A stretch of DNA of 64,000 bases from an uncultured Lachnospiraceae bacterium (GTDB taxonomy: Bacteria > Bacillota > Clostridia > Lachnospirales > Lachnospiraceae), in assembly GCA_947165025.1 (NCBI GenBank), contig CAMUYQ010000001.1, positions 434,001-498,000 on the forward strand. The letters run 5' to 3'. Below the pieces are notes generated by a model, which was given only the letters and a program-made list of their open reading frames with translations, was not told where the DNA came from and did no database searches. The position numbers and the translations under genes were made by a program. Within the stretch, counting starts at the first letter, position 1. Every line of letters starts with the position of its first letter. Positions 1 to 64,000 of this stretch are shown here, in pieces.

Positions 1-867
1 GATCACTTCGTAGTCGGGTGCCCTGTACCTGCCTGCATAGATCATACGACCGCTTTCCATGGCCGATCGTGCCTCATCAACATACCAGTCGCTCTCCTTC
101 GTTCCGGACAGTTTTATCCTGTCAATGGCACCGCACGCATTTATAAGATCCATCGCAGAGGTCGATACGAGATATGTCGAATCGACCGGCTTTTTTATTA
201 TCACTGTCGTATCGGGGAGACCTTCCGGCACACTTGAGTTTTCGGGAACGAGAAGATAATCTCCCGAGTTTTCGATCGATATAAGATCATAGTCGCCGAA
301 TCGTCTTATAATAAACCTTTTTGCATACTCAGGCTCTATCGTATCCGTAACGGACATCCCCGCATTTTCAAGTGCCTTTACAGCGGCATCGGTATCCGAA
401 GCCGCAGGAAGTTTCGTTCCTGTTTCATCATCAGCATGATCCTCACTCTTCTCCCATCTGATAACATATTCGATCTCATGAGGCACGCTCATCGCAACGG
501 TATCGGCAACGACATGAAGCGGTTCTTCGGTACCGTCTATCTCAACGGTAAAGGTTGACTTTCCGCCGTTGCTCTCATTATCGTAACGTTTTCCCCCAAC
601 GATCATATAATCGTAGTTCTTGCTGCTCCATATGAGCTTTGCGCTCATTTTCCCGTCTTTTACAGTGATCTCAACAGGAGATTCAATATATGCTTTTCCT
701 GTCCCGCCTTCAAGAGTGATATCAGCGTATACCGTCTCATCACCCGCGGGGATTTTCTCTTCAATAGCAGAAGTAACCTCCCGCGAAGCGCAGGAGGTTA
801 CACAAAATGCCATAAGCACAATGCAAAGAAATGCCGTTATTCTGTTAAAAGGTGTTTTCTTTGCCAT
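1..867 (-). CDS. Iron/B12-type ABC transporter substrate-binding lipoprotein, 3' end cut by window edge
   Basis: The frame is open for 289 codons from an ATG at 867 to the left edge, so the C terminus is missing. Residues 1-26 form a lipoprotein signal with lipobox VTSC (Cys26). Residues about 40-135 are a beta-rich module (YADITL, VKDGKM, ADTVAMS) resembling the C-terminal module of the adjacent CbiK. From about residue 150 the sequence looks like an FepB/BtuF-type binding protein, with YLVSTSAMDLI, a GAIDRIKLSG stretch and MESGRMIYAGRYRAPDYEVI near the cut. The gene starts 9 bases after the cbiK stop, so both probably share the transcript controlled by the cobalamin riboswitch. The likely ligand is a corrinoid, a cobalt complex or a siderophore-like compound. 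The family assignment is good; the ligand is inferred from context only. Confidence 0.8.
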   Translation of the reverse strand, partial: MAKKTPFNRITAFLCIVLMAFCVTSCASREVTSAIEEKIPAGDETVYADITLEGGTGKAYIESPVEITVKDGKMSAKLIWSSKNYDYMIVGGKRYDNESNGGKSTFTVEIDGTEEPLHVVADTVAMSVPHEIEYVIRWEKSEDHADDETGTKLPAASDTDAAVKALENAGMSVTDTIEPEYAKRFIIRRFGDYDLISIENSGDYLLVPENSSVPEGLPDTTVIIKKPVDSTYLVSTSAMDLINACGAIDRIKLSGTKESDWYVDEARSAMESGRMIYAGRYRAPDYEVI

Positions 868-876
868 GATCTGTCA

Positions 877-2529
877 TCAATTCTTCGGAGAGGTCACTTT
901 CACCTTATGATCATACCACTTACCTTTTGTTCCGATAAGTGCAAGATCGAATTCCTTATCAAGATACGGCACCGGAACATCGAACCCGTTTACCGTCTCT
1001 TCCGAGCCGTCGCTGTACTTTACCTTGTCCTTTGTCGGCTCAAGAAGCTTCGCGCCGTCTTTTTTCGCATCTTCTGCTTTCCCCGGGAAAAGGTTTACGA
1101 TCTTTTCGGACTGAAGGCTGATATGAATGACCATTTCTCCGTCTTTGACCGTCAGTTTTCCCATATCCTTGTATTCTTCGTTTACCGAAAACATTGAACC
1201 GTCGGTCGTAAACTTGGCTTCATACTCTCCGTCAGGAAGAGCAGATGTTACTGAGTTACCGTTTTTTTCCGTATCAAGCGCTTTAGCCGTATGATCTACA
1301 TACAGATCCTGAACGGCCTTGATCCTTCCGAGACCTTCTATCTGGCAGTCAACACTGTCAAACTTGCCTGTCGCATTGAACATGCTCTTCCATGAGTCAT
1401 CATCGTCTCCTGCCATGTCATTGTTTGCGTGATCTCCTGCAACGACCATAAGCGGACGGAGAACAACATTCTTGTAACCGGCCTTTGCAACATCTTCGAT
1501 CACGTTCTCGCATGCCGTCTCTTCGGGTTCGCCCTCAACGGTTCCGATAAACACATTCTTGTACCCAAGATCCTTCATCTGCGTTGCCATCTGTGAATAG
1601 CTTACCTTTGCGGTATGAGCTGTTCCGTGTCCCATGAACACGAATGCCGTTCCATCCTTATCGGCAGCGTCCAAAGAATCAAATCCGGCACTCTTTACAG
1701 CCTCTGCAACTACAGCCTCTGCAACGGCCTTCTTGTCATCATTTATAACGCTCGCATCTTTTCCGACTTCTCCGAGAAGCGGTTCAGCGACTGAGACACT
1801 CTCGAACTTATCTGTATATTCTGCAAGGGCATCACAGAGTTCATCATACTCTGCACCGTGCATGAGATGCGTAGGCTGAACTACAAGGTTCTTAACACCG
1901 CTTGCAACGGCCCTGTCAAGCGCCTGCTTAACATTGTCTATCTTCTCGCCGTCCCTTGACTGAACGTGATTGATTATGATCTGAGCGGTAAAAGCTCTTC
2001 TGACACTCCAGTCGGGATTGGCAGCCTGTATAGCCTTTTCTATACCTGAGATATCAAGGACACGACTGTCATTAAATGATGTTCCAAAGCTTACGACGAG
2101 TATCTCATTCTCTCCGATATCATCAGAATTGAGCGGATCGTCCTTGGACGCGTCGCCTGTATCTCTTCCGAAGTAATCTGGATCTGCTTCCTCGCCTTCA
2201 ACAAGTTCCTTCTGCGCATCTGTCAGCGCATCCCATTTTGCCTTTGCCTCCTCGCACAGTTTGTCGGTTTCGTCTGTTCTTTCCTGAACGTAGATGGAAT
2301 CGATAAGTGCTGCTACCTCGGCTGCTTTTTCCTCATCTGTCATTTCCGCGCTCTCCTCTGCGGCCGGCTCATTTACTTCCTCAGCCGTCTCGGTTGTCTT
2401 CTGTGCATCGGCATTTGCGCCATCCGCCGGCTGATCGACGGCAACATTCACATTACATCCTGCAAGGACCGATGCTGCCATGAGCGTGGCTGCAAGAACT
2501 GCCACTGTTTTTGCTGTTGTTTTCTTCAT
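877..2529 (-). CDS. cbiK: Exported anaerobic cobaltochelatase CbiK (lipoprotein) with C-terminal beta domain
   Basis: This 550-residue protein resembles sirohydrochlorin cobaltochelatase, which inserts Co(II) into the corrin precursor. Residues 1-25 are a lipoprotein signal with lipobox LAGC (Cys25), followed by an acidic linker to about 135. The chelatase core starts at ILVVSFGTSF. It shows the family histidines in THLMHGAEYD, in VFMGHGTAH and in VAGDHANNDMAG. Residues about 435-550 add a domain (DGEYEAKF, VKDGEMVIHI, GKWYDHKVKV) absent from cytosolic CbiK, and a related module occurs in the next gene. The start is fixed by a GAGGAG box 7 bases upstream. Most CbiK proteins are cytosolic, so surface anchoring suggests cobalt or tetrapyrrole capture outside the membrane (inference). 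The upstream riboswitch fits B12-repressed expression. Confidence 0.88.
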   Translation of the reverse strand: MKKTTAKTVAVLAATLMAASVLAGCNVNVAVDQPADGANADAQKTTETAEEVNEPAAEESAEMTDEEKAAEVAALIDSIYVQERTDETDKLCEEAKAKWDALTDAQKELVEGEEADPDYFGRDTGDASKDDPLNSDDIGENEILVVSFGTSFNDSRVLDISGIEKAIQAANPDWSVRRAFTAQIIINHVQSRDGEKIDNVKQALDRAVASGVKNLVVQPTHLMHGAEYDELCDALAEYTDKFESVSVAEPLLGEVGKDASVINDDKKAVAEAVVAEAVKSAGFDSLDAADKDGTAFVFMGHGTAHTAKVSYSQMATQMKDLGYKNVFIGTVEGEPEETACENVIEDVAKAGYKNVVLRPLMVVAGDHANNDMAGDDDDSWKSMFNATGKFDSVDCQIEGLGRIKAVQDLYVDHTAKALDTEKNGNSVTSALPDGEYEAKFTTDGSMFSVNEEYKDMGKLTVKDGEMVIHISLQSEKIVNLFPGKAEDAKKDGAKLLEPTKDKVKYSDGSEETVNGFDVPVPYLDKEFDLALIGTKGKWYDHKVKVTSPKN

Positions 2530-2551
2530 CTTTTTTCTCCTCTTTTACATT

Positions 2552-2587
2552 AAAATAACCCGCCTGACCGTTATGATCAGCGGGCTG
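2552..2587 (-). terminator. Terminator hairpin of the cobalamin riboswitch expression platform
   Basis: On the minus strand CCCGC-TGA pairs with TCAG-GCGGG (one bulged G) and is followed by TTATTTT, just upstream of the cbiK ribosome binding site. The T tract is short, so control might instead act on translation. The position between aptamer and cbiK is what a B12-responsive attenuator would need. Confidence 0.55.
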
Positions 2588-2679
2588 TACGCAAAAGAAA
2601 CTCGGCAGAGACCGAAAAGGTGCTGCCGGACATCGTACGTACAACCAGTTACTCGTGGTCTGAAGCAATGCTTCCGTAC

Positions 2680-2852
2680 AAAGACAAGGCAGGTCTCCCG
2701 ACTTTGGCGAAACCATGACGCCTTCCCGGTATTCCCAGTGGCATATGCCATGGCCGTTAAGCCATTACGGTGACGAGTTCGCACAGGACTTTCACCTGTT
2801 TCCCTTTTCATCCGGACCCGGCCGTATCAGCCCTCCGGACACCTCATCTTTA
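2680..2852 (-). ncRNA. Cobalamin (B12) riboswitch
   Basis: The minus strand carries the core landmarks of the cobalamin aptamer in order: GGGAAACAGGTGAAAGTCCT, GCCACTGG, GGGAAGGC and the B12 box AGTCGGGAGACCTGCCT at 2703-2687. It lies in the 442-base gene-free interval 2530-2971 upstream of cbiK and the binding-protein gene. About 90 bases of further stem-forming sequence, including CGGCAG/CTGCCG, separate it from the terminator hairpin and probably form the switching platform. The remaining 120 bases toward 2971 must hold the divergent promoters, but I could not pick a convincing pair. Confidence 0.93.
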
Positions 2853-2971
2853 TCATATTCAAACAGGGAAATACTACCACATCCCGACATACTTTTCAAC
2901 ATTCCCGATTTTACGCGCTTTTTTGCCGATAAGGGTTTACTACTCAAGCAAAAAGGCTTAAAATTCATTCT

Positions 2972-5116
2972 ATGAAACACAGGATTAAACTGATCAGACA
3001 ATTTGCCTATCTGATATCCGCATTCGTTGTTACGACGATCGCGGTCTGTGCCGTTGTTACATATCTTTATCAGATGAGCCAGTACCGCACAGTCTGCCGT
3101 GACAGGATAATGGAAGTCGGCGACTACCTTTCCGGTCTCATTCTTGAAGATCCTGATGATTTTCTCGCATACCGTGATTATTATATGTCCCACTACGAAG
3201 AACTTCGTATCCCGTGTGATTTTAACGAATACAACACTGCAAGGCGCGAATTCAACCATGCCTTTTCGGAAGCATATCCCGGGCAGACATTTAAAGCCGA
3301 CGTTAAGCCTTCGGACTTGAACGATGAACTTCAGCGGCTGTATTATACATACCGCCATGAGTACTGGCTCCTTACATTCGAACAGGCAAGGGCTTCGTTC
3401 AATCTTCCTTACACATATTTTCTTGTACCCGATGAGAGCACATATTACACCACATACATGATAGATGGTGAGAGGACCGAGGATAAGGATCATCCCGGAT
3501 ATCTCTACATGGGTGACTCATACTATGAGGAGCCCGAAAGCCATACTCTTCTGTGGAATACCTATTTCAACGGCCAAAAATACGACGAGGTTTACGAGTG
3601 GGACAACAAATGGGGGAACACATATTCGTACTACACCCCTCTTGTGATAAATGACAAGTGTATCGGTCTGGTTGTTACCGAGATAGACGTGGCCGATGTA
3701 AACAGAATGATACTGACAAACACCATGTATCTTGTTCTGAGACTTGCGGCATTTCTGATAATCCTGACGTTTCTTCTGCTGTTCTTCATAAACAGATACC
3801 ATATCCGCAGGATCAATCATCTGTCGGAACAGATCAACGATTTCTCATCCACACGTGCATACGATACCGTGGACTCGATCCGTGAATATCCGTACGGAAA
3901 CGATGAGATCAAAATGCTCGCGGACAATACAGCGGACATGATAAAAGAGCTTCAGATCCATGAAGGCAAAGTGGCTCAGGCAGCGCAGTTCAAAAGCGAT
4001 TTTCTTGCAAACATGAGTCACGAGATCAGGACACCGATGAACGCGATCGTTGCTCTGTCCGATCTTACCGTCAGGGAAGAAGATGCAGAAAAGAAGGAAG
4101 GCTATATCAGCCAGATCCACTCTTCCGCCAACGCGATGCTCGTTATCATAAACGATATCCTCGATTTTTCAAGGATCGAATCCGGAACGATGGAGATAAC
4201 TCCGGCCGCTTACGACGTCAGAAAGATGGTGAACGATGTTGTCAATTCCACCGCAATGGGCCTGAAGGACAAGCCCGTCACGATGCGGCTTGACATCGCG
4301 CCCGATATTCCCCAAAACCTTATCGGTGACAGCGCGCGCATCAGGCAGATCATCACCAATGTCATATCCAACGCAGTCAAGTTCACAAAGGAAGGTTCCA
4401 TCAGGATCAATGTCGATCATGAAAAAACAGACGGCGACGACATAGTTCTAAAGTTCCGTGTTGCGGATACAGGTATAGGTATCATGAAGCAGGACTATGA
4501 GATGATCTTCGAATCATTCTCTCAGGTAGACAGCAGGCGTAACCGCGAAGTCGAAGGAACCGGTCTCGGCCTTGCGATCACGCAGCGACTTGTCAGACTC
4601 ATGGGCGGCGAGATCGAGGTTGAAAGCGAATACGGTGTCGGAAGCGTGTTCAAGATCCGTATCCCGCAGAAGGTTTCGGGATTGATCACTACTGCTGCCA
4701 CAACCGAAGATCATATCGCACCGGCATCCGACAAAGCGCTCTCTCTTCCCGATGCAAAGATCCTTGTTGTCGACGACAACAGCGTCAACCTTTTTGTCGC
4801 TAAGAGCCTTCTCGGGCTTTACGATATCAAACCCACATGTGTATCAAGCGGCGAGCAGGCAATAGAGGCCGCAGGCAGGATGCGGTACGACATGATCCTC
4901 ATGGATTACATGATGCCGCAGATGGACGGTATCGAAGCAATGAAACTGATCAGGGAAAAGTTCCCGGATTACAAAGATATACCTATCATCGCTTTTACGG
5001 CAAATGCGGTTGAAGAGGCAAGAGATGTTCTTCTCAAGGAAGGCATGGATGACTTCATCGCAAAACCGGTTAAGGCTGAAGACCTGAAAGCACTTCTGTT
5101 GAAATGGATCCACTGA
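2972..5116 (+). CDS. Membrane-bound hybrid sensor histidine kinase with receiver domain
   Basis: This 714-residue protein has one membrane segment at about 11-33 and a second at about 255-280. Between them lies an extracytoplasmic sensor region of roughly 220 residues rich in Tyr and acidic residues, possibly Cache-like. A HAMP-like linker leads to a HisKA domain with the phosphoacceptor His350 in NMSHEIRTPMNAI. The HATPase domain shows VISNAVKFT, DTGIGI and GTGLGLAI, and the C-terminal receiver has VVDDN and phosphoacceptor Asp645 in LMDYMMPQMDG. No DNA-binding output is attached. Its stop overlaps the FeoA-FeoB start in a TGATG junction, so the two are translationally coupled. A role in sensing iron, redox state or an envelope signal is inferred from that partner only. 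No strong Shine-Dalgarno precedes the ATG. Confidence 0.9.
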   Translation: MKHRIKLIRQFAYLISAFVVTTIAVCAVVTYLYQMSQYRTVCRDRIMEVGDYLSGLILEDPDDFLAYRDYYMSHYEELRIPCDFNEYNTARREFNHAFSEAYPGQTFKADVKPSDLNDELQRLYYTYRHEYWLLTFEQARASFNLPYTYFLVPDESTYYTTYMIDGERTEDKDHPGYLYMGDSYYEEPESHTLLWNTYFNGQKYDEVYEWDNKWGNTYSYYTPLVINDKCIGLVVTEIDVADVNRMILTNTMYLVLRLAAFLIILTFLLLFFINRYHIRRINHLSEQINDFSSTRAYDTVDSIREYPYGNDEIKMLADNTADMIKELQIHEGKVAQAAQFKSDFLANMSHEIRTPMNAIVALSDLTVREEDAEKKEGYISQIHSSANAMLVIINDILDFSRIESGTMEITPAAYDVRKMVNDVVNSTAMGLKDKPVTMRLDIAPDIPQNLIGDSARIRQIITNVISNAVKFTKEGSIRINVDHEKTDGDDIVLKFRVADTGIGIMKQDYEMIFESFSQVDSRRNREVEGTGLGLAITQRLVRLMGGEIEVESEYGVGSVFKIRIPQKVSGLITTAATTEDHIAPASDKALSLPDAKILVVDDNSVNLFVAKSLLGLYDIKPTCVSSGEQAIEAAGRMRYDMILMDYMMPQMDGIEAMKLIREKFPDYKDIPIIAFTANAVEEARDVLLKEGMDDFIAKPVKAEDLKALLLKWIH

Positions 5117-7452
5117 TGACGTTAAGAGAACTGGAACCGGGCCAGACAGGACTGGTTGTTTCGGTAAACGGCGAGGGAGCGCTCAGACAGCACTTCCTTG
5201 ATATGGGTATCATACCCGGAGCCGAGGTCACATTTGTAAAGACCGCACCGCTCGGGGACCCCATGGAACTGATGATACACGGCTATATCCTGACGCTTCG
5301 TCTTGATGAGGCAGCAAAGATCGATGTGAACAGGATCGAGCCCTCCTCTTCAGGCGACGAAGCCGTACCGCGCGATGTCAAAAAAACGGAACATCCGGGG
5401 CTTGGTGAAGGCGGTCGCTATCACGGTAAAAACGACGGAAAGCCGCTTCCGGATTCTACGACTCTTAAGTTTGCGCTTGTCGGCAATCAGAACTGCGGCA
5501 AGACCACTCTCTTCAATCAGATGACCGGGGCCAACCAGCACGTCGGAAACTTTCCCGGAGTCACCGTCGAGAGAAAAGACGGTGTCATAAGAGGATGTCC
5601 CAACACGAGCGTTACCGATCTTCCGGGCATCTATTCCATGTCACCCTATACAAGTGAAGAGATCGTATCGAGAAACTTCGTTCTGAAGAACGACCCCCAT
5701 GCGATAATAAACATAATCGACGCAACGAACATTGAGCGCAATCTCTATCTTACGATGCAGCTTCTTGAAATGAACATCCCGATGGTCGTTGCTCTTAACA
5801 TGATGGATGAGGTCAGGAACAATAACGGACATATCGATGTCAACCTTATGGAGGAGATGCTGAATGTTCCCGTTATACCGATATCCGCCTCAAAGAATGA
5901 AGGTGTCGACGAGCTGATCAGACACTGTATACATATAGCGCGTTATCAGGAACGCCCACCAAAGCAGGACTTCTGTGATGAGAACGATCATAACGGTGCT
6001 GTTCACAGATGCATTCACGCTGTCATCCATCTGATCGAGGATCACGCAAAGGCTGCGGGTATCCCGATCAGATTTGCCGCTTCAAAAGTCATTGAAGGCG
6101 ATCATCTCGTACTTGAGCAGCTGAATCTAGATGATAACGAAAAGGAGATGCTTGAGCACATAACGGCCCAGATGGAAACGGAACGCGGCCTTGACAGAAG
6201 CGCCGCGATAGCTGATATGAGATATTCCTACATCCGTAAGGTCTGCTCAAAAGCAGTCGTCAAACCGAACGAATCCAAAGAGCATATCCGATCGATGAAG
6301 ATAGATACGATACTTACCGGAAAATTCACGGCAATACCCATGTTCATACTTATAATAGGGGCTGTATTCTTTCTGACATTCAACGTCATCGGTGCCTATC
6401 TTCAGTCTCTTCTCGACAGAGGCGTCAGTGCGCTGTCGAAATATGCGGATGCGTTCCTTGCATCATCTAAAGTTAATCCTGCCGTTCACAGCCTTGTGAC
6501 GGACGGCATTATCACCGGTGTCGGCTCGATAATCAGCTTTCTTCCGGTAATAGTGACTCTCTTTTTCTTCCTGTCTCTTCTTGAGGATTCCGGATACATT
6601 GCAAGAGTCGCTTTTTTCATGGACAAGCTTCTTCGAAAGATCGGCCTTTCGGGCAGGAGTATCGTTCCCTTGCTCATTGGTTTCGGATGCTCCGTTCCTG
6701 CCGTCATGTCAACGCGAACTCTTCCGAGTGACCGCGACCGCAAGATGACGATACTTCTGACACCTTTCATGAGCTGCACGGCAAAGCTTCCGATCTTCGC
6801 ATTTTTCGTAAATGCGTTCTTCAAAGGCAAAGGCGGTTTCATCATGACCGGGCTTTATCTTCTGAGCATTCTGATCGGTATCATCGTTGCGCTCTTCTAC
6901 GGCCACACGATCTTCAGGGGCGAAGCTGTTCCGTTCGTAATGGAACTTCCGAACTACAGACTTCCCGGAATAAAAAATACAGGCCGGCTTCTGTGGGAAA
7001 AGGCAAAGGACTTTCTGTCCCGTGCTTTCACCATCATTCTGCTGGCCTCCATTATAGTCTGGTTCCTTAAAAGCTTCGATATTCACTTCAATATGACGGC
7101 GGATTCATCCGAAAGCATCCTTGCCCTTATATCCGGATACACAGCTTATGTACTCAAGCCTCTGGGGCTTGGTGACTGGCGCATAAGCACCGCTCTCATC
7201 GGCGGCTTCATGGCAAAGGAAAGTGTAGTATCAACTCTTCAGGTGCTGTTTGTATCATCTGGCGATGTTACGAATGTCCTTACCGAAAGCTCAGCCGTCA
7301 GCCTTCTCGTCTTCTCTCTTTTATACACACCGTGTGTTGCGGCAATCGCTACGATCCGCCGCGAAATGGGACGAAGATGGGCTGCGGGCGTTGTCGTATG
7401 GCAATGCATTATCGCATGGATCGCCGCATTTATCGCTCATCTGATATTCTGA
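5116..7452 (+). CDS. feoB: Ferrous iron transporter, FeoA-FeoB fusion
   Basis: Residues about 1-75 are a FeoA (SH3-like) domain beginning MTLRELEPGQTG. After a 35-residue polar linker comes the FeoB GTPase domain with G1 GNQNCGKTT, G3 DLPGIYSM, G4 NMMDE and G5 SASKNEG. The membrane permease core follows with Gate motifs (SFLPVIVTLFF, LIGFGCSVPA, TPFMSCTAKLP, FMAKESVVS). It imports Fe(II) under anoxic conditions. I prefer the ATG at 5116 because it forms a TGATG overlap with the kinase stop and has a GGA 7 bases upstream; an in-frame ATG at 5104 is the alternative. Separate FeoA and FeoB are commoner than fusions. The gene ends 6 bases from the convergent gene at 7459. Confidence 0.95.
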   Translation: MTLRELEPGQTGLVVSVNGEGALRQHFLDMGIIPGAEVTFVKTAPLGDPMELMIHGYILTLRLDEAAKIDVNRIEPSSSGDEAVPRDVKKTEHPGLGEGGRYHGKNDGKPLPDSTTLKFALVGNQNCGKTTLFNQMTGANQHVGNFPGVTVERKDGVIRGCPNTSVTDLPGIYSMSPYTSEEIVSRNFVLKNDPHAIINIIDATNIERNLYLTMQLLEMNIPMVVALNMMDEVRNNNGHIDVNLMEEMLNVPVIPISASKNEGVDELIRHCIHIARYQERPPKQDFCDENDHNGAVHRCIHAVIHLIEDHAKAAGIPIRFAASKVIEGDHLVLEQLNLDDNEKEMLEHITAQMETERGLDRSAAIADMRYSYIRKVCSKAVVKPNESKEHIRSMKIDTILTGKFTAIPMFILIIGAVFFLTFNVIGAYLQSLLDRGVSALSKYADAFLASSKVNPAVHSLVTDGIITGVGSIISFLPVIVTLFFFLSLLEDSGYIARVAFFMDKLLRKIGLSGRSIVPLLIGFGCSVPAVMSTRTLPSDRDRKMTILLTPFMSCTAKLPIFAFFVNAFFKGKGGFIMTGLYLLSILIGIIVALFYGHTIFRGEAVPFVMELPNYRLPGIKNTGRLLWEKAKDFLSRAFTIILLASIIVWFLKSFDIHFNMTADSSESILALISGYTAYVLKPLGLGDWRISTALIGGFMAKESVVSTLQVLFVSSGDVTNVLTESSAVSLLVFSLLYTPCVAAIATIRREMGRRWAAGVVVWQCIIAWIAAFIAHLIF

Positions 7453-7458
7453 CGATAC

Positions 7459-7689
7459 CTACATCATATCCTTCATCGCACCGAACAGTTCAATGTCCGA
7501 CTGCATCACCTGCATGTTCGTCGTAACACTTTCTTCTCCCGGACGTGTCACCGTTATCTCTATTACCGTTCCTTCGGGCATTCCCGTTTTCAGAAAATGC
7601 GCCATAAAGCTCGCAAACTTCGGATGGGTCGTTCTGAACGTATTGATCGCACCCATCATTTTGATCGCACTCTGCGGATTCATCTTCAT
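7459..7689 (-). CDS. Small conserved-looking protein of unknown function, 76 residues
   Basis: I do not recognise a family with certainty. The 76-residue protein is predicted soluble, mixed helix and strand, with an N-terminal helix (SAIKMMGAINTFRTTHP) followed by beta-like GTVIEITVTRP and a Met-rich C terminus (MQVMQSDIELFGAMKDMM). It starts one base after the stop of the aminotransferase gene and is the last member of the long minus-strand gene series. Length and codon use look like its neighbours, which supports a real gene. Confidence 0.65.
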   Translation of the reverse strand: MKMNPQSAIKMMGAINTFRTTHPKFASFMAHFLKTGMPEGTVIEITVTRPGEESVTTNMQVMQSDIELFGAMKDMM

Positions 7690-7690
7690 A

Positions 7691-8788
7691 TCACCTGTAG
7701 CTGTTGACAGCCTCCACTACCTTTGTAATCTCATCTTCTTCCATGAACTCCATCATCGGAAGTGTTACGATATGTGCACAAAGATCTTCGGTAACCGGGA
7801 AGTCTCCCTCTTTGTATCCGTATCTTTCCATCATACACGGCTGAAGGAACGGAGGTGTCCTCCATGAAATATCCGTTGCCACATCCTGAGACTTAAGATA
7901 TTCCCTGAATCCTTCCTGGTCATCTGCCCTTACGATGAACTGGTACCATGTATGCTCACATCCGTCTGCGATGAGCGGAAGTGTTACCTTAGGATTGTTC
8001 ATTTCCGCAAGGTATCTGTTCGCTATATGCTGCCTGTTTTTGATAAGCTCCTTCATGTGTGACAGCCTTACACGAAGAAGGCCTGCCTGAAGCTCATCAA
8101 GACGCATGTTATATCCGATCGCGATATTATGATATCTTCTGTCGCTTCCGTAGTTTCTGAGCACTTTGACACGGTCGATTATCGCAGGATCCTTCGATAC
8201 CACTCCGCCGCCGTCTCCGAATCCTCCGAGGTTCTTTGTCGGATAGAAACTGAAGAACGAGCATTTTCCGAACAGTCCCGTATTTACTCCCTTATACGGT
8301 GCAAAATGTGACTGTGCGCAGTCCTCAAAGAGCTCGAGTCCATGCTTCTTACATACATCAATTATCGCATCCATGCGCGTTGCCTGACCGTACAGATGTG
8401 TAACGAGCACGGCCTTTGTCTTCGGTGTGATCGCCTTTTCAATATTTGCAACATCGAGCTGGTAATACTCATCAGGCTCAACAAAAACAGGTGTTGCTCC
8501 GCACTGCATGACACCGAGCATCGTGGCGATATATCCGTTTGCCTGGACGATCACCTCATCCCCCTCGGTTATGCCTGAAGCAGCAAGTCCGAGCCATATC
8601 GCATCAAGACCGTTATCTACTCCGGCGCAGTAACAGCCTTCTCCGAGTGCAGCGGCAAACTCGTTCTCGAAGTCCGTAACCTGGTGTCCGAGCACATAAT
8701 AACCGCTTCTTAGCACTTCCAGAGCCCTGTCTTCGTATTCCTTCTGGTAAAGTTTAAAACCTCTTATCAGTTCGTTAATGGGTACCAT
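7691..8788 (-). CDS. DegT/DnrJ/EryC1/StrS-family PLP-dependent sugar aminotransferase
   Basis: This 365-residue fold-type I aminotransferase belongs to the family that aminates nucleotide-linked keto-sugars. Family marks are GVDNGLDAIWLGL near the N terminus, FEDCAQSHFAPYKG, the PLP-binding lysine in YPTKNLGGFGDGGG and the YNMRLDELQAGLLR stretch. AAGGAG lies 8 bases before the ATG. It follows the GT-C transferase in the glycosylation series, so it probably makes an amino sugar or amino acid-like substituent for the lipid-linked sugar. The exact substrate cannot be read from sequence; dTDP-3- or 4-keto-6-deoxyhexoses are the usual ones. Confidence 0.9.
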   Translation of the reverse strand: MVPINELIRGFKLYQKEYEDRALEVLRSGYYVLGHQVTDFENEFAAALGEGCYCAGVDNGLDAIWLGLAASGITEGDEVIVQANGYIATMLGVMQCGATPVFVEPDEYYQLDVANIEKAITPKTKAVLVTHLYGQATRMDAIIDVCKKHGLELFEDCAQSHFAPYKGVNTGLFGKCSFFSFYPTKNLGGFGDGGGVVSKDPAIIDRVKVLRNYGSDRRYHNIAIGYNMRLDELQAGLLRVRLSHMKELIKNRQHIANRYLAEMNNPKVTLPLIADGCEHTWYQFIVRADDQEGFREYLKSQDVATDISWRTPPFLQPCMMERYGYKEGDFPVTEDLCAHIVTLPMMEFMEEDEITKVVEAVNSYR

Positions 8789-8801
8789 GTATCAATCTCC
8801 T

Positions 8802-10571
8802 TTACTTTGATCTGAAGTATGCCCTTCCGCATCCGACTTCTGTTTCAGTAAAATTATTATCTTTGATGTAATCGCGCCAGTACTGCGGCATCTCATCAAG
8901 ATTCGGGTTGTGGTCATCCTCAACGTCACCCGAAGCATCGTACGATCCGTAATGATCATCAAGCACTATTATAACATCCGGTCGGGCAGTTTTGTTAATA
9001 TCATAATACATATCAAGCTGCTCGTCGCTGTATGCCGTCGATCTCCACGTTGTCGGATAGCCGCATGAAAGGTTTGAAGCTGCATATCCCCACGGCAGGA
9101 TCTTTGAAAACAGTATGTTTCCTTTCGGATTGCCGCTTATGACCTCAAACTTTGATGTATCCGTACAGTACTCGTCTATCACTTCATAAACATCAAGATA
9201 CTGCCTGCAATGCTCTTCTGTAGTAATGATACCTTTCGCTATGCCTTTAGGTATCATGCAATCAAGCTTATCAACCGGTGCATCCCTGTAGACGTTTACG
9301 ATCCTCAGAACGAAGGTTATGACGAGCATTGCGGCACATACAGCTGCTGCAATATATCCTGCGGTCTTTGCACCGCTCTCTTTGTAAAAATCATACGCCG
9401 CGCATATACCGGCGCTCGTTGCTATCGCAAAGCCGAGTGCCATTATGTAGAGAAAATCACTCGATGCAAAACAGTAAATGAGTGCGACAAGTGCCGCAGG
9501 GATCACCATCAGAACAAAGAGCCTGTGATTTTTCCTCTCGCTTACAAAGTACAGCGGCAGGATGAACATGAAAAATGCGACCGACACATAACCGGTATGT
9601 CCGTATGAAACAACAGCCATAACCGCAAAAAGAGCGGCATCGGCTGTAACAGCGATCGCACAGAGAGGCCGTTTTTTCAGAAACTTCTGAAGCACAAATG
9701 ATGTCGCAACAAATGCATATGACACATACGTCCAGATCCCGAATACGGCTGTCATGCACCTGTGTGGCTTTCTGATAAAATATCCCAGAGTGTTGCTGTG
9801 CTCATTGTCAGTCAGAACATAAGGGAGTGTTTCAACGAGATAATCAATACTCATATGCGACAGTATGTAAACCGCAAACAGTACCGCAGGGATCGCTATG
9901 CCGATGATGGTATATACGGATATCGTTGCAAGATCATAAGATGTTATCGTATTTCTGATCTTTTCGGGAACTTTTTTTATCTTTCCGATGATCATAAGAG
10001 CAAAGACAACAGCCATGACAAGAACATATCCGACAACAAATGCCGGCATGCTCATAACGGAAAGTGCAAGCATTATACCTGCCATGACAAGCCTGATCCT
10101 GCTCTTTGAATTCTTATGGTCGTATATGATGATGAGTGAAAGCGACAGGAACAGATTCGACATCATGTAGTATGAGAACGTTGCCATGTTCAGATGAACA
10201 AAGCACATCACAAATACGGAAACTGCACCCGCGACAAAGTCAGGATAATCCTTCTTAAGTACTCTGAAATATACAACGGAAATGATCAATGTAAGGATGA
10301 GGTAAAGTATCCTGAAATACAGCACCACTCCCGTATTTGATCCGGCGATGAGCATATACAGGCTGTACAGCGGGAGCATGATGATCGATGACATCTGCGT
10401 ACGATACCACTCCGCAACAAGAGGCAGATCGCCCTTGTAAAAGCGGTCGGCTGTTGAGATGTAAAAACTCTCGTCGGTCCAGCAGAAGCCGAGAAACGTC
10501 CGCCACAGCATTACTGCGGCAAGAACGCCAAGACATATATAAACATGATTTTTCCTAAGGAATCCCTTCAT
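8802..10571 (-). CDS. GT-C fold polyprenyl-phosphate-sugar glycosyltransferase (ArnT/PMT-like)
   Basis: The protein is about 589 residues with roughly a dozen predicted membrane segments and a soluble C-terminal part of about 170 residues. The first extracytoplasmic loop holds WTDESFY, the acidic motif position of GT-C enzymes that use polyprenyl-phosphate sugars. I chose the ATG at 10571 because it forms an ATGA overlap with the preceding flippase gene; an in-frame ATG at 10583 is possible. With the GT2 and the small flippase next to it, it matches the three-component pattern in which a sugar is loaded on lipid phosphate, flipped, and transferred outside. The acceptor is unknown. Confidence 0.8.
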   Translation of the reverse strand: MKGFLRKNHVYICLGVLAAVMLWRTFLGFCWTDESFYISTADRFYKGDLPLVAEWYRTQMSSIIMLPLYSLYMLIAGSNTGVVLYFRILYLILTLIISVVYFRVLKKDYPDFVAGAVSVFVMCFVHLNMATFSYYMMSNLFLSLSLIIIYDHKNSKSRIRLVMAGIMLALSVMSMPAFVVGYVLVMAVVFALMIIGKIKKVPEKIRNTITSYDLATISVYTIIGIAIPAVLFAVYILSHMSIDYLVETLPYVLTDNEHSNTLGYFIRKPHRCMTAVFGIWTYVSYAFVATSFVLQKFLKKRPLCAIAVTADAALFAVMAVVSYGHTGYVSVAFFMFILPLYFVSERKNHRLFVLMVIPAALVALIYCFASSDFLYIMALGFAIATSAGICAAYDFYKESGAKTAGYIAAAVCAAMLVITFVLRIVNVYRDAPVDKLDCMIPKGIAKGIITTEEHCRQYLDVYEVIDEYCTDTSKFEVISGNPKGNILFSKILPWGYAASNLSCGYPTTWRSTAYSDEQLDMYYDINKTARPDVIIVLDDHYGSYDASGDVEDDHNPNLDEMPQYWRDYIKDNNFTETEVGCGRAYFRSK

Positions 10572-10939
10572 GATGCAGGCCATGCCACAACAATGACTCC
10601 GGCAATGACAAGAGCCATTCCCGCAATCTTCTGAAGCGGCACCCTCTCCTTCAGTATGATGCGCGAAAGAACGGTTACGAACACATATCCGGTCGCCTCA
10701 AGCATGGCACCCGTCGACAACGGGATGATCTTGTAACAGTACACCGTGATGAGCGTCGCGAGAAAAAAAATCGCGTATGCACATATCACCCTGACGTTCA
10801 GGTATTCATATATCCATGAGCGGTACTCTCTTTTAGCGGCAATCTTTAACAGAACCTGCGAGAATGCCGATATGAGTGAGGCCGATATAAAGATCGCCGT
10901 ATAAACAAGCATCTGTGTGTCAAAAGCCACGGATATCAC
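10568..10939 (-). CDS. Small DMT/SMR-like membrane protein, putative lipid-linked sugar flippase subunit
   Basis: The 123-residue protein has four predicted membrane helices, the size of an SMR or ArnE/ArnF subunit. The second half shows the EamA-like sequence STGAMLEATGYVFVTVLSRI and KERVPLQKIAGMALVIAGV. It overlaps the GT2 gene upstream and the GT-C gene downstream by 4 bases each, so the three are probably made in fixed ratio. In the Arn and Gtr systems this position is taken by the protein that flips the undecaprenyl-phosphate sugar. Multidrug export is the less likely alternative given the context. Confidence 0.78.
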   Translation of the reverse strand: MISVAFDTQMLVYTAIFISASLISAFSQVLLKIAAKREYRSWIYEYLNVRVICAYAIFFLATLITVYCYKIIPLSTGAMLEATGYVFVTVLSRIILKERVPLQKIAGMALVIAGVIVVAWPAS

Positions 10940-11868
10940 TCTTTCCTTGAATCGTTAATGGTGTCGATGATAAATACCGGTCTGTTCCTCGTTGCATCAA
11001 GCGTTCGCCACAGATACTCTCCGAGCACTCCGAGCATAAGAAGGATCATACCTGCCGAAAACAGCACGAGACACATAAGTGTCGACCATCCCTTTACGGG
11101 TGTTCCTATCGCAATGAATTCAACTATGACGGCTATGATCCAGATGAACGCAAGTATAGCCATGAACACACCGAGTCCCGACATAAACTTGATCGGGAAA
11201 TACGAAAAACTCATCATCGAATCAAATACAAGCTTGAACTTTTTGGAAAATGTCCAGCGTGATTTTCCGACTTCCCTGTCTCTTCTGTGGAAGTATACGT
11301 TATCGGACTTAAATCCCATCCACAGAACCTGCAGAGAGAGTGATGAATTCTTCTCGTCAAGCCTCAGGAGCACTTCGATCGCCTGACGGTCGAGAAGGTA
11401 ACAGTCAAATCCGCCTTTGGGCATCTTCTTGTCTATCGTCTTACGAACTATCGTATAATACATGTTTGCAAAGAACTTTTTGAGCGCAGGCTCGTCACGC
11501 TGCTCTCTTACCGCAAGAACTACCTTGTTGCCCTCTTTCCACTTATCGTAAAGCCTGATTATGAGCTCGGAATCTTCCTGGAGGTCAGCCTGTTTCGTGA
11601 CAGCACAGTCACCGGTGCACTGCGACAGTCCCGCAAGGAGCGCAGCATGCTCTCCGAAGTTTCTGGAAAGTTTGACGCACTTGACGTTCTCATCAAGGTC
11701 CCTTATCCGGTTCATCACTTCCCATGATTCGTCTTCGCTTCCGTCATCGACCATGACGATCTCATAATCGCCGAGACGGCCGAGTATCTTCTCCTTCATG
11801 TCTTCATAGAGGAGCATAAGCGTATCCGAGTTGTAATAAACCGGAATGATTATCGATATCTTACTCAT
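10936..11868 (-). CDS. GT2 family polyprenyl-phosphate glycosyltransferase (GtrB/ArnC/DPM1-like)
   Basis: The 310-residue protein begins with the GT-A fold SIIIPVYYNSDTL, has MVDDGSEDES and, in place of the usual DADLQ, KQADLQEDSE. Two C-terminal membrane helices (about 228-252 and 262-288) and the ending LGEYLWRTLDATRNRPVF are typical of GtrB/ArnC enzymes. These transfer a sugar from a nucleotide donor to undecaprenyl phosphate at the inner face of the membrane. It starts by ATGA overlap with the ThDP enzyme and ends by ATGA overlap with the flippase. The sugar is unknown. Confidence 0.9.
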   Translation of the reverse strand: MSKISIIIPVYYNSDTLMLLYEDMKEKILGRLGDYEIVMVDDGSEDESWEVMNRIRDLDENVKCVKLSRNFGEHAALLAGLSQCTGDCAVTKQADLQEDSELIIRLYDKWKEGNKVVLAVREQRDEPALKKFFANMYYTIVRKTIDKKMPKGGFDCYLLDRQAIEVLLRLDEKNSSLSLQVLWMGFKSDNVYFHRRDREVGKSRWTFSKKFKLVFDSMMSFSYFPIKFMSGLGVFMAILAFIWIIAVIVEFIAIGTPVKGWSTLMCLVLFSAGMILLMLGVLGEYLWRTLDATRNRPVFIIDTINDSRKE

Positions 11869-13682
11869 ATCTCATCCTTTCTGCCTGTAAGGTAATCCCT
11901 GACAGCGGTGTATTCTTCATGATCCAGGAACGGGAACATATCGTCGTTTGCGGCACTTGTGATCGTACCGTCCGGATGGACTTTGGATGAAAGCTTCGGT
12001 TCGAAATTCTGCTTCTCGTCAACAACCGCTTCGATGATCACGGGACCATCCGCGCCTATCGCACTTTCAAGCTTTGCTTTTAATCCTTCTTCACTGTCGA
12101 TCCTGACGTACGGAATATCAAATGCAGCAGCAACCTTTTCAAAATCCGGAAATGCCAGACCGTTTCCGTCACACACTCCGATAAGAGGACGCTCTGAGAA
12201 CAGATTCTGCTGCGTCTGTCTGATCGAGTGATATCCGTTGTTGTTAAGTATTATTATCCTTATGTTGAGATCGTTGTATCTGACAGTTGCGAGCTCCTGT
12301 ATGTTCATCATGAAGCTTCCGTCACCGTCAAGACATATGACCCTCTCACCCTTTCGTGCAATGGCAGCTCCTATAGCCGCAGGAAAGCCGTAACCCATTG
12401 CCGCGCATCCGGAATTGGTAAAGAGCCTCTGATCCTTTTTGATCTTTGCACTCTGAAATCCCATAACACAGGCCGCACCGTTTCCGGTCACGGTCACATC
12501 GCCTTCGGTAAGCGCATCAAACATCGCCTCCAGAAATACATACGGGTTGAGCTTCTCTTTATTCCTGTATTCATCCCTGACGGCGGGATATCTGTTGTTA
12601 ACGGTCACGGTACGTTTCACCCACTCATCGTGTGAATGAGGATCGTAAGCGTCCGAAGAAGCCACTGTATCAGCGAGCTTTTTCATCACGTCCTTAACAT
12701 CGGCACACACCGGCATGTCGACATTGACCGTTGGTTTCCTCAGTTCGTTTTCGTCTATGTCAACGACTATCTTGTATGCATCCTTTGCAAATGCGAGCTT
12801 ATTGTAGCTGATGATCCTGATGTTCATCCTGCATCCCAGAACGAGCAGAAGATCTGCGGTCTGTGCAACAAAATTGCCTCCGCGAAGGCCGACCGTTCCG
12901 GGCTTTCCTGCAAAAAGAGGATGTTCGGTTTCAAGCACATCATGTGCATTCCATGCGGTAAGCACGGGGATGCCGAGAGCATTGACACATTTCAGAAACT
13001 CATTCCTTGCGCCCGCCACATTTATACCTGTACCCGCAAGTATTACGGGACGTTTAGCATTCTTTATCTTTTCGATGATATCGGTTATAACGCTGTCACC
13101 GCACTTACGTATATCCTCATCAGGCGTATAGCCCGAAAGATTATCCTCATCAACGAGTGCCGCCTGGACATCAAGCGGAATGTCGAGCCACACCGGCCCC
13201 GGACGTCCCGAAAGGCACAGGTGCCAAGCTTTCTCAAGATGGTATCTTATCTCATTCTTATCCGACACCATGACAGCATATTTTGTCGTATTCTTAACGG
13301 AATCGATGATCTGAAATTCCTGGTCTCCGAGCTGCCTTAACGGTATATCGGTCGATGCCGTTGTAGTTTCGAACTTGACCTGACCCGATATCACAAACAT
13401 CGGGATCGAGTCCTGCCATGCACCTATCACACCGGTTATCGCATTTGTTCCGCCCGGACCGCTTGTCACGCAGACAGGCGCGACCTTTCCGGTAAGTCTT
13501 GCATACCCCTCGGCAGCGATGGCACAGGCCTGTTCATGATGGTTATACGTACATCTGATACCCTCTTTATGGCCTATCGCATCATCAAGATGCATCGCTC
13601 CGCCACCGGTCACCATGAACACATCCGTGACACCCTTTTGAACGAAAAACTGTGCGATATATTCAGATACTTTAATACTCAT
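11865..13682 (-). CDS. IlvB-like thiamine diphosphate-dependent enzyme
   Basis: About 605 residues with the acetolactate synthase layout: N-terminal Pyr domain with the catalytic Glu in NHHEQACAIAAEGYAR, central domain, and C-terminal PP domain with GDGSFMMNIQELATV and NNNGYHS about 27 residues on. The start at 13682 (MSIKVSEYIAQ) gives an ATGA overlap with the HAD gene and a GGGG box 8 bases upstream. There is no ilvN regulatory subunit or other branched-chain amino acid gene here. It sits between an HAD phosphatase and a polyprenyl-sugar transferase, so it probably acts in sugar or side-chain synthesis, as YerE-type ThDP enzymes do when they attach a two-carbon unit to a keto-sugar. True acetolactate synthase activity cannot be excluded. 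Confidence 0.83.
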   Translation of the reverse strand: MSIKVSEYIAQFFVQKGVTDVFMVTGGGAMHLDDAIGHKEGIRCTYNHHEQACAIAAEGYARLTGKVAPVCVTSGPGGTNAITGVIGAWQDSIPMFVISGQVKFETTTASTDIPLRQLGDQEFQIIDSVKNTTKYAVMVSDKNEIRYHLEKAWHLCLSGRPGPVWLDIPLDVQAALVDEDNLSGYTPDEDIRKCGDSVITDIIEKIKNAKRPVILAGTGINVAGARNEFLKCVNALGIPVLTAWNAHDVLETEHPLFAGKPGTVGLRGGNFVAQTADLLLVLGCRMNIRIISYNKLAFAKDAYKIVVDIDENELRKPTVNVDMPVCADVKDVMKKLADTVASSDAYDPHSHDEWVKRTVTVNNRYPAVRDEYRNKEKLNPYVFLEAMFDALTEGDVTVTGNGAACVMGFQSAKIKKDQRLFTNSGCAAMGYGFPAAIGAAIARKGERVICLDGDGSFMMNIQELATVRYNDLNIRIIILNNNGYHSIRQTQQNLFSERPLIGVCDGNGLAFPDFEKVAAAFDIPYVRIDSEEGLKAKLESAIGADGPVIIEAVVDEKQNFEPKLSSKVHPDGTITSAANDDMFPFLDHEEYTAVRDYLTGRKDEI

Positions 13683-14332
13683 AATATGCACCCCGGAAGA
13701 TCAGCCGGTGTCTTTGCGGATCCGACATTTGCAAAAGCATCAACATCCTCTTTTGAACTAAACCCGAAACCGTAAAGCACCCCGACAAAAGGAACTCCTA
13801 TCTCACCTGCACCGATCGCATCATTGTCACTGTCTCCTATCATGACAACGCGGCTCATGTCGGAAACACCGAGCTCCTTTATCGCATTTTTTATGATATC
13901 CCTTTTTGTAAGCTTACCCTCAAGATCTGATCCGCATATGACATCACATACTTTGTCAAATCCGTAGTGGGCAAGAAGCCTCAGGGCATAATCCTGTCTT
14001 TTGTATGTAGCTACCCCTGTCCTGAGTCCTGCATCGGAAAGAGCTTTTATCGCATCAAATATACCGTCATACGGTGTTGCCAGAAGAAGGTCTTTGTCCT
14101 TATATCTGTTCCTGAACACAGCGGCCGCCTCTGCTGCCTTTTCCTCGGACAGACCGTACACTCTTGCAAATGACTTCTGTATCGGAGGTCCGATAAACGT
14201 TCTTAAAACTTCCTGGGAGACCATAGGAAGCTTCATCTCTTCTATGGCATATCTTGTCGATGCCCACACACCTTCCGAAGTATCAAGAAGTGTTCCGTCA
14301 AGATCGAACAGGGCTGCGTCATAAGCTCTCAT
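13679..14332 (-). CDS. HAD superfamily phosphatase (phosphoglycolate phosphatase-like)
   Basis: The 217-residue protein has HAD motif I in ALFDLDGTLLDTS, a helical cap, motif II near GVATYKRQDYA, a lysine in the GKLTKRDII region and motif IV in VMIGDSDNDAIGAGEIG. It is the small subclass-I cap type that dephosphorylates sugar or carboxylate phosphates. It overlaps the aldolase gene by 14 bases and the ThDP gene by 4. Context suggests a biosynthetic phosphatase in the sugar pathway; the substrate is not readable. Confidence 0.85.
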   Translation of the reverse strand: MRAYDAALFDLDGTLLDTSEGVWASTRYAIEEMKLPMVSQEVLRTFIGPPIQKSFARVYGLSEEKAAEAAAVFRNRYKDKDLLLATPYDGIFDAIKALSDAGLRTGVATYKRQDYALRLLAHYGFDKVCDVICGSDLEGKLTKRDIIKNAIKELGVSDMSRVVMIGDSDNDAIGAGEIGVPFVGVLYGFGFSSKEDVDAFANVGSAKTPADLPGCIL

Positions 14333-15926
14333 ATATACTCTCCGTTACAAATACCGGACGATTGTCAAGCCCGAGCTTTCTGATCCCCTTCACGGTGTCT
14401 TTGTTGATATTGTCAGCCTCTTCACTGCTGTATGAATATTCCATGTTCGGATTGACATAGTTTGGTACCGAAGATACGCGGTATCCGTCAAATCCCGCAA
14501 GTCCTACCGATGATACCCCCGCTTTCTTCAAAACCTTCAGGAGCATGATGAGCGGGTTATCCGGCATGAGTGCATCCTCGTCAAGAAGGTCGCTGTAATT
14601 GAGCGTATAGTCAAACTCTCCGAGAGTCCTCGTGATGTTTGAAGTAGCTATGAGCCTTGATTTTTCCTTCTGCTCGTTAAGCGCCGAGCACAGCTGTACA
14701 TAACGCTTGGCGTTACTCATGAAGACATAGTCGACATCGTAATCTTCGGGAATAAAGTTGATCGATATCGTGATGATATCCTTACCCGCTGTATACGCAT
14801 TAACCCTGTCGCGCTGACTGTATATGTTCTTTCCGGGTCCCATTACAAGAACGTTCACACCCTTTAATGCATCAAGCAGTTCTCCTACAGAGTCCGAATC
14901 AGCACAGTGTCTTTTCTGGTAGTCAAAGTACAGTTCGCGGATATACTCGGCATCATACAGGAGCTTTTTATCTCCTTCGAGCGAATCGAGTATCTCGCTT
15001 ATCGACTTGACCGACAGCTTTCCGAGATCCATCAGGAAATTGACGTAGTTCGGGTGACAGTCGTGTGATGCGGCCAGGAAAAACTTGAACGCATATCCCC
15101 AGCTGACCTTACGGTTCAGGTCGAGCATCGTCACCTCTATCGCCTCAAGTATCTGGCTGTTGTGATAGTGTCCTTTGTGACAGTCGTTCATATGCATGAC
15201 GAGAAGTTCCGTCGGTGTATTGCCGGCGCTCTTGCCCATTCCGTAAAGGCTTCCGTCAACAATGAGCATCCTGTCCTTCGGCGGATCGTCGATCAGTTCT
15301 ATGCAGTTTGCATACGCAAGCTGGAAATTGTTATGCGCGTGATAACCTATGCCTATCGATTTATCAAGATGCGCACACGCAAAATCAAAATAATGCCTGA
15401 GCTGTCCTTTGTGCAGCAGTCCGTATGTATCGACAAGCGAGAAAGCGTACGGCTTCAGTTCGTTGACAAGTCCGATCAGTTCCGACAGTTCATCGTCGTT
15501 ATAGCTCGTTATCGATACCGCCTGTGCAAATACTTTGTATCCCCTGTCGCGGATCTTTTTGCAAAAATCAATAGCCGCATGCATCTTCTGTTTCTTGAAG
15601 ATCACTCTTATGCCGTCAAGACAGCACTCGGATGCCGGTGCAACATTTTCGATCGAACATGTTCCGTAATCGATCATACCAACGATCATCGAGCTGCCCT
15701 TATCGAGCTTTGCGTAGATCCTGTCGGCAGATGCGGTATCGGGAAATATCGTCCTGTTCTCATCAAAAGGGCGCCTTTCATCAAGGAAACCGGTCTCTAT
15801 TATATCCACACCGGCACTGACGAGACGCTCGAAAATGTTAATGATATTGCTGCTTCCGAACTCCCAGTCGTTAAGGTAGCCGCCGTCCCGGAGCGTGCAG
15901 TCCAGAAGCTTTATGTTTTCACTCAT
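14319..15926 (-). CDS. HMGL-type (DRE-TIM) aldolase fused to an unusual C-terminal Rossmann-like domain
   Basis: The start at 15926 (MSENIKLLDC) has an 8-base overlap with the flippase gene and leaves 535 residues. The N-terminal 310 residues are a DRE-TIM metallolyase with LLDCTLRDGGY and the metal-binding pair in GIGYHAHNN, closest in style to 4-hydroxy-2-oxovalerate aldolase. From about residue 345 a second domain opens with NVLVMGPGKNIYSQRD and contains YVFMSNAKRY, LIATSNITRT and VGLAGFDGY. That order resembles GT42 sialyltransferases and the MptE-like family (inference from motif style only). The second domain also carries the C-terminal end. A carbon-carbon bond step feeding the glycosylation pathway is plausible; no characterised enzyme with this pairing is known to me. 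Confidence 0.82.
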   Translation of the reverse strand: MSENIKLLDCTLRDGGYLNDWEFGSSNIINIFERLVSAGVDIIETGFLDERRPFDENRTIFPDTASADRIYAKLDKGSSMIVGMIDYGTCSIENVAPASECCLDGIRVIFKKQKMHAAIDFCKKIRDRGYKVFAQAVSITSYNDDELSELIGLVNELKPYAFSLVDTYGLLHKGQLRHYFDFACAHLDKSIGIGYHAHNNFQLAYANCIELIDDPPKDRMLIVDGSLYGMGKSAGNTPTELLVMHMNDCHKGHYHNSQILEAIEVTMLDLNRKVSWGYAFKFFLAASHDCHPNYVNFLMDLGKLSVKSISEILDSLEGDKKLLYDAEYIRELYFDYQKRHCADSDSVGELLDALKGVNVLVMGPGKNIYSQRDRVNAYTAGKDIITISINFIPEDYDVDYVFMSNAKRYVQLCSALNEQKEKSRLIATSNITRTLGEFDYTLNYSDLLDEDALMPDNPLIMLLKVLKKAGVSSVGLAGFDGYRVSSVPNYVNPNMEYSYSSEEADNINKDTVKGIRKLGLDNRPVFVTESIYESL

Positions 15927-16311
15927 CAGCCTGTTCCCCGTTCTCTTTCTTTGCCTCTTCCTCTTTTGCATCAGCCGTGACTATAAATACGATGCCGCAT
16001 ACGATTATGGCGGCACCGATGATCTTCCTTAAGGTTATCTCCTCCGAGAATATGAAATACCCCCAGATGATACCCCAGATAACGGTGACTCCCCTGTTGG
16101 CGTATGCCGACACGAGAGGCATGTGCTTGATTATCTGCTGCCATGCTATCGCATAAACAAAAAGCCCGAAGAGGACAAGTCCGTAAAACAGGATAAACCT
16201 GAAAGATAAGAACTCTTCTCCTCCGGCAAACTTTGCGGCAACGCTCGTAAGCGAATAGATCGCCATGAACAGATGCAGTATTATGAGATATTTAACAGTT
16301 GAACCCTTCAT
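15919..16311 (-). CDS. Second small DMT/EamA-like membrane protein, putative flippase subunit
   Basis: The 130-residue protein has four predicted membrane helices and a charged C-terminal tail (DAKEEEAKKENGEQADE). The helix 3-4 region contains SAYANRGVTVIWGIIWGYFIF and RKIIGAAIIVCGI, as in EamA half-size transporters. It overlaps the HAD gene upstream by 20 bases. Together with the 123-residue protein at 10568 it could form a heterodimer like ArnE-ArnF, or each may serve its own lipid-linked sugar. Confidence 0.75.
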   Translation of the reverse strand: MKGSTVKYLIILHLFMAIYSLTSVAAKFAGGEEFLSFRFILFYGLVLFGLFVYAIAWQQIIKHMPLVSAYANRGVTVIWGIIWGYFIFSEEITLRKIIGAAIIVCGIVFIVTADAKEEEAKKENGEQADE

Positions 16312-16936
16312 AATTTCTCTTTGATATCTTTCTCGGAAGTATCAGGTGATCGACCCCGGCAGATGCGGCACTCTTTCCGTCCTTTTCCTCCCGGTCTCCT
16401 ATCATCAGCATATCCTCGGCCGCAACTTTAAGATCTTCCATTATGACCTTAAGTCCTTTCGGAGAAGGTTTGAGCTCATTAAGGCGCTCATCTGTCGGAT
16501 CATACATCCCGTCGACCGCTACGTTCATCGCCGACAGCTTGTCCTTTGCAGGATAGTCCGAAAATATCACTACTTTCCGCCCGCTTTCCCTGAGCTTTTT
16601 TATCCATCCGATAAGCCTGTCATCCTTTGTTTTGACAAGGGCCGAAAGCGGGTTTTCGTATATCCATTTATCAACGATCCGTCTGATCCTTGCGGGATCA
16701 GCTTTTTTATCTTCGGCAACACGTTTTATGATGTCATCTTCCGATGAACTGTCCGTCCATTTGTCCTTGACCGATCTGAAGTGCGACAGAAGAATGAGAT
16801 CGCCTGCCGAAAACGGATGACACATATAATACGACACAAGGCGAAGGAACATTATCTTCCTAAGCCTTGGCTGGTCATACAGCGTTCCGTCAAGATCGAA
16901 CACATATACCTTGTAATCGTTAACGTCTTTTCTCAT
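16292..16936 (-). CDS. HAD superfamily phosphatase next to the UbiA-like transferase
   Basis: The 214-residue protein has motif I VYVFDLDGTLYD, motif II in VVIFSDYPAK, a lysine in LKPSPKGLKVI and motif IV in MLMIGDREEKDGKSAASAG. It begins 15 bases after the UbiA-like gene. In the mycobacterial arabinogalactan pathway the product of the UbiA-like enzyme, decaprenyl-phosphoryl-5-phosphoribose, must lose its 5-phosphate; an HAD enzyme here could do that step (inference). Other sugar phosphates are possible. Confidence 0.84.
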   Translation of the reverse strand: MRKDVNDYKVYVFDLDGTLYDQPRLRKIMFLRLVSYYMCHPFSAGDLILLSHFRSVKDKWTDSSSEDDIIKRVAEDKKADPARIRRIVDKWIYENPLSALVKTKDDRLIGWIKKLRESGRKVVIFSDYPAKDKLSAMNVAVDGMYDPTDERLNELKPSPKGLKVIMEDLKVAAEDMLMIGDREEKDGKSAASAGVDHLILPRKISKRNYEGFNC

Positions 16937-16951
16937 CGCATCAGTTCATGA

Positions 16952-17878
16952 TCAGACACCGAACAGTGTCGGATTTACCCAGTAATCCGGCATCGGGATA
17001 TCAACGATCGTAAGAACGAGCAGGATGATCGTAAGGATCGCGATATATGCCAGGAGTGATTTTTCCTTGTAGAGCTTTTCAGGCTTTTGAACGGCCGAAT
17101 CCGGCTTGAAGGCAATGTACAGATAAAAGCAGAACAGCCCGAACACAAACGGCATCGCTATTATGTATTCCATCCTGTACTTGATCATGAACACACCGAT
17201 AAAGAACGTTGCGCACATCGCATAGAAGAACGACGATACGAGAAGGCTCGTTTCGGTGTAATGCGCAAAGCTCTTTCTGTAAAGTCCCGCAACGGAAGGA
17301 TCTCCTATCATGCGGTACTCCGCAAAACGCTTTGTTGCCATGAGGAATGCGCCCGCAAACCAGTACCCGATCAGTATACTTATAGGCGGCTGGAAATCCT
17401 GAGTGATGATGAACCAGCCGAGAAGAAGTCTGATCATGTTGTTGATCGACTCCGACAGGACGTCAAGATACGGAATGTCCTTCGTTCTGATTGGCTTAAC
17501 GTTATAGAGCACTCCCATGATGAGGAGCCACAGTTCCATATACATGAACAGCCTACCCACAAAGAAGGACAGTACGAGGCCGAGAACAATGAGAAGCGCG
17601 TATTCGAACAGCACCCATCCGAGCTTCATGTTCTCCGAAACGACCGGCCTGAACTTCTTGGTCGGATGGAACTTATCGAACTCGGCATCGAGCCATTCAT
17701 TGATGACGTAGTTTGCCGATGCGATAAAGCACGTTGCCATAAAGCCGAGAACAAACCTTACGATAACATCCGACGAGAACGTAAAATCAGTCAGAAGGAT
17801 CGCTATCGCAACTCCTGGAAGAATGAATGCGTTTTTGACCCAGTGATCAGGGCGCGCTATCTTGATATAGTTTTTCAT
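16952..17878 (-). CDS. UbiA-superfamily polyprenyl-phosphate phosphoribosyltransferase-like protein
   Basis: The 308-residue membrane protein has about nine helices and two Asp-rich motifs: NYVINEWLDAEFDKFHPTKK and, later, YLDVLSESINN. The first, including HPTKKFRPV, is the signature of the Rv3806c branch of UbiA rather than of quinone or heme prenyltransferases. That branch joins PRPP to decaprenyl phosphate. It is translationally coupled to rpe by a TAATG junction, which fits a demand for pentose phosphate. I infer that it makes a polyprenyl-phospho-phosphoribose; the mycobacterial epimerase pair DprE1/DprE2 is not present in the window, so the sugar may stay as ribose or be changed elsewhere. 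Confidence 0.82.
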   Translation of the reverse strand: MKNYIKIARPDHWVKNAFILPGVAIAILLTDFTFSSDVIVRFVLGFMATCFIASANYVINEWLDAEFDKFHPTKKFRPVVSENMKLGWVLFEYALLIVLGLVLSFFVGRLFMYMELWLLIMGVLYNVKPIRTKDIPYLDVLSESINNMIRLLLGWFIITQDFQPPISILIGYWFAGAFLMATKRFAEYRMIGDPSVAGLYRKSFAHYTETSLLVSSFFYAMCATFFIGVFMIKYRMEYIIAMPFVFGLFCFYLYIAFKPDSAVQKPEKLYKEKSLLAYIAILTIILLVLTIVDIPMPDYWVNPTLFGV

Positions 17879-18549
17879 TAAGCTTCTCCTTTATCGTATC
17901 GCTTGAACAACTGCGAAAAAAATTTTGCGTTATCGGTAATATCACCTTTAAATACCGAAGAGCCCATGACGATGACATTTGCTCCGGCTTCAAGAACAGT
18001 CATGATATTGTCTCTTGTGATCCCTCCGTCAACCTGGATATCGGTATCGAGTCCTTTTGATGAAAGGTCATCTCGAAGCGCCTTTATCTTATCGGTACAA
18101 AAGTCCATATACTCCTGTCCCCCGAATCCCGGCTCGACCGTCATGACAAGAAACATGTCTGCAACGCCGTACAGCGGCTCGAGCACCTGGATGTCGGTAT
18201 GAGGTTTGATCGCAACCCCGGCCTTTTTCCCGCACTCGTGAATATGCTTTACCGTTTCCTCAAGCGGAACGCAGGCCTCCTGATGCACTGTCAGTATGTC
18301 GGCTCCGGCATCTATGAACTTGTCGACATAGCGCTCGGGCGACTGAACCATCAGATGAACATCGAGAGTCTTTTTCGTGAACGCCCTTACGGACTTTAAC
18401 ACCGGTATGCCGAAAGAGATGTTCGGAACAAACATCCCGTCCATCACATCGAAATGAAAGTAATCGTTTCCCCCTGCTTCAGCCTTCTCCATCTGCTCGC
18501 CGAGGCGTGTGAAATCCGCGGCAAGAATTGAAGGTGATAAAATAACCAT
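17878..18549 (-). CDS. rpe: Ribulose-phosphate 3-epimerase
   Basis: The 223-residue TIM-barrel protein interconverts ribulose 5-phosphate and xylulose 5-phosphate. Family marks are LSPSILAADF, HFDVMDGMFVPN, DVHLMVQSPE, MTVEPGFGGQ and the final phosphate-binding stretch QVDGGITRDN with ANVIVMGSSVF. It starts 2 bases after the rsgA stop, as in many Firmicutes, and its stop overlaps the UbiA-like start. It closes the housekeeping part of the operon and opens the glycosylation part. Confidence 0.96.
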   Translation of the reverse strand: MVILSPSILAADFTRLGEQMEKAEAGGNDYFHFDVMDGMFVPNISFGIPVLKSVRAFTKKTLDVHLMVQSPERYVDKFIDAGADILTVHQEACVPLEETVKHIHECGKKAGVAIKPHTDIQVLEPLYGVADMFLVMTVEPGFGGQEYMDFCTDKIKALRDDLSSKGLDTDIQVDGGITRDNIMTVLEAGANVIVMGSSVFKGDITDNAKFFSQLFKRYDKGEA

Positions 18550-18551
18550 TA

Positions 18552-19424
18552 TCAGTATCTCCTTGATCCGGTCAGTTCGTTATAAATGTATACGTAGTTC
18601 TCATACCGCATACGGCTGATCTTATTATCGTTAACGGCATCTTTGACGCCGCAGTCAGGCTCGTGTGTATGTGAACACGGCATAAAACGACACGCCGGAC
18701 AGTCTTTGAATTCCTCATAATGATCTGCGAGATCTTCCGGTCTGAGATCGGACAGATCAAAGGATCCGAAACCGGGCGTGTCAATTATGAACGTTTTATC
18801 GTCTATCGGGATTATCTCCGAATGTCTTGTAGTATGCCTGCCCCGCTGCAGCTTTTCAGAAATATCTCCCGTTTCCATAAGGTCGGTGTCAAGCAGACAG
18901 TTGATCATGGATGATTTTCCCACCCCTGAGGGACCTGCTACCGTTGTTGTCTTACCCGACAGAGCATTCAGAAGTTCATCCGTTCCTTCATTGTCCTTTG
19001 CGCTTGTAACGAAGATATCGCATCCGCATCCGCTGTAATCGGATACGATCTGCTTCACTCTTTCTATGTCTGCAATATCCTCTTTATTAAAGCATATTAG
19101 CACAGGTATTCCCTGTGCTTTATACTGCAGGATCATTTTATCAAGTGTAACGAAGTTCGGCATCGGATCAAGAAGCGCAAATATTATGAGCGCCTGATCG
19201 ACGTTTGCGACATTGGGCCTTGTCAGTACATTTGTCCTCTCATGAACCGATACGACATTACCGACCATTTCTTCGCCGGCAACTTCATCGATATCGACGA
19301 TATCGCCGACAAGCGGCTTTGTCCTGTCATGTCTGAACACACCCTTTGCCCTGCATGTGTATATGCCGCTTACGGTATGGACATAATAGAATCCGCCGAT
19401 CCCTTTTATGATCCTTCCCGTCAT
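18552..19424 (-). CDS. rsgA: Small ribosomal subunit biogenesis GTPase RsgA
   Basis: About 290 residues. An OB-fold domain (ITGRIIKG-type start, GDIVDIDE) precedes a circularly permuted GTPase with G4 CFNKEDI, G1 GPSGVGKSSMIN and G3 DTPGF, and a C-terminal zinc site with CPACRF, CSHTHEPDC. It helps 30S subunit maturation. The ATG at 19424 (MTGRIIKG) overlaps the prkC stop as ATGA, so I prefer it to an upstream in-frame start. Confidence 0.95.
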   Translation of the reverse strand: MTGRIIKGIGGFYYVHTVSGIYTCRAKGVFRHDRTKPLVGDIVDIDEVAGEEMVGNVVSVHERTNVLTRPNVANVDQALIIFALLDPMPNFVTLDKMILQYKAQGIPVLICFNKEDIADIERVKQIVSDYSGCGCDIFVTSAKDNEGTDELLNALSGKTTTVAGPSGVGKSSMINCLLDTDLMETGDISEKLQRGRHTTRHSEIIPIDDKTFIIDTPGFGSFDLSDLRPEDLADHYEEFKDCPACRFMPCSHTHEPDCGVKDAVNDNKISRMRYENYVYIYNELTGSRRY

Positions 19425-21655
19425 TGCTGTTCTTCCGCAAATGACACGGCTGTCGGAGATGTTGTCTGCCATGAGCCTTCAGTCGTGAGGTATGTGATCG
19501 TGATCACACCGCTTGAATACTCCTCGATACCCGTCTTTGAAATATTGTACGGGAATGATTTTGTCGAATATCTTCCGAGTTCTTTGCCGTCCGGTGACAG
19601 AAGCGTGATCATAGCTTCCGAATCAGGCTGCAGATCTCCGGGCGATCCTACATCGACCGAGCATGAATATGTCTTGATCTTCTTGCCCAGACTGATCTTA
19701 AGATCGACCGTCGTTCCCTTGTCGACCATTCCTCCCGCTGCAGGAGCCTGGGAGATGACCTTTCCCTTTTCGACAGTGTCGTTCTCTTCCTCGGAAACGG
19801 TTCCGATAACGAGTCCTTCCTCTTCTATGACAACCTTTGCCTCTTCTTCTGTCTTGTTTGACAGATCGGGCATCGAAACCTGTTCTATCGTCTTGCCTGA
19901 GCTGACGACTACCGTTACATCGCTTCCCTGTGCGGCTGTTGTTGCTCCGAGCGGATTCTGTGATATGACATTGCCCTTCTCGACAGAATCACTCTCCTGA
20001 AGCTGTTTCTGCATCTTGAAGCCTTCCGACTCGAGCTTGACCTTCGCCTCGGCTTCCGTCATACCGACAACATCGGGAACGGTAGCGCCGACTATCTTGC
20101 CGCTTGATACAACAAGATTGAGCACCGTACCGCTTTCAACCTCCGTGTTAGGTTCTATATCCTGCGATACTATATAGTCCTTTTCGTATTCCGTTGACTC
20201 CTTGTACTGCGCTTTTGCTGTCAGTCCCGCCTTTGTCAGCGCATCGGATGCATCCGCAACGCTCATGCCGACAACGTTCGGAACTACGGTTGTTCCGGCG
20301 GATGTCTCGATCGTAAGCTCTTCACCTGAGTCAGGCGTGGAACTTCCCGACAGACCGCCCTTGAATATCCTTGATATGAGCCATATCGCAAGTATCGTGA
20401 TTATGATCGCAGCAGCAACGAGAAGTATCGTTACGGCCTTTTCCATCTTCGGATCTATATCATCATCAAGCTCGTCGTCATCATAATAATCGTCTTTGCG
20501 CGATTTGTATGAAGTATTCTTTGCAGAAGCTTTTTTCTTCTTGTGACGGGGCGGCTCGCTCTGAGTTCTCTGCTGCTTAGGTCTCGGTGCACTCTTGCGT
20601 TCCCTGTCTCTTATACCGAATACATCTTCAAAATCATCATCGTATGACTCTTCGGCTTCCATCTCATATCCGGAACGAGGTGCAGGCGCGTATTCCTCCT
20701 CGGCCTTGTCGTAAGCGGTTGCGGGAAGAGGCGCACTCATCGCGGTCTGCTTCCTGATCTGCTGCTTCTCATTGTCAGATATGTTCTTCGTACCGCCTTC
20801 GGATGCGGGCTCCTGAATGACAACGAACTCCTCGTCAGGATTGGTGAGCGAACGCTTGAGATCGTGTATGAGCTGTCCGACGTTTGCATATCTCCTGTCG
20901 GGATTCTTCTGGCAGCACTTTGCTATGATCTGCTCCACACTTATCGGTACATCGGGCACATACACTCTCGGGGAAGGCATCTCCTCCTGAATGTGCTTTA
21001 TGGCAACCGCAACCGTCGTCTCTCCGTCAAACGGAACGTGTCCGGTGATCATCTCAAACAGAGTGATACCTATCGAGTAGATGTCTGACTTTGCATCGGA
21101 ATATCCGCCCCGGGCCTGTTCCGGCGACGTATAATGAACGGATCCCATCGCATGCGAAGTAACGGTATTGCTCGTTGCAGCCTTTGCAATACCGAAGTCA
21201 GCCACCTTGACCTTTCCTTCCTTGGAAATGATTATATTCTGAGGTTTGATGTCACGATGGATGATGCCGTTGTTGTGAGCTGCCTCGATACCCATGGAAA
21301 CCTGGATCGCGATACTGATGGCCTCCTTGGGTGTAAGGGTGATCTTCTTCTCGATGTAGTGCTTGAGAGTGATACCCTCAACAAGCTCCATGACGAAGTA
21401 GTACATCCTTTTCTCTTCGCCGACATCATAGACATTTACGATATTGGGATGCATGAGACCTGCTGCGGCCTGTGCCTCCGCTTTGAACTTTGATACAAAA
21501 CCGGAATCCGATGAGAACTCGCTCTTTAAGACCTTTATCGCAACGAACCTGTTGAGCTTGTGACATTTGGCCTTGTATACATCGGCCATTCCACCGCTTC
21601 CGATCAGTTCCAGTATTTCATATCTGTCCCCTAAAAACGTTCCTACTTCAAGCAT
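19421..21655 (-). CDS. prkC: PASTA-domain Ser/Thr protein kinase
   Basis: The 744-residue protein has a Hanks-type kinase domain (1-275) with GSGGMADVYK, VAIKVLKSE, IHRDIKPQNI, VADFGIAKA and GSVHYTSPEQARG. A long polar, basic, Asp-rich linker leads to one membrane helix at about 400-425. Outside the cell there are three PASTA repeats (VVPNVVGMS, TVPDVVGMTEAEA, SMPDLSNKTEEEA) and a C-terminal beta domain of about 85 residues. It senses muropeptide or lipid II and controls wall growth. It follows its partner phosphatase with a TAAATG junction. Confidence 0.96.
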   Translation of the reverse strand: MLEVGTFLGDRYEILELIGSGGMADVYKAKCHKLNRFVAIKVLKSEFSSDSGFVSKFKAEAQAAAGLMHPNIVNVYDVGEEKRMYYFVMELVEGITLKHYIEKKITLTPKEAISIAIQVSMGIEAAHNNGIIHRDIKPQNIIISKEGKVKVADFGIAKAATSNTVTSHAMGSVHYTSPEQARGGYSDAKSDIYSIGITLFEMITGHVPFDGETTVAVAIKHIQEEMPSPRVYVPDVPISVEQIIAKCCQKNPDRRYANVGQLIHDLKRSLTNPDEEFVVIQEPASEGGTKNISDNEKQQIRKQTAMSAPLPATAYDKAEEEYAPAPRSGYEMEAEESYDDDFEDVFGIRDRERKSAPRPKQQRTQSEPPRHKKKKASAKNTSYKSRKDDYYDDDELDDDIDPKMEKAVTILLVAAAIIITILAIWLISRIFKGGLSGSSTPDSGEELTIETSAGTTVVPNVVGMSVADASDALTKAGLTAKAQYKESTEYEKDYIVSQDIEPNTEVESGTVLNLVVSSGKIVGATVPDVVGMTEAEAKVKLESEGFKMQKQLQESDSVEKGNVISQNPLGATTAAQGSDVTVVVSSGKTIEQVSMPDLSNKTEEEAKVVIEEEGLVIGTVSEEENDTVEKGKVISQAPAAGGMVDKGTTVDLKISLGKKIKTYSCSVDVGSPGDLQPDSEAMITLLSPDGKELGRYSTKSFPYNISKTGIEEYSSGVITITYLTTEGSWQTTSPTAVSFAEEQQ

Positions 21656-22390
21656 TTAACTCTCCTTCGACGCCTCAATGATAACAACCCCTATATTATC
21701 CTTCCCGCCGTTATGATTCGCCATTTTAACCAGATTCTCGGCGACATCGCACACATCGACTCCGCATCTTACGATACGCAGTATCTCATCATCGTCCACC
21801 ATATTGGTAAGACCGTCCGTGCACATCAGAATGATGTCCCCGGGATTGAGCTCGACCTCAAAAAAATCGATCTCGACCGAAGGAGCAGCTCCTATCGCCC
21901 TGGTTATAATGTTCTTATCCGGATGACCCTTTGCCTGGCTCTCATCGAGCGAACCCTTCCTGACAAGTTCCGCAACAAGGGAATGGTCCTTGGTCACCTG
22001 GGTAATGTTCTTATCGATCAGATACAGTCTGCTGTCGCCGACATTTGCAACATAGAGCGTATCATCGGCTACGGTCGCTGCGACAACGGTCGTGCCCATC
22101 CCCGCAAAATCCGGTTCCGTGGATGCCTTCTCGTATATTTCCATATTGGCAACGGTAATAGCCTCGCGAAGTATCTTGATCGGCGACTTGTCCTCGCACA
22201 CCTCGACCTCGCGCTCAATGGCCTTGACGGTATATGCCGATGCATAATCTCCCGCCTTATGACCGCCCATGCCGTCGGCAACTATGAACAGATTGTTGAG
22301 ATTCCCAAGCGGATGCTCACAGGAATAGACGGTATCCTGGTTAAGCTTTCTGCGCCTTCCGATATCCGTCATTGAATATGTCTTAAGCAT
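21656..22390 (-). CDS. prpC: PP2C-family protein phosphatase, partner of PrkC
   Basis: The 244-residue protein has the PPM metal-binding motifs RRKLNQDTVY, FIVADGMGGHKAGD, GDSRLYLI, VTKDHS, MCTDGL and GGKDNIGVVI. It dephosphorylates the kinase and its targets. It overlaps the rlmN stop by 8 bases and lies directly before prkC, the usual Firmicutes order. Confidence 0.95.
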   Translation of the reverse strand: MLKTYSMTDIGRRRKLNQDTVYSCEHPLGNLNNLFIVADGMGGHKAGDYASAYTVKAIEREVEVCEDKSPIKILREAITVANMEIYEKASTEPDFAGMGTTVVAATVADDTLYVANVGDSRLYLIDKNITQVTKDHSLVAELVRKGSLDESQAKGHPDKNIITRAIGAAPSVEIDFFEVELNPGDIILMCTDGLTNMVDDDEILRIVRCGVDVCDVAENLVKMANHNGGKDNIGVVIIEASKES

Positions 22391-23441
22391 TTGCTTCTCC
22401 TAAACTGCCTTCTTTTAGAAAATCACGACGCAACTGACCACAGGCCCCGTTGATATCGCGCCCCATTTCCCTTCTTATAGTAACATTTATATGGTTTTTT
22501 TCAAGTTTATTTTTCAGCGCGACCGCGTCTTTTCGGGCTGTCGGGGCGAAGCTGCGTTCCTTTATCGGATTGACAGGAATGAGGTTTACGTGGGCTTCGA
22601 GACGGCGTGCTATCTTTGACAGCTCATCAGCATCCGCCTCTGTATCGTTAAAGCCCGAAATAAGGCTGTATTCCAGCGTTATACGGCGTCCTGTCGTGTC
22701 AAAATAGTATCTGCAGGCATCAAGCACCTCATCAAGCGGATATCTGTTCGCCACAGGCATGATCTGTTTTCTCTTTTCGTCGGTCACTGCATGCAGCGAA
22801 AGTGCCAGCGTCAGTGCGTATTTCCTGTCGGCAAGTTCCTTTATCTTAGGCACTATCCCGCATGTTGACGCGGTTATGTTCCTTCCGCCGAGATCATTTC
22901 CGCGCTTATCTGTTATGATATCTACAAAGTCAGTGAAAGCTTCGAAATTATCGAGCGGCTCCCCGCTTCCCATGACAACGACATGGCTGACGCGCTCGTT
23001 TATGTCGGATTCGACCGAATATACCTGTGATACCATCTCTCCGGCAGACAGTCCCCTTACAAGACCGTCGATCGTTGATGCGCAGAAAGCACATCCCATC
23101 CTGCATCCGACCTGCGAGCTGATACATACGGTATTACCGAAATCGTACTTAAGAAGGACCGTTTCGATGATATTACCGTCATGAAGCCTGTGTACGTATT
23201 TGCGCGTTGCGTCCGACGATACAAGCACCTTTACGGGCTCTGTGACATGTATCACATGCTCCTCTTCAAGCCTGTCCCTTAGAGACTGCGACAGATTGCT
23301 CATGGCCCCGATATCGGTCACTTTCTTCTTGTGAAGCCAGTCAAATACCTGACCCGCGCGGAATGGCTTTTCGCCAAGATCCTTAAAGAGAACGACCAGC
23401 GCGTCATATGTATATGATCGTAAATCTTTCTTTTCCATCAT
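22383..23441 (-). CDS. rlmN: 23S rRNA (adenine2503-C2)/tRNA methyltransferase RlmN
   Basis: The 352-residue radical SAM enzyme shows the cluster motif GCRMGCAFCAST, GMGEPLDN-like GSGEPLDN, LSLHAVTDEKR and the C-terminal REMGRDINGACGQLR with the methyl-carrier Cys. It methylates A2503 of 23S rRNA and A37 of some tRNAs. The start is an ATGATG overlapping the rsmB stop. Confidence 0.97.
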   Translation of the reverse strand: MMEKKDLRSYTYDALVVLFKDLGEKPFRAGQVFDWLHKKKVTDIGAMSNLSQSLRDRLEEEHVIHVTEPVKVLVSSDATRKYVHRLHDGNIIETVLLKYDFGNTVCISSQVGCRMGCAFCASTIDGLVRGLSAGEMVSQVYSVESDINERVSHVVVMGSGEPLDNFEAFTDFVDIITDKRGNDLGGRNITASTCGIVPKIKELADRKYALTLALSLHAVTDEKRKQIMPVANRYPLDEVLDACRYYFDTTGRRITLEYSLISGFNDTEADADELSKIARRLEAHVNLIPVNPIKERSFAPTARKDAVALKNKLEKNHINVTIRREMGRDINGACGQLRRDFLKEGSLGEANA

Positions 23442-24757
23442 CTTTTATGCTTCGAGATAAAGAATCCGTCCGTAAGAGAGTCCTTTCCGTAAAGCTGGAG
23501 ATATCCGTCCTTTGCGGTCACATCCTTAAGTTCATCCGGAATATCATCGTAAAAATCAATGCCCGTAAGTTTTAACTCATCCGTGAGGAATCTGAAGTTT
23601 CCGGCATTCTCCTCTGCGGTACACGTGCAGGTTGTAAACAAAAGGATCCCCCCGCGCTTTACATAGCGGGCTGCATTTTTCAGAATGCTTTTCTGAAGCG
23701 CGGCAAGAGACTTCACCGAATCCGGTGTGACATTATATCTTATATCGTTTTTGCGCCCCATAACACCAAGGCCCGAGCACGGAACATCCGCGATGACAAC
23801 ATCAAACTTTTCTTCCCACTCTTCATTGAACACGGAGGCATCGTTAAGTCCGGTCTCGATGTTCATAAAGCCGCATCGTTCAATGTTTTCCCTTATCTTT
23901 TCGAGTTTGGCGTCTGATACATCGCATGAGATGACATGCCCCTGTCGGGCAAGATCGGCTGCATGAAGTGATTTTCCGCCCGGGGCGGCGCAAAGATCAA
24001 GTATCTTATCGGTGCTCTTTATCCCCGAAATATGAAGAGCCAGGACGGAGCTTAGATCCTGTATGCAAATACGCCCGTCCTTAAGGGCGTCTATATCCGT
24101 TAAACTGTCATAATCCGAAAGGATAACTGCTTCCGGGATGATATCCGAGGGCGTGATGCGCTTATCGGCGGCAACCTCATTAACGGTCGTCTTTGTCAGA
24201 TTGACCCTTGCAGTGACAGGACGAACACTGACAGAAAGAGCAAGGAGCGCTGTCGCGTTCTCCTCAGTCTGCTCATCCAGAAGCTTTTTAACTATCCATT
24301 CGGGAGTCGAATACTTAACGGAAAAGTGTCTTATCCTATCGGTATTTATGTCAGGCCATTCAACAGTATCCCTGTTCTTTGCGATATTTCTAAGGACACC
24401 ATTCACGAATCCGGAAAGCGTTGAAAATCCGGCCTTTCGTGCAAGCTTCACGCTCTCATTTACGGCCGCGTGATCCGCCACCTTTTCCATGAACAAAAGC
24501 TGGTACGTTCCCATCCTTATGATGGTCCGTATCTGTTTTTTCATTTTTGATGATGGCACTTTGCTCCTGAGGTCGATCACATAGTCAAGTGTGATGCGGC
24601 GCTCCGTTACGCCTTCTATGAGACGTTTTAAAAAGCTCTTGTCTATGGCCGGAAGATAGGAATACTTCTCAAGGACATCTTTGGAAAGACTGTTTAAATG
24701 ATCCTTTTCTTCGGCAAGAAGAAGTGCCTCATAGGCGATCCGCCTTATATCAGTCAC
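23438..24757 (-). CDS. rsmB: 16S rRNA (cytosine967-C5)-methyltransferase RsmB
   Basis: An N-terminal NusB-like domain (about 1-140) is followed by a SAM-dependent methyltransferase with DLCAAPGGKSLHAA, the motif IV Cys in DVPCSGLGVMGRKN and the motif VI Cys in TTCTCTAEEN. I place the start at a GTG at 24757 (VTDIRRIAYEALL), which overlaps the metallopeptidase stop by 8 bases. The open frame upstream of it lies inside the preceding gene. About 439 residues, the normal family length. Confidence 0.93.
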   Translation of the reverse strand: MTDIRRIAYEALLLAEEKDHLNSLSKDVLEKYSYLPAIDKSFLKRLIEGVTERRITLDYVIDLRSKVPSSKMKKQIRTIIRMGTYQLLFMEKVADHAAVNESVKLARKAGFSTLSGFVNGVLRNIAKNRDTVEWPDINTDRIRHFSVKYSTPEWIVKKLLDEQTEENATALLALSVSVRPVTARVNLTKTTVNEVAADKRITPSDIIPEAVILSDYDSLTDIDALKDGRICIQDLSSVLALHISGIKSTDKILDLCAAPGGKSLHAADLARQGHVISCDVSDAKLEKIRENIERCGFMNIETGLNDASVFNEEWEEKFDVVIADVPCSGLGVMGRKNDIRYNVTPDSVKSLAALQKSILKNAARYVKRGGILLFTTCTCTAEENAGNFRFLTDELKLTGIDFYDDIPDELKDVTAKDGYLQLYGKDSLTDGFFISKHKR

Positions 24758-25487
24758 GGCTTCTTCTGCCTCCCTGTGCGATAAGGATGATACGAATGAG
24801 TGACAGTATCGATGCCGCTGCTGATGCGACATAGGTCATTGCTGCGCTTTTGAGCACTTTCTGAGCGCCCTTCATCTCATCTTCCTGTAAAATTCCCATG
24901 CCAGGCAGAGTTTCAAGTGCCCTTCTTGATGCATCAAATTCAACGGGAAGAGTCACCAGCTGAAACAGTACGCCAAAAGCAAAAAGCACGACTCCTGCAA
25001 AAATGAGCGGCCTGAAATAGCTGATGATGATACCTGCTATCACGATCCACAGCCCGAACTTTGATCCGAAGTTTGCGACCGGAAGTATCGAAGAACGTAC
25101 CTTAAGCGGAAAATACTGCTCGTCATGCTGCATCGCATGCCCGCACTCATGTGCCGCTACGCTTATAGCCGCAACGCTCGTGCTGTCATAAACATCCTCC
25201 GACAGATTGACGATCTTTGTTGAAGGATTGAAATTATCCGTAAGACTTCCCGCCACTCTTCTGACGGTTACGTCATATATCCCGTTTTTCTGAAGTATCG
25301 CCCGCGCGACCTCGGCGCCCGTCATTTGGGACCTGCTCGCAACCTTTGCATACTTGTTGAAGGTGCCTTTGACGACACCCGAAGTGATAAGGCACAGCAC
25401 AGCCCCGAGTATCACGAGCAGATAACTCGCATCATAATAGATCGAGGACATTCCCGCACTCATTCCAAAATTAAATCCGCCAAACAT
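24750..25487 (-). CDS. Membrane zinc metallopeptidase, YugP-like (DUF2 family neutral zinc peptidase)
   Basis: The start at 25487 (MFGGFNFGMSAGM) leaves 245 residues with an N-terminal helix, the zinc motif HECGHAMQH in AAHECGHAM, and three further helices including a Pro-rich hydrophobic pair before VEFDASRRAL. This Pfam family (peptidase_M_neutral, YugP) accompanies fmt and def in many clostridia. Its substrate is not known. It overlaps rsmB by 8 bases. Confidence 0.9.
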   Translation of the reverse strand: MFGGFNFGMSAGMSSIYYDASYLLVILGAVLCLITSGVVKGTFNKYAKVASRSQMTGAEVARAILQKNGIYDVTVRRVAGSLTDNFNPSTKIVNLSEDVYDSTSVAAISVAAHECGHAMQHDEQYFPLKVRSSILPVANFGSKFGLWIVIAGIIISYFRPLIFAGVVLFAFGVLFQLVTLPVEFDASRRALETLPGMGILQEDEMKGAQKVLKSAAMTYVASAAASILSLIRIILIAQGGRRSRD

Positions 25488-25512
25488 GATCTGCCACCTT
25501 CCTTTCAGGTCT

Positions 25513-26448
25513 TTATCTTCCGAATATCTCTCCGCATGCGACTTTTCTTCCGAGCATCCAGTCATGAACGCTCATCGCCTTTTTTCCTTCAGGCAGGATA
25601 TCTGTAATCACAAGACATCCGCTGCCGCACGCAACCGTGATATCATCTTTGTTAACGCTGCAGATTTCACCGGGCCTCTTATCCGAGCTTTCATCACTTA
25701 CCATGCAATGAAGTATCTTTATCATCTTACCGTCAAGATACGTGTATCCGCCAGGCCACGGCGTGAACGCCCGTATCGTTCTCTCTATCTCTTCGGCGCT
25801 CTTCGAAAAATCAATGAGCCCCATTTCTTTTTTCAGGATCTTTGCGTATGTCGCCCTGCTCTCATCCTGGGGAGTATATTCTGCCTCGCCCTTTTCTATC
25901 ATATCGAGAGTCTTTACGATCAGATCCTCTGATGCGATCATCAGTCTGTCAAACAGCGATTCGCCGGTCTCATCATCCGAGATCGCAACCTCGACGTTTG
26001 AGATGATATCGCCTGTATCAACGCCCTCGTTCATCTGCTGTATCGTAACTCCGGTAACTTTTTTCCCGTCTGCTATCGCCCACTGGATCGGAGCGGCGCC
26101 GCGGTACTCGGGAAGGAGTGACGCATGAACGTTTATGCATCCGTACCTCGGTATATCAAGTATTTCCTTTGACAGTATCTGCCCGAAAGCTGCAACAACA
26201 AAAATGTCGGCATCGATCTTACGGAGTTTCTCAACCTCTTCTTCCTGTTTGATCTTTGCCGGCTGGATAACGCTTATCCCATGATTTTCAGCGTACTCTT
26301 TGACAGGGCAGGCAACAAGTGCCTTGCTCCTTCCCTTCGGCCTGTCCGGCTGTGTTATTACGCATACAACTTCATGATGACTCTTTTCACATATCGATGA
26401 GAGGATCCCGGCTGCAAAATCCGGGGTTCCCATAAACAGAACCTTCAT
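25513..26448 (-). CDS. fmt: Methionyl-tRNA formyltransferase
   Basis: The 311-residue protein has VLFMGTPDFAA at the start, the formyl-THF binding and catalytic stretch NVHASLLPEYRGAAPIQWAI and GVTIQQMNEGVDTGDI, and a C-terminal OB-like tRNA-binding domain. It formylates Met-tRNAfMet using 10-formyl-THF. A TAATG junction couples it to def, its functional partner. Confidence 0.97.
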   Translation of the reverse strand: MKVLFMGTPDFAAGILSSICEKSHHEVVCVITQPDRPKGRSKALVACPVKEYAENHGISVIQPAKIKQEEEVEKLRKIDADIFVVAAFGQILSKEILDIPRYGCINVHASLLPEYRGAAPIQWAIADGKKVTGVTIQQMNEGVDTGDIISNVEVAISDDETGESLFDRLMIASEDLIVKTLDMIEKGEAEYTPQDESRATYAKILKKEMGLIDFSKSAEEIERTIRAFTPWPGGYTYLDGKMIKILHCMVSDESSDKRPGEICSVNKDDITVACGSGCLVITDILPEGKKAMSVHDWMLGRKVACGEIFGR

Positions 26449-26969
26449 TACTTATCCTGATTCTCCTCTTCCTCCTGGGCCTTCAGTATCTCGGCAAGCT
26501 CTTCATTTGTAAGGAGCGGTCCGCTTACCTTTTCAACATACATATGTCCGTCAAGATGTTCTATCTCATGCAGCAGCGCTCTTGCAAGAAGATCCTCACC
26601 TTCAACGATGTATTCGTTCATATCAAGATCATATGCCTTAACCTTGGCATAGCTCGGACGTGTGACTCTGCCGACCTTTCCGGGCACGCTTAAGCACCCT
26701 TCGTAATCAGTCTGCTCCCCGCTCGTTTCAAGCACCTCGGGATTGATCAGGATGAGAGGTTCGTCCTGATATTCCTCTCCGGCATCTATCACCGCTATCC
26801 TTTTGAGAATGCCGACCTGCGGAGCCGCCAGCCCGACGCCCTCGGCATCATACATCGTATCAAGAAGATCGCCGACAAGATCCCTTGTCCTTGCGTTAAC
26901 CTCCTTGACGTTCTTGCATACTTTTGTAAGGCATGAATCACCCAGTTCCCTTATCTGACGAAGTGCCAT
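26448..26969 (-). CDS. def: Peptide deformylase
   Basis: The 173-residue protein has the three family motifs GVGLAAPQVG, EGCLSVPG and HEIEHLDG, the last carrying the metal-binding histidines and catalytic Glu. It removes the N-formyl group from nascent proteins. It lies 9 bases after priA. A Glu-rich tail (QEEEENQDK) is common in clostridial forms. Confidence 0.97.
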   Translation of the reverse strand: MALRQIRELGDSCLTKVCKNVKEVNARTRDLVGDLLDTMYDAEGVGLAAPQVGILKRIAVIDAGEEYQDEPLILINPEVLETSGEQTDYEGCLSVPGKVGRVTRPSYAKVKAYDLDMNEYIVEGEDLLARALLHEIEHLDGHMYVEKVSGPLLTNEELAEILKAQEEEENQDK

Positions 26970-26978
26970 TTCTCCTCC

Positions 26979-29210
26979 TTAATATCCGTTCATCGGATCA
27001 AGATCAAAGCTTATCCTTATATCTTTGTTTCCGTTTTCATCAAAATACGCTTCCGCCCTGTCCTTTATCATGGTGATCAGATCGATATCAAGGCTCTTTA
27101 CGTATATCATGTGTCTGTATATGTCCCTGATCTTTCTGATCGTGGCATCTGTCGGACCTATCAGCGAAGCCCTGCCTATTATACCATCTGACAAAGCCTG
27201 TGCCAACGAGCGCGAAAATGCTTCTCCCGCCTCATCTGTCCTGCTTTCGATCATCACAGCGAGAATATGACCCGCCGGCGGATACATGAGAAGCTTTCTG
27301 TATCCCATCTCCTCCTCGAAAAATGCCCCGTAATCCTGGACAGCGGCCGCACGGATCGCGTAATTGTCGGGACTGTATGTCTGAATGATAACATCCCCTT
27401 CGCACTTATCGCGCCCCGATCTTCCCGCAGCCTGTACAAGGAGCTGGAACGTTCTCTCGCCGGCTCTGTAGTCGTTTGCGTTCAGCGACATATCGGCCGC
27501 AAGTATGCCCACAAGGGTCACAAACGGAAAATCATGTCCTTTAACTATCATCTGCGTGCCGACAAGAATGTCCGCCTCGCGGTTTGCAAATGTAGACAGT
27601 ATCTGCTCGTAATCGCCCTTCTGCTTCGTTGTATCCGCATCCATACGAAGTACCGATGCATACGGAAAAAGCTGTTTGATCTGCTCTTCTACCGCTTCGG
27701 TGCCGATCCCCATCGAACCTATCAGCGTGCTGGAGCATGAAGGGCATTTTTTGACGGCCGGAATTTCATATCCGCAGTAGTGACACATGAGCTTTCCGTT
27801 AGCGTGTCTTGACAGCGACACATCGCAGTGCGGACATTTGATGCTCTTTCCGCACGACCTGCACGAAACGAATCCTGCATATCCCCTGCGGTTTAAAAAG
27901 AGCATGACCTGTTCGTTGTTCTGAAGTCTTTTCCCTATCTCTTCCCTGAGCTTATTCGAAAAGATACTCCTGTTACCGCTTTTAAGTTCTTCCCGAAGAT
28001 CAACGATCGACACATTCGGGAGCGATGCGTTCTTGGCGCGCTTTGTGAGTGTGTACAGCCTGAATTGTCCGCTCTTTGCGGCAAAATATGATTCCACGCT
28101 CGGTGTCGCGCTTCCGAGGACGACGGAAGCGTCGTGAAGACGAGCCAGTTCTATCGCAACTTCCCTTGCGTGGTACTTCGGCATCTGATCGCTTTTGTAT
28201 GTGTGCTCGTGTTCCTCATCTATGACTATGAGGCCGAGATCATCAAACGGCGTAAAGAGTGCCGATCTCGGACCGATCATGATATCTATCTCATGCTTTT
28301 TTGCTCTTTCAAACTGATCGAACCTTTCACCGTCAGACAGTTTTGAATGAAGCGTCGAAACACGGTCCCCGAACCTTCTGTAAAAGCGCATGACCGTCTG
28401 ATACGTGAGCGATATCTCCGGGATCAGCACTATGACCTGTCGCCCATTTGACACAACGCTTTCGATCATATCCATATAGACTTCAGTCTTGCCGCTGCCC
28501 GTTATCCCATACAGCAGGTAAGTGTCTCTTCTGCCGCTCTCATAATCCCTTCGAAAATCATCCGCTATGCTCTGCTGTTCTTCGGTAAGGCTGACAGAAG
28601 GCATGATATCCGTTTTGTTTACGGTATTTCTGTATACTCTTGTACTGTCGATCTTTGCGATGTTTTCCTCGCAGAAATATCTTACGGTTGAGGCAGATAT
28701 ATTCAGCTTTCCGGTAACAAGCCTGTAATCTATCGACTTCTCTTTTATGAGTTCTTCAAGAAGTCTCTTTCTTGCAACCATCCTTTTGTTCTTTGTGAAC
28801 AGTTCGAGCTTTTGGGCCGCTTCCTCATCAGGCAGAACGAGCACAACGTTTTTCTTTTCGACTGCTTTTACTTTTTTGCGTATCGGAAGTGCTGTTGAAA
28901 GTGCCCTGTTCATCGTGGATCCGTATCTGTTCTTCATCCACCAGGCAAGCCTGATCAGCTTCTGTTCTACAAGCGAATCGTCGCCGACTACTTCTGTAAT
29001 GTCCTTAACCTTTGACGGATCGTATTTCGCCCTGTCAGTAATCTCGAGAACAAACCCTTCGATCTGTCTGTTTGATGCGCCGAACGGAATAAGGACACGG
29101 CTGCCGGGGGCAACCCTGTCCGAAAGATGATCCGGGATCCTGTAACTGAACGTGTGATCAAGATTCTCGTGCGAAATATCAACGATTATGTCAGCGTAAC
29201 GCTCTTCCAT
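26979..29210 (-). CDS. priA: Primosomal protein N', replication restart helicase
   Basis: About 743 residues. The N-terminal 3'BD domain (YADIIVDISHENLDHTFSY) is followed by helicase motifs GITGSGKTEVY, DEEHEHTYKSD, GSATPSVESY and QAAGRSGRD, and the zinc-binding cysteine array (CRSCG, CPHCD, CHYCG, CPSCSS). It restarts stalled forks. I use the ATG at 29210 because it matches the usual N terminus; a TTG at 29225 with GGAGG 6 bases upstream and an ATG at 29240 in the terminator loop are alternatives. A terminator hairpin lies directly over this start region, which is odd. Confidence 0.95.
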   Translation of the reverse strand: MEERYADIIVDISHENLDHTFSYRIPDHLSDRVAPGSRVLIPFGASNRQIEGFVLEITDRAKYDPSKVKDITEVVGDDSLVEQKLIRLAWWMKNRYGSTMNRALSTALPIRKKVKAVEKKNVVLVLPDEEAAQKLELFTKNKRMVARKRLLEELIKEKSIDYRLVTGKLNISASTVRYFCEENIAKIDSTRVYRNTVNKTDIMPSVSLTEEQQSIADDFRRDYESGRRDTYLLYGITGSGKTEVYMDMIESVVSNGRQVIVLIPEISLTYQTVMRFYRRFGDRVSTLHSKLSDGERFDQFERAKKHEIDIMIGPRSALFTPFDDLGLIVIDEEHEHTYKSDQMPKYHAREVAIELARLHDASVVLGSATPSVESYFAAKSGQFRLYTLTKRAKNASLPNVSIVDLREELKSGNRSIFSNKLREEIGKRLQNNEQVMLFLNRRGYAGFVSCRSCGKSIKCPHCDVSLSRHANGKLMCHYCGYEIPAVKKCPSCSSTLIGSMGIGTEAVEEQIKQLFPYASVLRMDADTTKQKGDYEQILSTFANREADILVGTQMIVKGHDFPFVTLVGILAADMSLNANDYRAGERTFQLLVQAAGRSGRDKCEGDVIIQTYSPDNYAIRAAAVQDYGAFFEEEMGYRKLLMYPPAGHILAVMIESRTDEAGEAFSRSLAQALSDGIIGRASLIGPTDATIRKIRDIYRHMIYVKSLDIDLITMIKDRAEAYFDENGNKDIRISFDLDPMNGY

Positions 29211-29223
29211 ACGTTTACCAATC

Positions 29224-29250
29224 AAAAAGCTCCTCCGCATGCGAAGGAGC
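29224..29250 (-). terminator. Rho-independent terminator overlapping the priA start region
   Basis: On the minus strand GCTCCTTCG and CGGAGGAGC form a 9-base stem (one G-U pair) with loop CATG, followed by TTTTT at 29228-29224. It ends the transcript of the c-di-GMP gene series at 29257. The descending arm holds a GGAGG that would serve as Shine-Dalgarno for a TTG start of priA at 29225, so termination and priA translation may be linked. Confidence 0.8.
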
Positions 29251-29256
29251 CTGATA

Positions 29257-29550
29257 TCAATTATTGAGTCTGTTGAAATGATCTTCCAGCATCTTCACGA
29301 CCGCCTCCATGTCGGATACGTCGGGAACGATAACTGCGGTCTTGAACTTAACATCCCATTTGAAGACGAGATTAAACGGATCGTTCTGGATCGTATAACA
29401 TACATCGTCACCATCCATCTGAATGATCCTGCCGCCGACATCCCCTTCTATACTCTTCAGCAGCATTATGAACCCGTCCAGTTCATCTCGATAATCGTGA
29501 TTGATGAATATACAATTATCTTCGATTGATGTTATCTCATAACCCATCAT
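29257..29550 (-). CDS. Small soluble protein of unknown function
   Basis: An ATG-ATG pair at 29550/29547 gives 97-98 residues; the open frame further upstream runs into the preceding gene. The sequence alternates short strands and loops (NCIFINHDYRDELDGFIMLL, GGRIIQMDGDDVCYTIQ, LVFKWDVKFKTAVIV) and ends in an amphipathic helix. I do not recognise the family. It is the last gene before the terminator at 29224 and lies 19 bases after the EAL-HDOD gene, so it probably belongs to that signalling run. Confidence 0.6.
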   Translation of the reverse strand: MMGYEITSIEDNCIFINHDYRDELDGFIMLLKSIEGDVGGRIIQMDGDDVCYTIQNDPFNLVFKWDVKFKTAVIVPDVSDMEAVVKMLEDHFNRLNN

Positions 29551-29569
29551 AAGCAAGTACCGTTTACCG

Positions 29570-30811
29570 TTATTTCTTCCTCTCCTCAACGGTACCAAAC
29601 AGGTCTCTGTACCATGAAAGTGCCTCTATGTATGCGTCATATACAGGACTCTCATTGATGTTATATAGTATCATCTGTCTTGACAGTTCGGACCACGATG
29701 CGATCTCATAGCACTGTATGAATCCGAGTACCTTTGCCATATCACCTTTTCCTTCAACAAGGGCTTCCGTTATCTCCTTGGATACGTTGACCATTGCGAG
29801 CGCCTCTTTCATCGGCTTGTCAAGGATGATATCCAGAACAGAGAACAGCCCCATCAGGAACAGTTCGGAGGACAGAGCCGCCATCTCAAACGTAGGCGCG
29901 AGATTCTCGGCAAACTTTGCACGAAGAAGTGAAAGTCTCGTGATCTCGTTCGGCTTATCCGCACACAGTTCCTTGGATACGACTGCGTTGATCCATTTTT
30001 TAAGTTCCTTCTGGCCGAGCATGGCAGCTGCGTGTCTGATCGAAGTGATCTCGGAATTGACTGCCATATGGTTGACCATACGAAGAAGTTCGATAACAAG
30101 TGCCGTATCTCTTCCGATGATATCGGCAGCCTTTGTAAGCTCGAAGTCCGGATTGTTGACGATCTTGAGAAGTTCGATATAGTTGACCTTCAGCGGTGCA
30201 ACCTTTGTCGTTCCCTTTGTGACCGGAAGTCTGTAGAAATCCCCTTCATAAAGCGAATACGCTCCGCCCTTTGCAAGCTCTTCGTAATCCTCGAGAGAAT
30301 CAACGTTTACAGCGATCATTTTGATATTGGGATAAACCTTGGTAAAGAAGTTCCTGGCTGCCACCATGTTGAGCTTCTTATAGTCAAGCATTATATAGTC
30401 AAGAAGCTTGAGCACCGGTGCATATTCCTCAAACTGCTCTATCGCAAGGTTCCTTATAGCAAGCTTGTAGTTCATGAACTTAAGCTGCTGGAGTCTCTTA
30501 ATATACATTGTCTCCGCCGGGATCGTATGATCGAACAGAAGAACAACCTTTTCATGCGGCATGGAACAGTTTTCCTCGATAGGTGAGAACATCGAGATAT
30601 TGGAAAGTTCAACGAAAACCTCCTGGTTATCCGAGAGTGTTCCCACTCCAAGGCTCTCTACAACCTCAAGTCCGAGTATCGAGCCGGCACCGTCGAGCGC
30701 GCCCGTTCCCAGCATGCTCGGATTACGCAGGTAATTCTGCTTCTGCGCAAATACCGAATACGCCGAAACCGCCGTTTTTTCATCAAATAAAGGAATTAAT
30801 GTCGCAAGCAT
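29570..30811 (-). CDS. EAL-HDOD (YuxH-type) signalling protein
   Basis: The 413-residue protein has a degenerate N-terminal EAL fold (about 1-205): the opening is YSVFAQKQNYLR and no EAL triplet, DDFG or catalytic Glu is visible. The C-terminal HDOD domain (about 205-400) contains IGRDTALVIELLRMVN, IRHAAAMLGQKELKKWI and SSELFLMGLFSVLD. YuxH-type proteins act in c-di-GMP or stress signalling without enzymatic activity, probably by binding nucleotides or partners. It follows two membrane EAL genes on the same strand. Confidence 0.87.
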   Translation of the reverse strand: MLATLIPLFDEKTAVSAYSVFAQKQNYLRNPSMLGTGALDGAGSILGLEVVESLGVGTLSDNQEVFVELSNISMFSPIEENCSMPHEKVVLLFDHTIPAETMYIKRLQQLKFMNYKLAIRNLAIEQFEEYAPVLKLLDYIMLDYKKLNMVAARNFFTKVYPNIKMIAVNVDSLEDYEELAKGGAYSLYEGDFYRLPVTKGTTKVAPLKVNYIELLKIVNNPDFELTKAADIIGRDTALVIELLRMVNHMAVNSEITSIRHAAAMLGQKELKKWINAVVSKELCADKPNEITRLSLLRAKFAENLAPTFEMAALSSELFLMGLFSVLDIILDKPMKEALAMVNVSKEITEALVEGKGDMAKVLGFIQCYEIASWSELSRQMILYNINESPVYDAYIEALSWYRDLFGTVEERKK

Positions 30812-30878
30812 CTTGTCTCCTCCTTTTATCCTTTTATATAATAGCAGAAATCCGCATTTTTTCCAACCTTTTATATGT

Positions 30879-32813
30879 TCAGGATGCTGACTTCTCTTTC
30901 AGAAATCTGATATAAGCCTGTTTAGTAAGAGGCCGTGAGAAATAGAATCCCTGGATCTCATCGACTCCCATCTCCGTGAACGAGTCAAGCATTTCCTTTG
31001 ACTCGATACCTTCGACCACAACTTTCATCTTCATGTTCTTGAGCATCTCAATAAGATTCCTGATGATGACATGATGTCCTCCGCTCTCTTCCATCAGGAC
31101 GAATGCACGGTCAAGCTTTACTATGTTGAGCGGAAGTGATGCGATACGCATCAGATTGCTGTATCCTGTTCCGAAATCATCAAGCGAGAACGTGAACCCG
31201 TGATTTGAAAGTGTTTGGATATTTCCGTACAGCCTCGACTGTGAATAGGCACTTGCCGTCTCGGTTATCTCCAGATTGATCTTTGAAGGATCAACTTCGT
31301 ATTTGTTGCACAGGCTGATGATCTCCTCGGCAAGATCGCCACGAAGACACTGCATCGCCGACAGGTTCACCTCAACATAATCAACATTCAGCTGCGCAAA
31401 ATCAGGAGATGCGATAAACTTTACAACCTCCTCGAGAACAAAACTTCCGATCGAATGGATCGCACCGTTCTTCTCGGCGATCGGGATGAACAGATCCGGA
31501 GAAATGTACCCGTATTTCGGATCACGCAGGCGAAGAAGCGCTTCAGCGGATGCAAATCTTCCGGTGGACGTATCGTATATCGGCTGGTAGAACACAGAGA
31601 AATAATGATTCGTAAGGGCTCTTTCTATGATCGCCGACATTTCCTTTTTTAGTTTAAAGTCGCTCGTTGCGGTTATCTTCGAAGCCGAAACGACCTTTCC
31701 GTCAGCCTCCGCTTTGTCAAGATCCGAGATCAGCATGAACAGCGAATTGATATCGGAAACATCATCCGGGCATAACACGAGGCATGTGTTGATCATAAGT
31801 TCAAAATCGGATATCTCCATTCTGATGTTCTGTCTAAGCGTCCTGCCTATCTCATCCGCTATCTCGTTTGCGAACGGGAAATGTTTTTTGGACAGTTCTA
31901 TGGCAAACTTTCCGTCCCCGTTGTAATAGCACAGAAACTGTGCGTGATACTTCTTCATTATCCTGAGGATCTCAGCCGATACGGGCGCCATCATCTTGAG
32001 CATCGCATCATATCCGACCATCCTCATGGCATATTCGAAATTGACTATGTTAAGAAGGATTATCTCCATCTGTTTGCCTGTCATGAAGTTTGTGTTCATG
32101 TCCTCGGCAAACACTTTGTACGTGTGCATTCCCGTTGCAGAGTCAACGGAGTCCTCAACACGCTTGTTTATAAGAACAAGCATCAGTATACATATCGTTA
32201 TTACAAAGCAGACGATGTGATGTCTCGGAATGATCCAGGATATTATCATTCCCGACGAAACGATTACTATCGGTGCAGTCAGGACATAGAACCTTTTTCT
32301 GTCGATCGGTCTGACGTTTTTCTTAATGAACAGATATGCAATGAGCATATACAGTATGAACACGGCATGACCGAGATAATAACCCCAGTGATAAATAAGA
32401 GCTTTCCCTTCAGAAACCTCAATCGCCACAGGATAGAAATAATTGACTATAAGTATCGGGATATAGATGATTATCGGAAGCGCGCAGGCAACAACCTTTA
32501 TCCATATCCTGGTGAGCTTGTGCCACATATCCGTCGTTGCAAGAACATACAGAAGGAACAGCGGCGGTATGAACGACAGTATCATGATGTAAGCAGTGTT
32601 CATGTTCAGAAATCTGAATGTACTGACCCCGTCAAGCGCGGCAAATCTTACCCTTGTTGCGTCACATACAGCCGCACAGAGCGTACAGATGATTATGAGC
32701 GCCATGAACAGTGCCCTGTGTGTACCGCGTACTCTCGTACGGTAGTAATCCACGGCTATGACAACAAGCAATATGAATGCACAGTAATCATATACGGCGA
32801 TATCTGTTCCCAT
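30879..32813 (-). CDS. Membrane c-di-GMP phosphodiesterase (7TM-like sensor, degenerate GGDEF, intact EAL)
   Basis: The 644-residue protein has about seven membrane helices in residues 1-225. A GGDEF-like domain follows in which the signature is CYYNGDGKF, so cyclase activity is unlikely. The EAL domain keeps the catalytic set: FYQPI, AEALLR, VEVNLSAMQC, LEITETA, SLDDFGTGYSN, VKLDR and VVEGIES. It should hydrolyse c-di-GMP to pGpG in response to a membrane or periplasmic signal. A GGAAG box lies 4 bases before the ATG, and it follows a sister gene after 8 bases. Confidence 0.92.
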   Translation of the reverse strand: MGTDIAVYDYCAFILLVVIAVDYYRTRVRGTHRALFMALIIICTLCAAVCDATRVRFAALDGVSTFRFLNMNTAYIMILSFIPPLFLLYVLATTDMWHKLTRIWIKVVACALPIIIYIPILIVNYFYPVAIEVSEGKALIYHWGYYLGHAVFILYMLIAYLFIKKNVRPIDRKRFYVLTAPIVIVSSGMIISWIIPRHHIVCFVITICILMLVLINKRVEDSVDSATGMHTYKVFAEDMNTNFMTGKQMEIILLNIVNFEYAMRMVGYDAMLKMMAPVSAEILRIMKKYHAQFLCYYNGDGKFAIELSKKHFPFANEIADEIGRTLRQNIRMEISDFELMINTCLVLCPDDVSDINSLFMLISDLDKAEADGKVVSASKITATSDFKLKKEMSAIIERALTNHYFSVFYQPIYDTSTGRFASAEALLRLRDPKYGYISPDLFIPIAEKNGAIHSIGSFVLEEVVKFIASPDFAQLNVDYVEVNLSAMQCLRGDLAEEIISLCNKYEVDPSKINLEITETASAYSQSRLYGNIQTLSNHGFTFSLDDFGTGYSNLMRIASLPLNIVKLDRAFVLMEESGGHHVIIRNLIEMLKNMKMKVVVEGIESKEMLDSFTEMGVDEIQGFYFSRPLTKQAYIRFLKEKSAS

Positions 32814-32821
32814 CTTACTTC

Positions 32822-34747
32822 CTATCCCATAAGAATAAATCTTATCAGTTCTTTTTTCTCAAGCGGTTTGCAGAAATGATAACCCTGCAGGTAATTACAA
32901 CCGAGTTCCTTAAGCCTGTTGCATATCTCCTCATTCTCAACCCCGACGGCAACCGGATCGATCTCAAGATCAGAGATCATGCGAAGGCTTCCCTCAAATA
33001 TGTCAATGTTGTCAGGCTTGAGTCCTTCCCTGACAAACGATCTGTCAAGTTTAATACCCGAAAGCGGCATCTGCGCAATACGCTCTACCTCAAAAATACC
33101 CGCTCCGAAATCATCCATGAATATCGTAAAGCCGACCTGTGAAAGAGCATCTATATTGTCCCGCATCATTTCAAACATCTCTTTCCCGTCAACGTCGGTA
33201 ATGTTAAAGCATATGTTCTTCGGCTGGACATTGTACTCTTTCATCGTAGACAAAAGCACGGACAGAAGATCACTCCACATGCACTGCACAGGCGACAGAT
33301 TTATCTCCACACAGTCAAACCCCAGAAGGAGAAAATCAGGCATTGAGACAAACCTGCAGACCTCGTCGATGACGTAAGTCGTGATTGCGTGGATCGAGTT
33401 GAGTCTTTCGGCCTCCCCGATAAGGATGTCCGGTCTGATATATCCGAAATCGGGATCGTTCAGCCTGAGGAATGCCTCTGCTCTGACATACCTTTTGTCA
33501 CTGACCGAATAAACCGGCTGGAATTCAAGATGAAACAGGTTTTCGGAAAATGCCCTTTCTATGACCTTTGCTATGTCATTACGAAGTTCAAAACGTTTCT
33601 TGTCAAAAAGTCTCTCTGCATAGCGGAGTTCTCCGGTAAATGCTTCCATCTCAAGCCTGTTGTCAAACGACATGAGGAATTTCGGATCGTCGATGTCATC
33701 GGGACACGCTATGAAGCACACATTGTTCATGACTTTGATCGACATCTCCCTGACTTCGACTTCACGCGTCATCAGCGCATTTATCTCCTGTGATATGCGG
33801 ATCATATCCTCTTTAAATCTTTCATCTGTGATCGCAGCAAACCTTCCGCCGCCCAGATAGTAAAGATCTATGTCGGTATTTGACTGTACGGCCCATTCCT
33901 CGAGACGCGTTGCCAGAATACCTATTATGTCCTGGACGGTGAAATACCCGAGCATTTCTATGAGCGATGTGTAGTTTGTCATGACAGACAGCGTAACGCC
34001 TATCGGAGCATTCAGTTCTTTGTATTTGGCCAGATCCGTGATATAACCATTCATCGAAAACAGGCCGGTTGAACCGTGCATTCTCTCTTCCGGTGACTGT
34101 ATCCCGAAAAGTACGATCAGAAATGCCACGGCCGCAAAGAACATCTGAATATTATGCTGGGGATTAAACGCCTGGAAGATACTCGATCCGACCATGACGA
34201 TGAAGACCATGAAAACACTGAAGAGTTTACTCTTTGAAAACAGTCTGCGGTATCTGATCAGTTCGGCATATCCTATGATCATATACAGATATGAGAATGC
34301 ATAAAGCGAATAAAACAGCGGCCCTCTGGCATAGATACCGTCTTCACCGATCCTGTAGATGATCTTTGTGAACGGATTGACAACAAAGATCAGCACAGTG
34401 ATTATGATGACCGTTCCGAAGTAGATAAATGAAAGTGTTTTTCTCTCGCGAAGCCTGTGCCAGATACCGATCATCACGAAAAGGAAACCGCAGAAGATCA
34501 CGCTTGTCAGGCATGTGCCCCACAGCGTGAATCCGTTTGCGATGTATTTTGCTGCAGTATACCCCGATCCGAAGCCCTCGAGCACAAGCCCCACAGCATC
34601 TGCGGCTGTTGCAATGATAATATCCGCCAGAAGAACGAGGGCCCATTTGTTAAGGCGTCCCCTCGTCATTTTGCGAACGATCAGGGATACGATTATGAGT
34701 GCCTCTACAACAATGGCACAATAATCAAAAATGACATAACTGTTCAA
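32822..34747 (-). CDS. Membrane EAL-domain protein with degenerate active site (paralogue of the next gene)
   Basis: The 641 residues have the same plan as the gene at 30879: about seven helices, a degenerate GGDEF (LYYLGGGRFAAI) and an EAL-like domain. Here the catalytic positions are changed: AEAFLR for EAL, FNITDVDG where an ITE Glu is expected, and VGVENEE for EGVE, while MDDFGAGI and IKLDR remain. It probably binds rather than cleaves c-di-GMP (inference). The start codon is TTG at 34747 with GGAAAG 8 bases upstream, which may keep its level low; no ATG is available nearby. Confidence 0.86.
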   Translation of the reverse strand: MNSYVIFDYCAIVVEALIIVSLIVRKMTRGRLNKWALVLLADIIIATAADAVGLVLEGFGSGYTAAKYIANGFTLWGTCLTSVIFCGFLFVMIGIWHRLRERKTLSFIYFGTVIIITVLIFVVNPFTKIIYRIGEDGIYARGPLFYSLYAFSYLYMIIGYAELIRYRRLFSKSKLFSVFMVFIVMVGSSIFQAFNPQHNIQMFFAAVAFLIVLFGIQSPEERMHGSTGLFSMNGYITDLAKYKELNAPIGVTLSVMTNYTSLIEMLGYFTVQDIIGILATRLEEWAVQSNTDIDLYYLGGGRFAAITDERFKEDMIRISQEINALMTREVEVREMSIKVMNNVCFIACPDDIDDPKFLMSFDNRLEMEAFTGELRYAERLFDKKRFELRNDIAKVIERAFSENLFHLEFQPVYSVSDKRYVRAEAFLRLNDPDFGYIRPDILIGEAERLNSIHAITTYVIDEVCRFVSMPDFLLLGFDCVEINLSPVQCMWSDLLSVLLSTMKEYNVQPKNICFNITDVDGKEMFEMMRDNIDALSQVGFTIFMDDFGAGIFEVERIAQMPLSGIKLDRSFVREGLKPDNIDIFEGSLRMISDLEIDPVAVGVENEEICNRLKELGCNYLQGYHFCKPLEKKELIRFILMG

Positions 34748-34748
34748 C

Positions 34749-35897
34749 TTACAGGCTTTCCTTGCTTATCTGAAGTATCTTATCTTTCATTTCCGTCTCA
34801 ATACGTCCGAGCTCAGCTTCGGCAGCCTGTCTCTTGGCCCTTCCGTCAGCCTGGATCTGCATTACCTCATCAAATGTTTCTATGAGCATCTGGTTTGTAG
34901 TGGTCAGTGTCTCGATATCAACGATGCCTCTCTCGCTTTCCTTTGCCGATTCAACGGTTGCGATCTTGAGTGCTTCCGCATTCTTCTTGAGCAGTTCATT
35001 TGTCATATCCGTAACTTCACGCTGTGCTCTTGCGGCATCCTGTGAATGATCGAGTCCGATCGCGATGACCATCTGGCTCTTCCAGAGCGGGATCGTATTG
35101 ACCAGCGTTGACTGGATCTTCTCGGCCATAACCGTATCATTGCTCTGGATCAGGCGTATCTGGGGAGCCATCTGCATCGAGATGTTTCTTGTCAGTTCAA
35201 GATCGTATATCTTCTTCTCGAAACGCTCGATCATGGATGCATAATCCCTTGCCTCCTGAGAGTCCTCCTGAAGTCCCGATTCCTCGGCTTTTTTAAGAAG
35301 TCTCGGAAGTTCCTGAGTCTTGGCCTCATCAAGTTTTTTCTTGCCGGCTATGATGTAAAGGCTCAGCTGCTTGAAATAGTCAAGGTTCTCCTCGTACATC
35401 TTGTCAAGCATTGCAACATCCTTCAGCAGTACCTGCTGGTGTCCTTCCATTGCCTTGCTGATCTTGTTTACATTGACCTCGGCTTTGTCATATTTCGCCT
35501 TGAGCGATGTGATCTGATTCCCGGTCTTTTTGAACAGTCCGAAGAATCCTCCCTTTGAATCATCCTCCGAGAATCCCTTAAGCTCCGTAACGACACCCGT
35601 CAGCATGGATCCTATCTCACCCATGTCTTTCGTCCTGACACTCTTTAAAGCACCTTCCGAAAAATCAGCAACATTCTTCTGTGCAGCAGCGCCGTACTGA
35701 AGAACAAGCTGTGAATCCTTGATATTGATCTGCGACATGAACTTCTCTACCGTAGCCTTATCTTCGGGCGAAAGATCATCCTCGTTTGTCTCAACGATCT
35801 CGGCTCTTTGCGGAGCACTCATAAGATCTGCGAGCGGATCGCTCTTCTTTTCCTCCTCCTGTAAGTCAAATACCTGTGCATCGATCACTTCACTCAT
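34749..35897 (-). CDS. telA: TelA-family toxic anion resistance protein
   Basis: The 382-residue soluble protein is almost wholly helical with long coiled-coil segments. It matches the TelA/YceH family (KVNKISKAMEGHQQVLLKDVAMLDKMYEEN region; IPLWKSQMVIAIGLDHS). The family is linked to tellurite and bacteriocin or cell-wall antibiotic tolerance, with an unknown mechanism. The start overlaps the XpaC stop as ATGA; the pair recurs in Firmicutes. Confidence 0.93.
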   Translation of the reverse strand: MSEVIDAQVFDLQEEEKKSDPLADLMSAPQRAEIVETNEDDLSPEDKATVEKFMSQINIKDSQLVLQYGAAAQKNVADFSEGALKSVRTKDMGEIGSMLTGVVTELKGFSEDDSKGGFFGLFKKTGNQITSLKAKYDKAEVNVNKISKAMEGHQQVLLKDVAMLDKMYEENLDYFKQLSLYIIAGKKKLDEAKTQELPRLLKKAEESGLQEDSQEARDYASMIERFEKKIYDLELTRNISMQMAPQIRLIQSNDTVMAEKIQSTLVNTIPLWKSQMVIAIGLDHSQDAARAQREVTDMTNELLKKNAEALKIATVESAKESERGIVDIETLTTTNQMLIETFDEVMQIQADGRAKRQAAEAELGRIETEMKDKILQISKESL

Positions 35898-37210
35898 TGG
35901 TTATCTCCTTTCATATCCTCAAAACCGTTTGACAGACCCTTCTGGATCAGTACGGTTTTTAATACCTGGGCATCTGTTGTTACGTCAAGGACCGAGTCCT
36001 TGAAAAGCTTATTGAGAAGTTTTCCGAGTGCGGAATTGATCGTATCCATCGTGTTCTCTATATCACGTTTGGCCTCGAGTATCTCCCGTCCCGGTTCACT
36101 TACTCTGTCATATTCCCTGTATGCGTCAACAAGCTTTACGGCTGTCGGCAGATAATAATCCATCAGTTCATGGATCCTTGACATCTGATCCGGATGTTCC
36201 CTGATCCTGTCAAATATCTCTTTCAGAAGTCCTTCCAGACGATCAAGCTTAGCTGAGATCTCAACTCCCGGTATGTCGTTGTTCAGCTGGCGTATCCGCC
36301 TGATCTGATCATTTCCTTCCCTGATCATGCGTGACAGTTCCGCCGATTCTTCGGGAGAAAGCGTCGGAAATTCCTGCTCATCCGATTCTCTTGCAGTCGT
36401 GTCTATAACATTTTGCGCGCCCTTTGTCTCAAGTTCAAGATACCGGTTAAATACCTCATCGGTCAGGATGAATGTCCTGTTATCCCTGTCAAAGTGTCCC
36501 TGCGGGAAATAGCCCTGATCGAGCAGTTTCTTTAGGTCCTTTATAACCCTTTTCTCGGACTTGTTTGCTGCAAGTGCGAGCGTTGCTATATCTATGTACT
36601 GTCTGTTTCCGATAAGCTGGACATACCGGTTGGCAAGGTTTGCCATCTTCCCCTGTCTTAATCCTTTGAACAGAAAGAACGAAAATACTCCGAGAAAAAC
36701 GAACGGGACAACTATACCACCGGTAGAGAAAGCTCCTGCCAGAGCTCCTTTGAGCGTGGTCATCAGGAGTGTTGCGCCCGTTATCCCGACACCTACCCCG
36801 CCGACAACACAGTTAACGGTGGAAAGCGATGATCCGACATCGCTGTAAGGATACGGGAGCTGCCTGTTTGCCGCATTCCTTTTTGCAAGACGTTTAGCTT
36901 CGCGCGCGCTGACACGGGCCTGTCTCTCGGCCTCCATTTTCCGCCTTACCTGTTCGCGTTCCGCCTTAAGCTGTCTCTGGCGCCTGGCCGTCTCCGTCTT
37001 CTGTGAAAAATCCTCTTTTCTTTTTGAAAGCGGTATTGCAGATGAGTTATTGGTACCCATCGCTTCATTCATCTTATCGCCCACACCGTCAAGGAAATTG
37101 TCGACGCTTTTGACTATGATGTCATTTAAGGACGACCAGTCATTGTTCTTCATTCCTTCGGACCAGGCTTTTTCAAATTCTTTTCCGAAACTGTGTTTAT
37201 TGTTTGCCAT
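35894..37210 (-). CDS. xpaC: XpaC-like membrane protein, partner of TelA
   Basis: The 438-residue protein has a basic N-terminal region with a coiled-coil KAEREQVRRKMEAERQARVS stretch. Two membrane helices follow at about 130-160 and 165-190. A soluble domain comes next (ANRYVQLIGNRQYIDIATLA, DLKKLLDQGYFPQGHFD), and then the XpaC-type helical C terminus (AKLDRLEGLLKEIFDRIREHP, YYLPTAVKLVDAYREYD). The name comes from hydrolysis of 5-bromo-4-chloroindolyl phosphate, but the real function is unknown. The family co-occurs with TelA. It overlaps both neighbours. Confidence 0.85.
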   Translation of the reverse strand: MANNKHSFGKEFEKAWSEGMKNNDWSSLNDIIVKSVDNFLDGVGDKMNEAMGTNNSSAIPLSKRKEDFSQKTETARRQRQLKAEREQVRRKMEAERQARVSAREAKRLAKRNAANRQLPYPYSDVGSSLSTVNCVVGGVGVGITGATLLMTTLKGALAGAFSTGGIVVPFVFLGVFSFFLFKGLRQGKMANLANRYVQLIGNRQYIDIATLALAANKSEKRVIKDLKKLLDQGYFPQGHFDRDNRTFILTDEVFNRYLELETKGAQNVIDTTARESDEQEFPTLSPEESAELSRMIREGNDQIRRIRQLNNDIPGVEISAKLDRLEGLLKEIFDRIREHPDQMSRIHELMDYYLPTAVKLVDAYREYDRVSEPGREILEAKRDIENTMDTINSALGKLLNKLFKDSVLDVTTDAQVLKTVLIQKGLSNGFEDMKGDNQ

Positions 37211-38675
37211 CGGTCTGATCTTCCTTCCGGCCGTGTGTCAGTTCAGGCTTTGTGTCGTCGCACTCCGAAGCAGGTATGACTTCACCGCCTTCTTCGAACA
37301 CTTTCCGGATCTTATCCGAAACCGGATCGTACGCGATAGTTTTGCGATACGGCAGTCCCTCATCGCTCACGGTATCTATCGAATAAAACATATCTACTGA
37401 TGAATCCCGCCTGATTATAAATCCTCTGTAAGTTATCTTCCCGGGCGCATAACCGTTATCCTTTTCCCATAGTCCGACAATACGCTCAAGTATCTGTGCT
37501 TCTGTCATTCCCGAAGCGGACAGTGCATCGTTTTTATCCATTATCCTGCTTTTCGAAAAACTGTAATTATAGCAGAAAACATCGGGATCCCGCGAACTGT
37601 CGGGGCAAACAGCTACAGATGTTGCAACCTGTACATAATCTGCGCTCGTAACGGGATAGGATCTGATATCAAACCATTGATCATCCGTAAGCTCGCTGTT
37701 TGTGACCGAAAGGATCTCTCCCCTTATCTTTTCATTAAACTCTTCCATCCCCGGAACGTGTTCCTGGAACGAGTTGAGCATCATAACTTCCTCTACTTCG
37801 TTGTGCTTCGGATCATCCGCAGGATATGAATCATACCCGTACACCTGTAAGACCGGAACAAGGAACGGCATGCCGTTCATCTTATCCGATGTGAGCTTGT
37901 CACCGCTTCTGGAACCCGTGATCTCGTATTCGAAGACCGCCGATGTCGTCGTGTTCCTCGTATTGGCACGCATAGAATAAATGAAGTCAACAACCTCCTC
38001 CGACGTTTCCATGCTGACGAGTGCAACTTCCATCTCAAGGGATCCGTCCGAATACTGAGTGACCCTTCTGACCTCGGGAGCCGAGTCTCCGCGGTCTCCG
38101 AGCGAAAACCTGTATTGAAGTCCGGTACTGATGGACATATGAGCCACCCCGTCTTCCACCGCGGTGGCTGAATCAGGGATCGGCGGGATATCGCGCAGTT
38201 TCCCGAACATTGCCAAGATGACGTCACTTATGATCTGCGGATCTGCTTCGACATATTCCGAAACACGTGTAAACTTCATTTTCTTGTCACTGCACGATGT
38301 GACATACATATGCACACAGCGCCATACAAGCTCAGCGTCTGACTGATTGTACGCCTTCTGATTCTCGACACATGCCATGTTTATGGCATCACATACGCCG
38401 ACCATTCTCGCTATGCCTTCGGGAAGATCGTCAACATCAAGGCTCTTGGATGTTTTGATGGTACTGTCGGTTGTGAGCTTTTCCGAGATCTCAGTCTCTT
38501 CCGCAGTTTCAGAAGACGATGATCGTTTTGTATTGTCAGACAGAAATGCCCCGTCCTGCATTGCATCAACTTCTCCGAACCTGCTCTTTTTTTCAGGTTC
38601 TTCGTTACATCCGCAAAGACAGGCTGACAATAATGCGATGATGATGATTTTTGAACTGAACAAACACTTACGCAT
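37197..38675 (-). CDS. Lipoprotein of unknown function
   Basis: The 492-residue protein has a lipoprotein signal ending in lipobox LCGC (Cys23) and an acidic, Ser-rich spacer to about residue 80. I do not recognise a family. The mature part is acidic with alternating strands and helices and a C-terminal stretch ITYRGFIIRRDSSVDMFYSI. It is extracellular and membrane-anchored. It lies 6 bases after the Fe-S/EAL gene and overlaps xpaC by 14 bases, so it may be the external part of the same signalling or stress complex. Confidence 0.8.
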   Translation of the reverse strand: MRKCLFSSKIIIIALLSACLCGCNEEPEKKSRFGEVDAMQDGAFLSDNTKRSSSSETAEETEISEKLTTDSTIKTSKSLDVDDLPEGIARMVGVCDAINMACVENQKAYNQSDAELVWRCVHMYVTSCSDKKMKFTRVSEYVEADPQIISDVILAMFGKLRDIPPIPDSATAVEDGVAHMSISTGLQYRFSLGDRGDSAPEVRRVTQYSDGSLEMEVALVSMETSEEVVDFIYSMRANTRNTTTSAVFEYEITGSRSGDKLTSDKMNGMPFLVPVLQVYGYDSYPADDPKHNEVEEVMMLNSFQEHVPGMEEFNEKIRGEILSVTNSELTDDQWFDIRSYPVTSADYVQVATSVAVCPDSSRDPDVFCYNYSFSKSRIMDKNDALSASGMTEAQILERIVGLWEKDNGYAPGKITYRGFIIRRDSSVDMFYSIDTVSDEGLPYRKTIAYDPVSDKIRKVFEEGGEVIPASECDDTKPELTHGRKEDQTDGKQ

Positions 38676-38681
38676 ACTGGT

Positions 38682-41255
38682 CTACTCTATCATAAGTTTA
38701 ACGAAGTCATCCTGCGGCATTGGCTTTGCATAATAAAAGCCCTGGATGACACTGCATCCCATACCGCTGAGAAGATCGGCCTGTTCCTTCGTCTCGACAC
38801 CTTCGGCGACCATTTCAAATCCGAGCTTTCTCGTCATATCAACGACCGCTGAGATGATCACGTTCCCCCTGTCCATATTTTCATTTCCCCTGAGGAATCC
38901 CATGTCGAGCTTGACTATATCTATCGGAGCATCCTTCAGAAGATTGAGCGACGAATATCCGCTTCCGAAATCGTCCATGTTTACCTTGAATCCCATGTCC
39001 CTTATCTGCTGGACACGGGAGAATATCTCACTTACATTGTCCGAGTATGCGCTCTCGGTTATCTCGAACTGGATGTATCCGGCAGCCTCCGGATACTTAT
39101 CCTTAAGCTCCCCTATGACCGTCAGTATCGAATCATCCACAAGGCTGATCCTTGATATGTTGACCGAGATCGGAACTGCAGTATGACCGTCATTGAGCCA
39201 CTTTGATACCATTTCAAAAGAGCTTCTCCACACGAACCTGTCGAGCTGGGTAATGTATCCGTTCTTCTCAAATACCGGAACGAACAGTCCCGGGCTGACT
39301 ATGCTGCCGTCCGGTTTGATCCATCTGGAGAGAACTTCGGCACCGACCATTTTGCCGGATGCGTGATCATACTTGGGCTGAAGATAAAGAGCAAACTCAC
39401 CTGCGGCCATCGCACTTTTCATCTTCTGCGTGACCTCAGCCTCTTCCGACATCTTCTTTGTCATCTTCTCGGTATAGAAAGTATACGTGTTAACACTTCT
39501 GTCCCTTGAAGTTCTGAAAGCATATGTGGCATATAGAGCCGCACGTCCGATCGCTACAGACGTATTGTCCATCTCATATATACCGCACTTGAGCGTGAGC
39601 GGATATTCTATCCCGAGATGTGAGACGGACAGCTGCGTATCGACCTTAAACCTTTCTATGTTTTCCCTTGTATTCTCGAATATGCAGCCGAACGTGCCTG
39701 CGCCCATCCTTCCGCATACTCCTCTTTTGTCCGAAAACTCCTCTATTACCTTTGCGACGTAGCAGATGACCATATCGCCGCCGGTATTCGAATACAGGTC
39801 ATTGATACCTCCAAGTCCGTTGATATCGGCAACAACAAGAACGAATTTTTTGTCGGGTTCCCTCGCAACAAGCCTTGTCGCACGTCTGAAGAAACCGCGC
39901 TGGTTGTAAAGGCCCGTAAGGGAATCGATCGCCATCTGGTTCTTCATCTCGTCGTTAAGATAATGGACACAGTCCTCTATCCTCGAATAGCCGTTGGCAA
40001 CCGCACAGACCATCTCATAACAGCTTCTGTATCCGCACGCCTGGCAGTCAAGTTCCTTTTTGACCTGCGTCGTCTTGTGCATTGACGTGAATATCTCTTC
40101 AACAACGCTTTCGGGCACCGAACATTTCTGATGATAATCCTCTTCGCCTTCCCACTCGAAATCGCGCGTGTTCAGATCCTTGAACTTTTCAAGAAGACGT
40201 CTGTAACGCTCGTTAGGAGATATGCTTCCGTCATCTTCTTTATCCATGCAGCGATAGTATTCTTTTGTATAGAGCGGAACGCTCTTTTTCATATCTACGG
40301 CGTTACGGTCTATCGCGGGTCCGTCAATACAGCCCGTCCTGCAAAGATCGATAGTTACGAGCGTCGGATGATTGTCAAGAAACTCCTGACTGTTTGAATT
40401 GAGAAGTTTTTCAAGCTTACGGTCTATTCCGACACGTGATTTGAACAGGTATTTCGGTGAAAAATACCTCGAAACGATAAACGCAAAAGCATCGTTTTCA
40501 CAGATCGATTTTCCGATCCCGTCGTTGTCTATGTCAAATCCCGAATCAAACTGCGAGATGTCTATATCTCCGATACGTTTTATTAGACTTGAAAATCCTA
40601 TGAGATAGTTTATGTTCCTCCCGGTATTGTATGAACTGAACTCATCATAAATTGCAGTACAGGGTGACAGGAGCGCGAATCTGTCCTTGATCTCTTTGTA
40701 CTTGCGGTAATAGATCGCAGCGCAGACACTCGGCAGCTGGACAGGTATGAACTTGTTAAGAGCATCCGGCGCATATCTCGACACATAGTTTGAAAATCCC
40801 GGGCATGTATGCGCATAGAACTTGTCGCACTTTCCGTTTTCGTCAAGATTGTCGTGAAGATATTTCGTATGGCAGAACATACTGATATCACCGCCAATCG
40901 ATGCGTCATATATGTTCCTGATACCGATGGACTTCAGATATCCGAAAATGTGCCTTGCATACTCCATCCCGTACGCAACAACAAACACCGGATCGACTAT
41001 GACCGAAACCTGTGCTTTTCTTGAAAGATCAAGAAACAGTTCATCAAGGCTGTCATTGTATTCTCTGGCGCCGTGAATGCATTCTCTTACGCATGCTCCG
41101 CAGTGGATGCAGTTCTGGTCGGATACATCCACACTTATCCTGTGCTCGTCATTTGCCGAAACATTTGCGCCGACAGCGGGGCAGACATGCACACAATGGT
41201 TACACGCCACACATTTGTCATTTGTAACGATCATTCCGTCGTTGTATCTTCTCAT
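38682..41255 (-). CDS. Ferredoxin / [FeFe]-hydrogenase-like / Fe-S / GGDEF / EAL fusion protein
   Basis: The 857-residue soluble protein starts at ATG 41255 (MRRYNDGMIVT; GGGAAG box upstream). Two 4Fe-4S ferredoxin motifs use Cys15/18/21/25 and 49/52/55/59. Next is an H-cluster-like domain whose ligand cysteines are all kept: Cys151 in HTCPGF, Cys199 in LSPCTA, and Cys305 and Cys309 in LCRTGCIDGP. The proton-relay Cys of catalytic enzymes is Thr150. A further 4Fe-4S site follows at Cys404/407/412/429. A GGDEF domain (about 440-600) is degenerate (GRMGAGTF). The EAL domain (about 612-855) keeps GAEVLSR, VNISR, FEITESA, NMDDFGSGYS, VKLD and AEGVET, so it should cleave c-di-GMP. This suggests redox- or H2-controlled phosphodiesterase activity (inference). 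It follows the FIST gene by 13 bases. Confidence 0.9.
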   Translation of the reverse strand: MRRYNDGMIVTNDKCVACNHCVHVCPAVGANVSANDEHRISVDVSDQNCIHCGACVRECIHGAREYNDSLDELFLDLSRKAQVSVIVDPVFVVAYGMEYARHIFGYLKSIGIRNIYDASIGGDISMFCHTKYLHDNLDENGKCDKFYAHTCPGFSNYVSRYAPDALNKFIPVQLPSVCAAIYYRKYKEIKDRFALLSPCTAIYDEFSSYNTGRNINYLIGFSSLIKRIGDIDISQFDSGFDIDNDGIGKSICENDAFAFIVSRYFSPKYLFKSRVGIDRKLEKLLNSNSQEFLDNHPTLVTIDLCRTGCIDGPAIDRNAVDMKKSVPLYTKEYYRCMDKEDDGSISPNERYRRLLEKFKDLNTRDFEWEGEEDYHQKCSVPESVVEEIFTSMHKTTQVKKELDCQACGYRSCYEMVCAVANGYSRIEDCVHYLNDEMKNQMAIDSLTGLYNQRGFFRRATRLVAREPDKKFVLVVADINGLGGINDLYSNTGGDMVICYVAKVIEEFSDKRGVCGRMGAGTFGCIFENTRENIERFKVDTQLSVSHLGIEYPLTLKCGIYEMDNTSVAIGRAALYATYAFRTSRDRSVNTYTFYTEKMTKKMSEEAEVTQKMKSAMAAGEFALYLQPKYDHASGKMVGAEVLSRWIKPDGSIVSPGLFVPVFEKNGYITQLDRFVWRSSFEMVSKWLNDGHTAVPISVNISRISLVDDSILTVIGELKDKYPEAAGYIQFEITESAYSDNVSEIFSRVQQIRDMGFKVNMDDFGSGYSSLNLLKDAPIDIVKLDMGFLRGNENMDRGNVIISAVVDMTRKLGFEMVAEGVETKEQADLLSGMGCSVIQGFYYAKPMPQDDFVKLMIE

Positions 41256-41268
41256 AACTCTTCCCGCC

Positions 41269-42393
41269 TTACTCAAACACAAGTATCAGCATAGTCTGGT
41301 TCAGATGTCTGTATGCGAACTGCTCTCCGTGTCCTGACACTCCTATATATTTACCGAACTCAGATGTGAGAAAATCATTGTATTCGGCAAGTTTTCCCGT
41401 TTCGGTAAAGTAACGGGCTCTCGAAAAACAGTTGATGACAAATGAAAACGAAGGCGCCTCGATAAGCTCGTGTACCCTCTTTGAAGTATCGGCCCACACA
41501 TCTTCCACAGGGTCTATCGGATCAAGGAGAACAACTCTGGTCTGATTGTATATCCTTGAGAAAAAGCTCATGCTGCCGTCAGGAAATAGCTCACGTACGG
41601 CGATAATGTTCAGATCGTCATTCTCCAGCCTTCCGACGGGATGGAAGAATGAATTGGCGCCAAGTTCGTCTTCGGGTATCTGCATTGCCGACGCAACAAC
41701 ACCGGTTGCACTCTTGTGGTCGAACTCATAAACCTTTCTCGCATCACAGTCAACATCGGTTGCCGTAAAGAAATGCTTTGTGGGTCTGAACATGTTTTCC
41801 TTAACTATCGCAACCCTGCCGTTTTCGTTATGGACAAATGCGAACACGCACGCATCCATGTACAGTATGCCGTTAAGCGATACAGCCGAGGGCTTGTCGG
41901 GATTGACAGCCGTTGCCGCAGTACAGCCGCAAAGCTCAATATCCGTATTCTTCATGACTTCGTGGAATGTGTCCATGACAAGTTCTTCGCAGTTTCCGAC
42001 GGACGCGTTGAACTCAAGACAGACAGTGTTTTCCTTTTCTGTCTTTTCAAGTGCCGTTTCTATCGCATCGCGTGATCGCCTGGGATATCTGGAAACTTCA
42101 AAAAGAACGCCCGATGAGACAGTAATGCCCTCAGTAATGGCCATTACCGAAAGACCGTTCCTTCCGATACCTTTTGTCGATATGAACACGTCGGAAGTAG
42201 ATCCGATGACGGTCGCATCAGGGAATGAATTGGAAAGCATACGGGAATACCATCCGAAATTTGCATTGTCGGATGTGAATATCACCAGAACCGGTGAGAT
42301 AAGTTCCCCGTTCTCTTTAAGCTGCTCAAGTATCTGCGGATAAGCATTGGTCCCGATCTTATCCTCGGCCTGGGCAACATAGCATCTTTGCAT
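41269..42393 (-). CDS. FIST-domain sensory protein
   Basis: The start at 42393 (MQRCYVAQAED) has GGGAGGG 4 bases upstream and leaves 374 residues. The N-terminal FIST domain shows VLVIFTSDNANFGW, VIGSTSDV and ELCGCTAA. The FIST_C domain ends with VSGHGEQFAYRHLNQTMLIL, close to the usual GE-x-HNQT ending. FIST proteins are thought to bind small ligands such as amino acids and feed signals to kinases, phosphatases or c-di-GMP enzymes. Here the partner is the Fe-S/EAL fusion directly downstream. A TG-T-TAAAAT extended -10 box at 42427-42432 is a weak promoter candidate for the whole run. Confidence 0.9.
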   Translation of the reverse strand: MQRCYVAQAEDKIGTNAYPQILEQLKENGELISPVLVIFTSDNANFGWYSRMLSNSFPDATVIGSTSDVFISTKGIGRNGLSVMAITEGITVSSGVLFEVSRYPRRSRDAIETALEKTEKENTVCLEFNASVGNCEELVMDTFHEVMKNTDIELCGCTAATAVNPDKPSAVSLNGILYMDACVFAFVHNENGRVAIVKENMFRPTKHFFTATDVDCDARKVYEFDHKSATGVVASAMQIPEDELGANSFFHPVGRLENDDLNIIAVRELFPDGSMSFFSRIYNQTRVVLLDPIDPVEDVWADTSKRVHELIEAPSFSFVINCFSRARYFTETGKLAEYNDFLTSEFGKYIGVSGHGEQFAYRHLNQTMLILVFE

Positions 42394-42478
42394 AGACCCT
42401 CCCATGAAGATAAACCTTAACAACTTATTTTAACACATCCGCGAAAAAAAATGTATGAAAAAAGCAAAAAACACGGGG

Positions 42479-44659
42479 TTATAATCGTGACTTGTCGACT
42501 TTTATCAGGGCAAGCTCACTGTCCTGCCAGATCCTGTCAAGAACGACCTCTCCGCAGTTCCAGAATCCGTTCCTGTTCACGGGATATTTGCATACCTCGG
42601 CAGGTCCTACCCATATATAATCTATGTCATATCTTTTGAGAAAATCATTGCAGTATTCTTTATCACCGCTGCAGTAAAATGCGGCAACATCGGTTGCCCT
42701 TTCCTGTACGGGCTCCGGTTCATTGTGCCACATCCACTCATGAACATACCATCCGAGCGGCGTGCAGGCTCCGGTATATACCGACAGGCTGCTCGTATGC
42801 CTGTAGCTGTCTCCCGACATCTCCACGATGTTGAGCACTCTTTTGTCATCCTGCATCAGGATATCGTACGCTTCCATCTCATGGTAATATACCGGGTCTG
42901 TACGCAGGCCCTCAAGGCTCGATATCCCTTTTCTGAGCGATGCATCAGCGTAATTTCCAAACCACCTGTATGCGCTGTACGGTGTATATATGCATGACAG
43001 CGCGGTAAGTACGACAGCAACCGCAGCGAGTGTTCTCATTCTTCTGCCAAGAACGTACGTAAATGCCAGTCCGATGATGATCGCAAACAGTATGTACGCC
43101 TGGTACGTCAGCTTGAACATCGTATTGAACCTCAGGTTCGCTTCACCGTAAATATCCTTTATGTAGATGACCTCCGGCGTCATGACAAGCCCCATCGTGC
43201 ACAGCATGAATGCAAGCAGGGATGACCGCGCACAGACATTGATCCCATCCTCCGCCGTTTTCTTTTTATACAGCCACACGATCAGCATTATCGTGACCGC
43301 AAAAGGAAGCAGCCATAAAACGGCAAGTTTTACAGGCGGGGTATGATTTTCACAGAGCTCGATACCCGATTCCATCTTGATAAAGTTGAGGGTAAACGGG
43401 AGTATCGCGATAATGGAAACAGCCGTTACAAAAACAGCTTTTGATGCGATCACGACAAACGTTCTTAAAGAGAAGCCACGGCGCTTAAGATCAAAGAACA
43501 CTATAACTGCTCCCGTTATCACAAAATAGATCGCAAAATCCCAGTAATTGGCACCCTTAAAATACGCAAGCAGCAGCGAGATGAGCGACAGTCTGTACAG
43601 CATGCTCTTTTTTGACTCCTCTTTTTCACCCATGCAAAGATCGAAAAGGATCGCAACGAGCGGAAGCACAAAAAGAACATTTATGACGTGAGCATGCAGG
43701 TCACCGAGAATGACCGAATAGGCGGGAAACTCGTTTTTGCCGTTATCCGGATCCCCGTTATCCATGTTGATGTAAACCGTACCGTCCGGGAACCAGTATC
43801 TGTAATCACCGCTTCCGAACAGTCTGCTTATGACGGTTCCGAATATCCCGTACAGGAGCCAGTGCGGATTGGCACAGAACGCAGCCGCAAAGGCGCCGAG
43901 TGTTCCTCCGAGGTCAGCAAGGCTGTCCTTTTTTAACAGGTCGCCGAAAAGACATCGCGCCGTCCCCGATACGATCTCAAACACCATCACGAACACCATA
44001 CCGATAAACGTTGCCAGCATCATGTTATAGCCAAACTCAGGTGTCGTAAGGGACAGTCTCGTGATGAAGACAGTTATCATCTGTCCTAGATAATAGTAAT
44101 TAAGTGTTGTCCCGGAAAACCACGGATCGACAGGTATCGCACTCTTCTGCCTGTATATCGTCTGCAGAAAACCGAAGTCCATGTAGTTCTCTGTTCCGGG
44201 ATCGACAAGCGGATTGAATCCGATCATCCAGAAGAATGCAAGGAATATGACGGCAAATGCCGCAAATCCCTTCAGGTGATCGATGATCTCCTTTTTCGTT
44301 ATATACGGCTCTTTTGTTGCATATCTTCTGATGAAAAATCCTATGACCGACATTACAGCAAATGACGTAAATATCACCGGATCCGAATACGGTATTTTCG
44401 TCACGGCACATATCGTCCATGCCGGGAAGAAGCACAGGATGAGTCCGAGCCCGAAGCTTATGCCGAACCCGTTATCGGAGAACCTGAGATTTCGGAGCAC
44501 AAGGAACGGACGCAAAAAAAGCGATACCGCAAAAACAACTGCAAGCCAGCGAAGAGCCGCAGTTGTTCCGGTATCGTTCATAAAGATGAAACAGAGTATC
44601 ACCGCGATTATAACGGCAATACTAAAAAAGTCCGAAAAGTTTTTCCTGGAATGATCCAT
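42479..44659 (-). CDS. DUF2298 (YYY-motif) multi-pass membrane protein
   Basis: The ATG at 44659 has GAGG 6 bases upstream and gives 726 residues with about 14 membrane helices. The family motif is in TTLNYYYLGQ, with PVDPWFSGTT before it, followed by SVILGDLHAHV. The C-terminal soluble part includes YTGACTPLGWYVHEW and YDIDYIWVGP. Members resemble GT-C oligosaccharyl or mannosyl transferases, so a lipid-sugar transfer role is likely (inference). The start lies 38 bases inside the preceding gene. Confidence 0.85.
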   Translation of the reverse strand: MDHSRKNFSDFFSIAVIIAVILCFIFMNDTGTTAALRWLAVVFAVSLFLRPFLVLRNLRFSDNGFGISFGLGLILCFFPAWTICAVTKIPYSDPVIFTSFAVMSVIGFFIRRYATKEPYITKKEIIDHLKGFAAFAVIFLAFFWMIGFNPLVDPGTENYMDFGFLQTIYRQKSAIPVDPWFSGTTLNYYYLGQMITVFITRLSLTTPEFGYNMMLATFIGMVFVMVFEIVSGTARCLFGDLLKKDSLADLGGTLGAFAAAFCANPHWLLYGIFGTVISRLFGSGDYRYWFPDGTVYINMDNGDPDNGKNEFPAYSVILGDLHAHVINVLFVLPLVAILFDLCMGEKEESKKSMLYRLSLISLLLAYFKGANYWDFAIYFVITGAVIVFFDLKRRGFSLRTFVVIASKAVFVTAVSIIAILPFTLNFIKMESGIELCENHTPPVKLAVLWLLPFAVTIMLIVWLYKKKTAEDGINVCARSSLLAFMLCTMGLVMTPEVIYIKDIYGEANLRFNTMFKLTYQAYILFAIIIGLAFTYVLGRRMRTLAAVAVVLTALSCIYTPYSAYRWFGNYADASLRKGISSLEGLRTDPVYYHEMEAYDILMQDDKRVLNIVEMSGDSYRHTSSLSVYTGACTPLGWYVHEWMWHNEPEPVQERATDVAAFYCSGDKEYCNDFLKRYDIDYIWVGPAEVCKYPVNRNGFWNCGEVVLDRIWQDSELALIKVDKSRL

Positions 44660-45059
44660 GAAGATCCTCGTATGTCGTGTAATCATATGACGGATTGTCG
44701 GTCCGCCTTCTCCATTCATCCCTTATCGCATCACACAGTATACGCGAATTGGGATCATCAAGCTTAAGGAGCGACGGGAAGACAAAATAGATCATGAACA
44801 GTGACAGATCGGTCCTGACACTTCCCGACAGTTTTCCGGATTTTGCATATTCGGCAAAAACATTCTCAGTGAAGATGTTCGCGACCTCACCTGCAGCTGT
44901 GGCTGCATCATCCCTGCCTTTAACGTACTGGGTCATATCCTCAAATATTCCCCTGTTTTCCGAAAGGAACGCATCGAACCTCTCCTCGTACGTTTTCTTT
45001 TTTATCTTCTTCAGTTTGCTCCTGTAGCCTTCAAACATGGCTGCACTCTGATCAAACAT
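44622..45059 (-). CDS. Small helical protein of unknown function
   Basis: I do not recognise this 145-residue protein. It is soluble and helical with a basic N-terminal coiled-coil (YRSKLKKIKKKTYEERFDAFL) and an aromatic C terminus (YDYTTYEDLHGSFQEKLFGLF). It has a perfect GGAGGTGG box before the ATG. It lies 27 bases after araD and overlaps the DUF2298 gene, so it may be made with either. Confidence 0.72.
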   Translation of the reverse strand: MFDQSAAMFEGYRSKLKKIKKKTYEERFDAFLSENRGIFEDMTQYVKGRDDAATAAGEVANIFTENVFAEYAKSGKLSGSVRTDLSLFMIYFVFPSLLKLDDPNSRILCDAIRDEWRRRTDNPSYDYTTYEDLHGSFQEKLFGLF

Positions 45060-45086
45060 AATCCACCTCCGGCTTCGTCATTAAGG

Positions 45087-45779
45087 TCACTGACCGTAAT
45101 AAGCGTTTGCCCCGTGCTTTCTGTAATAATGCTTATCCTGAAGTTCCTGCGGAGCAGGCTTGATATCGGGGTTGATCGTCTCGGCACGATATGCCATCTT
45201 TGCAACCTCTTCAAGAACGACAGCATTGTGAACGGCTTCATGCGCATCCTTACCCCATGCGAACGGTCCGTGGTTCTTGCAAAGTACCGCGGGAACAGCG
45301 GTAACATCCTTGTTCATCCGTTTGAACTCGTCGATGATGAGAAGACCCGTGTTCGTTTCGTATGCACTGTCTATCTCCTCCTTTGAAAGGCACCTTACAC
45401 AGGGAACCTCCCCGTATATGTAATCGGCATGTGTCGTTCCGTAGCAGGGTATGCTGCGTCCGGCCTGAGCCCAGCTCGTTGCATATGACGAATGTGTATG
45501 TACTATACCGCCAATCTCAGGAAAAGCTTTATACAGTTCCAGATGGGTCGGCGTATCACTTGAGGGCTTGTAATCGCCTTCGACTTTATTGCCATCAAGA
45601 TCCATGATCACCATGTCTTCCGGTCTTAACTTATCATAATCAACACCGCTCGGTTTGATCGCAAACAGGCCGCTCTCTCTGTCGATCTCAGAAACGTTTC
45701 CCCATGTGAACGTAACGAGTCCGTACTTCGGAAGAAGCATATTCGCTTCATATACTCTCTTCTTTAACTCTTCAAGCAT
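45087..45779 (-). CDS. araD: L-ribulose-5-phosphate 4-epimerase
   Basis: The 230-residue class II aldolase-fold protein has the metal-binding His pair in [26 protein letters not shown], a third His in [10 protein letters not shown] and the C-terminal [13 protein letters not shown] typical of AraD. It converts L-ribulose 5-phosphate to D-xylulose 5-phosphate. The TAATG junction with araB couples kinase and epimerase. UlaF or SgbE activity on L-xylulose-derived substrates is a weaker alternative. Confidence 0.95.
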
Positions 45780-47371
45780 TATAAAAGCACCTCCACAGCA
45801 GCACGTTCGATCTTAAGGCCTTCCATGTATGTCTTCATGAAATCATCAAAACCTTTTTCTTCTTCGGGAACCGGTTCAACCGTACTTCCCTTTGCGTTTG
45901 CAAATATCCTGCGGTTAAGGAAGTCTTCAAGGTTCTCACCGTCATTCCTGTTGTCAGCAAACGAAGCAAGTATAGCCATTCCCCACGGTCCGCCTTCTCC
46001 TGCAGTCTCCATTACGGAAACAGGAGCATGGATCGCTGCAGCTGCAATGCTCTGACCGACACCTTTTGTCTTAAAGTATCCGCCATGACCGTACATCTTG
46101 TCAACCTTGACGCCCTCCTCATTTATGAGTATATCAAGTCCGGATTTAAGGGCCGCAAGTGCAGAATACAGATGCATCCTCATAACATTTCCGAGTGTGA
46201 ACTTCGATTCCGCAGTCCTGACAAACAGAGGTGCTCCTTTATCAAATCCGGTAACGGGTTCTCCCGAAACATAGTTGTATGAAAGCAGTCCGCCGCAGTC
46301 GGGATCACCATTAAGAGCTACGCTGTAAAGCTTCGTGAACAGCTCATTCATGTCCGCCTTATTTCCCATGAGTTCACCGAATTCCTTAAAGAGGTTGACC
46401 CATGCATTTATCTCACTCGTACAGTTGTTGCAGTGTACCATTGCAACTGCGGCTCCGTCGGGAGTCGTGACCATATCGATCTGCTCGTATACTTTTGAAA
46501 GAGCCTTCTCAAGAACGACCATAGCGAATACACTCGTTCCGGCGGACGTATTACCCGTGCGCAGTCCTACCGAATTGGTCGCGACCATTCCGGTTCCCGC
46601 ATCACCTTCGGGAGGACACAGCGGTATCCCTGCCTGAAGATTTCCGGATACATCAAGCTTCTTTGCACCTTCTTCGGTTAGCGTTCCGGCATCTTCTCCC
46701 GCCGAAAGGGACTTCGGAAGAACATCTGCAAGCTTCCACGAGAATCCGTTCGGGGCGATAAGGCTGTCAAACTTCTCCATCATGCCCTTATCGTAATCCT
46801 TGGTTGCGGAATCGATCGGGAACATACCCGAAGCGTCGCCGACACCAAGTACCTTTTTGCCTGTCATAACGTAATGAACATATCCCGCAAGCGTTGTCAC
46901 AAACGCGATATCCTTTACATGATCTTCCTTATTGAGGATTGCCTGATACAGATGAGCTATGCTCCATCTCTGCGGGATATTGAATCCGAGTTCTTTTGTA
47001 AGAGCAGCTGCTGCCTGCTCCGTTATCGTGTTCCTCCATGTTCTGAACGGAACAAGAAGTTTTTCGTTTTTGTCAAAAGCAAGATATCCGTGCATCATTG
47101 CCGAAAAACCGATCGATGCAAACTTTGTCGGAACGATCCCGTATTTATCTTTGATATCCTTTAACAGATCGCTGTAGCAGTCAGCCAGTCCGCCCCAGAT
47201 ATCATCAAGTGTATATGTCCATATCCCGTTCTCGAGACGGTTTTCCCAGCCGTGTCCTCCGGTGGCAAGAACATTTCCGTCACCGTCGATCACAACACCT
47301 TTGATCCTTGTTGATCCGAACTCGATCCCGAGATAAGATCTTCCTTCAGCTATAAGGTTTTTTGCATCCAT
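45779..47371 (-). CDS. araB: FGGY-family carbohydrate kinase, probably L-ribulokinase
   Basis: The 530-residue protein has the FGGY N-terminal phosphate-binding loop [29 protein letters not shown], the MGDASGMF-like [11 protein letters not shown] and the C-terminal [16 protein letters not shown]. Length and the araD partner favour L-ribulokinase. No L-arabinose isomerase (araA) is present in the window, so the upstream step must be encoded elsewhere. AAGGAG lies 8 bases upstream. Confidence 0.88.
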
Positions 47372-47395
47372 AACTCTTCTCCTTTTTGTGATAAT

Positions 47396-48472
47396 CTAAT
47401 ACGGCCATTCATAAAGGTCCGATTCGTTCAGCACCGTAACACCGTACTCTTTTCCTCCGAGCATTATCGAAGGGACAGCATTGGAATTGGTGTATATCTT
47501 CTCATTGACATACTGATATTTGTACGGCTCCTGGCCTGAGCGCAGCTTTCTGATGACAGATTCAACACGCGGTCCGTGCAGCGGATTGCACTCACCGATA
47601 CAGCTTATCTGTCCTGCGACAAGACTTGATACGGCCTGTTTGTTGATCCCGTCAAACGACACGACCATCGTTTCGCCGTCTTTTATATTACTGCCGCATT
47701 TCCTGCCGCTTGCTTCCAAAACCTCGATCACGCCGAGAGCTTCATTGTCGTTCTCACAGTATACCACATTCACGTTGTCATAGTTTCTGAGAATCGCAAA
47801 CATGGCTTCCTTGGCTTTACTCTTCGTAAAATCACCCACCTCGTGGGTAACGACGTCCCAGCCGTAAAGCGACGCCATATGATCGAAGCCTTTCGTCCTT
47901 CCGATCTGGGCAGTGCTTCCGAGAGTTCCCTGGATATCGACTATATGAACATCCGAGGGGTTGACTCCGTTCTTGGCAAAATACTTGGACATCCACATGC
48001 AGACTTTTCTGCCTTCAAGTTCAAAGTCCGATCCTACCCAGCACGTGAAAAGACTGTCATCGGAAACTTCGACCTGACGGTCGACTATTATAACGGGAAT
48101 CCCTGCCTCTTTTGCTTCCGACAGGACCGTATCCCATCCCGTTTCCGTAACGGGTGCAAGAACGATATAATCAACATCCCGCTGGATAAAGCTGCGGATA
48201 GCGGTTATCTGGTTCGTCTGTTTCTGCTGGGCATCCTCAAAGATGAGCTCGTATCCGTTCTCTTTTGTGAAAACAGACTTCATCGATTCGGTATTGGCAC
48301 TTCTCCAGTCCGACTCGGCTCCGAGTTGTGAAAAGCCGACGACTATAATGTCATCGGGTGTAACTACACTTTCAGCCTCCGCGTCCCCGGCGGGAGTACA
48401 TCCCGCCAGAGAGCACAAGAGGCTTACGCTTAGAATGATAGATATGATTTTCCTGAAAAGAAAGTCACTCAT
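47396..48472 (-). CDS. Second sugar-binding lipoprotein (YtfQ/LacI-type fold)
   Basis: The 358-residue protein has a lipoprotein signal with LAGC (Cys25). The mature protein follows YtfQ closely: VGFSQLGAESDWR, DAQQKQTNQI, IVLAPVTETGWD, IVDRQVEV and DIQGTLGSTAQIGR. YtfQ binds galactofuranose. It begins by ATGA overlap with the permease stop, an unusual place because binding proteins normally head the operon, and the main binding protein is indeed at 52199. It may give a second specificity or serve as the input for the YesM-type kinase. Confidence 0.9.
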   Translation of the reverse strand: MSDFLFRKIISIILSVSLLCSLAGCTPAGDAEAESVVTPDDIIVVGFSQLGAESDWRSANTESMKSVFTKENGYELIFEDAQQKQTNQITAIRSFIQRDVDYIVLAPVTETGWDTVLSEAKEAGIPVIIVDRQVEVSDDSLFTCWVGSDFELEGRKVCMWMSKYFAKNGVNPSDVHIVDIQGTLGSTAQIGRTKGFDHMASLYGWDVVTHEVGDFTKSKAKEAMFAILRNYDNVNVVYCENDNEALGVIEVLEASGRKCGSNIKDGETMVVSFDGINKQAVSSLVAGQISCIGECNPLHGPRVESVIRKLRSGQEPYKYQYVNEKIYTNSNAVPSIMLGGKEYGVTVLNESDLYEWPY

Positions 48473-49521
48473 GCCTGCTTCTTAAGAGATTTCTTCTTGC
48501 GCGCGATAACGATCGACTGTACGACCAGGAACAGGCAAAGCATAGCAGCAACCGTGATACCTGTCCACCAAGCCTGGTCGAAACCTGCCGATGAAACTAT
48601 ACTCTGTATCGTCGCAAGTGACAGAACCCCGAAAAGTGTTCCGATAATGTTTCCGACACCGCCGGTAAGCATCGTTCCTCCGATGATCGATGAAGCGATA
48701 GCGTTCATCTCGGCACCGGATGCATGTGATGCTGCTCCCGAACCTACGTGCAGGAAGTAAACGTATCCGCCTATTCCGGCAAGGATACCGCACATAAGAT
48801 GTGCAAGGAACTTCGTCTTCTTGACGTTAATACCGAGCATCAGTGCACTCGTTTTGTTTCCGCCAACCGCATAGAATGAACGGCCGAGCTTCGAATATCT
48901 GAGAACGAAGAACAGTACCAGTACTATAAGGAGTGCAACGAACACACCTATCTCGATCTTGGCGGGAACAAGGTTACCCTTTTTGTTTACCGTTCCGAGG
49001 AAGTATACCCTTACCGGCTCCTTGAGCTCGTTGAACGCAGGGTTCTCAACATTGAACGGGTTCGTATGTACTATTGTAGTCATACCTCTTGCAAAGAACA
49101 TACCTGCAAGTGATACGATGAACGGCTGTATGTCAAGGTATGCTATAAGGTATCCCTGGACAAGTCCGTATGCAAGTCCTATACCGAGTGCGATGAGCAT
49201 CGAAACAAACACGTTACCCGGTGTAAGATTTTCTCCGGGATTAAGTACGTTCCTGTCAAGATAGACAGCACAGCACATTGATACAAGCGCTGCAACACCT
49301 CCGACCGAGATATCGATGCTGCCGATGATCATTACGAGTGTAAGGCCGCATGCCATGAGGATAAGAGCTGCATTCGCATTCAGAATGTTGAAGAATGTCT
49401 GAAGCTTTAAAAAGCCCTTTCCCTGAAAGATCATGGCGCCAATGTACATTGCAAAGAACACTACGATCGTGATCGTAAGCAGGAGTGTGGTATCCGAAAT
49501 GTTTCTTTTCTTAGTCTTCAT
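48469..49521 (-). CDS. Sugar ABC transporter permease (YjfF/RbsC-type)
   Basis: The 350-residue membrane protein has about nine helices and the family signatures MIIGSIDISVGGVAAL, FARGMTTIV, RYSKLGRSFYAVGGNKTSALMLGI and SIIGGTMLTGGVGNIIGT. It pairs with the permease directly upstream (TAAATG junction) as a heterodimer, as in YtfT-YjfF. Confidence 0.93.
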   Translation of the reverse strand: MKTKKRNISDTTLLLTITIVVFFAMYIGAMIFQGKGFLKLQTFFNILNANAALILMACGLTLVMIIGSIDISVGGVAALVSMCCAVYLDRNVLNPGENLTPGNVFVSMLIALGIGLAYGLVQGYLIAYLDIQPFIVSLAGMFFARGMTTIVHTNPFNVENPAFNELKEPVRVYFLGTVNKKGNLVPAKIEIGVFVALLIVLVLFFVLRYSKLGRSFYAVGGNKTSALMLGINVKKTKFLAHLMCGILAGIGGYVYFLHVGSGAASHASGAEMNAIASSIIGGTMLTGGVGNIIGTLFGVLSLATIQSIVSSAGFDQAWWTGITVAAMLCLFLVVQSIVIARKKKSLKKQA

Positions 49522-50604
49522 TTATGCCACCCCCTTCTTTGCCGAATGCTTCTTGAAGAAGGATCCGATGAACTCTCTTACCGTCGGAGCAGAGAATACA
49601 ACGAGCACGATAACGACAACTGCTTTGTAGGCCGAAAGTGCATCCGAACTTACCTTGAACTTGTAAAGTGTTGTTGTCAGGAACTGGATAACGTATGCAC
49701 CGATTATCGAAGCCCACATATTGAACTTACCGCCGCCGAGAGGGTTACCGCCGAGAGCGACCGCAAGGATCGCATCCATTTCTATATCCTTGGCGATGAC
49801 CGAATAGTTGATCGTCGACAGTCTTGATGTTTTGATGAGTGCCGCAACCGCAACACAAAGGCCGAGGATAACGAACGAGATGAACTTTACAAGTTCGGGA
49901 TTCAGTCCGTTAAGTCTCGATGAACTCGGATTGATACCGACAGCCTGTGTATAAAGACCGAGCGTCGTGAACTTGAGAACAAGGAAGATCACGATGATGC
50001 ATACAACCGCGATGAACACGGGTGCCGGTACAGGTATTCCCGGGATAAATCCGCCGAAGTATGCGAACTTCGGATCGGGAACTATGGGAAGTTCATTGTT
50101 ATTGATCCATGCCGCGATCGAACGTCCCGCAGTGAACAGGATAAGAGTTGCGACCATCGGCTGTATCTTGAAATATGCAACCAGTATACCGTTAAATGCA
50201 CCGCACATCATTCCTACCACGCACGCTACAAGAAATCCGACGATGATCGGGGCCTGAAGTGTTTCGGGGCGGGAGTTCGTTCCGCACAGGACTCTCAGGA
50301 GGGCGGATCCGCAAATTGCTATCGTTGCTCCGACCGAAATGTCCTGTCCACCCGATGCGGCCGTAACGAGTGTCATTCCTATCGCAAGGATAGCAAGCTC
50401 TGAGCCGTAATCAAGTATCGTGATAAGATATCCCGACAGAACGGGATTGCCTGCGGAGTTCGTCTTCGGTGTGATCACGAAGAACGAAGGATCGAATATA
50501 AGGTTGAATACGATCAGAAGCAGAAGTGCCGCAAGCGGTATTATGATCTGATTGTGTACAAGCTTTCCGAAAAATCCGGAGCCTGACTTGTTATTATTTG
50601 CCAT
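49522..50604 (-). CDS. Sugar ABC transporter permease (YtfT/RbsC-type)
   Basis: The start at 50604 (MANNNKSGSG) has GGAGGTG 6 bases upstream; the protein has about 360 residues and nine or ten helices. Family marks are TLVTAASGGQDISVGATIAI, FNGILVAYFKIQPMVATL, GLYTQAVGINPSSSRLNGL and ILAVALGGNPLGGGKFNM. It overlaps the ATPase gene by 11 bases. Confidence 0.93.
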   Translation of the reverse strand: MANNNKSGSGFFGKLVHNQIIIPLAALLLLIVFNLIFDPSFFVITPKTNSAGNPVLSGYLITILDYGSELAILAIGMTLVTAASGGQDISVGATIAICGSALLRVLCGTNSRPETLQAPIIVGFLVACVVGMMCGAFNGILVAYFKIQPMVATLILFTAGRSIAAWINNNELPIVPDPKFAYFGGFIPGIPVPAPVFIAVVCIIVIFLVLKFTTLGLYTQAVGINPSSSRLNGLNPELVKFISFVILGLCVAVAALIKTSRLSTINYSVIAKDIEMDAILAVALGGNPLGGGKFNMWASIIGAYVIQFLTTTLYKFKVSSDALSAYKAVVVIVLVVFSAPTVREFIGSFFKKHSAKKGVA

Positions 50605-52108
50605 CACTATCACCTCCGGCTATTGTACTCATGATCTTATTCTGGTTAAGATCATCTCCGGTAAGCTCGCCGACAACATGTCTGTCACGCATAACGATGA
50701 GACGTGAACATGTCCTGAGCATCTCGTCTGTCTCCGAAGAAATGAACGTGATTGCCATTCCTTCGCTTGCAAGCTTTAATACGAGCTTCTGGATATCAAC
50801 TTTGGTACCGACATCGATACCTCTTGTGGGCTCATCAAGTATAAGGTAATCGGGATGGGTAAGGAGCCATCTTGCGAGAATGACCTTCTGCTGATTACCG
50901 CCCGACAGTGATTTGATAGGTGTGTCTGCCGAAGCAGTCTTGATGTCAAGGAGCTTGATGTACTCGTCTGCAAACTTGTACGCTTCCGCTTTACTGAACG
51001 GATGAAGCGCTCCCTTAAGCACCTGGTACGCGAGAACGATGTTGTCTCTGACCGACAGATCCCCGATTATACCGTCGACCTTACGGTCTTCGGGAAGATA
51101 GGCTATGCCTTTCTTCATTGCATCTATGGGTTTTGCGATCTTAACCTGTTTGCCGTCCCTTGTCTTTTCACCGGAAAGATTTCTGTCCGCGCCGAATATC
51201 GCACGCACACATTCACTTCTTCCCGATCCGAGCAGTCCGGTAAAGCCGTTGACCTCACCCTTGTTGATATGAAAATCAAACGGATTCACTGCTTCGGTAC
51301 TTGAAAGGTTTGTGGCTGTAAATACAGGTGTCTCGCCTTCTTTCTTTTCGTATGTGGCATTTTCGCTCTTGATATCGGACATATCATCAAGTTCTTTTCC
51401 GAGCATCTTTGATACAAGCTGTACTCTCGGAAGATCCTTGATCTCATATTCACCGACAAGATGACCGTCACGAAGGACCGTGATCTTATCACACACTTCA
51501 TAAACCTGATCAAGGAAATGTGTTACGAATATGATCCCGACACCTTTTGCCTTAAGATCCCTCATGAGCTTGAAGAGCTTTTCAACTTCCTGCTCATCGA
51601 GTGATGAAGTGGGCTCGTCGAGGATAAGGACCTTACAGTCCATATCTACCGCACGTGCTATAGCAACCATCTGCTGAACCGCTATGGAACAGCTGGCAAG
51701 CTGCTGGGCTGGTTTGGCGGGTATTGCAAGATCATCAAGGATCTTTCCCGCTCTTTCATTCATTTTCTTCCAGTTTCTCAGAGCGCCTTCTTCTCTTCCG
51801 ATAAACATATTCTCAGCAACGGAAAGATTGGGGCAGAGTGTAATCTCCTGATAAACCGTACTGATACCGAGATTCTGTGCGTCCTGCGGTGATTTTATCG
51901 AAACCGACTTGTCACCGAGAACAATATCCCCCTCGTCTTTGGGATAAACCCCCGTCAATACCTTGATAAGGGTGGATTTTCCGGCGCCGTTCTCGCCCAT
52001 GAGCGCATGGATCTCACCGCTGCACAGTGTAAAATCCACGCCCTGCAAAGCTCTTACGCCCGGGAATGCCTTATCGATACCACGCATTTTAAGAATTGCA
52101 TTATCCAT
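50594..52108 (-). CDS. Sugar ABC transporter ATP-binding protein with two ATPase domains (MglA/YtfR-type)
   Basis: The ATG at 52108 (MDNAILKMRGIDK) gives 504 residues; GGAGGTG lies 12 bases upstream, a slightly long spacing. The first cassette has Walker A GENGAGKSTLIK and Walker B VLILDEPTSSLD. The second has a degenerate Walker A (TGLLGSGRSECVRA), signature LSGGNQQKVILARW and LILDEPTRGID, the usual asymmetric layout for sugar importers of this class. A terminator precedes the gene, so it depends on read-through from the binding-protein transcript. Confidence 0.95.
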   Translation of the reverse strand: MDNAILKMRGIDKAFPGVRALQGVDFTLCSGEIHALMGENGAGKSTLIKVLTGVYPKDEGDIVLGDKSVSIKSPQDAQNLGISTVYQEITLCPNLSVAENMFIGREEGALRNWKKMNERAGKILDDLAIPAKPAQQLASCSIAVQQMVAIARAVDMDCKVLILDEPTSSLDEQEVEKLFKLMRDLKAKGVGIIFVTHFLDQVYEVCDKITVLRDGHLVGEYEIKDLPRVQLVSKMLGKELDDMSDIKSENATYEKKEGETPVFTATNLSSTEAVNPFDFHINKGEVNGFTGLLGSGRSECVRAIFGADRNLSGEKTRDGKQVKIAKPIDAMKKGIAYLPEDRKVDGIIGDLSVRDNIVLAYQVLKGALHPFSKAEAYKFADEYIKLLDIKTASADTPIKSLSGGNQQKVILARWLLTHPDYLILDEPTRGIDVGTKVDIQKLVLKLASEGMAITFISSETDEMLRTCSRLIVMRDRHVVGELTGDDLNQNKIMSTIAGGDSDGK

Positions 52109-52138
52109 AATGAGTGGATTCACCTCCAGACTTTTTTT

Positions 52139-52177
52139 CAAAAAAAGGGCGCGAGATGTACGCTCTCGCGCCCTTTT
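52139..52177 (-). terminator. Strong intra-operon terminator after the sugar-binding protein
   Basis: On the minus strand GGGCGCGAGA pairs with TCTCGCGCCC (loop 7) and is followed by seven T. It lies between the binding-protein stop (52199) and the ATPase start. Partial termination here gives the usual excess of binding protein over membrane components. Confidence 0.88.
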
Positions 52178-52198
52178 AAGGTTAGTTCAAATTATGGA

Positions 52199-53272
52199 TT
52201 AGATACCGTAGTTCTCAACATCATCAGCTGTGATCGTTGTAGCATCGAATCCCTTTTCGTTCATGACGATCTTCTTCTCAGCGGGCTCATTACCTGCCTG
52301 GATCTCGTCGATAACCTTAAGGATGTACTCAGACTGGAAAGGATTGCACTGTCCGTCGTAGTTCCAGTTCTGATCAAGAAGCTCCTGAAGTGCCCACTTG
52401 TTGCAGTCGAAGCCCATTACGATGACGTCTTTGCCAACACCGTGTGAGATGTTTGCTGCGTCAAGAGCTGCTACAGCACCCTTAGCCATATCGTCGTTCT
52501 CAGCGTAGATTACGTTGAACTTCTCGCCTGAGTCGATAACTGACTGAACGATCTGCTGTGCCTTCTCTGCGTTCCACTCAGCTGTCTGCTGTGTAACGAT
52601 CTTCCACTTAGCTGAATCTGAAGCAACCTTGTCATCAAGAGCGCCTGAACGGCCCTTCTGAGCTGCTGAACCCATAACACCCTGGATGTGGATTACGTTG
52701 TACTCGTCAAGGTTCTGTCCCTCAAGCCATGCAACTGCTGTCTCGCCTTCCTTATCCATATCGGAAACGATTGATGCGCTGTAAAGTGAAGGATCAGCAT
52801 CGATAGTTCTGTCGAAAAGGATTACGTGGATACCTGCATCCTGTGCATCCTTAAGAACTGAATCCCAGCCTGCTGTATCAGCTGCTGAAAGAAGGAGGTA
52901 ATCAACACCGTCCTGGATGAACTTCTGAGCTGCTGTGATCTGCTCGTCGTTCTTTAAGCTGTAAGCGAAAGAAGCGTCAAAACCGTTCTCCTCAGAGAAA
53001 GCAGCCTTAAGATCCTTGTCGTTAGCTGTTCTGTAACCTGACTCGTTAGGGTCATTGTTGATGATACCAACTTTGATGAGTTCGCCTGATGCTGCTGCAG
53101 GCTCTTCTGCTGCAGGCTCTTCTGCTGCAGGCTCCTCAGCCTTGGGCTCCTCAGCCTTTTCTTCTGTTGCTGCAGGTGCAGCTGCTTCTGTAGCTGCAGG
53201 TGCTGCGCCGCCACAAGCTGTAAGTGCAACCATTGCTGCTGCCATGATAGCTGCTAAAACTTTCTTCTTCAT
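52199..53272 (-). CDS. Main sugar-binding lipoprotein of the ABC importer
   Basis: The 357-residue protein has a lipoprotein signal ending LTACGG (Cys20) and a 35-residue Ala/Glu/Pro linker. The mature fold is a LacI-type periplasmic binding protein: VGIINNDPNESGYR, AQKFIQDGVDYLLL, ILFDRTIDADPSLY, HIQGVMGSAAQKGR and NVIYAENDDMAKGA. These place it near YtfQ. Codon use is strongly biased to GCT, CTG and AAG compared with its neighbours, a sign of very high expression. AGGGAGG stands 6 bases before the ATG. Confidence 0.94.
   Translation of the reverse strand: MKKKVLAAIMAAAMVALTACGGAAPAATEAAAPAATEEKAEEPKAEEPAAEEPAAEEPAAASGELIKVGIINNDPNESGYRTANDKDLKAAFSEENGFDASFAYSLKNDEQITAAQKFIQDGVDYLLLSAADTAGWDSVLKDAQDAGIHVILFDRTIDADPSLYSASIVSDMDKEGETAVAWLEGQNLDEYNVIHIQGVMGSAAQKGRSGALDDKVASDSAKWKIVTQQTAEWNAEKAQQIVQSVIDSGEKFNVIYAENDDMAKGAVAALDAANISHGVGKDVIVMGFDCNKWALQELLDQNWNYDGQCNPFQSEYILKVIDEIQAGNEPAEKKIVMNEKGFDATTITADDVENYGI
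53094..53153. repeat. Tandem 15-base repeat in the binding-protein linker
   Basis: Four adjacent copies of a 15-base unit (GCTGCAGGCTCTTCT and variants) encode AEEPA-type repeats between the lipid-anchored Cys and the folded domain. The first two copies are identical and the last is diverged. Copy number could vary by slippage without changing frame, altering tether length. Confidence 0.8.
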
Positions 53273-53350
53273 TTTTTCATCCTCCCTGGATTATTTTAAT
53301 CTGGGTATGGAGCCTATCCCCTTACCCGACAGTACCATAATAGTTTTTCA

Positions 53351-53389
53351 AAAAACAAAAAACCATGAACATAAATACGTCCATGGTTG
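53351..53389 (-). terminator. Terminator after the YesM-type kinase gene
   Basis: On the minus strand AACCATG and CATGGTT form a stem with a 14-base loop, followed by TTTTGTTTTTTG. It separates the two-component operon from the ABC operon, so the latter needs its own promoter in 53273-53350, where I see no clear consensus pair. Confidence 0.7.
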
Positions 53390-53453
53390 ATAATTTTCTT
53401 TTGCCGGGTTGATAGAGTTGGATTTTTTATCCGGGAGGTTGATTTTTTTACAG

Positions 53454-54887
53454 CTACATCGGCAACAATATGTTGCATGTGCTTCCCTCGCCATACACAC
53501 TATGTAGTGTAATGCCGTATTTATCGCCGAATTTAAGCTTTATCCTCTCATTTACATTATAAAGACCGTAGATGGCACTGTCGGATGGATGATTTTTATC
53601 AAGTCCCGCGATAACTTCCTCAAGACGTTCCGGACTCATGCCTATGCCGTTATCCGTCACGGATATTACAAAATCATCCCCCGTCTTTTTCGCATTTATC
53701 ACGATCTTACCGCCGCCTCTTTTGTTCTTGATACCGTGGTAGAGCGCATTTTCCACAAGCGGCTGTATCGTTATCTTCGGGATAGTGTATTCGTTAAACT
53801 CTTCGGGAACGTCTATCTCATATTGGAGGATATCCTGATATCTGAACTGCTGTATCTCCAGATAACTCTTTGCATGAAGAAGTTCCTCGCGGATCGTGAT
53901 TATATCACGGCCGCGCGACAACGAAGTCCTGAAAAAAGCGGAAAGACTCTTTACCATCCCCACGACACGCTTTTCATCCCCGCCCTCTGCCAGCCAGATG
54001 ATCGTATCAAGCGTGTTGTAGAGAAAATGCGGATTGATCTGGGACTGAAGAAGCTCAAGTTCCGCTTCCCTTATCCTGATCTGCTCTTTTGTTATCTGGG
54101 ACAGGAGTTCATTGATCTGCTCGATCATCTGGTTCATCGACTTGGACAGTTCACCGACTTCATCGAGCGAATCGTTTTTACTCCTGGCTGTAAAGTCTCC
54201 CTTTGAGACCCTGTCTGTCACCCCGACAAGATCGGTGATGGGGCGTGTAAAGCTCTTGGGAAGATATATAGAGAAGAATATCACCATGAGAGTCAGTATC
54301 ACGAATGCGACAAGCCCTCCGGTCATGGCTGTCTGATACATCCTGTCCATCTCCGCCTTCTCGCTCTGCATATCCCTTATCTCATAGAAGACATACCTGA
54401 AAATCTCTTCCTTGATAAGACCCGTCACGATCTGGACATCGTTCTCCCATATCTCTATGTTCGCATCGTACTCTTCGTTTGCAGTGAGATTCTTTTCTAT
54501 TCTTTTCTGGTACTTTCTGAGATTATCAAGATACTTCTTGACGCCTTTCAGACGTGAGAGGTTGTCGCTGTTCGTAGTAACATCCATAAGCCCGTCAACG
54601 ACTTTGTCCGCATCATCCGTCATTCCGGTCAGCTTGGAATCCTCCATCGTCTTGTTTCCGACGATCAGAAGATATGTTTCATAGTCATAGTCTTTTTTGA
54701 AATCAAGGGAAAAATCACCCGCCAGAACTGCGGAGCTGATCATATCATTGTACTTCTGCGATGACCGCTGCATCATGTAGAAGCTTCCGATGATCAGAAG
54801 TACGAGCGGAATAACAAGAAGAAGATACGATATACGTATCTTCGTTGCCAAAGAGGTATTTCTGTATTTTTTTACGAGAGCTGTCAT
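53454..54887 (-). CDS. YesM-type sensor histidine kinase
   Basis: The 477-residue protein has membrane helices at about 18-40 and 190-215 flanking a mostly helical extracellular domain. A HAMP domain (FTRPITDLVGVTDRVSKG) leads to a His_kinase domain with the phosphoacceptor in QINPHFLYNTLDTI and a HATPase domain with VENALYHGIKNK and VTDNGIGM. It overlaps the regulator gene by 4 bases. With a YesN-type regulator next to a sugar operon it should activate that operon on sensing an extracellular sugar or a loaded binding protein. Confidence 0.93.
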   Translation of the reverse strand: MTALVKKYRNTSLATKIRISYLLLVIPLVLLIIGSFYMMQRSSQKYNDMISSAVLAGDFSLDFKKDYDYETYLLIVGNKTMEDSKLTGMTDDADKVVDGLMDVTTNSDNLSRLKGVKKYLDNLRKYQKRIEKNLTANEEYDANIEIWENDVQIVTGLIKEEIFRYVFYEIRDMQSEKAEMDRMYQTAMTGGLVAFVILTLMVIFFSIYLPKSFTRPITDLVGVTDRVSKGDFTARSKNDSLDEVGELSKSMNQMIEQINELLSQITKEQIRIREAELELLQSQINPHFLYNTLDTIIWLAEGGDEKRVVGMVKSLSAFFRTSLSRGRDIITIREELLHAKSYLEIQQFRYQDILQYEIDVPEEFNEYTIPKITIQPLVENALYHGIKNKRGGGKIVINAKKTGDDFVISVTDNGIGMSPERLEEVIAGLDKNHPSDSAIYGLYNVNERIKLKFGDKYGITLHSVYGEGSTCNILLPM

Positions 54888-56509
54888 CCTTCTTCCTCGT
54901 CAGCCTCTTTTGTGCCGCGGTAGTTTGTCGGTGTCATCCCGACGGTCTTCTTGAACATATAGGAGAAATAGTGAGGATCCTTGTAGCCTACCGCCTCACT
55001 TATCTCACTTGATCTCATCGCCGTACACTTGAGCATCTCCTTTGCCTTGTCCATGCGGTACTCGGTAAGGTATTTGATGAATGTCCTGCCGGTCTGCTGT
55101 GAAAAGATCGTGCTCAGGTGATTCGGTGAAACGTTTACATGGCTTGCCAGCTGATTGAGGGAAAGTTCCTCATCCGCATAATTCTCCTCGATATACTTGA
55201 CGGCCCCGTCAACTATATCCTTATATCTGTTCGTCGCGATCGAATCGCGGAAACGTATCGCATTTTCTATGATACCGGTTATGTACCGAGTCACGCTGTC
55301 TGCGTTTGAGAGCGCTTCCTTTGATATCTCGGTGATAACATCATCGGGCTTTGTCCCCGATATCTCCTCTATGAATCCCGATGCGGCAAAGAATACATCC
55401 ATTGCGATGTACTGTCTGAATATAAATGAATTGAACGCGTCCTCTCCCACACTCTTTACAAACTCGCCGACATAGAAAGGTATCTCATCGGTATTTCCGA
55501 GCTTAAGAAACTTCTGGACATTACTCTTGTCAATTCTCTTTGCATCGATCGTGCTCATGTCGAACTTCTCGTCAGGAGCATTCCCGTGAACCGGACTTCT
55601 GTCAGCCGAAAAGAATCCGCTCTGAGTCACAAAGAACCTGTTTGCAAGAGCACATCCCGCATCCTCGTACGACTCATTCATACGCGAGAGTCTGTTGACC
55701 TGCTTACCTATTCCTCCGTAGTACCTCACATGGCTGTAATCCCTGAATATCCCCGTAACCCTTTCGATAAGTTCCGACTGTGTTTTTGACAGTTCCTCTT
55801 CGGAATCACCCATGACAACTATTGCCTTTCCTTCAAGGTCACGGTCAAATATGATACAGCCCATCTCACTTACGGCTTCTTTGATGAATTCGTCTATAGT
55901 TACCGAACTCCTGGAATATTCTTCAAGCTCATGGTGTTCTGACTTCGTGAACAGAAGTATTATGTTGTACCACATCGCCGACAGGTCTATCCCGAGCTTT
56001 TCCGCTTTCTGAAGAAGATCGGTAACGGGGCAGTTCCCGGATACTATGTTATGGAAAAGTTCTCTTCTCTCCTTGAGATCGTTCTCTTCCATCTCCTTTT
56101 TGAACTGTTCCTTGAGTGCACGCTCTTCCTTGCTCTTGATGATCTTTTCACGGAGCGTGTCAAGTTCGTGCAGAAGATCGTCCCCCGATATCGGCTTTGT
56201 GAGATACTGCGCGACACCGATCGAGATCGCCTGTTTTGCATAGTCAAACTCCTCGTATCCGGACAGGATGACTATCTCAGAAAAAGGAAGCTCCTTTCTG
56301 ATGATGCGGCTCAGCTCAAGGCCGTCCATGAACGGCATCCTTATATCGGTGATCACGATGTCGGGCTCAAGTTTTCTGATCAAAGGAAGGGCAAGCTCAC
56401 CGTCTGAAGCTTCCCCTACAAATTCATAGCCGTTTGCGGCCCAGTCTATGTTGTTCTTGATGCCTTCGCGAACGACGAATTCATCTTCGCACAGGAATAC
56501 TCTAATCAT
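54884..56509 (-). CDS. YesN-type response regulator with AraC DNA-binding domain
   Basis: The 541-residue protein has an N-terminal receiver with CEDE and phosphoacceptor Asp55 in VITDIRMPFMDG and LTKP, and a long central region. The C-terminal AraC-type pair of helix-turn-helix motifs shows LSLNQLASHVNVSPNHLSTI and SSEISEAVGYKDPHYFSYMF. It probably activates the ABC-araBD operon. The start overlaps the stop of the ArsR-family gene as ATGA, an unexpected coupling to a zinc regulator. Confidence 0.93.
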   Translation of the reverse strand: MIRVFLCEDEFVVREGIKNNIDWAANGYEFVGEASDGELALPLIRKLEPDIVITDIRMPFMDGLELSRIIRKELPFSEIVILSGYEEFDYAKQAISIGVAQYLTKPISGDDLLHELDTLREKIIKSKEERALKEQFKKEMEENDLKERRELFHNIVSGNCPVTDLLQKAEKLGIDLSAMWYNIILLFTKSEHHELEEYSRSSVTIDEFIKEAVSEMGCIIFDRDLEGKAIVVMGDSEEELSKTQSELIERVTGIFRDYSHVRYYGGIGKQVNRLSRMNESYEDAGCALANRFFVTQSGFFSADRSPVHGNAPDEKFDMSTIDAKRIDKSNVQKFLKLGNTDEIPFYVGEFVKSVGEDAFNSFIFRQYIAMDVFFAASGFIEEISGTKPDDVITEISKEALSNADSVTRYITGIIENAIRFRDSIATNRYKDIVDGAVKYIEENYADEELSLNQLASHVNVSPNHLSTIFSQQTGRTFIKYLTEYRMDKAKEMLKCTAMRSSEISEAVGYKDPHYFSYMFKKTVGMTPTNYRGTKEADEEEG

Positions 56510-56796
56510 GCCTCTTCTTCCAGGTGTTCTCTTCCCATCGACAGTATCGTGCTGACATGATCGTCGGCAAGCGAATAGAATATCTGCTTCCCGTCGCGTC
56601 TGCTCCTGACAAGCTTGCTCATCTTCAGTATCTTCAGCTGGTGCGATACCGCGGACTGGGTCATGGAAAGACTGTCCGCAAGATCGTTCACGCAGCTTTC
56701 CTCTTCAAGAAGTTTATATAGGATTTTCACTCTGGAGCTGTCGGCAAAGACCTTGAACAGGTCGGCCAGGTCGCTCCATGTGTCTTCTTTGTTCAT
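56506..56796 (-). CDS. ArsR/SmtB-family zinc-type repressor
   Basis: The 96-residue winged-helix protein has the recognition helix MTQSAVSHQLKILKM and wing RRDGKQIFYSL. Asp78, His80, His91 and Glu94 reproduce the spacing of the alpha-5 Zn(II) site of SmtB (DxH, then HxxE 11 residues on), while the alpha-3 CxC motif of Cd/Pb sensors is reduced to a single Cys35. It is therefore probably a Zn(II)-released repressor of the HMA-ATPase genes. A consensus promoter places the transcription start at or one base before the ATG, and there is no Shine-Dalgarno: the message looks leaderless. Confidence 0.92.
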   Translation of the reverse strand: MNKEDTWSDLADLFKVFADSSRVKILYKLLEEESCVNDLADSLSMTQSAVSHQLKILKMSKLVRSRRDGKQIFYSLADDHVSTILSMGREHLEEEA

Positions 56797-56803
56797 AGTG
56801 TTG

Positions 56804-56832
56804 ATTATAGTTTACGATGACGGTAGTGTCAA
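56804..56832 (-). promoter_or_regulatory. Consensus sigma-A promoter of arsR-yesN-yesM (leaderless)
   Basis: On the minus strand TTGACA (56832-56827), a 17-base spacer and TATAAT (56809-56804) are both perfect matches. Only 7 bases separate the -10 box from the ATG at 56796. The -35 box lies inside the end of the short inverted-repeat element, the -10 box outside it. Confidence 0.82.
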
Positions 56833-56953
56833 AATCATTTCTTCGAAAACACACTCCCGTTCCTGTTGATACGCAGCTGACGCTAGACTCGAAAAAACCT
56901 CGTCAAGCGCAGGCGTCTCAACAAGGTTTTCTCAGAAATATTTTGACACTGCC
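56822..56953. mobile_element. Short non-autonomous transposon-like (MITE-like) element
   Basis: The ends are imperfect inverted repeats of about 29 bases: GGTAGTGTCAAAATCATTTC from 56822 inward, and GGCAGTGTCAAAATATTTCT read from 56953 on the other strand, both continuing to GAAAAC. The 132-base segment has no coding capacity and fills the whole gap between arsR and the ATPase gene. I see no clear target-site duplication. No second copy or transposase is present in the window. Confidence 0.6.
56892..56930 (-). terminator. Terminator-like hairpin within the short element, after the ATPase gene
   Basis: On the minus strand AAAACCTTGTTGAG pairs with CTTGACGAGGTTTT (two G-U pairs, one mismatch) and TT follows, giving a run of six T. 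It would stop transcription from the zinc-efflux operon before arsR, leaving arsR to its own promoter. Confidence 0.5.
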
Positions 56954-58870
56954 TCAGTTAGTTTTTAGCGTTCGGATAGCATTGAGGACTGCGAGGACCA
57001 TGACTCCGACGTCTGCGAAGATCGCAAGCCACATGTTGGCAAGGCCGAAGGCGGAAAGGACAAGGCAGAGTATCTTGATCCCGATGGCGAAATATATGTT
57101 CTCGTAGACGATGCGCATGCACTTGCGGCCGATCTTTATCGCACGGACGATCCCCATCGGATCGTCATCCATAAGGACAACATCGGCGGCCTCGATCGCC
57201 GCATCGCTTCCGAGTGCACCCATTGCGATACCGACGTCTGCGCGGGTAAGGACCGGTGCATCATTTATGCCGTCACCGACAAAAGCAACGAGCCTGTTTT
57301 CCGGTCTGTCTTTAAGGATATCCTCGACTCTGCCGACTTTGTCCTGCGGAAGAAGATGCGCATGAAATTCCTTTATCGAAAGGCTTGAGGCTACCTGCTG
57401 TGCAACCTCTTCTGCATCTCCTGTAAGCATCACGATCTTTTTGATTCCGATGTTATGTAAACTGCTAACCGCTTCCTTAGAATTATCTTTGATCACATCC
57501 GAAATATGGATATGTCCGGCATATTCACCGTCAACAGCGATATGCACTATAGTTCCCGCATCATGACACTCGGTAACCGAAATACCGTGGTCGTTCATAA
57601 GCTTTTCATTTCCGACAAGGACCTTTTTTGCGGATACTACGGCAGACACCCCTCGTCCCGCTGTCTCGTTAACGTCTGAGATACGGCTTCTGTCGATTTC
57701 TTTTCCGTATGCCGCAACGATCGAGCGGCTTATCGGATGTGTGGACATGTCTTCGGCATGCGCCGCATATTCAAGAAGCCCGGCATCGTCTATCCTGTCT
57801 TTATGTATCGATACAACTTCGAACACACCCTTTGTGAGCGTACCTGTCTTATCGAATATAACCGTATCAACCTTGGAGAGTGCCTCGATATAGTTTGATC
57901 CTTTTACAAGAACACCGGCTCTTGATGCTCCGCCGATACCTGCAAAGAATCCGAGAGGAATACTGATCACAAGAGCACACGGACAGCTTATTACAAGAAA
58001 CGTCAGTGCCCTGTATATGAATGTTAAGAATCCTGCTTCTCTTCCCGCGATAAGGTTGATCACCGGCGGGATGATAGCTATTGCAAGTGCCAGTATACAG
58101 ACTGCAGGCGTATAGTATCTTGCGAACTTGGAAATGAAATTCTCGGATCTTGATTTTCGCGAGCTCGCATTCTCAACAAGTTCAAGTATCTTTGATACGG
58201 TTGATTCACCGAATGCTTTTGTAGTTCTGATGTAAAGCGCACCGCTTAAGTTTATGCAGCCGCTGATGACCTCGTCATCCGGGTGGACGGATCTCGGAAC
58301 GGATTCGCCCGTAAGTGCGCTCGTGTCAACGGATGAATCGCCGCGGACAATGATCCCGTCAAGCGGTATCTTCTCGCCGGGCATTACGGTTATGATGCTC
58401 CCGATCGCAACCTCATCGGGACTTACCCTGCTGATCGTCTCACGGCCATCCTCTTCTGTCACAAGATTTGCGCTGTCGGGACGTATGTCCATGAGTGCTG
58501 CAATATTCCGGCGGCTCTTTCCTACCGCATAGCTCTGGAACAGCTCTCCTATCTGGTAGAACAGCATGACCGCAACACCTTCGCGGTACTCTGAAAGCGC
58601 CATCGCACCGACCGTTGCAACCGCCATCAGAAAGTTCTCATCCATCACCTGTCCGCGAATGATGCCCTTGAACGCTTTCTTCAGGATATCATAGCCGATG
58701 ACTATGTACGATATGAGATACAACGTAAGCGAGATCACTTCATCCCACGGCACGGCCTGCATCTCATACCACGACATGTTCTTCACCACCGCGGATAAAA
58801 TGGCTGCGAGTATCATTAGGACAGCCGATATGATTATTCTGATGAGGACTTTTTTCTGTTTTTTGTTCAT
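56954..58870 (-). CDS. Zn/Cd/Co-type P1B ATPase (CadA/ZntA-like) without N-terminal HMA domain
   Basis: The ATG at 58870 (MNKKQKKVLIRI) has AAGGAT 7 bases upstream and gives 638 residues; the frame upstream is not conserved-looking. Motifs are TGES in ALTGESVPRS, the metal-binding CPC in VISCPCALVISIPLG, the phosphorylation site DKTGTLTKG, HP in STHPISRS, MLTGDAEE and VGDGINDAPVL. It exports Zn(II) and related ions. The metal-binding HMA domain usually found at the N terminus is encoded by the separate gene upstream. Confidence 0.95.
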   Translation of the reverse strand: MNKKQKKVLIRIIISAVLMILAAILSAVVKNMSWYEMQAVPWDEVISLTLYLISYIVIGYDILKKAFKGIIRGQVMDENFLMAVATVGAMALSEYREGVAVMLFYQIGELFQSYAVGKSRRNIAALMDIRPDSANLVTEEDGRETISRVSPDEVAIGSIITVMPGEKIPLDGIIVRGDSSVDTSALTGESVPRSVHPDDEVISGCINLSGALYIRTTKAFGESTVSKILELVENASSRKSRSENFISKFARYYTPAVCILALAIAIIPPVINLIAGREAGFLTFIYRALTFLVISCPCALVISIPLGFFAGIGGASRAGVLVKGSNYIEALSKVDTVIFDKTGTLTKGVFEVVSIHKDRIDDAGLLEYAAHAEDMSTHPISRSIVAAYGKEIDRSRISDVNETAGRGVSAVVSAKKVLVGNEKLMNDHGISVTECHDAGTIVHIAVDGEYAGHIHISDVIKDNSKEAVSSLHNIGIKKIVMLTGDAEEVAQQVASSLSIKEFHAHLLPQDKVGRVEDILKDRPENRLVAFVGDGINDAPVLTRADVGIAMGALGSDAAIEAADVVLMDDDPMGIVRAIKIGRKCMRIVYENIYFAIGIKILCLVLSAFGLANMWLAIFADVGVMVLAVLNAIRTLKTN

Positions 58871-59006
58871 GATTGAAATCCTTTTGATTATTTGATACGA
58901 ATTGCTCCGTTTCTTCGAAACTCCCGCAATTCTCCGTAAATTCGGAATCCGCTGATTTACTCCGTAAATCGCTACTTCCTCATTTTCGGCGGTCAGCAAA
59001 TCCGTC

Positions 59007-59033
59007 AAGCGATTCATGCAAGCATGATCGCTT
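59007..59033. repeat. Inverted repeat between the HMA and ATPase genes
   Basis: AAGCGAT(T)CATGC and GCATGATCGCTT form a 12-pair stem with one bulged T and a 2-base centre. It lies in the 183-base gap 58871-59053, which otherwise contains short direct repeats (CTCCGTAAAT twice) and no gene. It has no T tract, so it may be an RNA stability or processing element that sets the HMA:ATPase ratio. Confidence 0.5.
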
Positions 59034-59053
59034 GCGGCCTTTCTGACCTGTTA

Positions 59054-59272
59054 TCAAATATATACCTCGCAGTCGTCTTCTACTTTTCTGCAGTTGCTGC
59101 GGACCTCTTTCATTACCTCGAGCTCGTCAACACCTTCTTCAAACACCACGTTCATTTTTAGCGCCATGAAATTGACGTTGCAGTCTGCGACTCCTGCCGT
59201 GGCCTTGGCAGCCTGTTCCATTTTGTTTGCACAGTTTGCGCAGTCAACTTCGATCCCGTATGTCTTTGCCAT
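59054..59272 (-). CDS. Stand-alone heavy-metal-associated (HMA) domain metallochaperone
   Basis: The 72-residue protein has the metal-binding motif CANC (Cys11, Cys14) in GIEVDCANCANKME and the ferredoxin-like fold of HMA domains, with extra cysteines (SNCRK, DDCEV) near the C terminus. It would pass Zn or Cd to the ATPase encoded next. It heads the operon directly behind the promoter and operator at 59314-59373. GGAG lies 9 bases before the ATG. Confidence 0.92.
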   Translation of the reverse strand: MAKTYGIEVDCANCANKMEQAAKATAGVADCNVNFMALKMNVVFEEGVDELEVMKEVRSNCRKVEDDCEVYI

Positions 59273-59313
59273 GATAATATCTCCTTTTATATGAATGCTG
59301 TTATTTGTTATCT

Positions 59314-59337
59314 ACATATGAACACCTATTCATATGT
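59314..59337. promoter_or_regulatory. ArsR/SmtB-type operator of the zinc-efflux operon
   Basis: A perfect 9-base inverted repeat, ACATATGAA-6-TTCATATGT, matches the ATATGAAC/TATTCATAT style of zinc and cadmium ArsR-family operators. It starts about 9 bases downstream of the -10 box and so covers the transcription start, as expected for repression. Confidence 0.82.
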
Positions 59338-59345
59338 TTGATTGT

Positions 59346-59373
59346 ATTATACACCTCTGAATTCCGTTGTCAA
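59346..59373 (-). promoter_or_regulatory. Sigma-A promoter of the HMA-ATPase operon
   Basis: On the minus strand TTGACA (59373-59368) and TATAAT (59351-59346) are perfect boxes with a 16-base spacer. The operator lies immediately downstream. Confidence 0.85.
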
Positions 59374-59427
59374 CATGTTTGAAATATTTTTTACAGGTTG
59401 AAAGACGGTTGCATCTTCGGTAATATA

Positions 59428-59457
59428 TTGCGGCATCCGCCCTGATAATGATAAAAT
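59428..59457 (+). promoter_or_regulatory. Probable promoter of the DUF3298 lipoprotein gene
   Basis: TTGCGG (59428-59433), an 18-base spacer and TAAAAT (59452-59457) precede the gene by about 60 bases. The match is moderate. Confidence 0.45.
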
Positions 59458-59466
59458 GCAGATAAC

Positions 59467-59502
59467 GTGAATAATTCACGACAAATGGCATTATCGATAA
59501 TG
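59467..59502. repeat. Two adjacent palindromes in the leader of the DUF3298 gene
   Basis: GTGAATAATTCAC (59467-59479) and CATTATCGATAATG (59489-59502) are perfect palindromes lying just after the -10 box and before the AAGGAG ribosome binding site. They could be a repressor site or leader hairpins. Confidence 0.5.
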
Positions 59503-59518
59503 ATAAGGAGATAACCAC

Positions 59519-60382
59519 ATGAGAAAAAGATCTGTATTTATTGCTGCACTGCTTACAGCATCAATGCTCGCAGGATGTTCATCGGTAAACATCAACATCA
59601 ATACCGGTGCAAAGGACGAAGTTCCGGCTGAAGAAGAGACTGCAACGGAAACATCCGATACCGCTGAGGCAGACGACGATATGGCTGACTTTCCCCAGCT
59701 TACGAGCGAGGATTTCGACATGTCGCGATTTGACGATAACAAGAACATGTATTTCGACAGTCACGGCAATACATGGACTCTTTCCGATGAATCCGCGAAG
59801 AAATATCCGAAGCTTGCCGATGCGATCGCAAAGGTCAACGAGACTGAAAAGAAGTACATAACAGACTGTCTTGATGAAAACGACAGCGATGCAAGGGAAT
59901 TTGCAAAGGAACAGCTTGACTCCGGATATGACGGTACCTTCTCATGCACATCGGATATGGGTATCGCATGTGCCGATCCGAAACGCGTAAGTCTTATATC
60001 AACACGTTTTGAATACTACGGCGGAGCCCATCCGTCCACAGTTACGATCGCATACGATATCGATGTTGAAAGTGGCCAGTTCGTTCCTCTTTCCGCGATC
60101 ATACGCGATAAGGAAGGCCTTAACAAGCTTCTGAAGGAAAAGCTTATAGAACTGTACACAGACCATGACTTTTTCGGTCTTGACGAGTCACTTGATTCAC
60201 TGCAGATGGCACTCCCCGCATTCGAGACAGAGGAAGCTTCATACAACTTCGCATTCAATCCGAACGGGCTTACGTTCTATTTTGATCCTGCGGAGCTGTC
60301 ACCGTATGTGTTCAGCGGTGAGCAGGTCGACCTGACATACGAAGAACTCTCCGGTGTTCTTGAAGAGAACTTCAAACCCTGA
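59519..60382 (+). CDS. DUF3298-domain lipoprotein
   Basis: The 287-residue protein has a lipoprotein signal with LAGC (Cys20) and an acidic linker to about residue 60. The folded part matches DUF4163/DUF3298 proteins (RsiV/PdaC-like): TRFEYYGGAHPSTVTIAYDI is the DUF3298 core motif, followed by LNKLLKEKLIELY and FNPNGLTFYFDPAELSPYV. Members are extracellular and some bind lysozyme or modify peptidoglycan; the role here is not known. It is the only plus-strand gene in this half of the window. Confidence 0.88.
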   Translation: MRKRSVFIAALLTASMLAGCSSVNININTGAKDEVPAEEETATETSDTAEADDDMADFPQLTSEDFDMSRFDDNKNMYFDSHGNTWTLSDESAKKYPKLADAIAKVNETEKKYITDCLDENDSDAREFAKEQLDSGYDGTFSCTSDMGIACADPKRVSLISTRFEYYGGAHPSTVTIAYDIDVESGQFVPLSAIIRDKEGLNKLLKEKLIELYTDHDFFGLDESLDSLQMALPAFETEEASYNFAFNPNGLTFYFDPAELSPYVFSGEQVDLTYEELSGVLEENFKP

Positions 60383-60404
60383 TGCGCAGAAATCATCTTC
60401 GTAC

Positions 60405-60444
60405 ACAAAAGCCACCATGAACTTCATGGTGGCTTATTTTTTTT
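60405..60444. terminator. Bidirectional terminator between convergent genes
   Basis: AAGCCACCATGAA and TTCATGGTGGCTT form a 13-base stem. On the plus strand it is followed by eight T, on the minus strand by TTTTG. It serves both the DUF3298 gene and the synthase gene ending at 60470. Confidence 0.93.
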
Positions 60445-60469
60445 ATCATATGATTTTCGGTACGGGATA

Positions 60470-61903
60470 TTACAGCTGTGAAGGCGAAGGAACGCCGAGT
60501 CTCTTTGCGGTCTCTTCTATCTGTTCAACAAGCTCGCTGTCGGTAAGCACAGTCACGCGGCCCTCGTCGTACTGCCGGTCGACCCATTTCTTAAGTTCGA
60601 CGATCAGCTCATCATTCTTGGAATACTGCCTGTCGTCGTGAAGCTTGTAATATGTGTTGATCCAGTGTGCTATCCCCGCAAGGCCGGATGTATTTGAAAC
60701 TGCACAGAGCACCGGTCTGTTCAGGAACTTTTCGGTATCGAATATGTTGTATATCTCTTCGTTCTTCAGAAGACCGTCCGCATGAATGCCGGCACGTGTA
60801 ACGTTGAAGTTCTTGCCGACAAAAGGTGTACGCGGCGGGATCTCATATCCGATCTCTTTTTCATAGTATTCGGCAAGCTCCGTGATGACGGTCGTATCCA
60901 TTCCGTCAAGTGTTCCGCGAAGCTGTGCGTATTCAAATACCATTGCCTCGAGCGGAGTATTTCCGGTCCTCTCTCCTATTCCGAAAAGCGATGTGTTGAC
61001 GCCGCAGCAACCGTACAGCCATGCAGTCGTCGAATTCGAAACCGCTTTGTAAAAATCATTGTGTCCGTGCCATTCGATCAGTTCACACGGAACTCCGGCA
61101 TGGGTATGGATCGCATATATGATACCCTGAACGCTTCTTGGGATAACGGCACCGGGATAGTTGACGCCGTAACCCATCGTGTCGCACGCCCTGACCTTGA
61201 TCGGTATCTTGTATTCATCCATAAGCTTCATGAGCTCTAAGCAGAACGGTACGACGTATCCGTAAATATCGGCTCTTGTTATATCCTCAAGATGACACCT
61301 TACCGAAATGCCTTCCTCGAGACAGTCGCGCACAACGCTTAAGTAATGCTCCATCGCCTGGCGTCTTGTCATCTTCAGTTTCAGGAAAATATGGTAATCG
61401 CTGCAGCTTACGAGTATACCCGTCTCAGGCATTCCGAGCTCTTTGACGAGCTTGAAATCTTCCTTGCTCGCCCTGATCCAGCTCGTTACTTCCGGATACT
61501 TGTAACCGCGTTCCATACACTTGACTACCGCATCCCTGTCCTTTTTCGAATACAGGAAGAATTCACTTGCCCTGATCATACCGTTTGGGCCGCCGAGCTT
61601 ATGAAGATAGTCGTAGATCGTTACTATCTGCTCCGTCGAATACGGTGCCCTTGACTGCTGTCCGTCGCGGAAGGTCGTATCGGTGATCCATATCTCCTTC
61701 GGCATGTTGTGCGGAACCGTCCTGTCGTTGAACGGGATCTTCGGTATTTCCGAATAAGGGAACATGTTCCTGAAGACATTGGGCTTCTTAATGTCATCGA
61801 GGATATACATATGCTCCTCTATCTGAAGAAGGTTGTTACCTTCATTCATCGTCACCGGCCGGTTCTGGAAATATTCGGAATCGTTGTTCTCAATGTCTCC
61901 CAT
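60470..61903 (-). CDS. Re-citrate synthase / 2-isopropylmalate synthase-like HMGL enzyme
   Basis: The start at 61903 (MGDIENNDSEYF) has AGGGAG 8 bases upstream and gives 477 residues. The DRE-TIM core shows ITDTTFRDGQQSRAP, RCHLEDITRAD, LIEWHGHNDFYKA and GIGERTGNTPLEAM. The family is often labelled 2-isopropylmalate synthase, but it has no LeuA regulatory domain and resembles the clostridial Re-citrate synthase group (recognition from memory, not tested). It condenses acetyl-CoA with a 2-oxo acid. No leuB/C/D genes are nearby. It begins 14 bases after the phosphopantetheinyl transferase gene. Confidence 0.8.
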   Translation of the reverse strand: MGDIENNDSEYFQNRPVTMNEGNNLLQIEEHMYILDDIKKPNVFRNMFPYSEIPKIPFNDRTVPHNMPKEIWITDTTFRDGQQSRAPYSTEQIVTIYDYLHKLGGPNGMIRASEFFLYSKKDRDAVVKCMERGYKYPEVTSWIRASKEDFKLVKELGMPETGILVSCSDYHIFLKLKMTRRQAMEHYLSVVRDCLEEGISVRCHLEDITRADIYGYVVPFCLELMKLMDEYKIPIKVRACDTMGYGVNYPGAVIPRSVQGIIYAIHTHAGVPCELIEWHGHNDFYKAVSNSTTAWLYGCCGVNTSLFGIGERTGNTPLEAMVFEYAQLRGTLDGMDTTVITELAEYYEKEIGYEIPPRTPFVGKNFNVTRAGIHADGLLKNEEIYNIFDTEKFLNRPVLCAVSNTSGLAGIAHWINTYYKLHDDRQYSKNDELIVELKKWVDRQYDEGRVTVLTDSELVEQIEETAKRLGVPSPSQL

Positions 61904-61917
61904 GTCTCTCTCCCTGA

Positions 61918-62601
61918 TCAAAGAACGCTGACGCGCCTTAAGTGTTTCTCAAACTCACTGTATCTGCTGCAGACACTGTAACAGTATCCGCTCTCGCTTT
62001 CGTATTCGTTGATATGATATGCTCCGCTTTTTCCGGGGAGCATTACCGGGTCGATCGTCTCTCCCTTTTCATCAACACAGTAAAAATCATCAAATGGACG
62101 TTTTATTCCTTCGCCGCAGCATTTGACAACGCTTTCCTTCATCGTCCATATCCTTGTGAACTCATGATCCCTGATATCTTCATCCTCGAGAAGATCAAGG
62201 AAGGCAAACTCTTTGTCCGTGAAGAAACGTTTTGCGATCTTAAGGGCATTCGTACTCCTGTACTCCACGTCACATCCGACTTCATCACCCGAAAGCGCAA
62301 CGGCGACCCGATCCTTTGCATGCGATATGCTGAACTTTACGGGGATATCCCGTATTAAAGGTTTGCCTTCGGAAGTTTCCGAGATGTTTAGCGTATCTTC
62401 GCACATAACGCCTGCATCCCGCAAAGCATGAACAAGAAGTGCATATGCCGCTATGCATCTTTTCCTGTCAGCTTCCATCTTAAGCCTGTCGCACCGTGCT
62501 TTACGGGCCGTGGGCATCAGATCATACCATTTTGTAAATGTCTCTTCGGGACAGCCTGTATCGGAAACATACAGTCGCGTGGCAAAACCTGCTTTTTTCA
62601 T
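61918..62601 (-). CDS. 4'-phosphopantetheinyl transferase (Sfp-type)
   Basis: The 227-residue protein has the Sfp motifs FSISHAKDRVAVAL, GDEVGCDVEY (magnesium-binding Asp and Glu) and FTRIWTMKESVVKCCGEGI. It loads the phosphopantetheine arm onto carrier proteins; the Sfp type often serves nonribosomal peptide or polyketide enzymes, none of which is visible here, although it can also serve fatty-acid ACP. A promoter 6 bases upstream of the ATG suggests a leaderless message. Confidence 0.92.
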   Translation of the reverse strand: MKKAGFATRLYVSDTGCPEETFTKWYDLMPTARKARCDRLKMEADRKRCIAAYALLVHALRDAGVMCEDTLNISETSEGKPLIRDIPVKFSISHAKDRVAVALSGDEVGCDVEYRSTNALKIAKRFFTDKEFAFLDLLEDEDIRDHEFTRIWTMKESVVKCCGEGIKRPFDDFYCVDEKGETIDPVMLPGKSGAYHINEYESESGYCYSVCSRYSEFEKHLRRVSVL

Positions 62602-62607
62602 CTGAAC

Positions 62608-62636
62608 ACTATATCACACCTTGATAAGACGTGCAA
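62608..62636 (-). promoter_or_regulatory. Promoter directly before the phosphopantetheinyl transferase gene (leaderless)
   Basis: On the minus strand TTGCAC (62636-62631), a 17-base spacer and TATAGT (62613-62608) lie in the 36-base gap after the GH8 gene. Six bases separate the -10 box from the ATG at 62601, so transcription should start at the initiation codon. No Shine-Dalgarno is present. Confidence 0.6.
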
Positions 62637-62637
62637 A

Positions 62638-63777
62638 TCAGTATATCCGGTAGTTTCCGGAAAGCAGCATGAACGAGAACATATACAGACAGTTGTCATA
62701 GTAGCGACGATCACCGCCACGAAGCGGAGTATCCCAGAACTTCTCAAGGCAGAAAAGCGCATTCTCATATGCGGCAGCATCTGACTCATCTATAAGAGCA
62801 GCGGCAGCTGCATTGGTGGCGATAACTGCAACGGGATGAAGAACATCCTCGGTGCGGATATTACCGTCCCAGTCAAGGATCTTTCCCCAGTTATCAACGC
62901 CTGTCTTTTTTACCATCGTATCAAGAAATCTTGCGCCCTCTTCGCACTGCCATGCATCTTTGGAAAACCACAGATGATCGAGTGCGATATTAAGGATCGT
63001 TCTGTATGCGTCCGAATAATACCAGTCATGTTTGCCCCAGGTCTCGCCGCCTTTTTCATAAGGTGTTCCGTCATAATACGAATACTCGGAGCTTAAGCCC
63101 GACGTTCTGTGGCATGCCAGATGAAGAAAACAGCGCGATGCCTCAGCAGCTTTTTTATAGAATTCGCGATCTTCGGGATAAGCATGCTGTGCAAACAGTT
63201 CATAAAAATGCGGAAGGTGGTATGACGGGTCTGAAAAATCAACCTCGCAAATAAAGCGGATCAAATGATTTTCACGGTCGAACATACCGCGGCCGATCCC
63301 GTTACCCTCCCGTATCATGTTGTGCAGCAGATCGCGCGCTTCCTTTGAATAATCAAAAATACCTTCACCGTCACCCCAGCGGTGCGATGCAAAGATAAGC
63401 GCCATAGCAAAATATTCTTCACCGTCGGGTGCGGGGCCGTCCGCATTCCTTCTCCCGTCAGGCGAGTTGGACCAGCAGAAGAATCCCCTGTTATCGCCCT
63501 CAGTCAGGAACATGTACGTTCTGGCCCATTTCCAGATACGGTCAAACTCTTCCTTATGATCGAGCTGGACGCACATCATCATGCCATAGGACATTCCTTC
63601 GGTCCTGGCATCGATGTTTCCGGTGTCCTCGATATAGCCCATATCATCTCCGACCGGATGATATATCCTCTCATCATCGCTTCCGTAGAAAAGTGTATTA
63701 AAAATATCAGACAGCCGACTGTTACACTCGGCTGCCGGATGACCTATACGTTCGAAGAAATTGATCTGGTCACTCAT
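62638..63777 (-). CDS. GH8 reducing-end xylose-releasing exo-oligoxylanase
   Basis: The start at 63777 (MSDQINFFERIGH) has GGAG 7 bases upstream and gives 379 residues with no signal peptide, so the enzyme is cytosolic. The (alpha/alpha)6 GH8 fold shows the general acid Glu60 in ARTEGMSYGMM, DGEEYFAMALIFAS and the aromatic HDWYYSDAYRTI. Length and motifs fit the Rex subgroup (EC 3.2.1.156), which removes xylose from the reducing end of xylo-oligosaccharides. It follows the esterase gene by 24 bases. Confidence 0.9.
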   Translation of the reverse strand: MSDQINFFERIGHPAAECNSRLSDIFNTLFYGSDDERIYHPVGDDMGYIEDTGNIDARTEGMSYGMMMCVQLDHKEEFDRIWKWARTYMFLTEGDNRGFFCWSNSPDGRRNADGPAPDGEEYFAMALIFASHRWGDGEGIFDYSKEARDLLHNMIREGNGIGRGMFDRENHLIRFICEVDFSDPSYHLPHFYELFAQHAYPEDREFYKKAAEASRCFLHLACHRTSGLSSEYSYYDGTPYEKGGETWGKHDWYYSDAYRTILNIALDHLWFSKDAWQCEEGARFLDTMVKKTGVDNWGKILDWDGNIRTEDVLHPVAVIATNAAAAALIDESDAAAYENALFCLEKFWDTPLRGGDRRYYDNCLYMFSFMLLSGNYRIY

Positions 63778-63801
63778 TCTTTTACTCCGCCTATCCACTC
63801 C

Positions 63802-64000
63802 CTAAGCTTTTTCATGGATCACATCAGCTATGGCTGACCCTATCGGCTCTTTCCTCTGCGGATGAAGGTCATTGAGTTCTCCCGTGCCGTATGCATCCAC
63901 AAGATAAAATCCCGGCAGTTTGGTACACTCAGCCTGTGCACGCCTTAATCCTCTCCAGTTTTTTCCTCCGTCATAAGATATCTCTTCCATGCGTGAATTA
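63802..64000 (-). CDS. SGNH-type acetylesterase (sialate O-acetylesterase/acetylxylan esterase-like), C-terminal part only
   Basis: The frame is open to the right edge, so the start is outside the window. The visible end has ISYDGGKNWRGLRRAQ and LNDLHPQRKEPIGSAIADVI, the DxHP catalytic His block of SGNH carbohydrate esterases. Next to the GH8 oligoxylanase it probably deacetylates xylo-oligosaccharides. Confidence 0.75.
   Translation of the reverse strand, partial: NSRMEEISYDGGKNWRGLRRAQAECTKLPGFYLVDAYGTGELNDLHPQRKEPIGSAIADVIHEKA

Follow-up and report, generated by a model that had tools for sequence, protein, structure and literature searches.

A hydrogenase-type iron-sulfur head with a changed pocket on an EAL protein, and its linked FIST gene, in a Lachnospiraceae genome

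Hydrogenase-type sensors joined to signalling outputs have been described in several groups. In Table 1 of HydDB, the [FeFe] group C enzymes are linked to kinases, chemotaxis and phosphatases and the [NiFe] 2c enzymes to a cyclase (PMC5037454). The TmHydS paper reports that sensory hydrogenases alter C299, M353 and M497 and retain the residues stabilising the [2Fe] cofactor (PMC10055695). According to the TamHydS paper, most substitutions of conserved residues near the site in group A cost function, often the H-cluster itself; the same passage states that pockets differ between hydrogenase groups (PMC10407848). Nar1, which resembles hydrogenases, lacks [2Fe]H and has clusters that react with O2 (PMC12621388). 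In other bacteria, FIST proteins of the NosP type have been tied to both NO and c-di-GMP (PMC8846402, PMC8738867).

The window analysed here is a stretch of 64,000 nucleotides from an uncultured Lachnospiraceae bacterium. A single minus-strand ORF, with its ATG at 41255 and its stop codon at 38682-38684, encodes a protein of 857 aa (Table 1), and its start codon aligned across the 11 same-genus orthologs (ATG in 10 of them, GTG in L042). Pfam domains were all found above their curated cut-offs, with 202 bits for EAL, 52.9 for GGDEF, 52.4 for Fe_hyd_lg_C, 32.8 for Fer4_10 and 27.0 for FeS (PF04060). ORF, Pfam and motif checks confirmed the domain order proposed by a sequence-only reading, namely two [4Fe-4S] sites, an H-type domain, Cx2Cx4Cx16C, a dead GGDEF and an intact EAL domain. 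The cysteines that reading had named were likewise found in place, with the ferredoxin cysteines at 15, 18, 21, 25, 49, 52, 55 and 59, those of the H-type domain at 151, 199, 305 and 309, and those of the Cx2Cx4Cx16C site at 404, 407, 412 and 429. The GGDEF motif reads GAGTF and not the GG[DE]EF of a diguanylate cyclase. The EAL domain has the make-up of a phosphodiesterase, with the catalytic residues E640, N699, E731, D761, D762, K782, E818 and Q838 all present. The degenerate GGDEF motif and the intact EAL motifs are common to all 11 orthologs, the window's own protein included. The analysis supports an EAL phosphodiesterase that has a dead GGDEF domain and carries a head of the sensory-hydrogenase type.

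Table 1. Features of the locus, in window coordinates
Feature	Position	Strand	Evidence
Fer4x2 / H-type domain / FeS / degenerate GGDEF / EAL protein, 857 aa	38682..41255	-	ORF, Pfam, motif check
Ferredoxin region at the N-terminus (residues 8-63), eight Cys for two [4Fe-4S]	41067..41234	-	Fer4_10; 8/8 Cys invariant in 12/12 heads
H-type (Fe_hyd_lg_C) domain, residues 83-313	40317..41009	-	Pfam; profile alignment to CpI chains; pocket table
H-type domain residues: ligands C151, C199, C305, C309; altered pocket D88, T150, I202, D303			
PF04060 FeS site, residues 402-430, Cx2Cx4Cx16C	39966..40052	-	Pfam; 4/4 Cys in 11/11 + 76/76 heads
GGDEF domain, residues 442-563, motif GAGTF (degenerate)	39567..39932	-	Pfam; degenerate in 11/11
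EAL domain, residues 612-845, catalytic residues present	38721..39422	-	Pfam; intact in 11/11
FIST_N + FIST_C protein, directly upstream of the EAL gene	41269..42423	-	ORF, Pfam, ortholog loci
Putative lipoprotein, first gene downstream; start resembles a lipobox by eye; 7/11 loci	37197..38675	-	ORF; no Pfam match
Halogen_Hydrol (PF10112) protein, downstream; 10/11 loci	35894..37210	-	Pfam
TelA family protein, downstream; 10/11 loci	34749..35897	-	Pfam
EAL protein with membrane-like N-terminus, downstream	32822-34747	-	
EAL protein with membrane-like N-terminus, downstream	30879-32813	-	
EAL/HDOD-like protein (by eye), downstream	29570-30811	-	

All 16 cluster cysteines were invariant in the 12 aligned heads (11 at 63-71% identity to the window head or being the head itself, one at 33%), compared to one of seven non-cluster head cysteines among the 11 same-genus rows, and the conservation of the cluster cysteines is therefore more than chance. 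C151, C199, C305 and C309 align on the four ligands of CpI, as judged by the motifs of the hydrogenase of the same genome and by profile alignment to solved CpI chains (E 4.9e-21 or weaker), and the four were present in 11/11 same-genus orthologs. Four such ligand cysteines would suit a full H-cluster equally well, which counts against the reading preferred below. Thr150 aligns with CpI Cys299, and S197 and D303 lie at the M353 and M497 positions in CpI numbering. The loss of the proton-relay cysteine, known from HydS and pointed out in the sequence-only reading, is borne out by Thr150.

The pocket is changed at further positions. In the window clade (n=11), the A230 position was D in 11/11, K358 was I in nine and M in two, C299 was T in nine and N in two, and M497 was D in seven, E in three and A in one, compared to the 76 other heads, in which A230 was A in 72, K358 was K in 72, C299 was P in 71 and M497 was L in 71, counts that refer to related sequences and not to independent events. 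The pocket table was built on trimmed heads, and D88, which is invariant in 12/12 heads, and I202 were positioned in it by the alignment alone. A230 and K358 are among the positions that contact or hold the [2Fe] part of the H-cluster, a role reportedly described for K358 by Knoerzer et al. 2012. A paper search for literature on K358 with the H-cluster found nothing, and the term K358 was not matched in the accessible text of five papers. With A230 and K358 changed besides C299, M353 and M497, the window clade would thus lie one step beyond known HydS. Among the 76 other heads, four deviate at both positions, namely L145 (D/R), L078 (S/R), L084 (P/H) and L086 (S/Q). The search of the class added L177, an MCP-output head with D and R at the A230 and K358 positions whose upstream side is cut off, and L180, with G at the A230 position. 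A full-length AlphaFold2 model built from five sequences was discarded as meaningless, with a mean pLDDT of 46.6 and mostly 22-47 per block in the head (residues 1-430).

The maturases HydE, HydF and HydG all fell below cut-off in the genome of the window (99.17% complete, 20 contigs), and yet this genome has a hydrogenase with an intact pocket. Among the 37 genomes of the genus, HydG was found above cut-off in 21, HydE in 20 and HydF in 19, while 16 genomes had no maturase of this set above cut-off; weaker HydF matches occurred in all 61 genomes searched, mostly to the GTPase part. Four of the 11 ortholog genomes have HydG, and seven, the window's own included, have no HydE, HydF or HydG above cut-off. 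Taking missing HydEFG as proof that there is no H-cluster was rejected, since each of the 16 maturase-free genomes keeps a hydrogenase-type protein with H-cluster motifs, in a survey covering 41 of 44 hydrogenase-type places above 170 bits (all except G030:C138, G022:C64 and G036:C373). Because intact-pocket hydrogenases persist in maturase-free members of the genus, the H-cluster may be obtainable there without HydEFG, and the absence itself may stem from a lost replicon or an assembly gap; it serves as a weak hint against an H-cluster. The A230 and K358 changes are fixed also in the four ortholog genomes that have HydG, and they are therefore not mere decay after maturase loss. A changed pocket, in turn, need not mean that the H-cluster is gone, because the changed-pocket head L084 (P and H; of another family) lies near HydE, HydF and HydG, on the same contig and within about 5 kb.

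The gene directly upstream of the EAL gene encodes a FIST_N/FIST_C protein. The stop codon of this FIST gene is separated from the ATG of the EAL gene by 13 bases, and a FIST gene was found directly upstream on the same strand in 11/11 orthologs and also at the distant relative L145, which likewise has Asp at the A230 position. FIST was found beside none of 99 other head ORFs with either of the two profiles used, the first made from the window clade, which misses distant FISTs, and the second a broader one made from 25 FISTs; two of the 99 are part ORFs and one repeats the MCP head of the window's genome, and for 12 of them, with less than 700 bases upstream in the locus, the absence of FIST is not judgeable. 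The results were also checked by eye against where Pfam places FIST in the genus. This linkage is a new observation, one that the sequence-only reading did not mention. The upstream protein scored 72.3 and 31.8 bits for FIST_N and FIST_C, and 83.4 bits against the NCBIfam NosP equivalog, which has a cut-off of 450. FIST (PF08495) was present in 29 of the 37 genus genomes, and at 13 other FIST places it was fused to a kinase in four, beside kinase genes in four, beside an MCP-like gene in two, fused to EAL in one (L186), fused to GGDEF in one (L187) and with none of these beside it in one. FIST does feed c-di-GMP outputs in this genus, as the fusions to EAL and GGDEF indicate. The EAL domain of L145 is degenerate, with its catalytic residues lost, which serves as a warning.

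With regard to the wider context, the genome contains 34 GGDEF-domain matches (33 above cut-off) and 11 EAL matches, three of the latter lying within positions 30879-41255 of the window. Promoter and terminator scans of the locus gave about chance level.

In the search for the same domain order in relatives, suggested by the sequence-only reading, an ortholog with a head 63-71% identical was found in 11 of the 37 genus genomes when 61 genomes were searched; heads came from the matches listed, which include some of the weak ones, with one 354-aa partial head (G025:C3) left out. A scan of genome contigs gave four relatives, all labelled as Lachnospiraceae MAGs, one of them labelled as from water buffalo rumen. 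Outside the genus, a search of 246 genomes of the order gave the L145 protein as its best match, 34% identical, among the best seven or fewer first-look candidates scored per genome. A search of 391 genomes of the class gave no further close member among the best four or fewer. Members could therefore be missed in both searches.

Outputs were assigned to 87 heads, the window's included, by comparison with five labelled references: MCP in 33, kinase plus receiver in 26, EAL in 25, GGDEF alone in one and none in two. Nineteen of the 25 EAL-output heads also score for GGDEF. Pfam agreed with the output labels on 18 other heads, and found GGDEF also in two of six labelled as EAL alone (L077 and L145). 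The genome of the window also contains a second head of this type, whose output is MCP (L002/L102). These outputs show that the head is a common module and that the EAL fusion is one output among several. On the tree, in which long branches meet near the EAL clades and deep placing is unsure, EAL appears in two places. One is the window clade, grouped with L145 at a starred support of 98; the other is a clade of 13 proteins from 11 genus genomes, of which G023 also carries the window clade. A single origin of the EAL fusion is not supported, as the two lie apart. The second clade keeps A230, K358 and the EAL motifs in 13/13, and an active-form GGDEF motif is found in five members (L059, L061, L067, L081 and L095). 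Because these pocket positions and motifs are kept, the second clade would be the better candidate for H2-controlled c-di-GMP.

The reading that we prefer, with a probability of about 0.47, is that the protein is a FIST-coupled Fe-S redox or oxidant sensor, formed from a sensory [FeFe]-hydrogenase head without [2Fe], which would set c-di-GMP breakdown. Under this scheme we infer the cofactor state, the signal, the direction of control and the FIST contact. The head would descend from a sensory [FeFe]-hydrogenase that no longer holds the CO/CN-bearing [2Fe] subcluster, and the H-type site would most likely carry an ordinary [4Fe-4S] cluster, the alternative being some other simple Fe-S cofactor beside the conserved Asp88 in a remodelled cavity; Nar1 offers a precedent for an H-type site lacking [2Fe]H. 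The two ferredoxin clusters would wire this site to the cluster of the Cx2Cx4Cx16C motif, immediately ahead of the output. When the clusters change redox state, or when an oxidant (O2 or NO) damages them, the change would be passed via the dead GGDEF domain to switch EAL, and the FIST protein from the upstream gene would be a dedicated partner that either supplies another input or docks to the head. The protein is of the sensory-hydrogenase kind, with a probably changed signal. A stronger version, in which the H-site is re-purposed outright, appears doubtful; in it the CO/CN diiron unit would be gone, a conserved Asp would enter its cavity, and a newly formed iron or Fe-S site there would control c-di-GMP hydrolysis together with a FIST gas sensor.

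The proposal that H2 or redox state directly sets c-di-GMP breakdown fared differently in its two halves. The output half, in which redox state would set c-di-GMP breakdown, stands as a suggestion. As the signal, H2 would be a conjecture, and we judge it less probable than simple redox state or an oxidant. A true H2 sensor, in which a full H-cluster has its redox state altered by H2 or CO and so switches EAL, would account for the four ligand cysteines, the Cx2Cx4Cx16C site and the loss of C299, all as in HydS. It would also fit the occurrence in the same genus of HydS-type heads whose outputs are MCP, kinase and EAL, HydG in four of the 11 ortholog genomes and the changed-pocket head near HydEFG, and in the rumen bacterium Ruminococcus albus an enzyme of group C has been proposed as an H2 sensor (PMC6776011). 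However, the H-cluster of the sequence-only reading is not supported in the form given there, in view of A230 and K358, replaced by D and by I or M throughout the clade and each kept in 72 of 76 relatives, when sensory hydrogenases reportedly keep the [2Fe]-holding residues (PMC10055695), and of HydE, HydF and HydG, all below cut-off in seven of the 11 ortholog genomes, this one included. The H2 sensor is accordingly an unlikely explanation.

Less likely again is that FIST is the sole real sensor, of a gas such as NO and perhaps via heme, and that the head is a redox-inert docking platform with structural clusters, as in a NosP-like pair. The linkage in all orthologs and at L145, the 83-bit match to the NosP model, the FIST fusions to EAL and GGDEF, and the ties of NosP and CdpA to c-di-GMP control (PMC8846402, PMC8738867) speak for this explanation. 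However, 16/16 cluster cysteines are kept, those of the wiring clusters too, which is seemingly more than a platform needs, and the match lies far from the 450-bit cut-off for NosP. The changed pocket and dead GGDEF motif, together with the degenerate EAL of L145, could also be read as a decaying relic that has lost sensing and acts as a constitutive phosphodiesterase, but the ligands are invariant and the FIST neighbour conserved in 11/11 at 63-71% identity and D88 is invariant in 12/12 heads, making decay improbable.

If the FIST-coupled Fe-S sensor is correct, the redox state of an anaerobe would be linked to c-di-GMP through Fe-S clusters. If the re-purposing also holds, the protein would be a bacterial counterpart of Nar1 that evolved from an H2 sensor and forms, together with a second protein, a dedicated c-di-GMP switch responding to oxidants or redox state. 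The genus offers a natural series, from intact-pocket heads on MCP, kinase and EAL outputs to the changed pocket with FIST on EAL, through which the residues that separate H2 sensing from the sensing of other signals become open to testing. A term search of the accessible text of a c-di-GMP sensor review gave no match for hydrogenase, iron-sulfur, Fe-S or 4Fe-4S (PMC8846402). Searches of the open-licence PMC literature, with subscription journals outside their scope, gave no paper whose title and opening lines of the abstract describe this fusion.

Among the closest known systems are the HydS proteins. Like HydS of groups C (M2f) and D (M2e), with TmHydS and TamHydS, the protein analysed here has two N-terminal [4Fe-4S] sites, the four H-cluster cysteines and Cx2Cx4Cx16C (PMC8163306), and the C299, M353 and M497 positions are changed in both (PMC10055695). 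Unlike HydS, the A230 and K358 positions are also changed, so that [2Fe]-holding residues are not all kept; the output is GGDEF-EAL and not PAS, kinase, MCP or phosphatase; and there is a FIST neighbour, in a genome with no HydEFG above cut-off. The [FeFe] C1, C2 and C3 and [NiFe] 2c groups of HydDB likewise join a hydrogenase-type sensor to a signalling output, and the own-genome paralog L102 has the MCP output of C2, but GGDEF-EAL falls outside the kinase, MCP and phosphatase outputs listed for C1-C3. Nar1/CIAO3 is a eukaryotic Fe-S assembly factor without an EAL output, unlike the window protein. Both Nar1 and CIAO3 are H-type homologs that keep the ligand cysteines and have no [2Fe]H cofactor (PMC12621388), to be compared with a window head of kept ligands and changed pocket. 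NosP and CdpA resemble this locus in linking FIST_N and FIST_C to c-di-GMP enzymes; here, unlike in these two, FIST is a separate gene, paired with an Fe-S head, and scores below the NosP cut-off. RmcA, CdgF, the hemerythrin HD-GYP protein and PdeC provide redox or O2 input to c-di-GMP hydrolysis (PMC8846402), as is proposed here, and they use flavin, di-iron or disulfides, unlike the predicted Fe-S clusters of the window protein.

HydE, HydF and HydG, the maturases of the [FeFe]-hydrogenase H-cluster, gave no match over the cut-off in 16 of the 37 genomes of the genus, the window's own genome and 15 others, and three of these 16 are approximately 99% complete. [FeFe]-hydrogenase-type proteins with H-cluster motifs are nevertheless still present in the 16 genomes; in the window's genome, such a protein lies at loci L001/L103. 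In L084, the head protein whose only output is a GGDEF domain, the pocket was also found to be changed, with residues P and H, and HydE, HydF and HydG are encoded near it on the same contig.

Within the genus there are also direct fusions of FIST with EAL and with GGDEF. In the kinase fusion, the FIST_C domain was found and FIST_N scored slightly below its cut-off. The distant FIST-linked relative has a degenerate EAL domain and carries PAS at its C-terminal end.

Features at the compared loci and in the window
Feature	Coordinates	Genome	Description
FIST fusions to EAL and to GGDEF	L186:958-3543, L187:1172-2923	same genus	
Kinase-FIST_C fusion	L185:379-2940	window's own	
Same head type	L084:3954-6320	G040	GGDEF only (136 bits); another family
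Distant FIST-linked relative	L145:2936-6394	G270	1153 aa
EAL-type gene series	window 29570-34747		past operon end

The series of EAL-type genes encodes one EAL/HDOD-like protein and two EAL proteins whose N-termini are membrane-like; one of these two has motif changes that, judged by eye, are apparently inactivating.

A separate group with the same head type (loci L052, L059, L061, L064, L067, L072, L073, L074, L076, L077, L081, L095 and L096) has EAL or GGDEF-EAL outputs and an intact H-cluster pocket. This second group is a better candidate for H2-controlled c-di-GMP than the window's protein.
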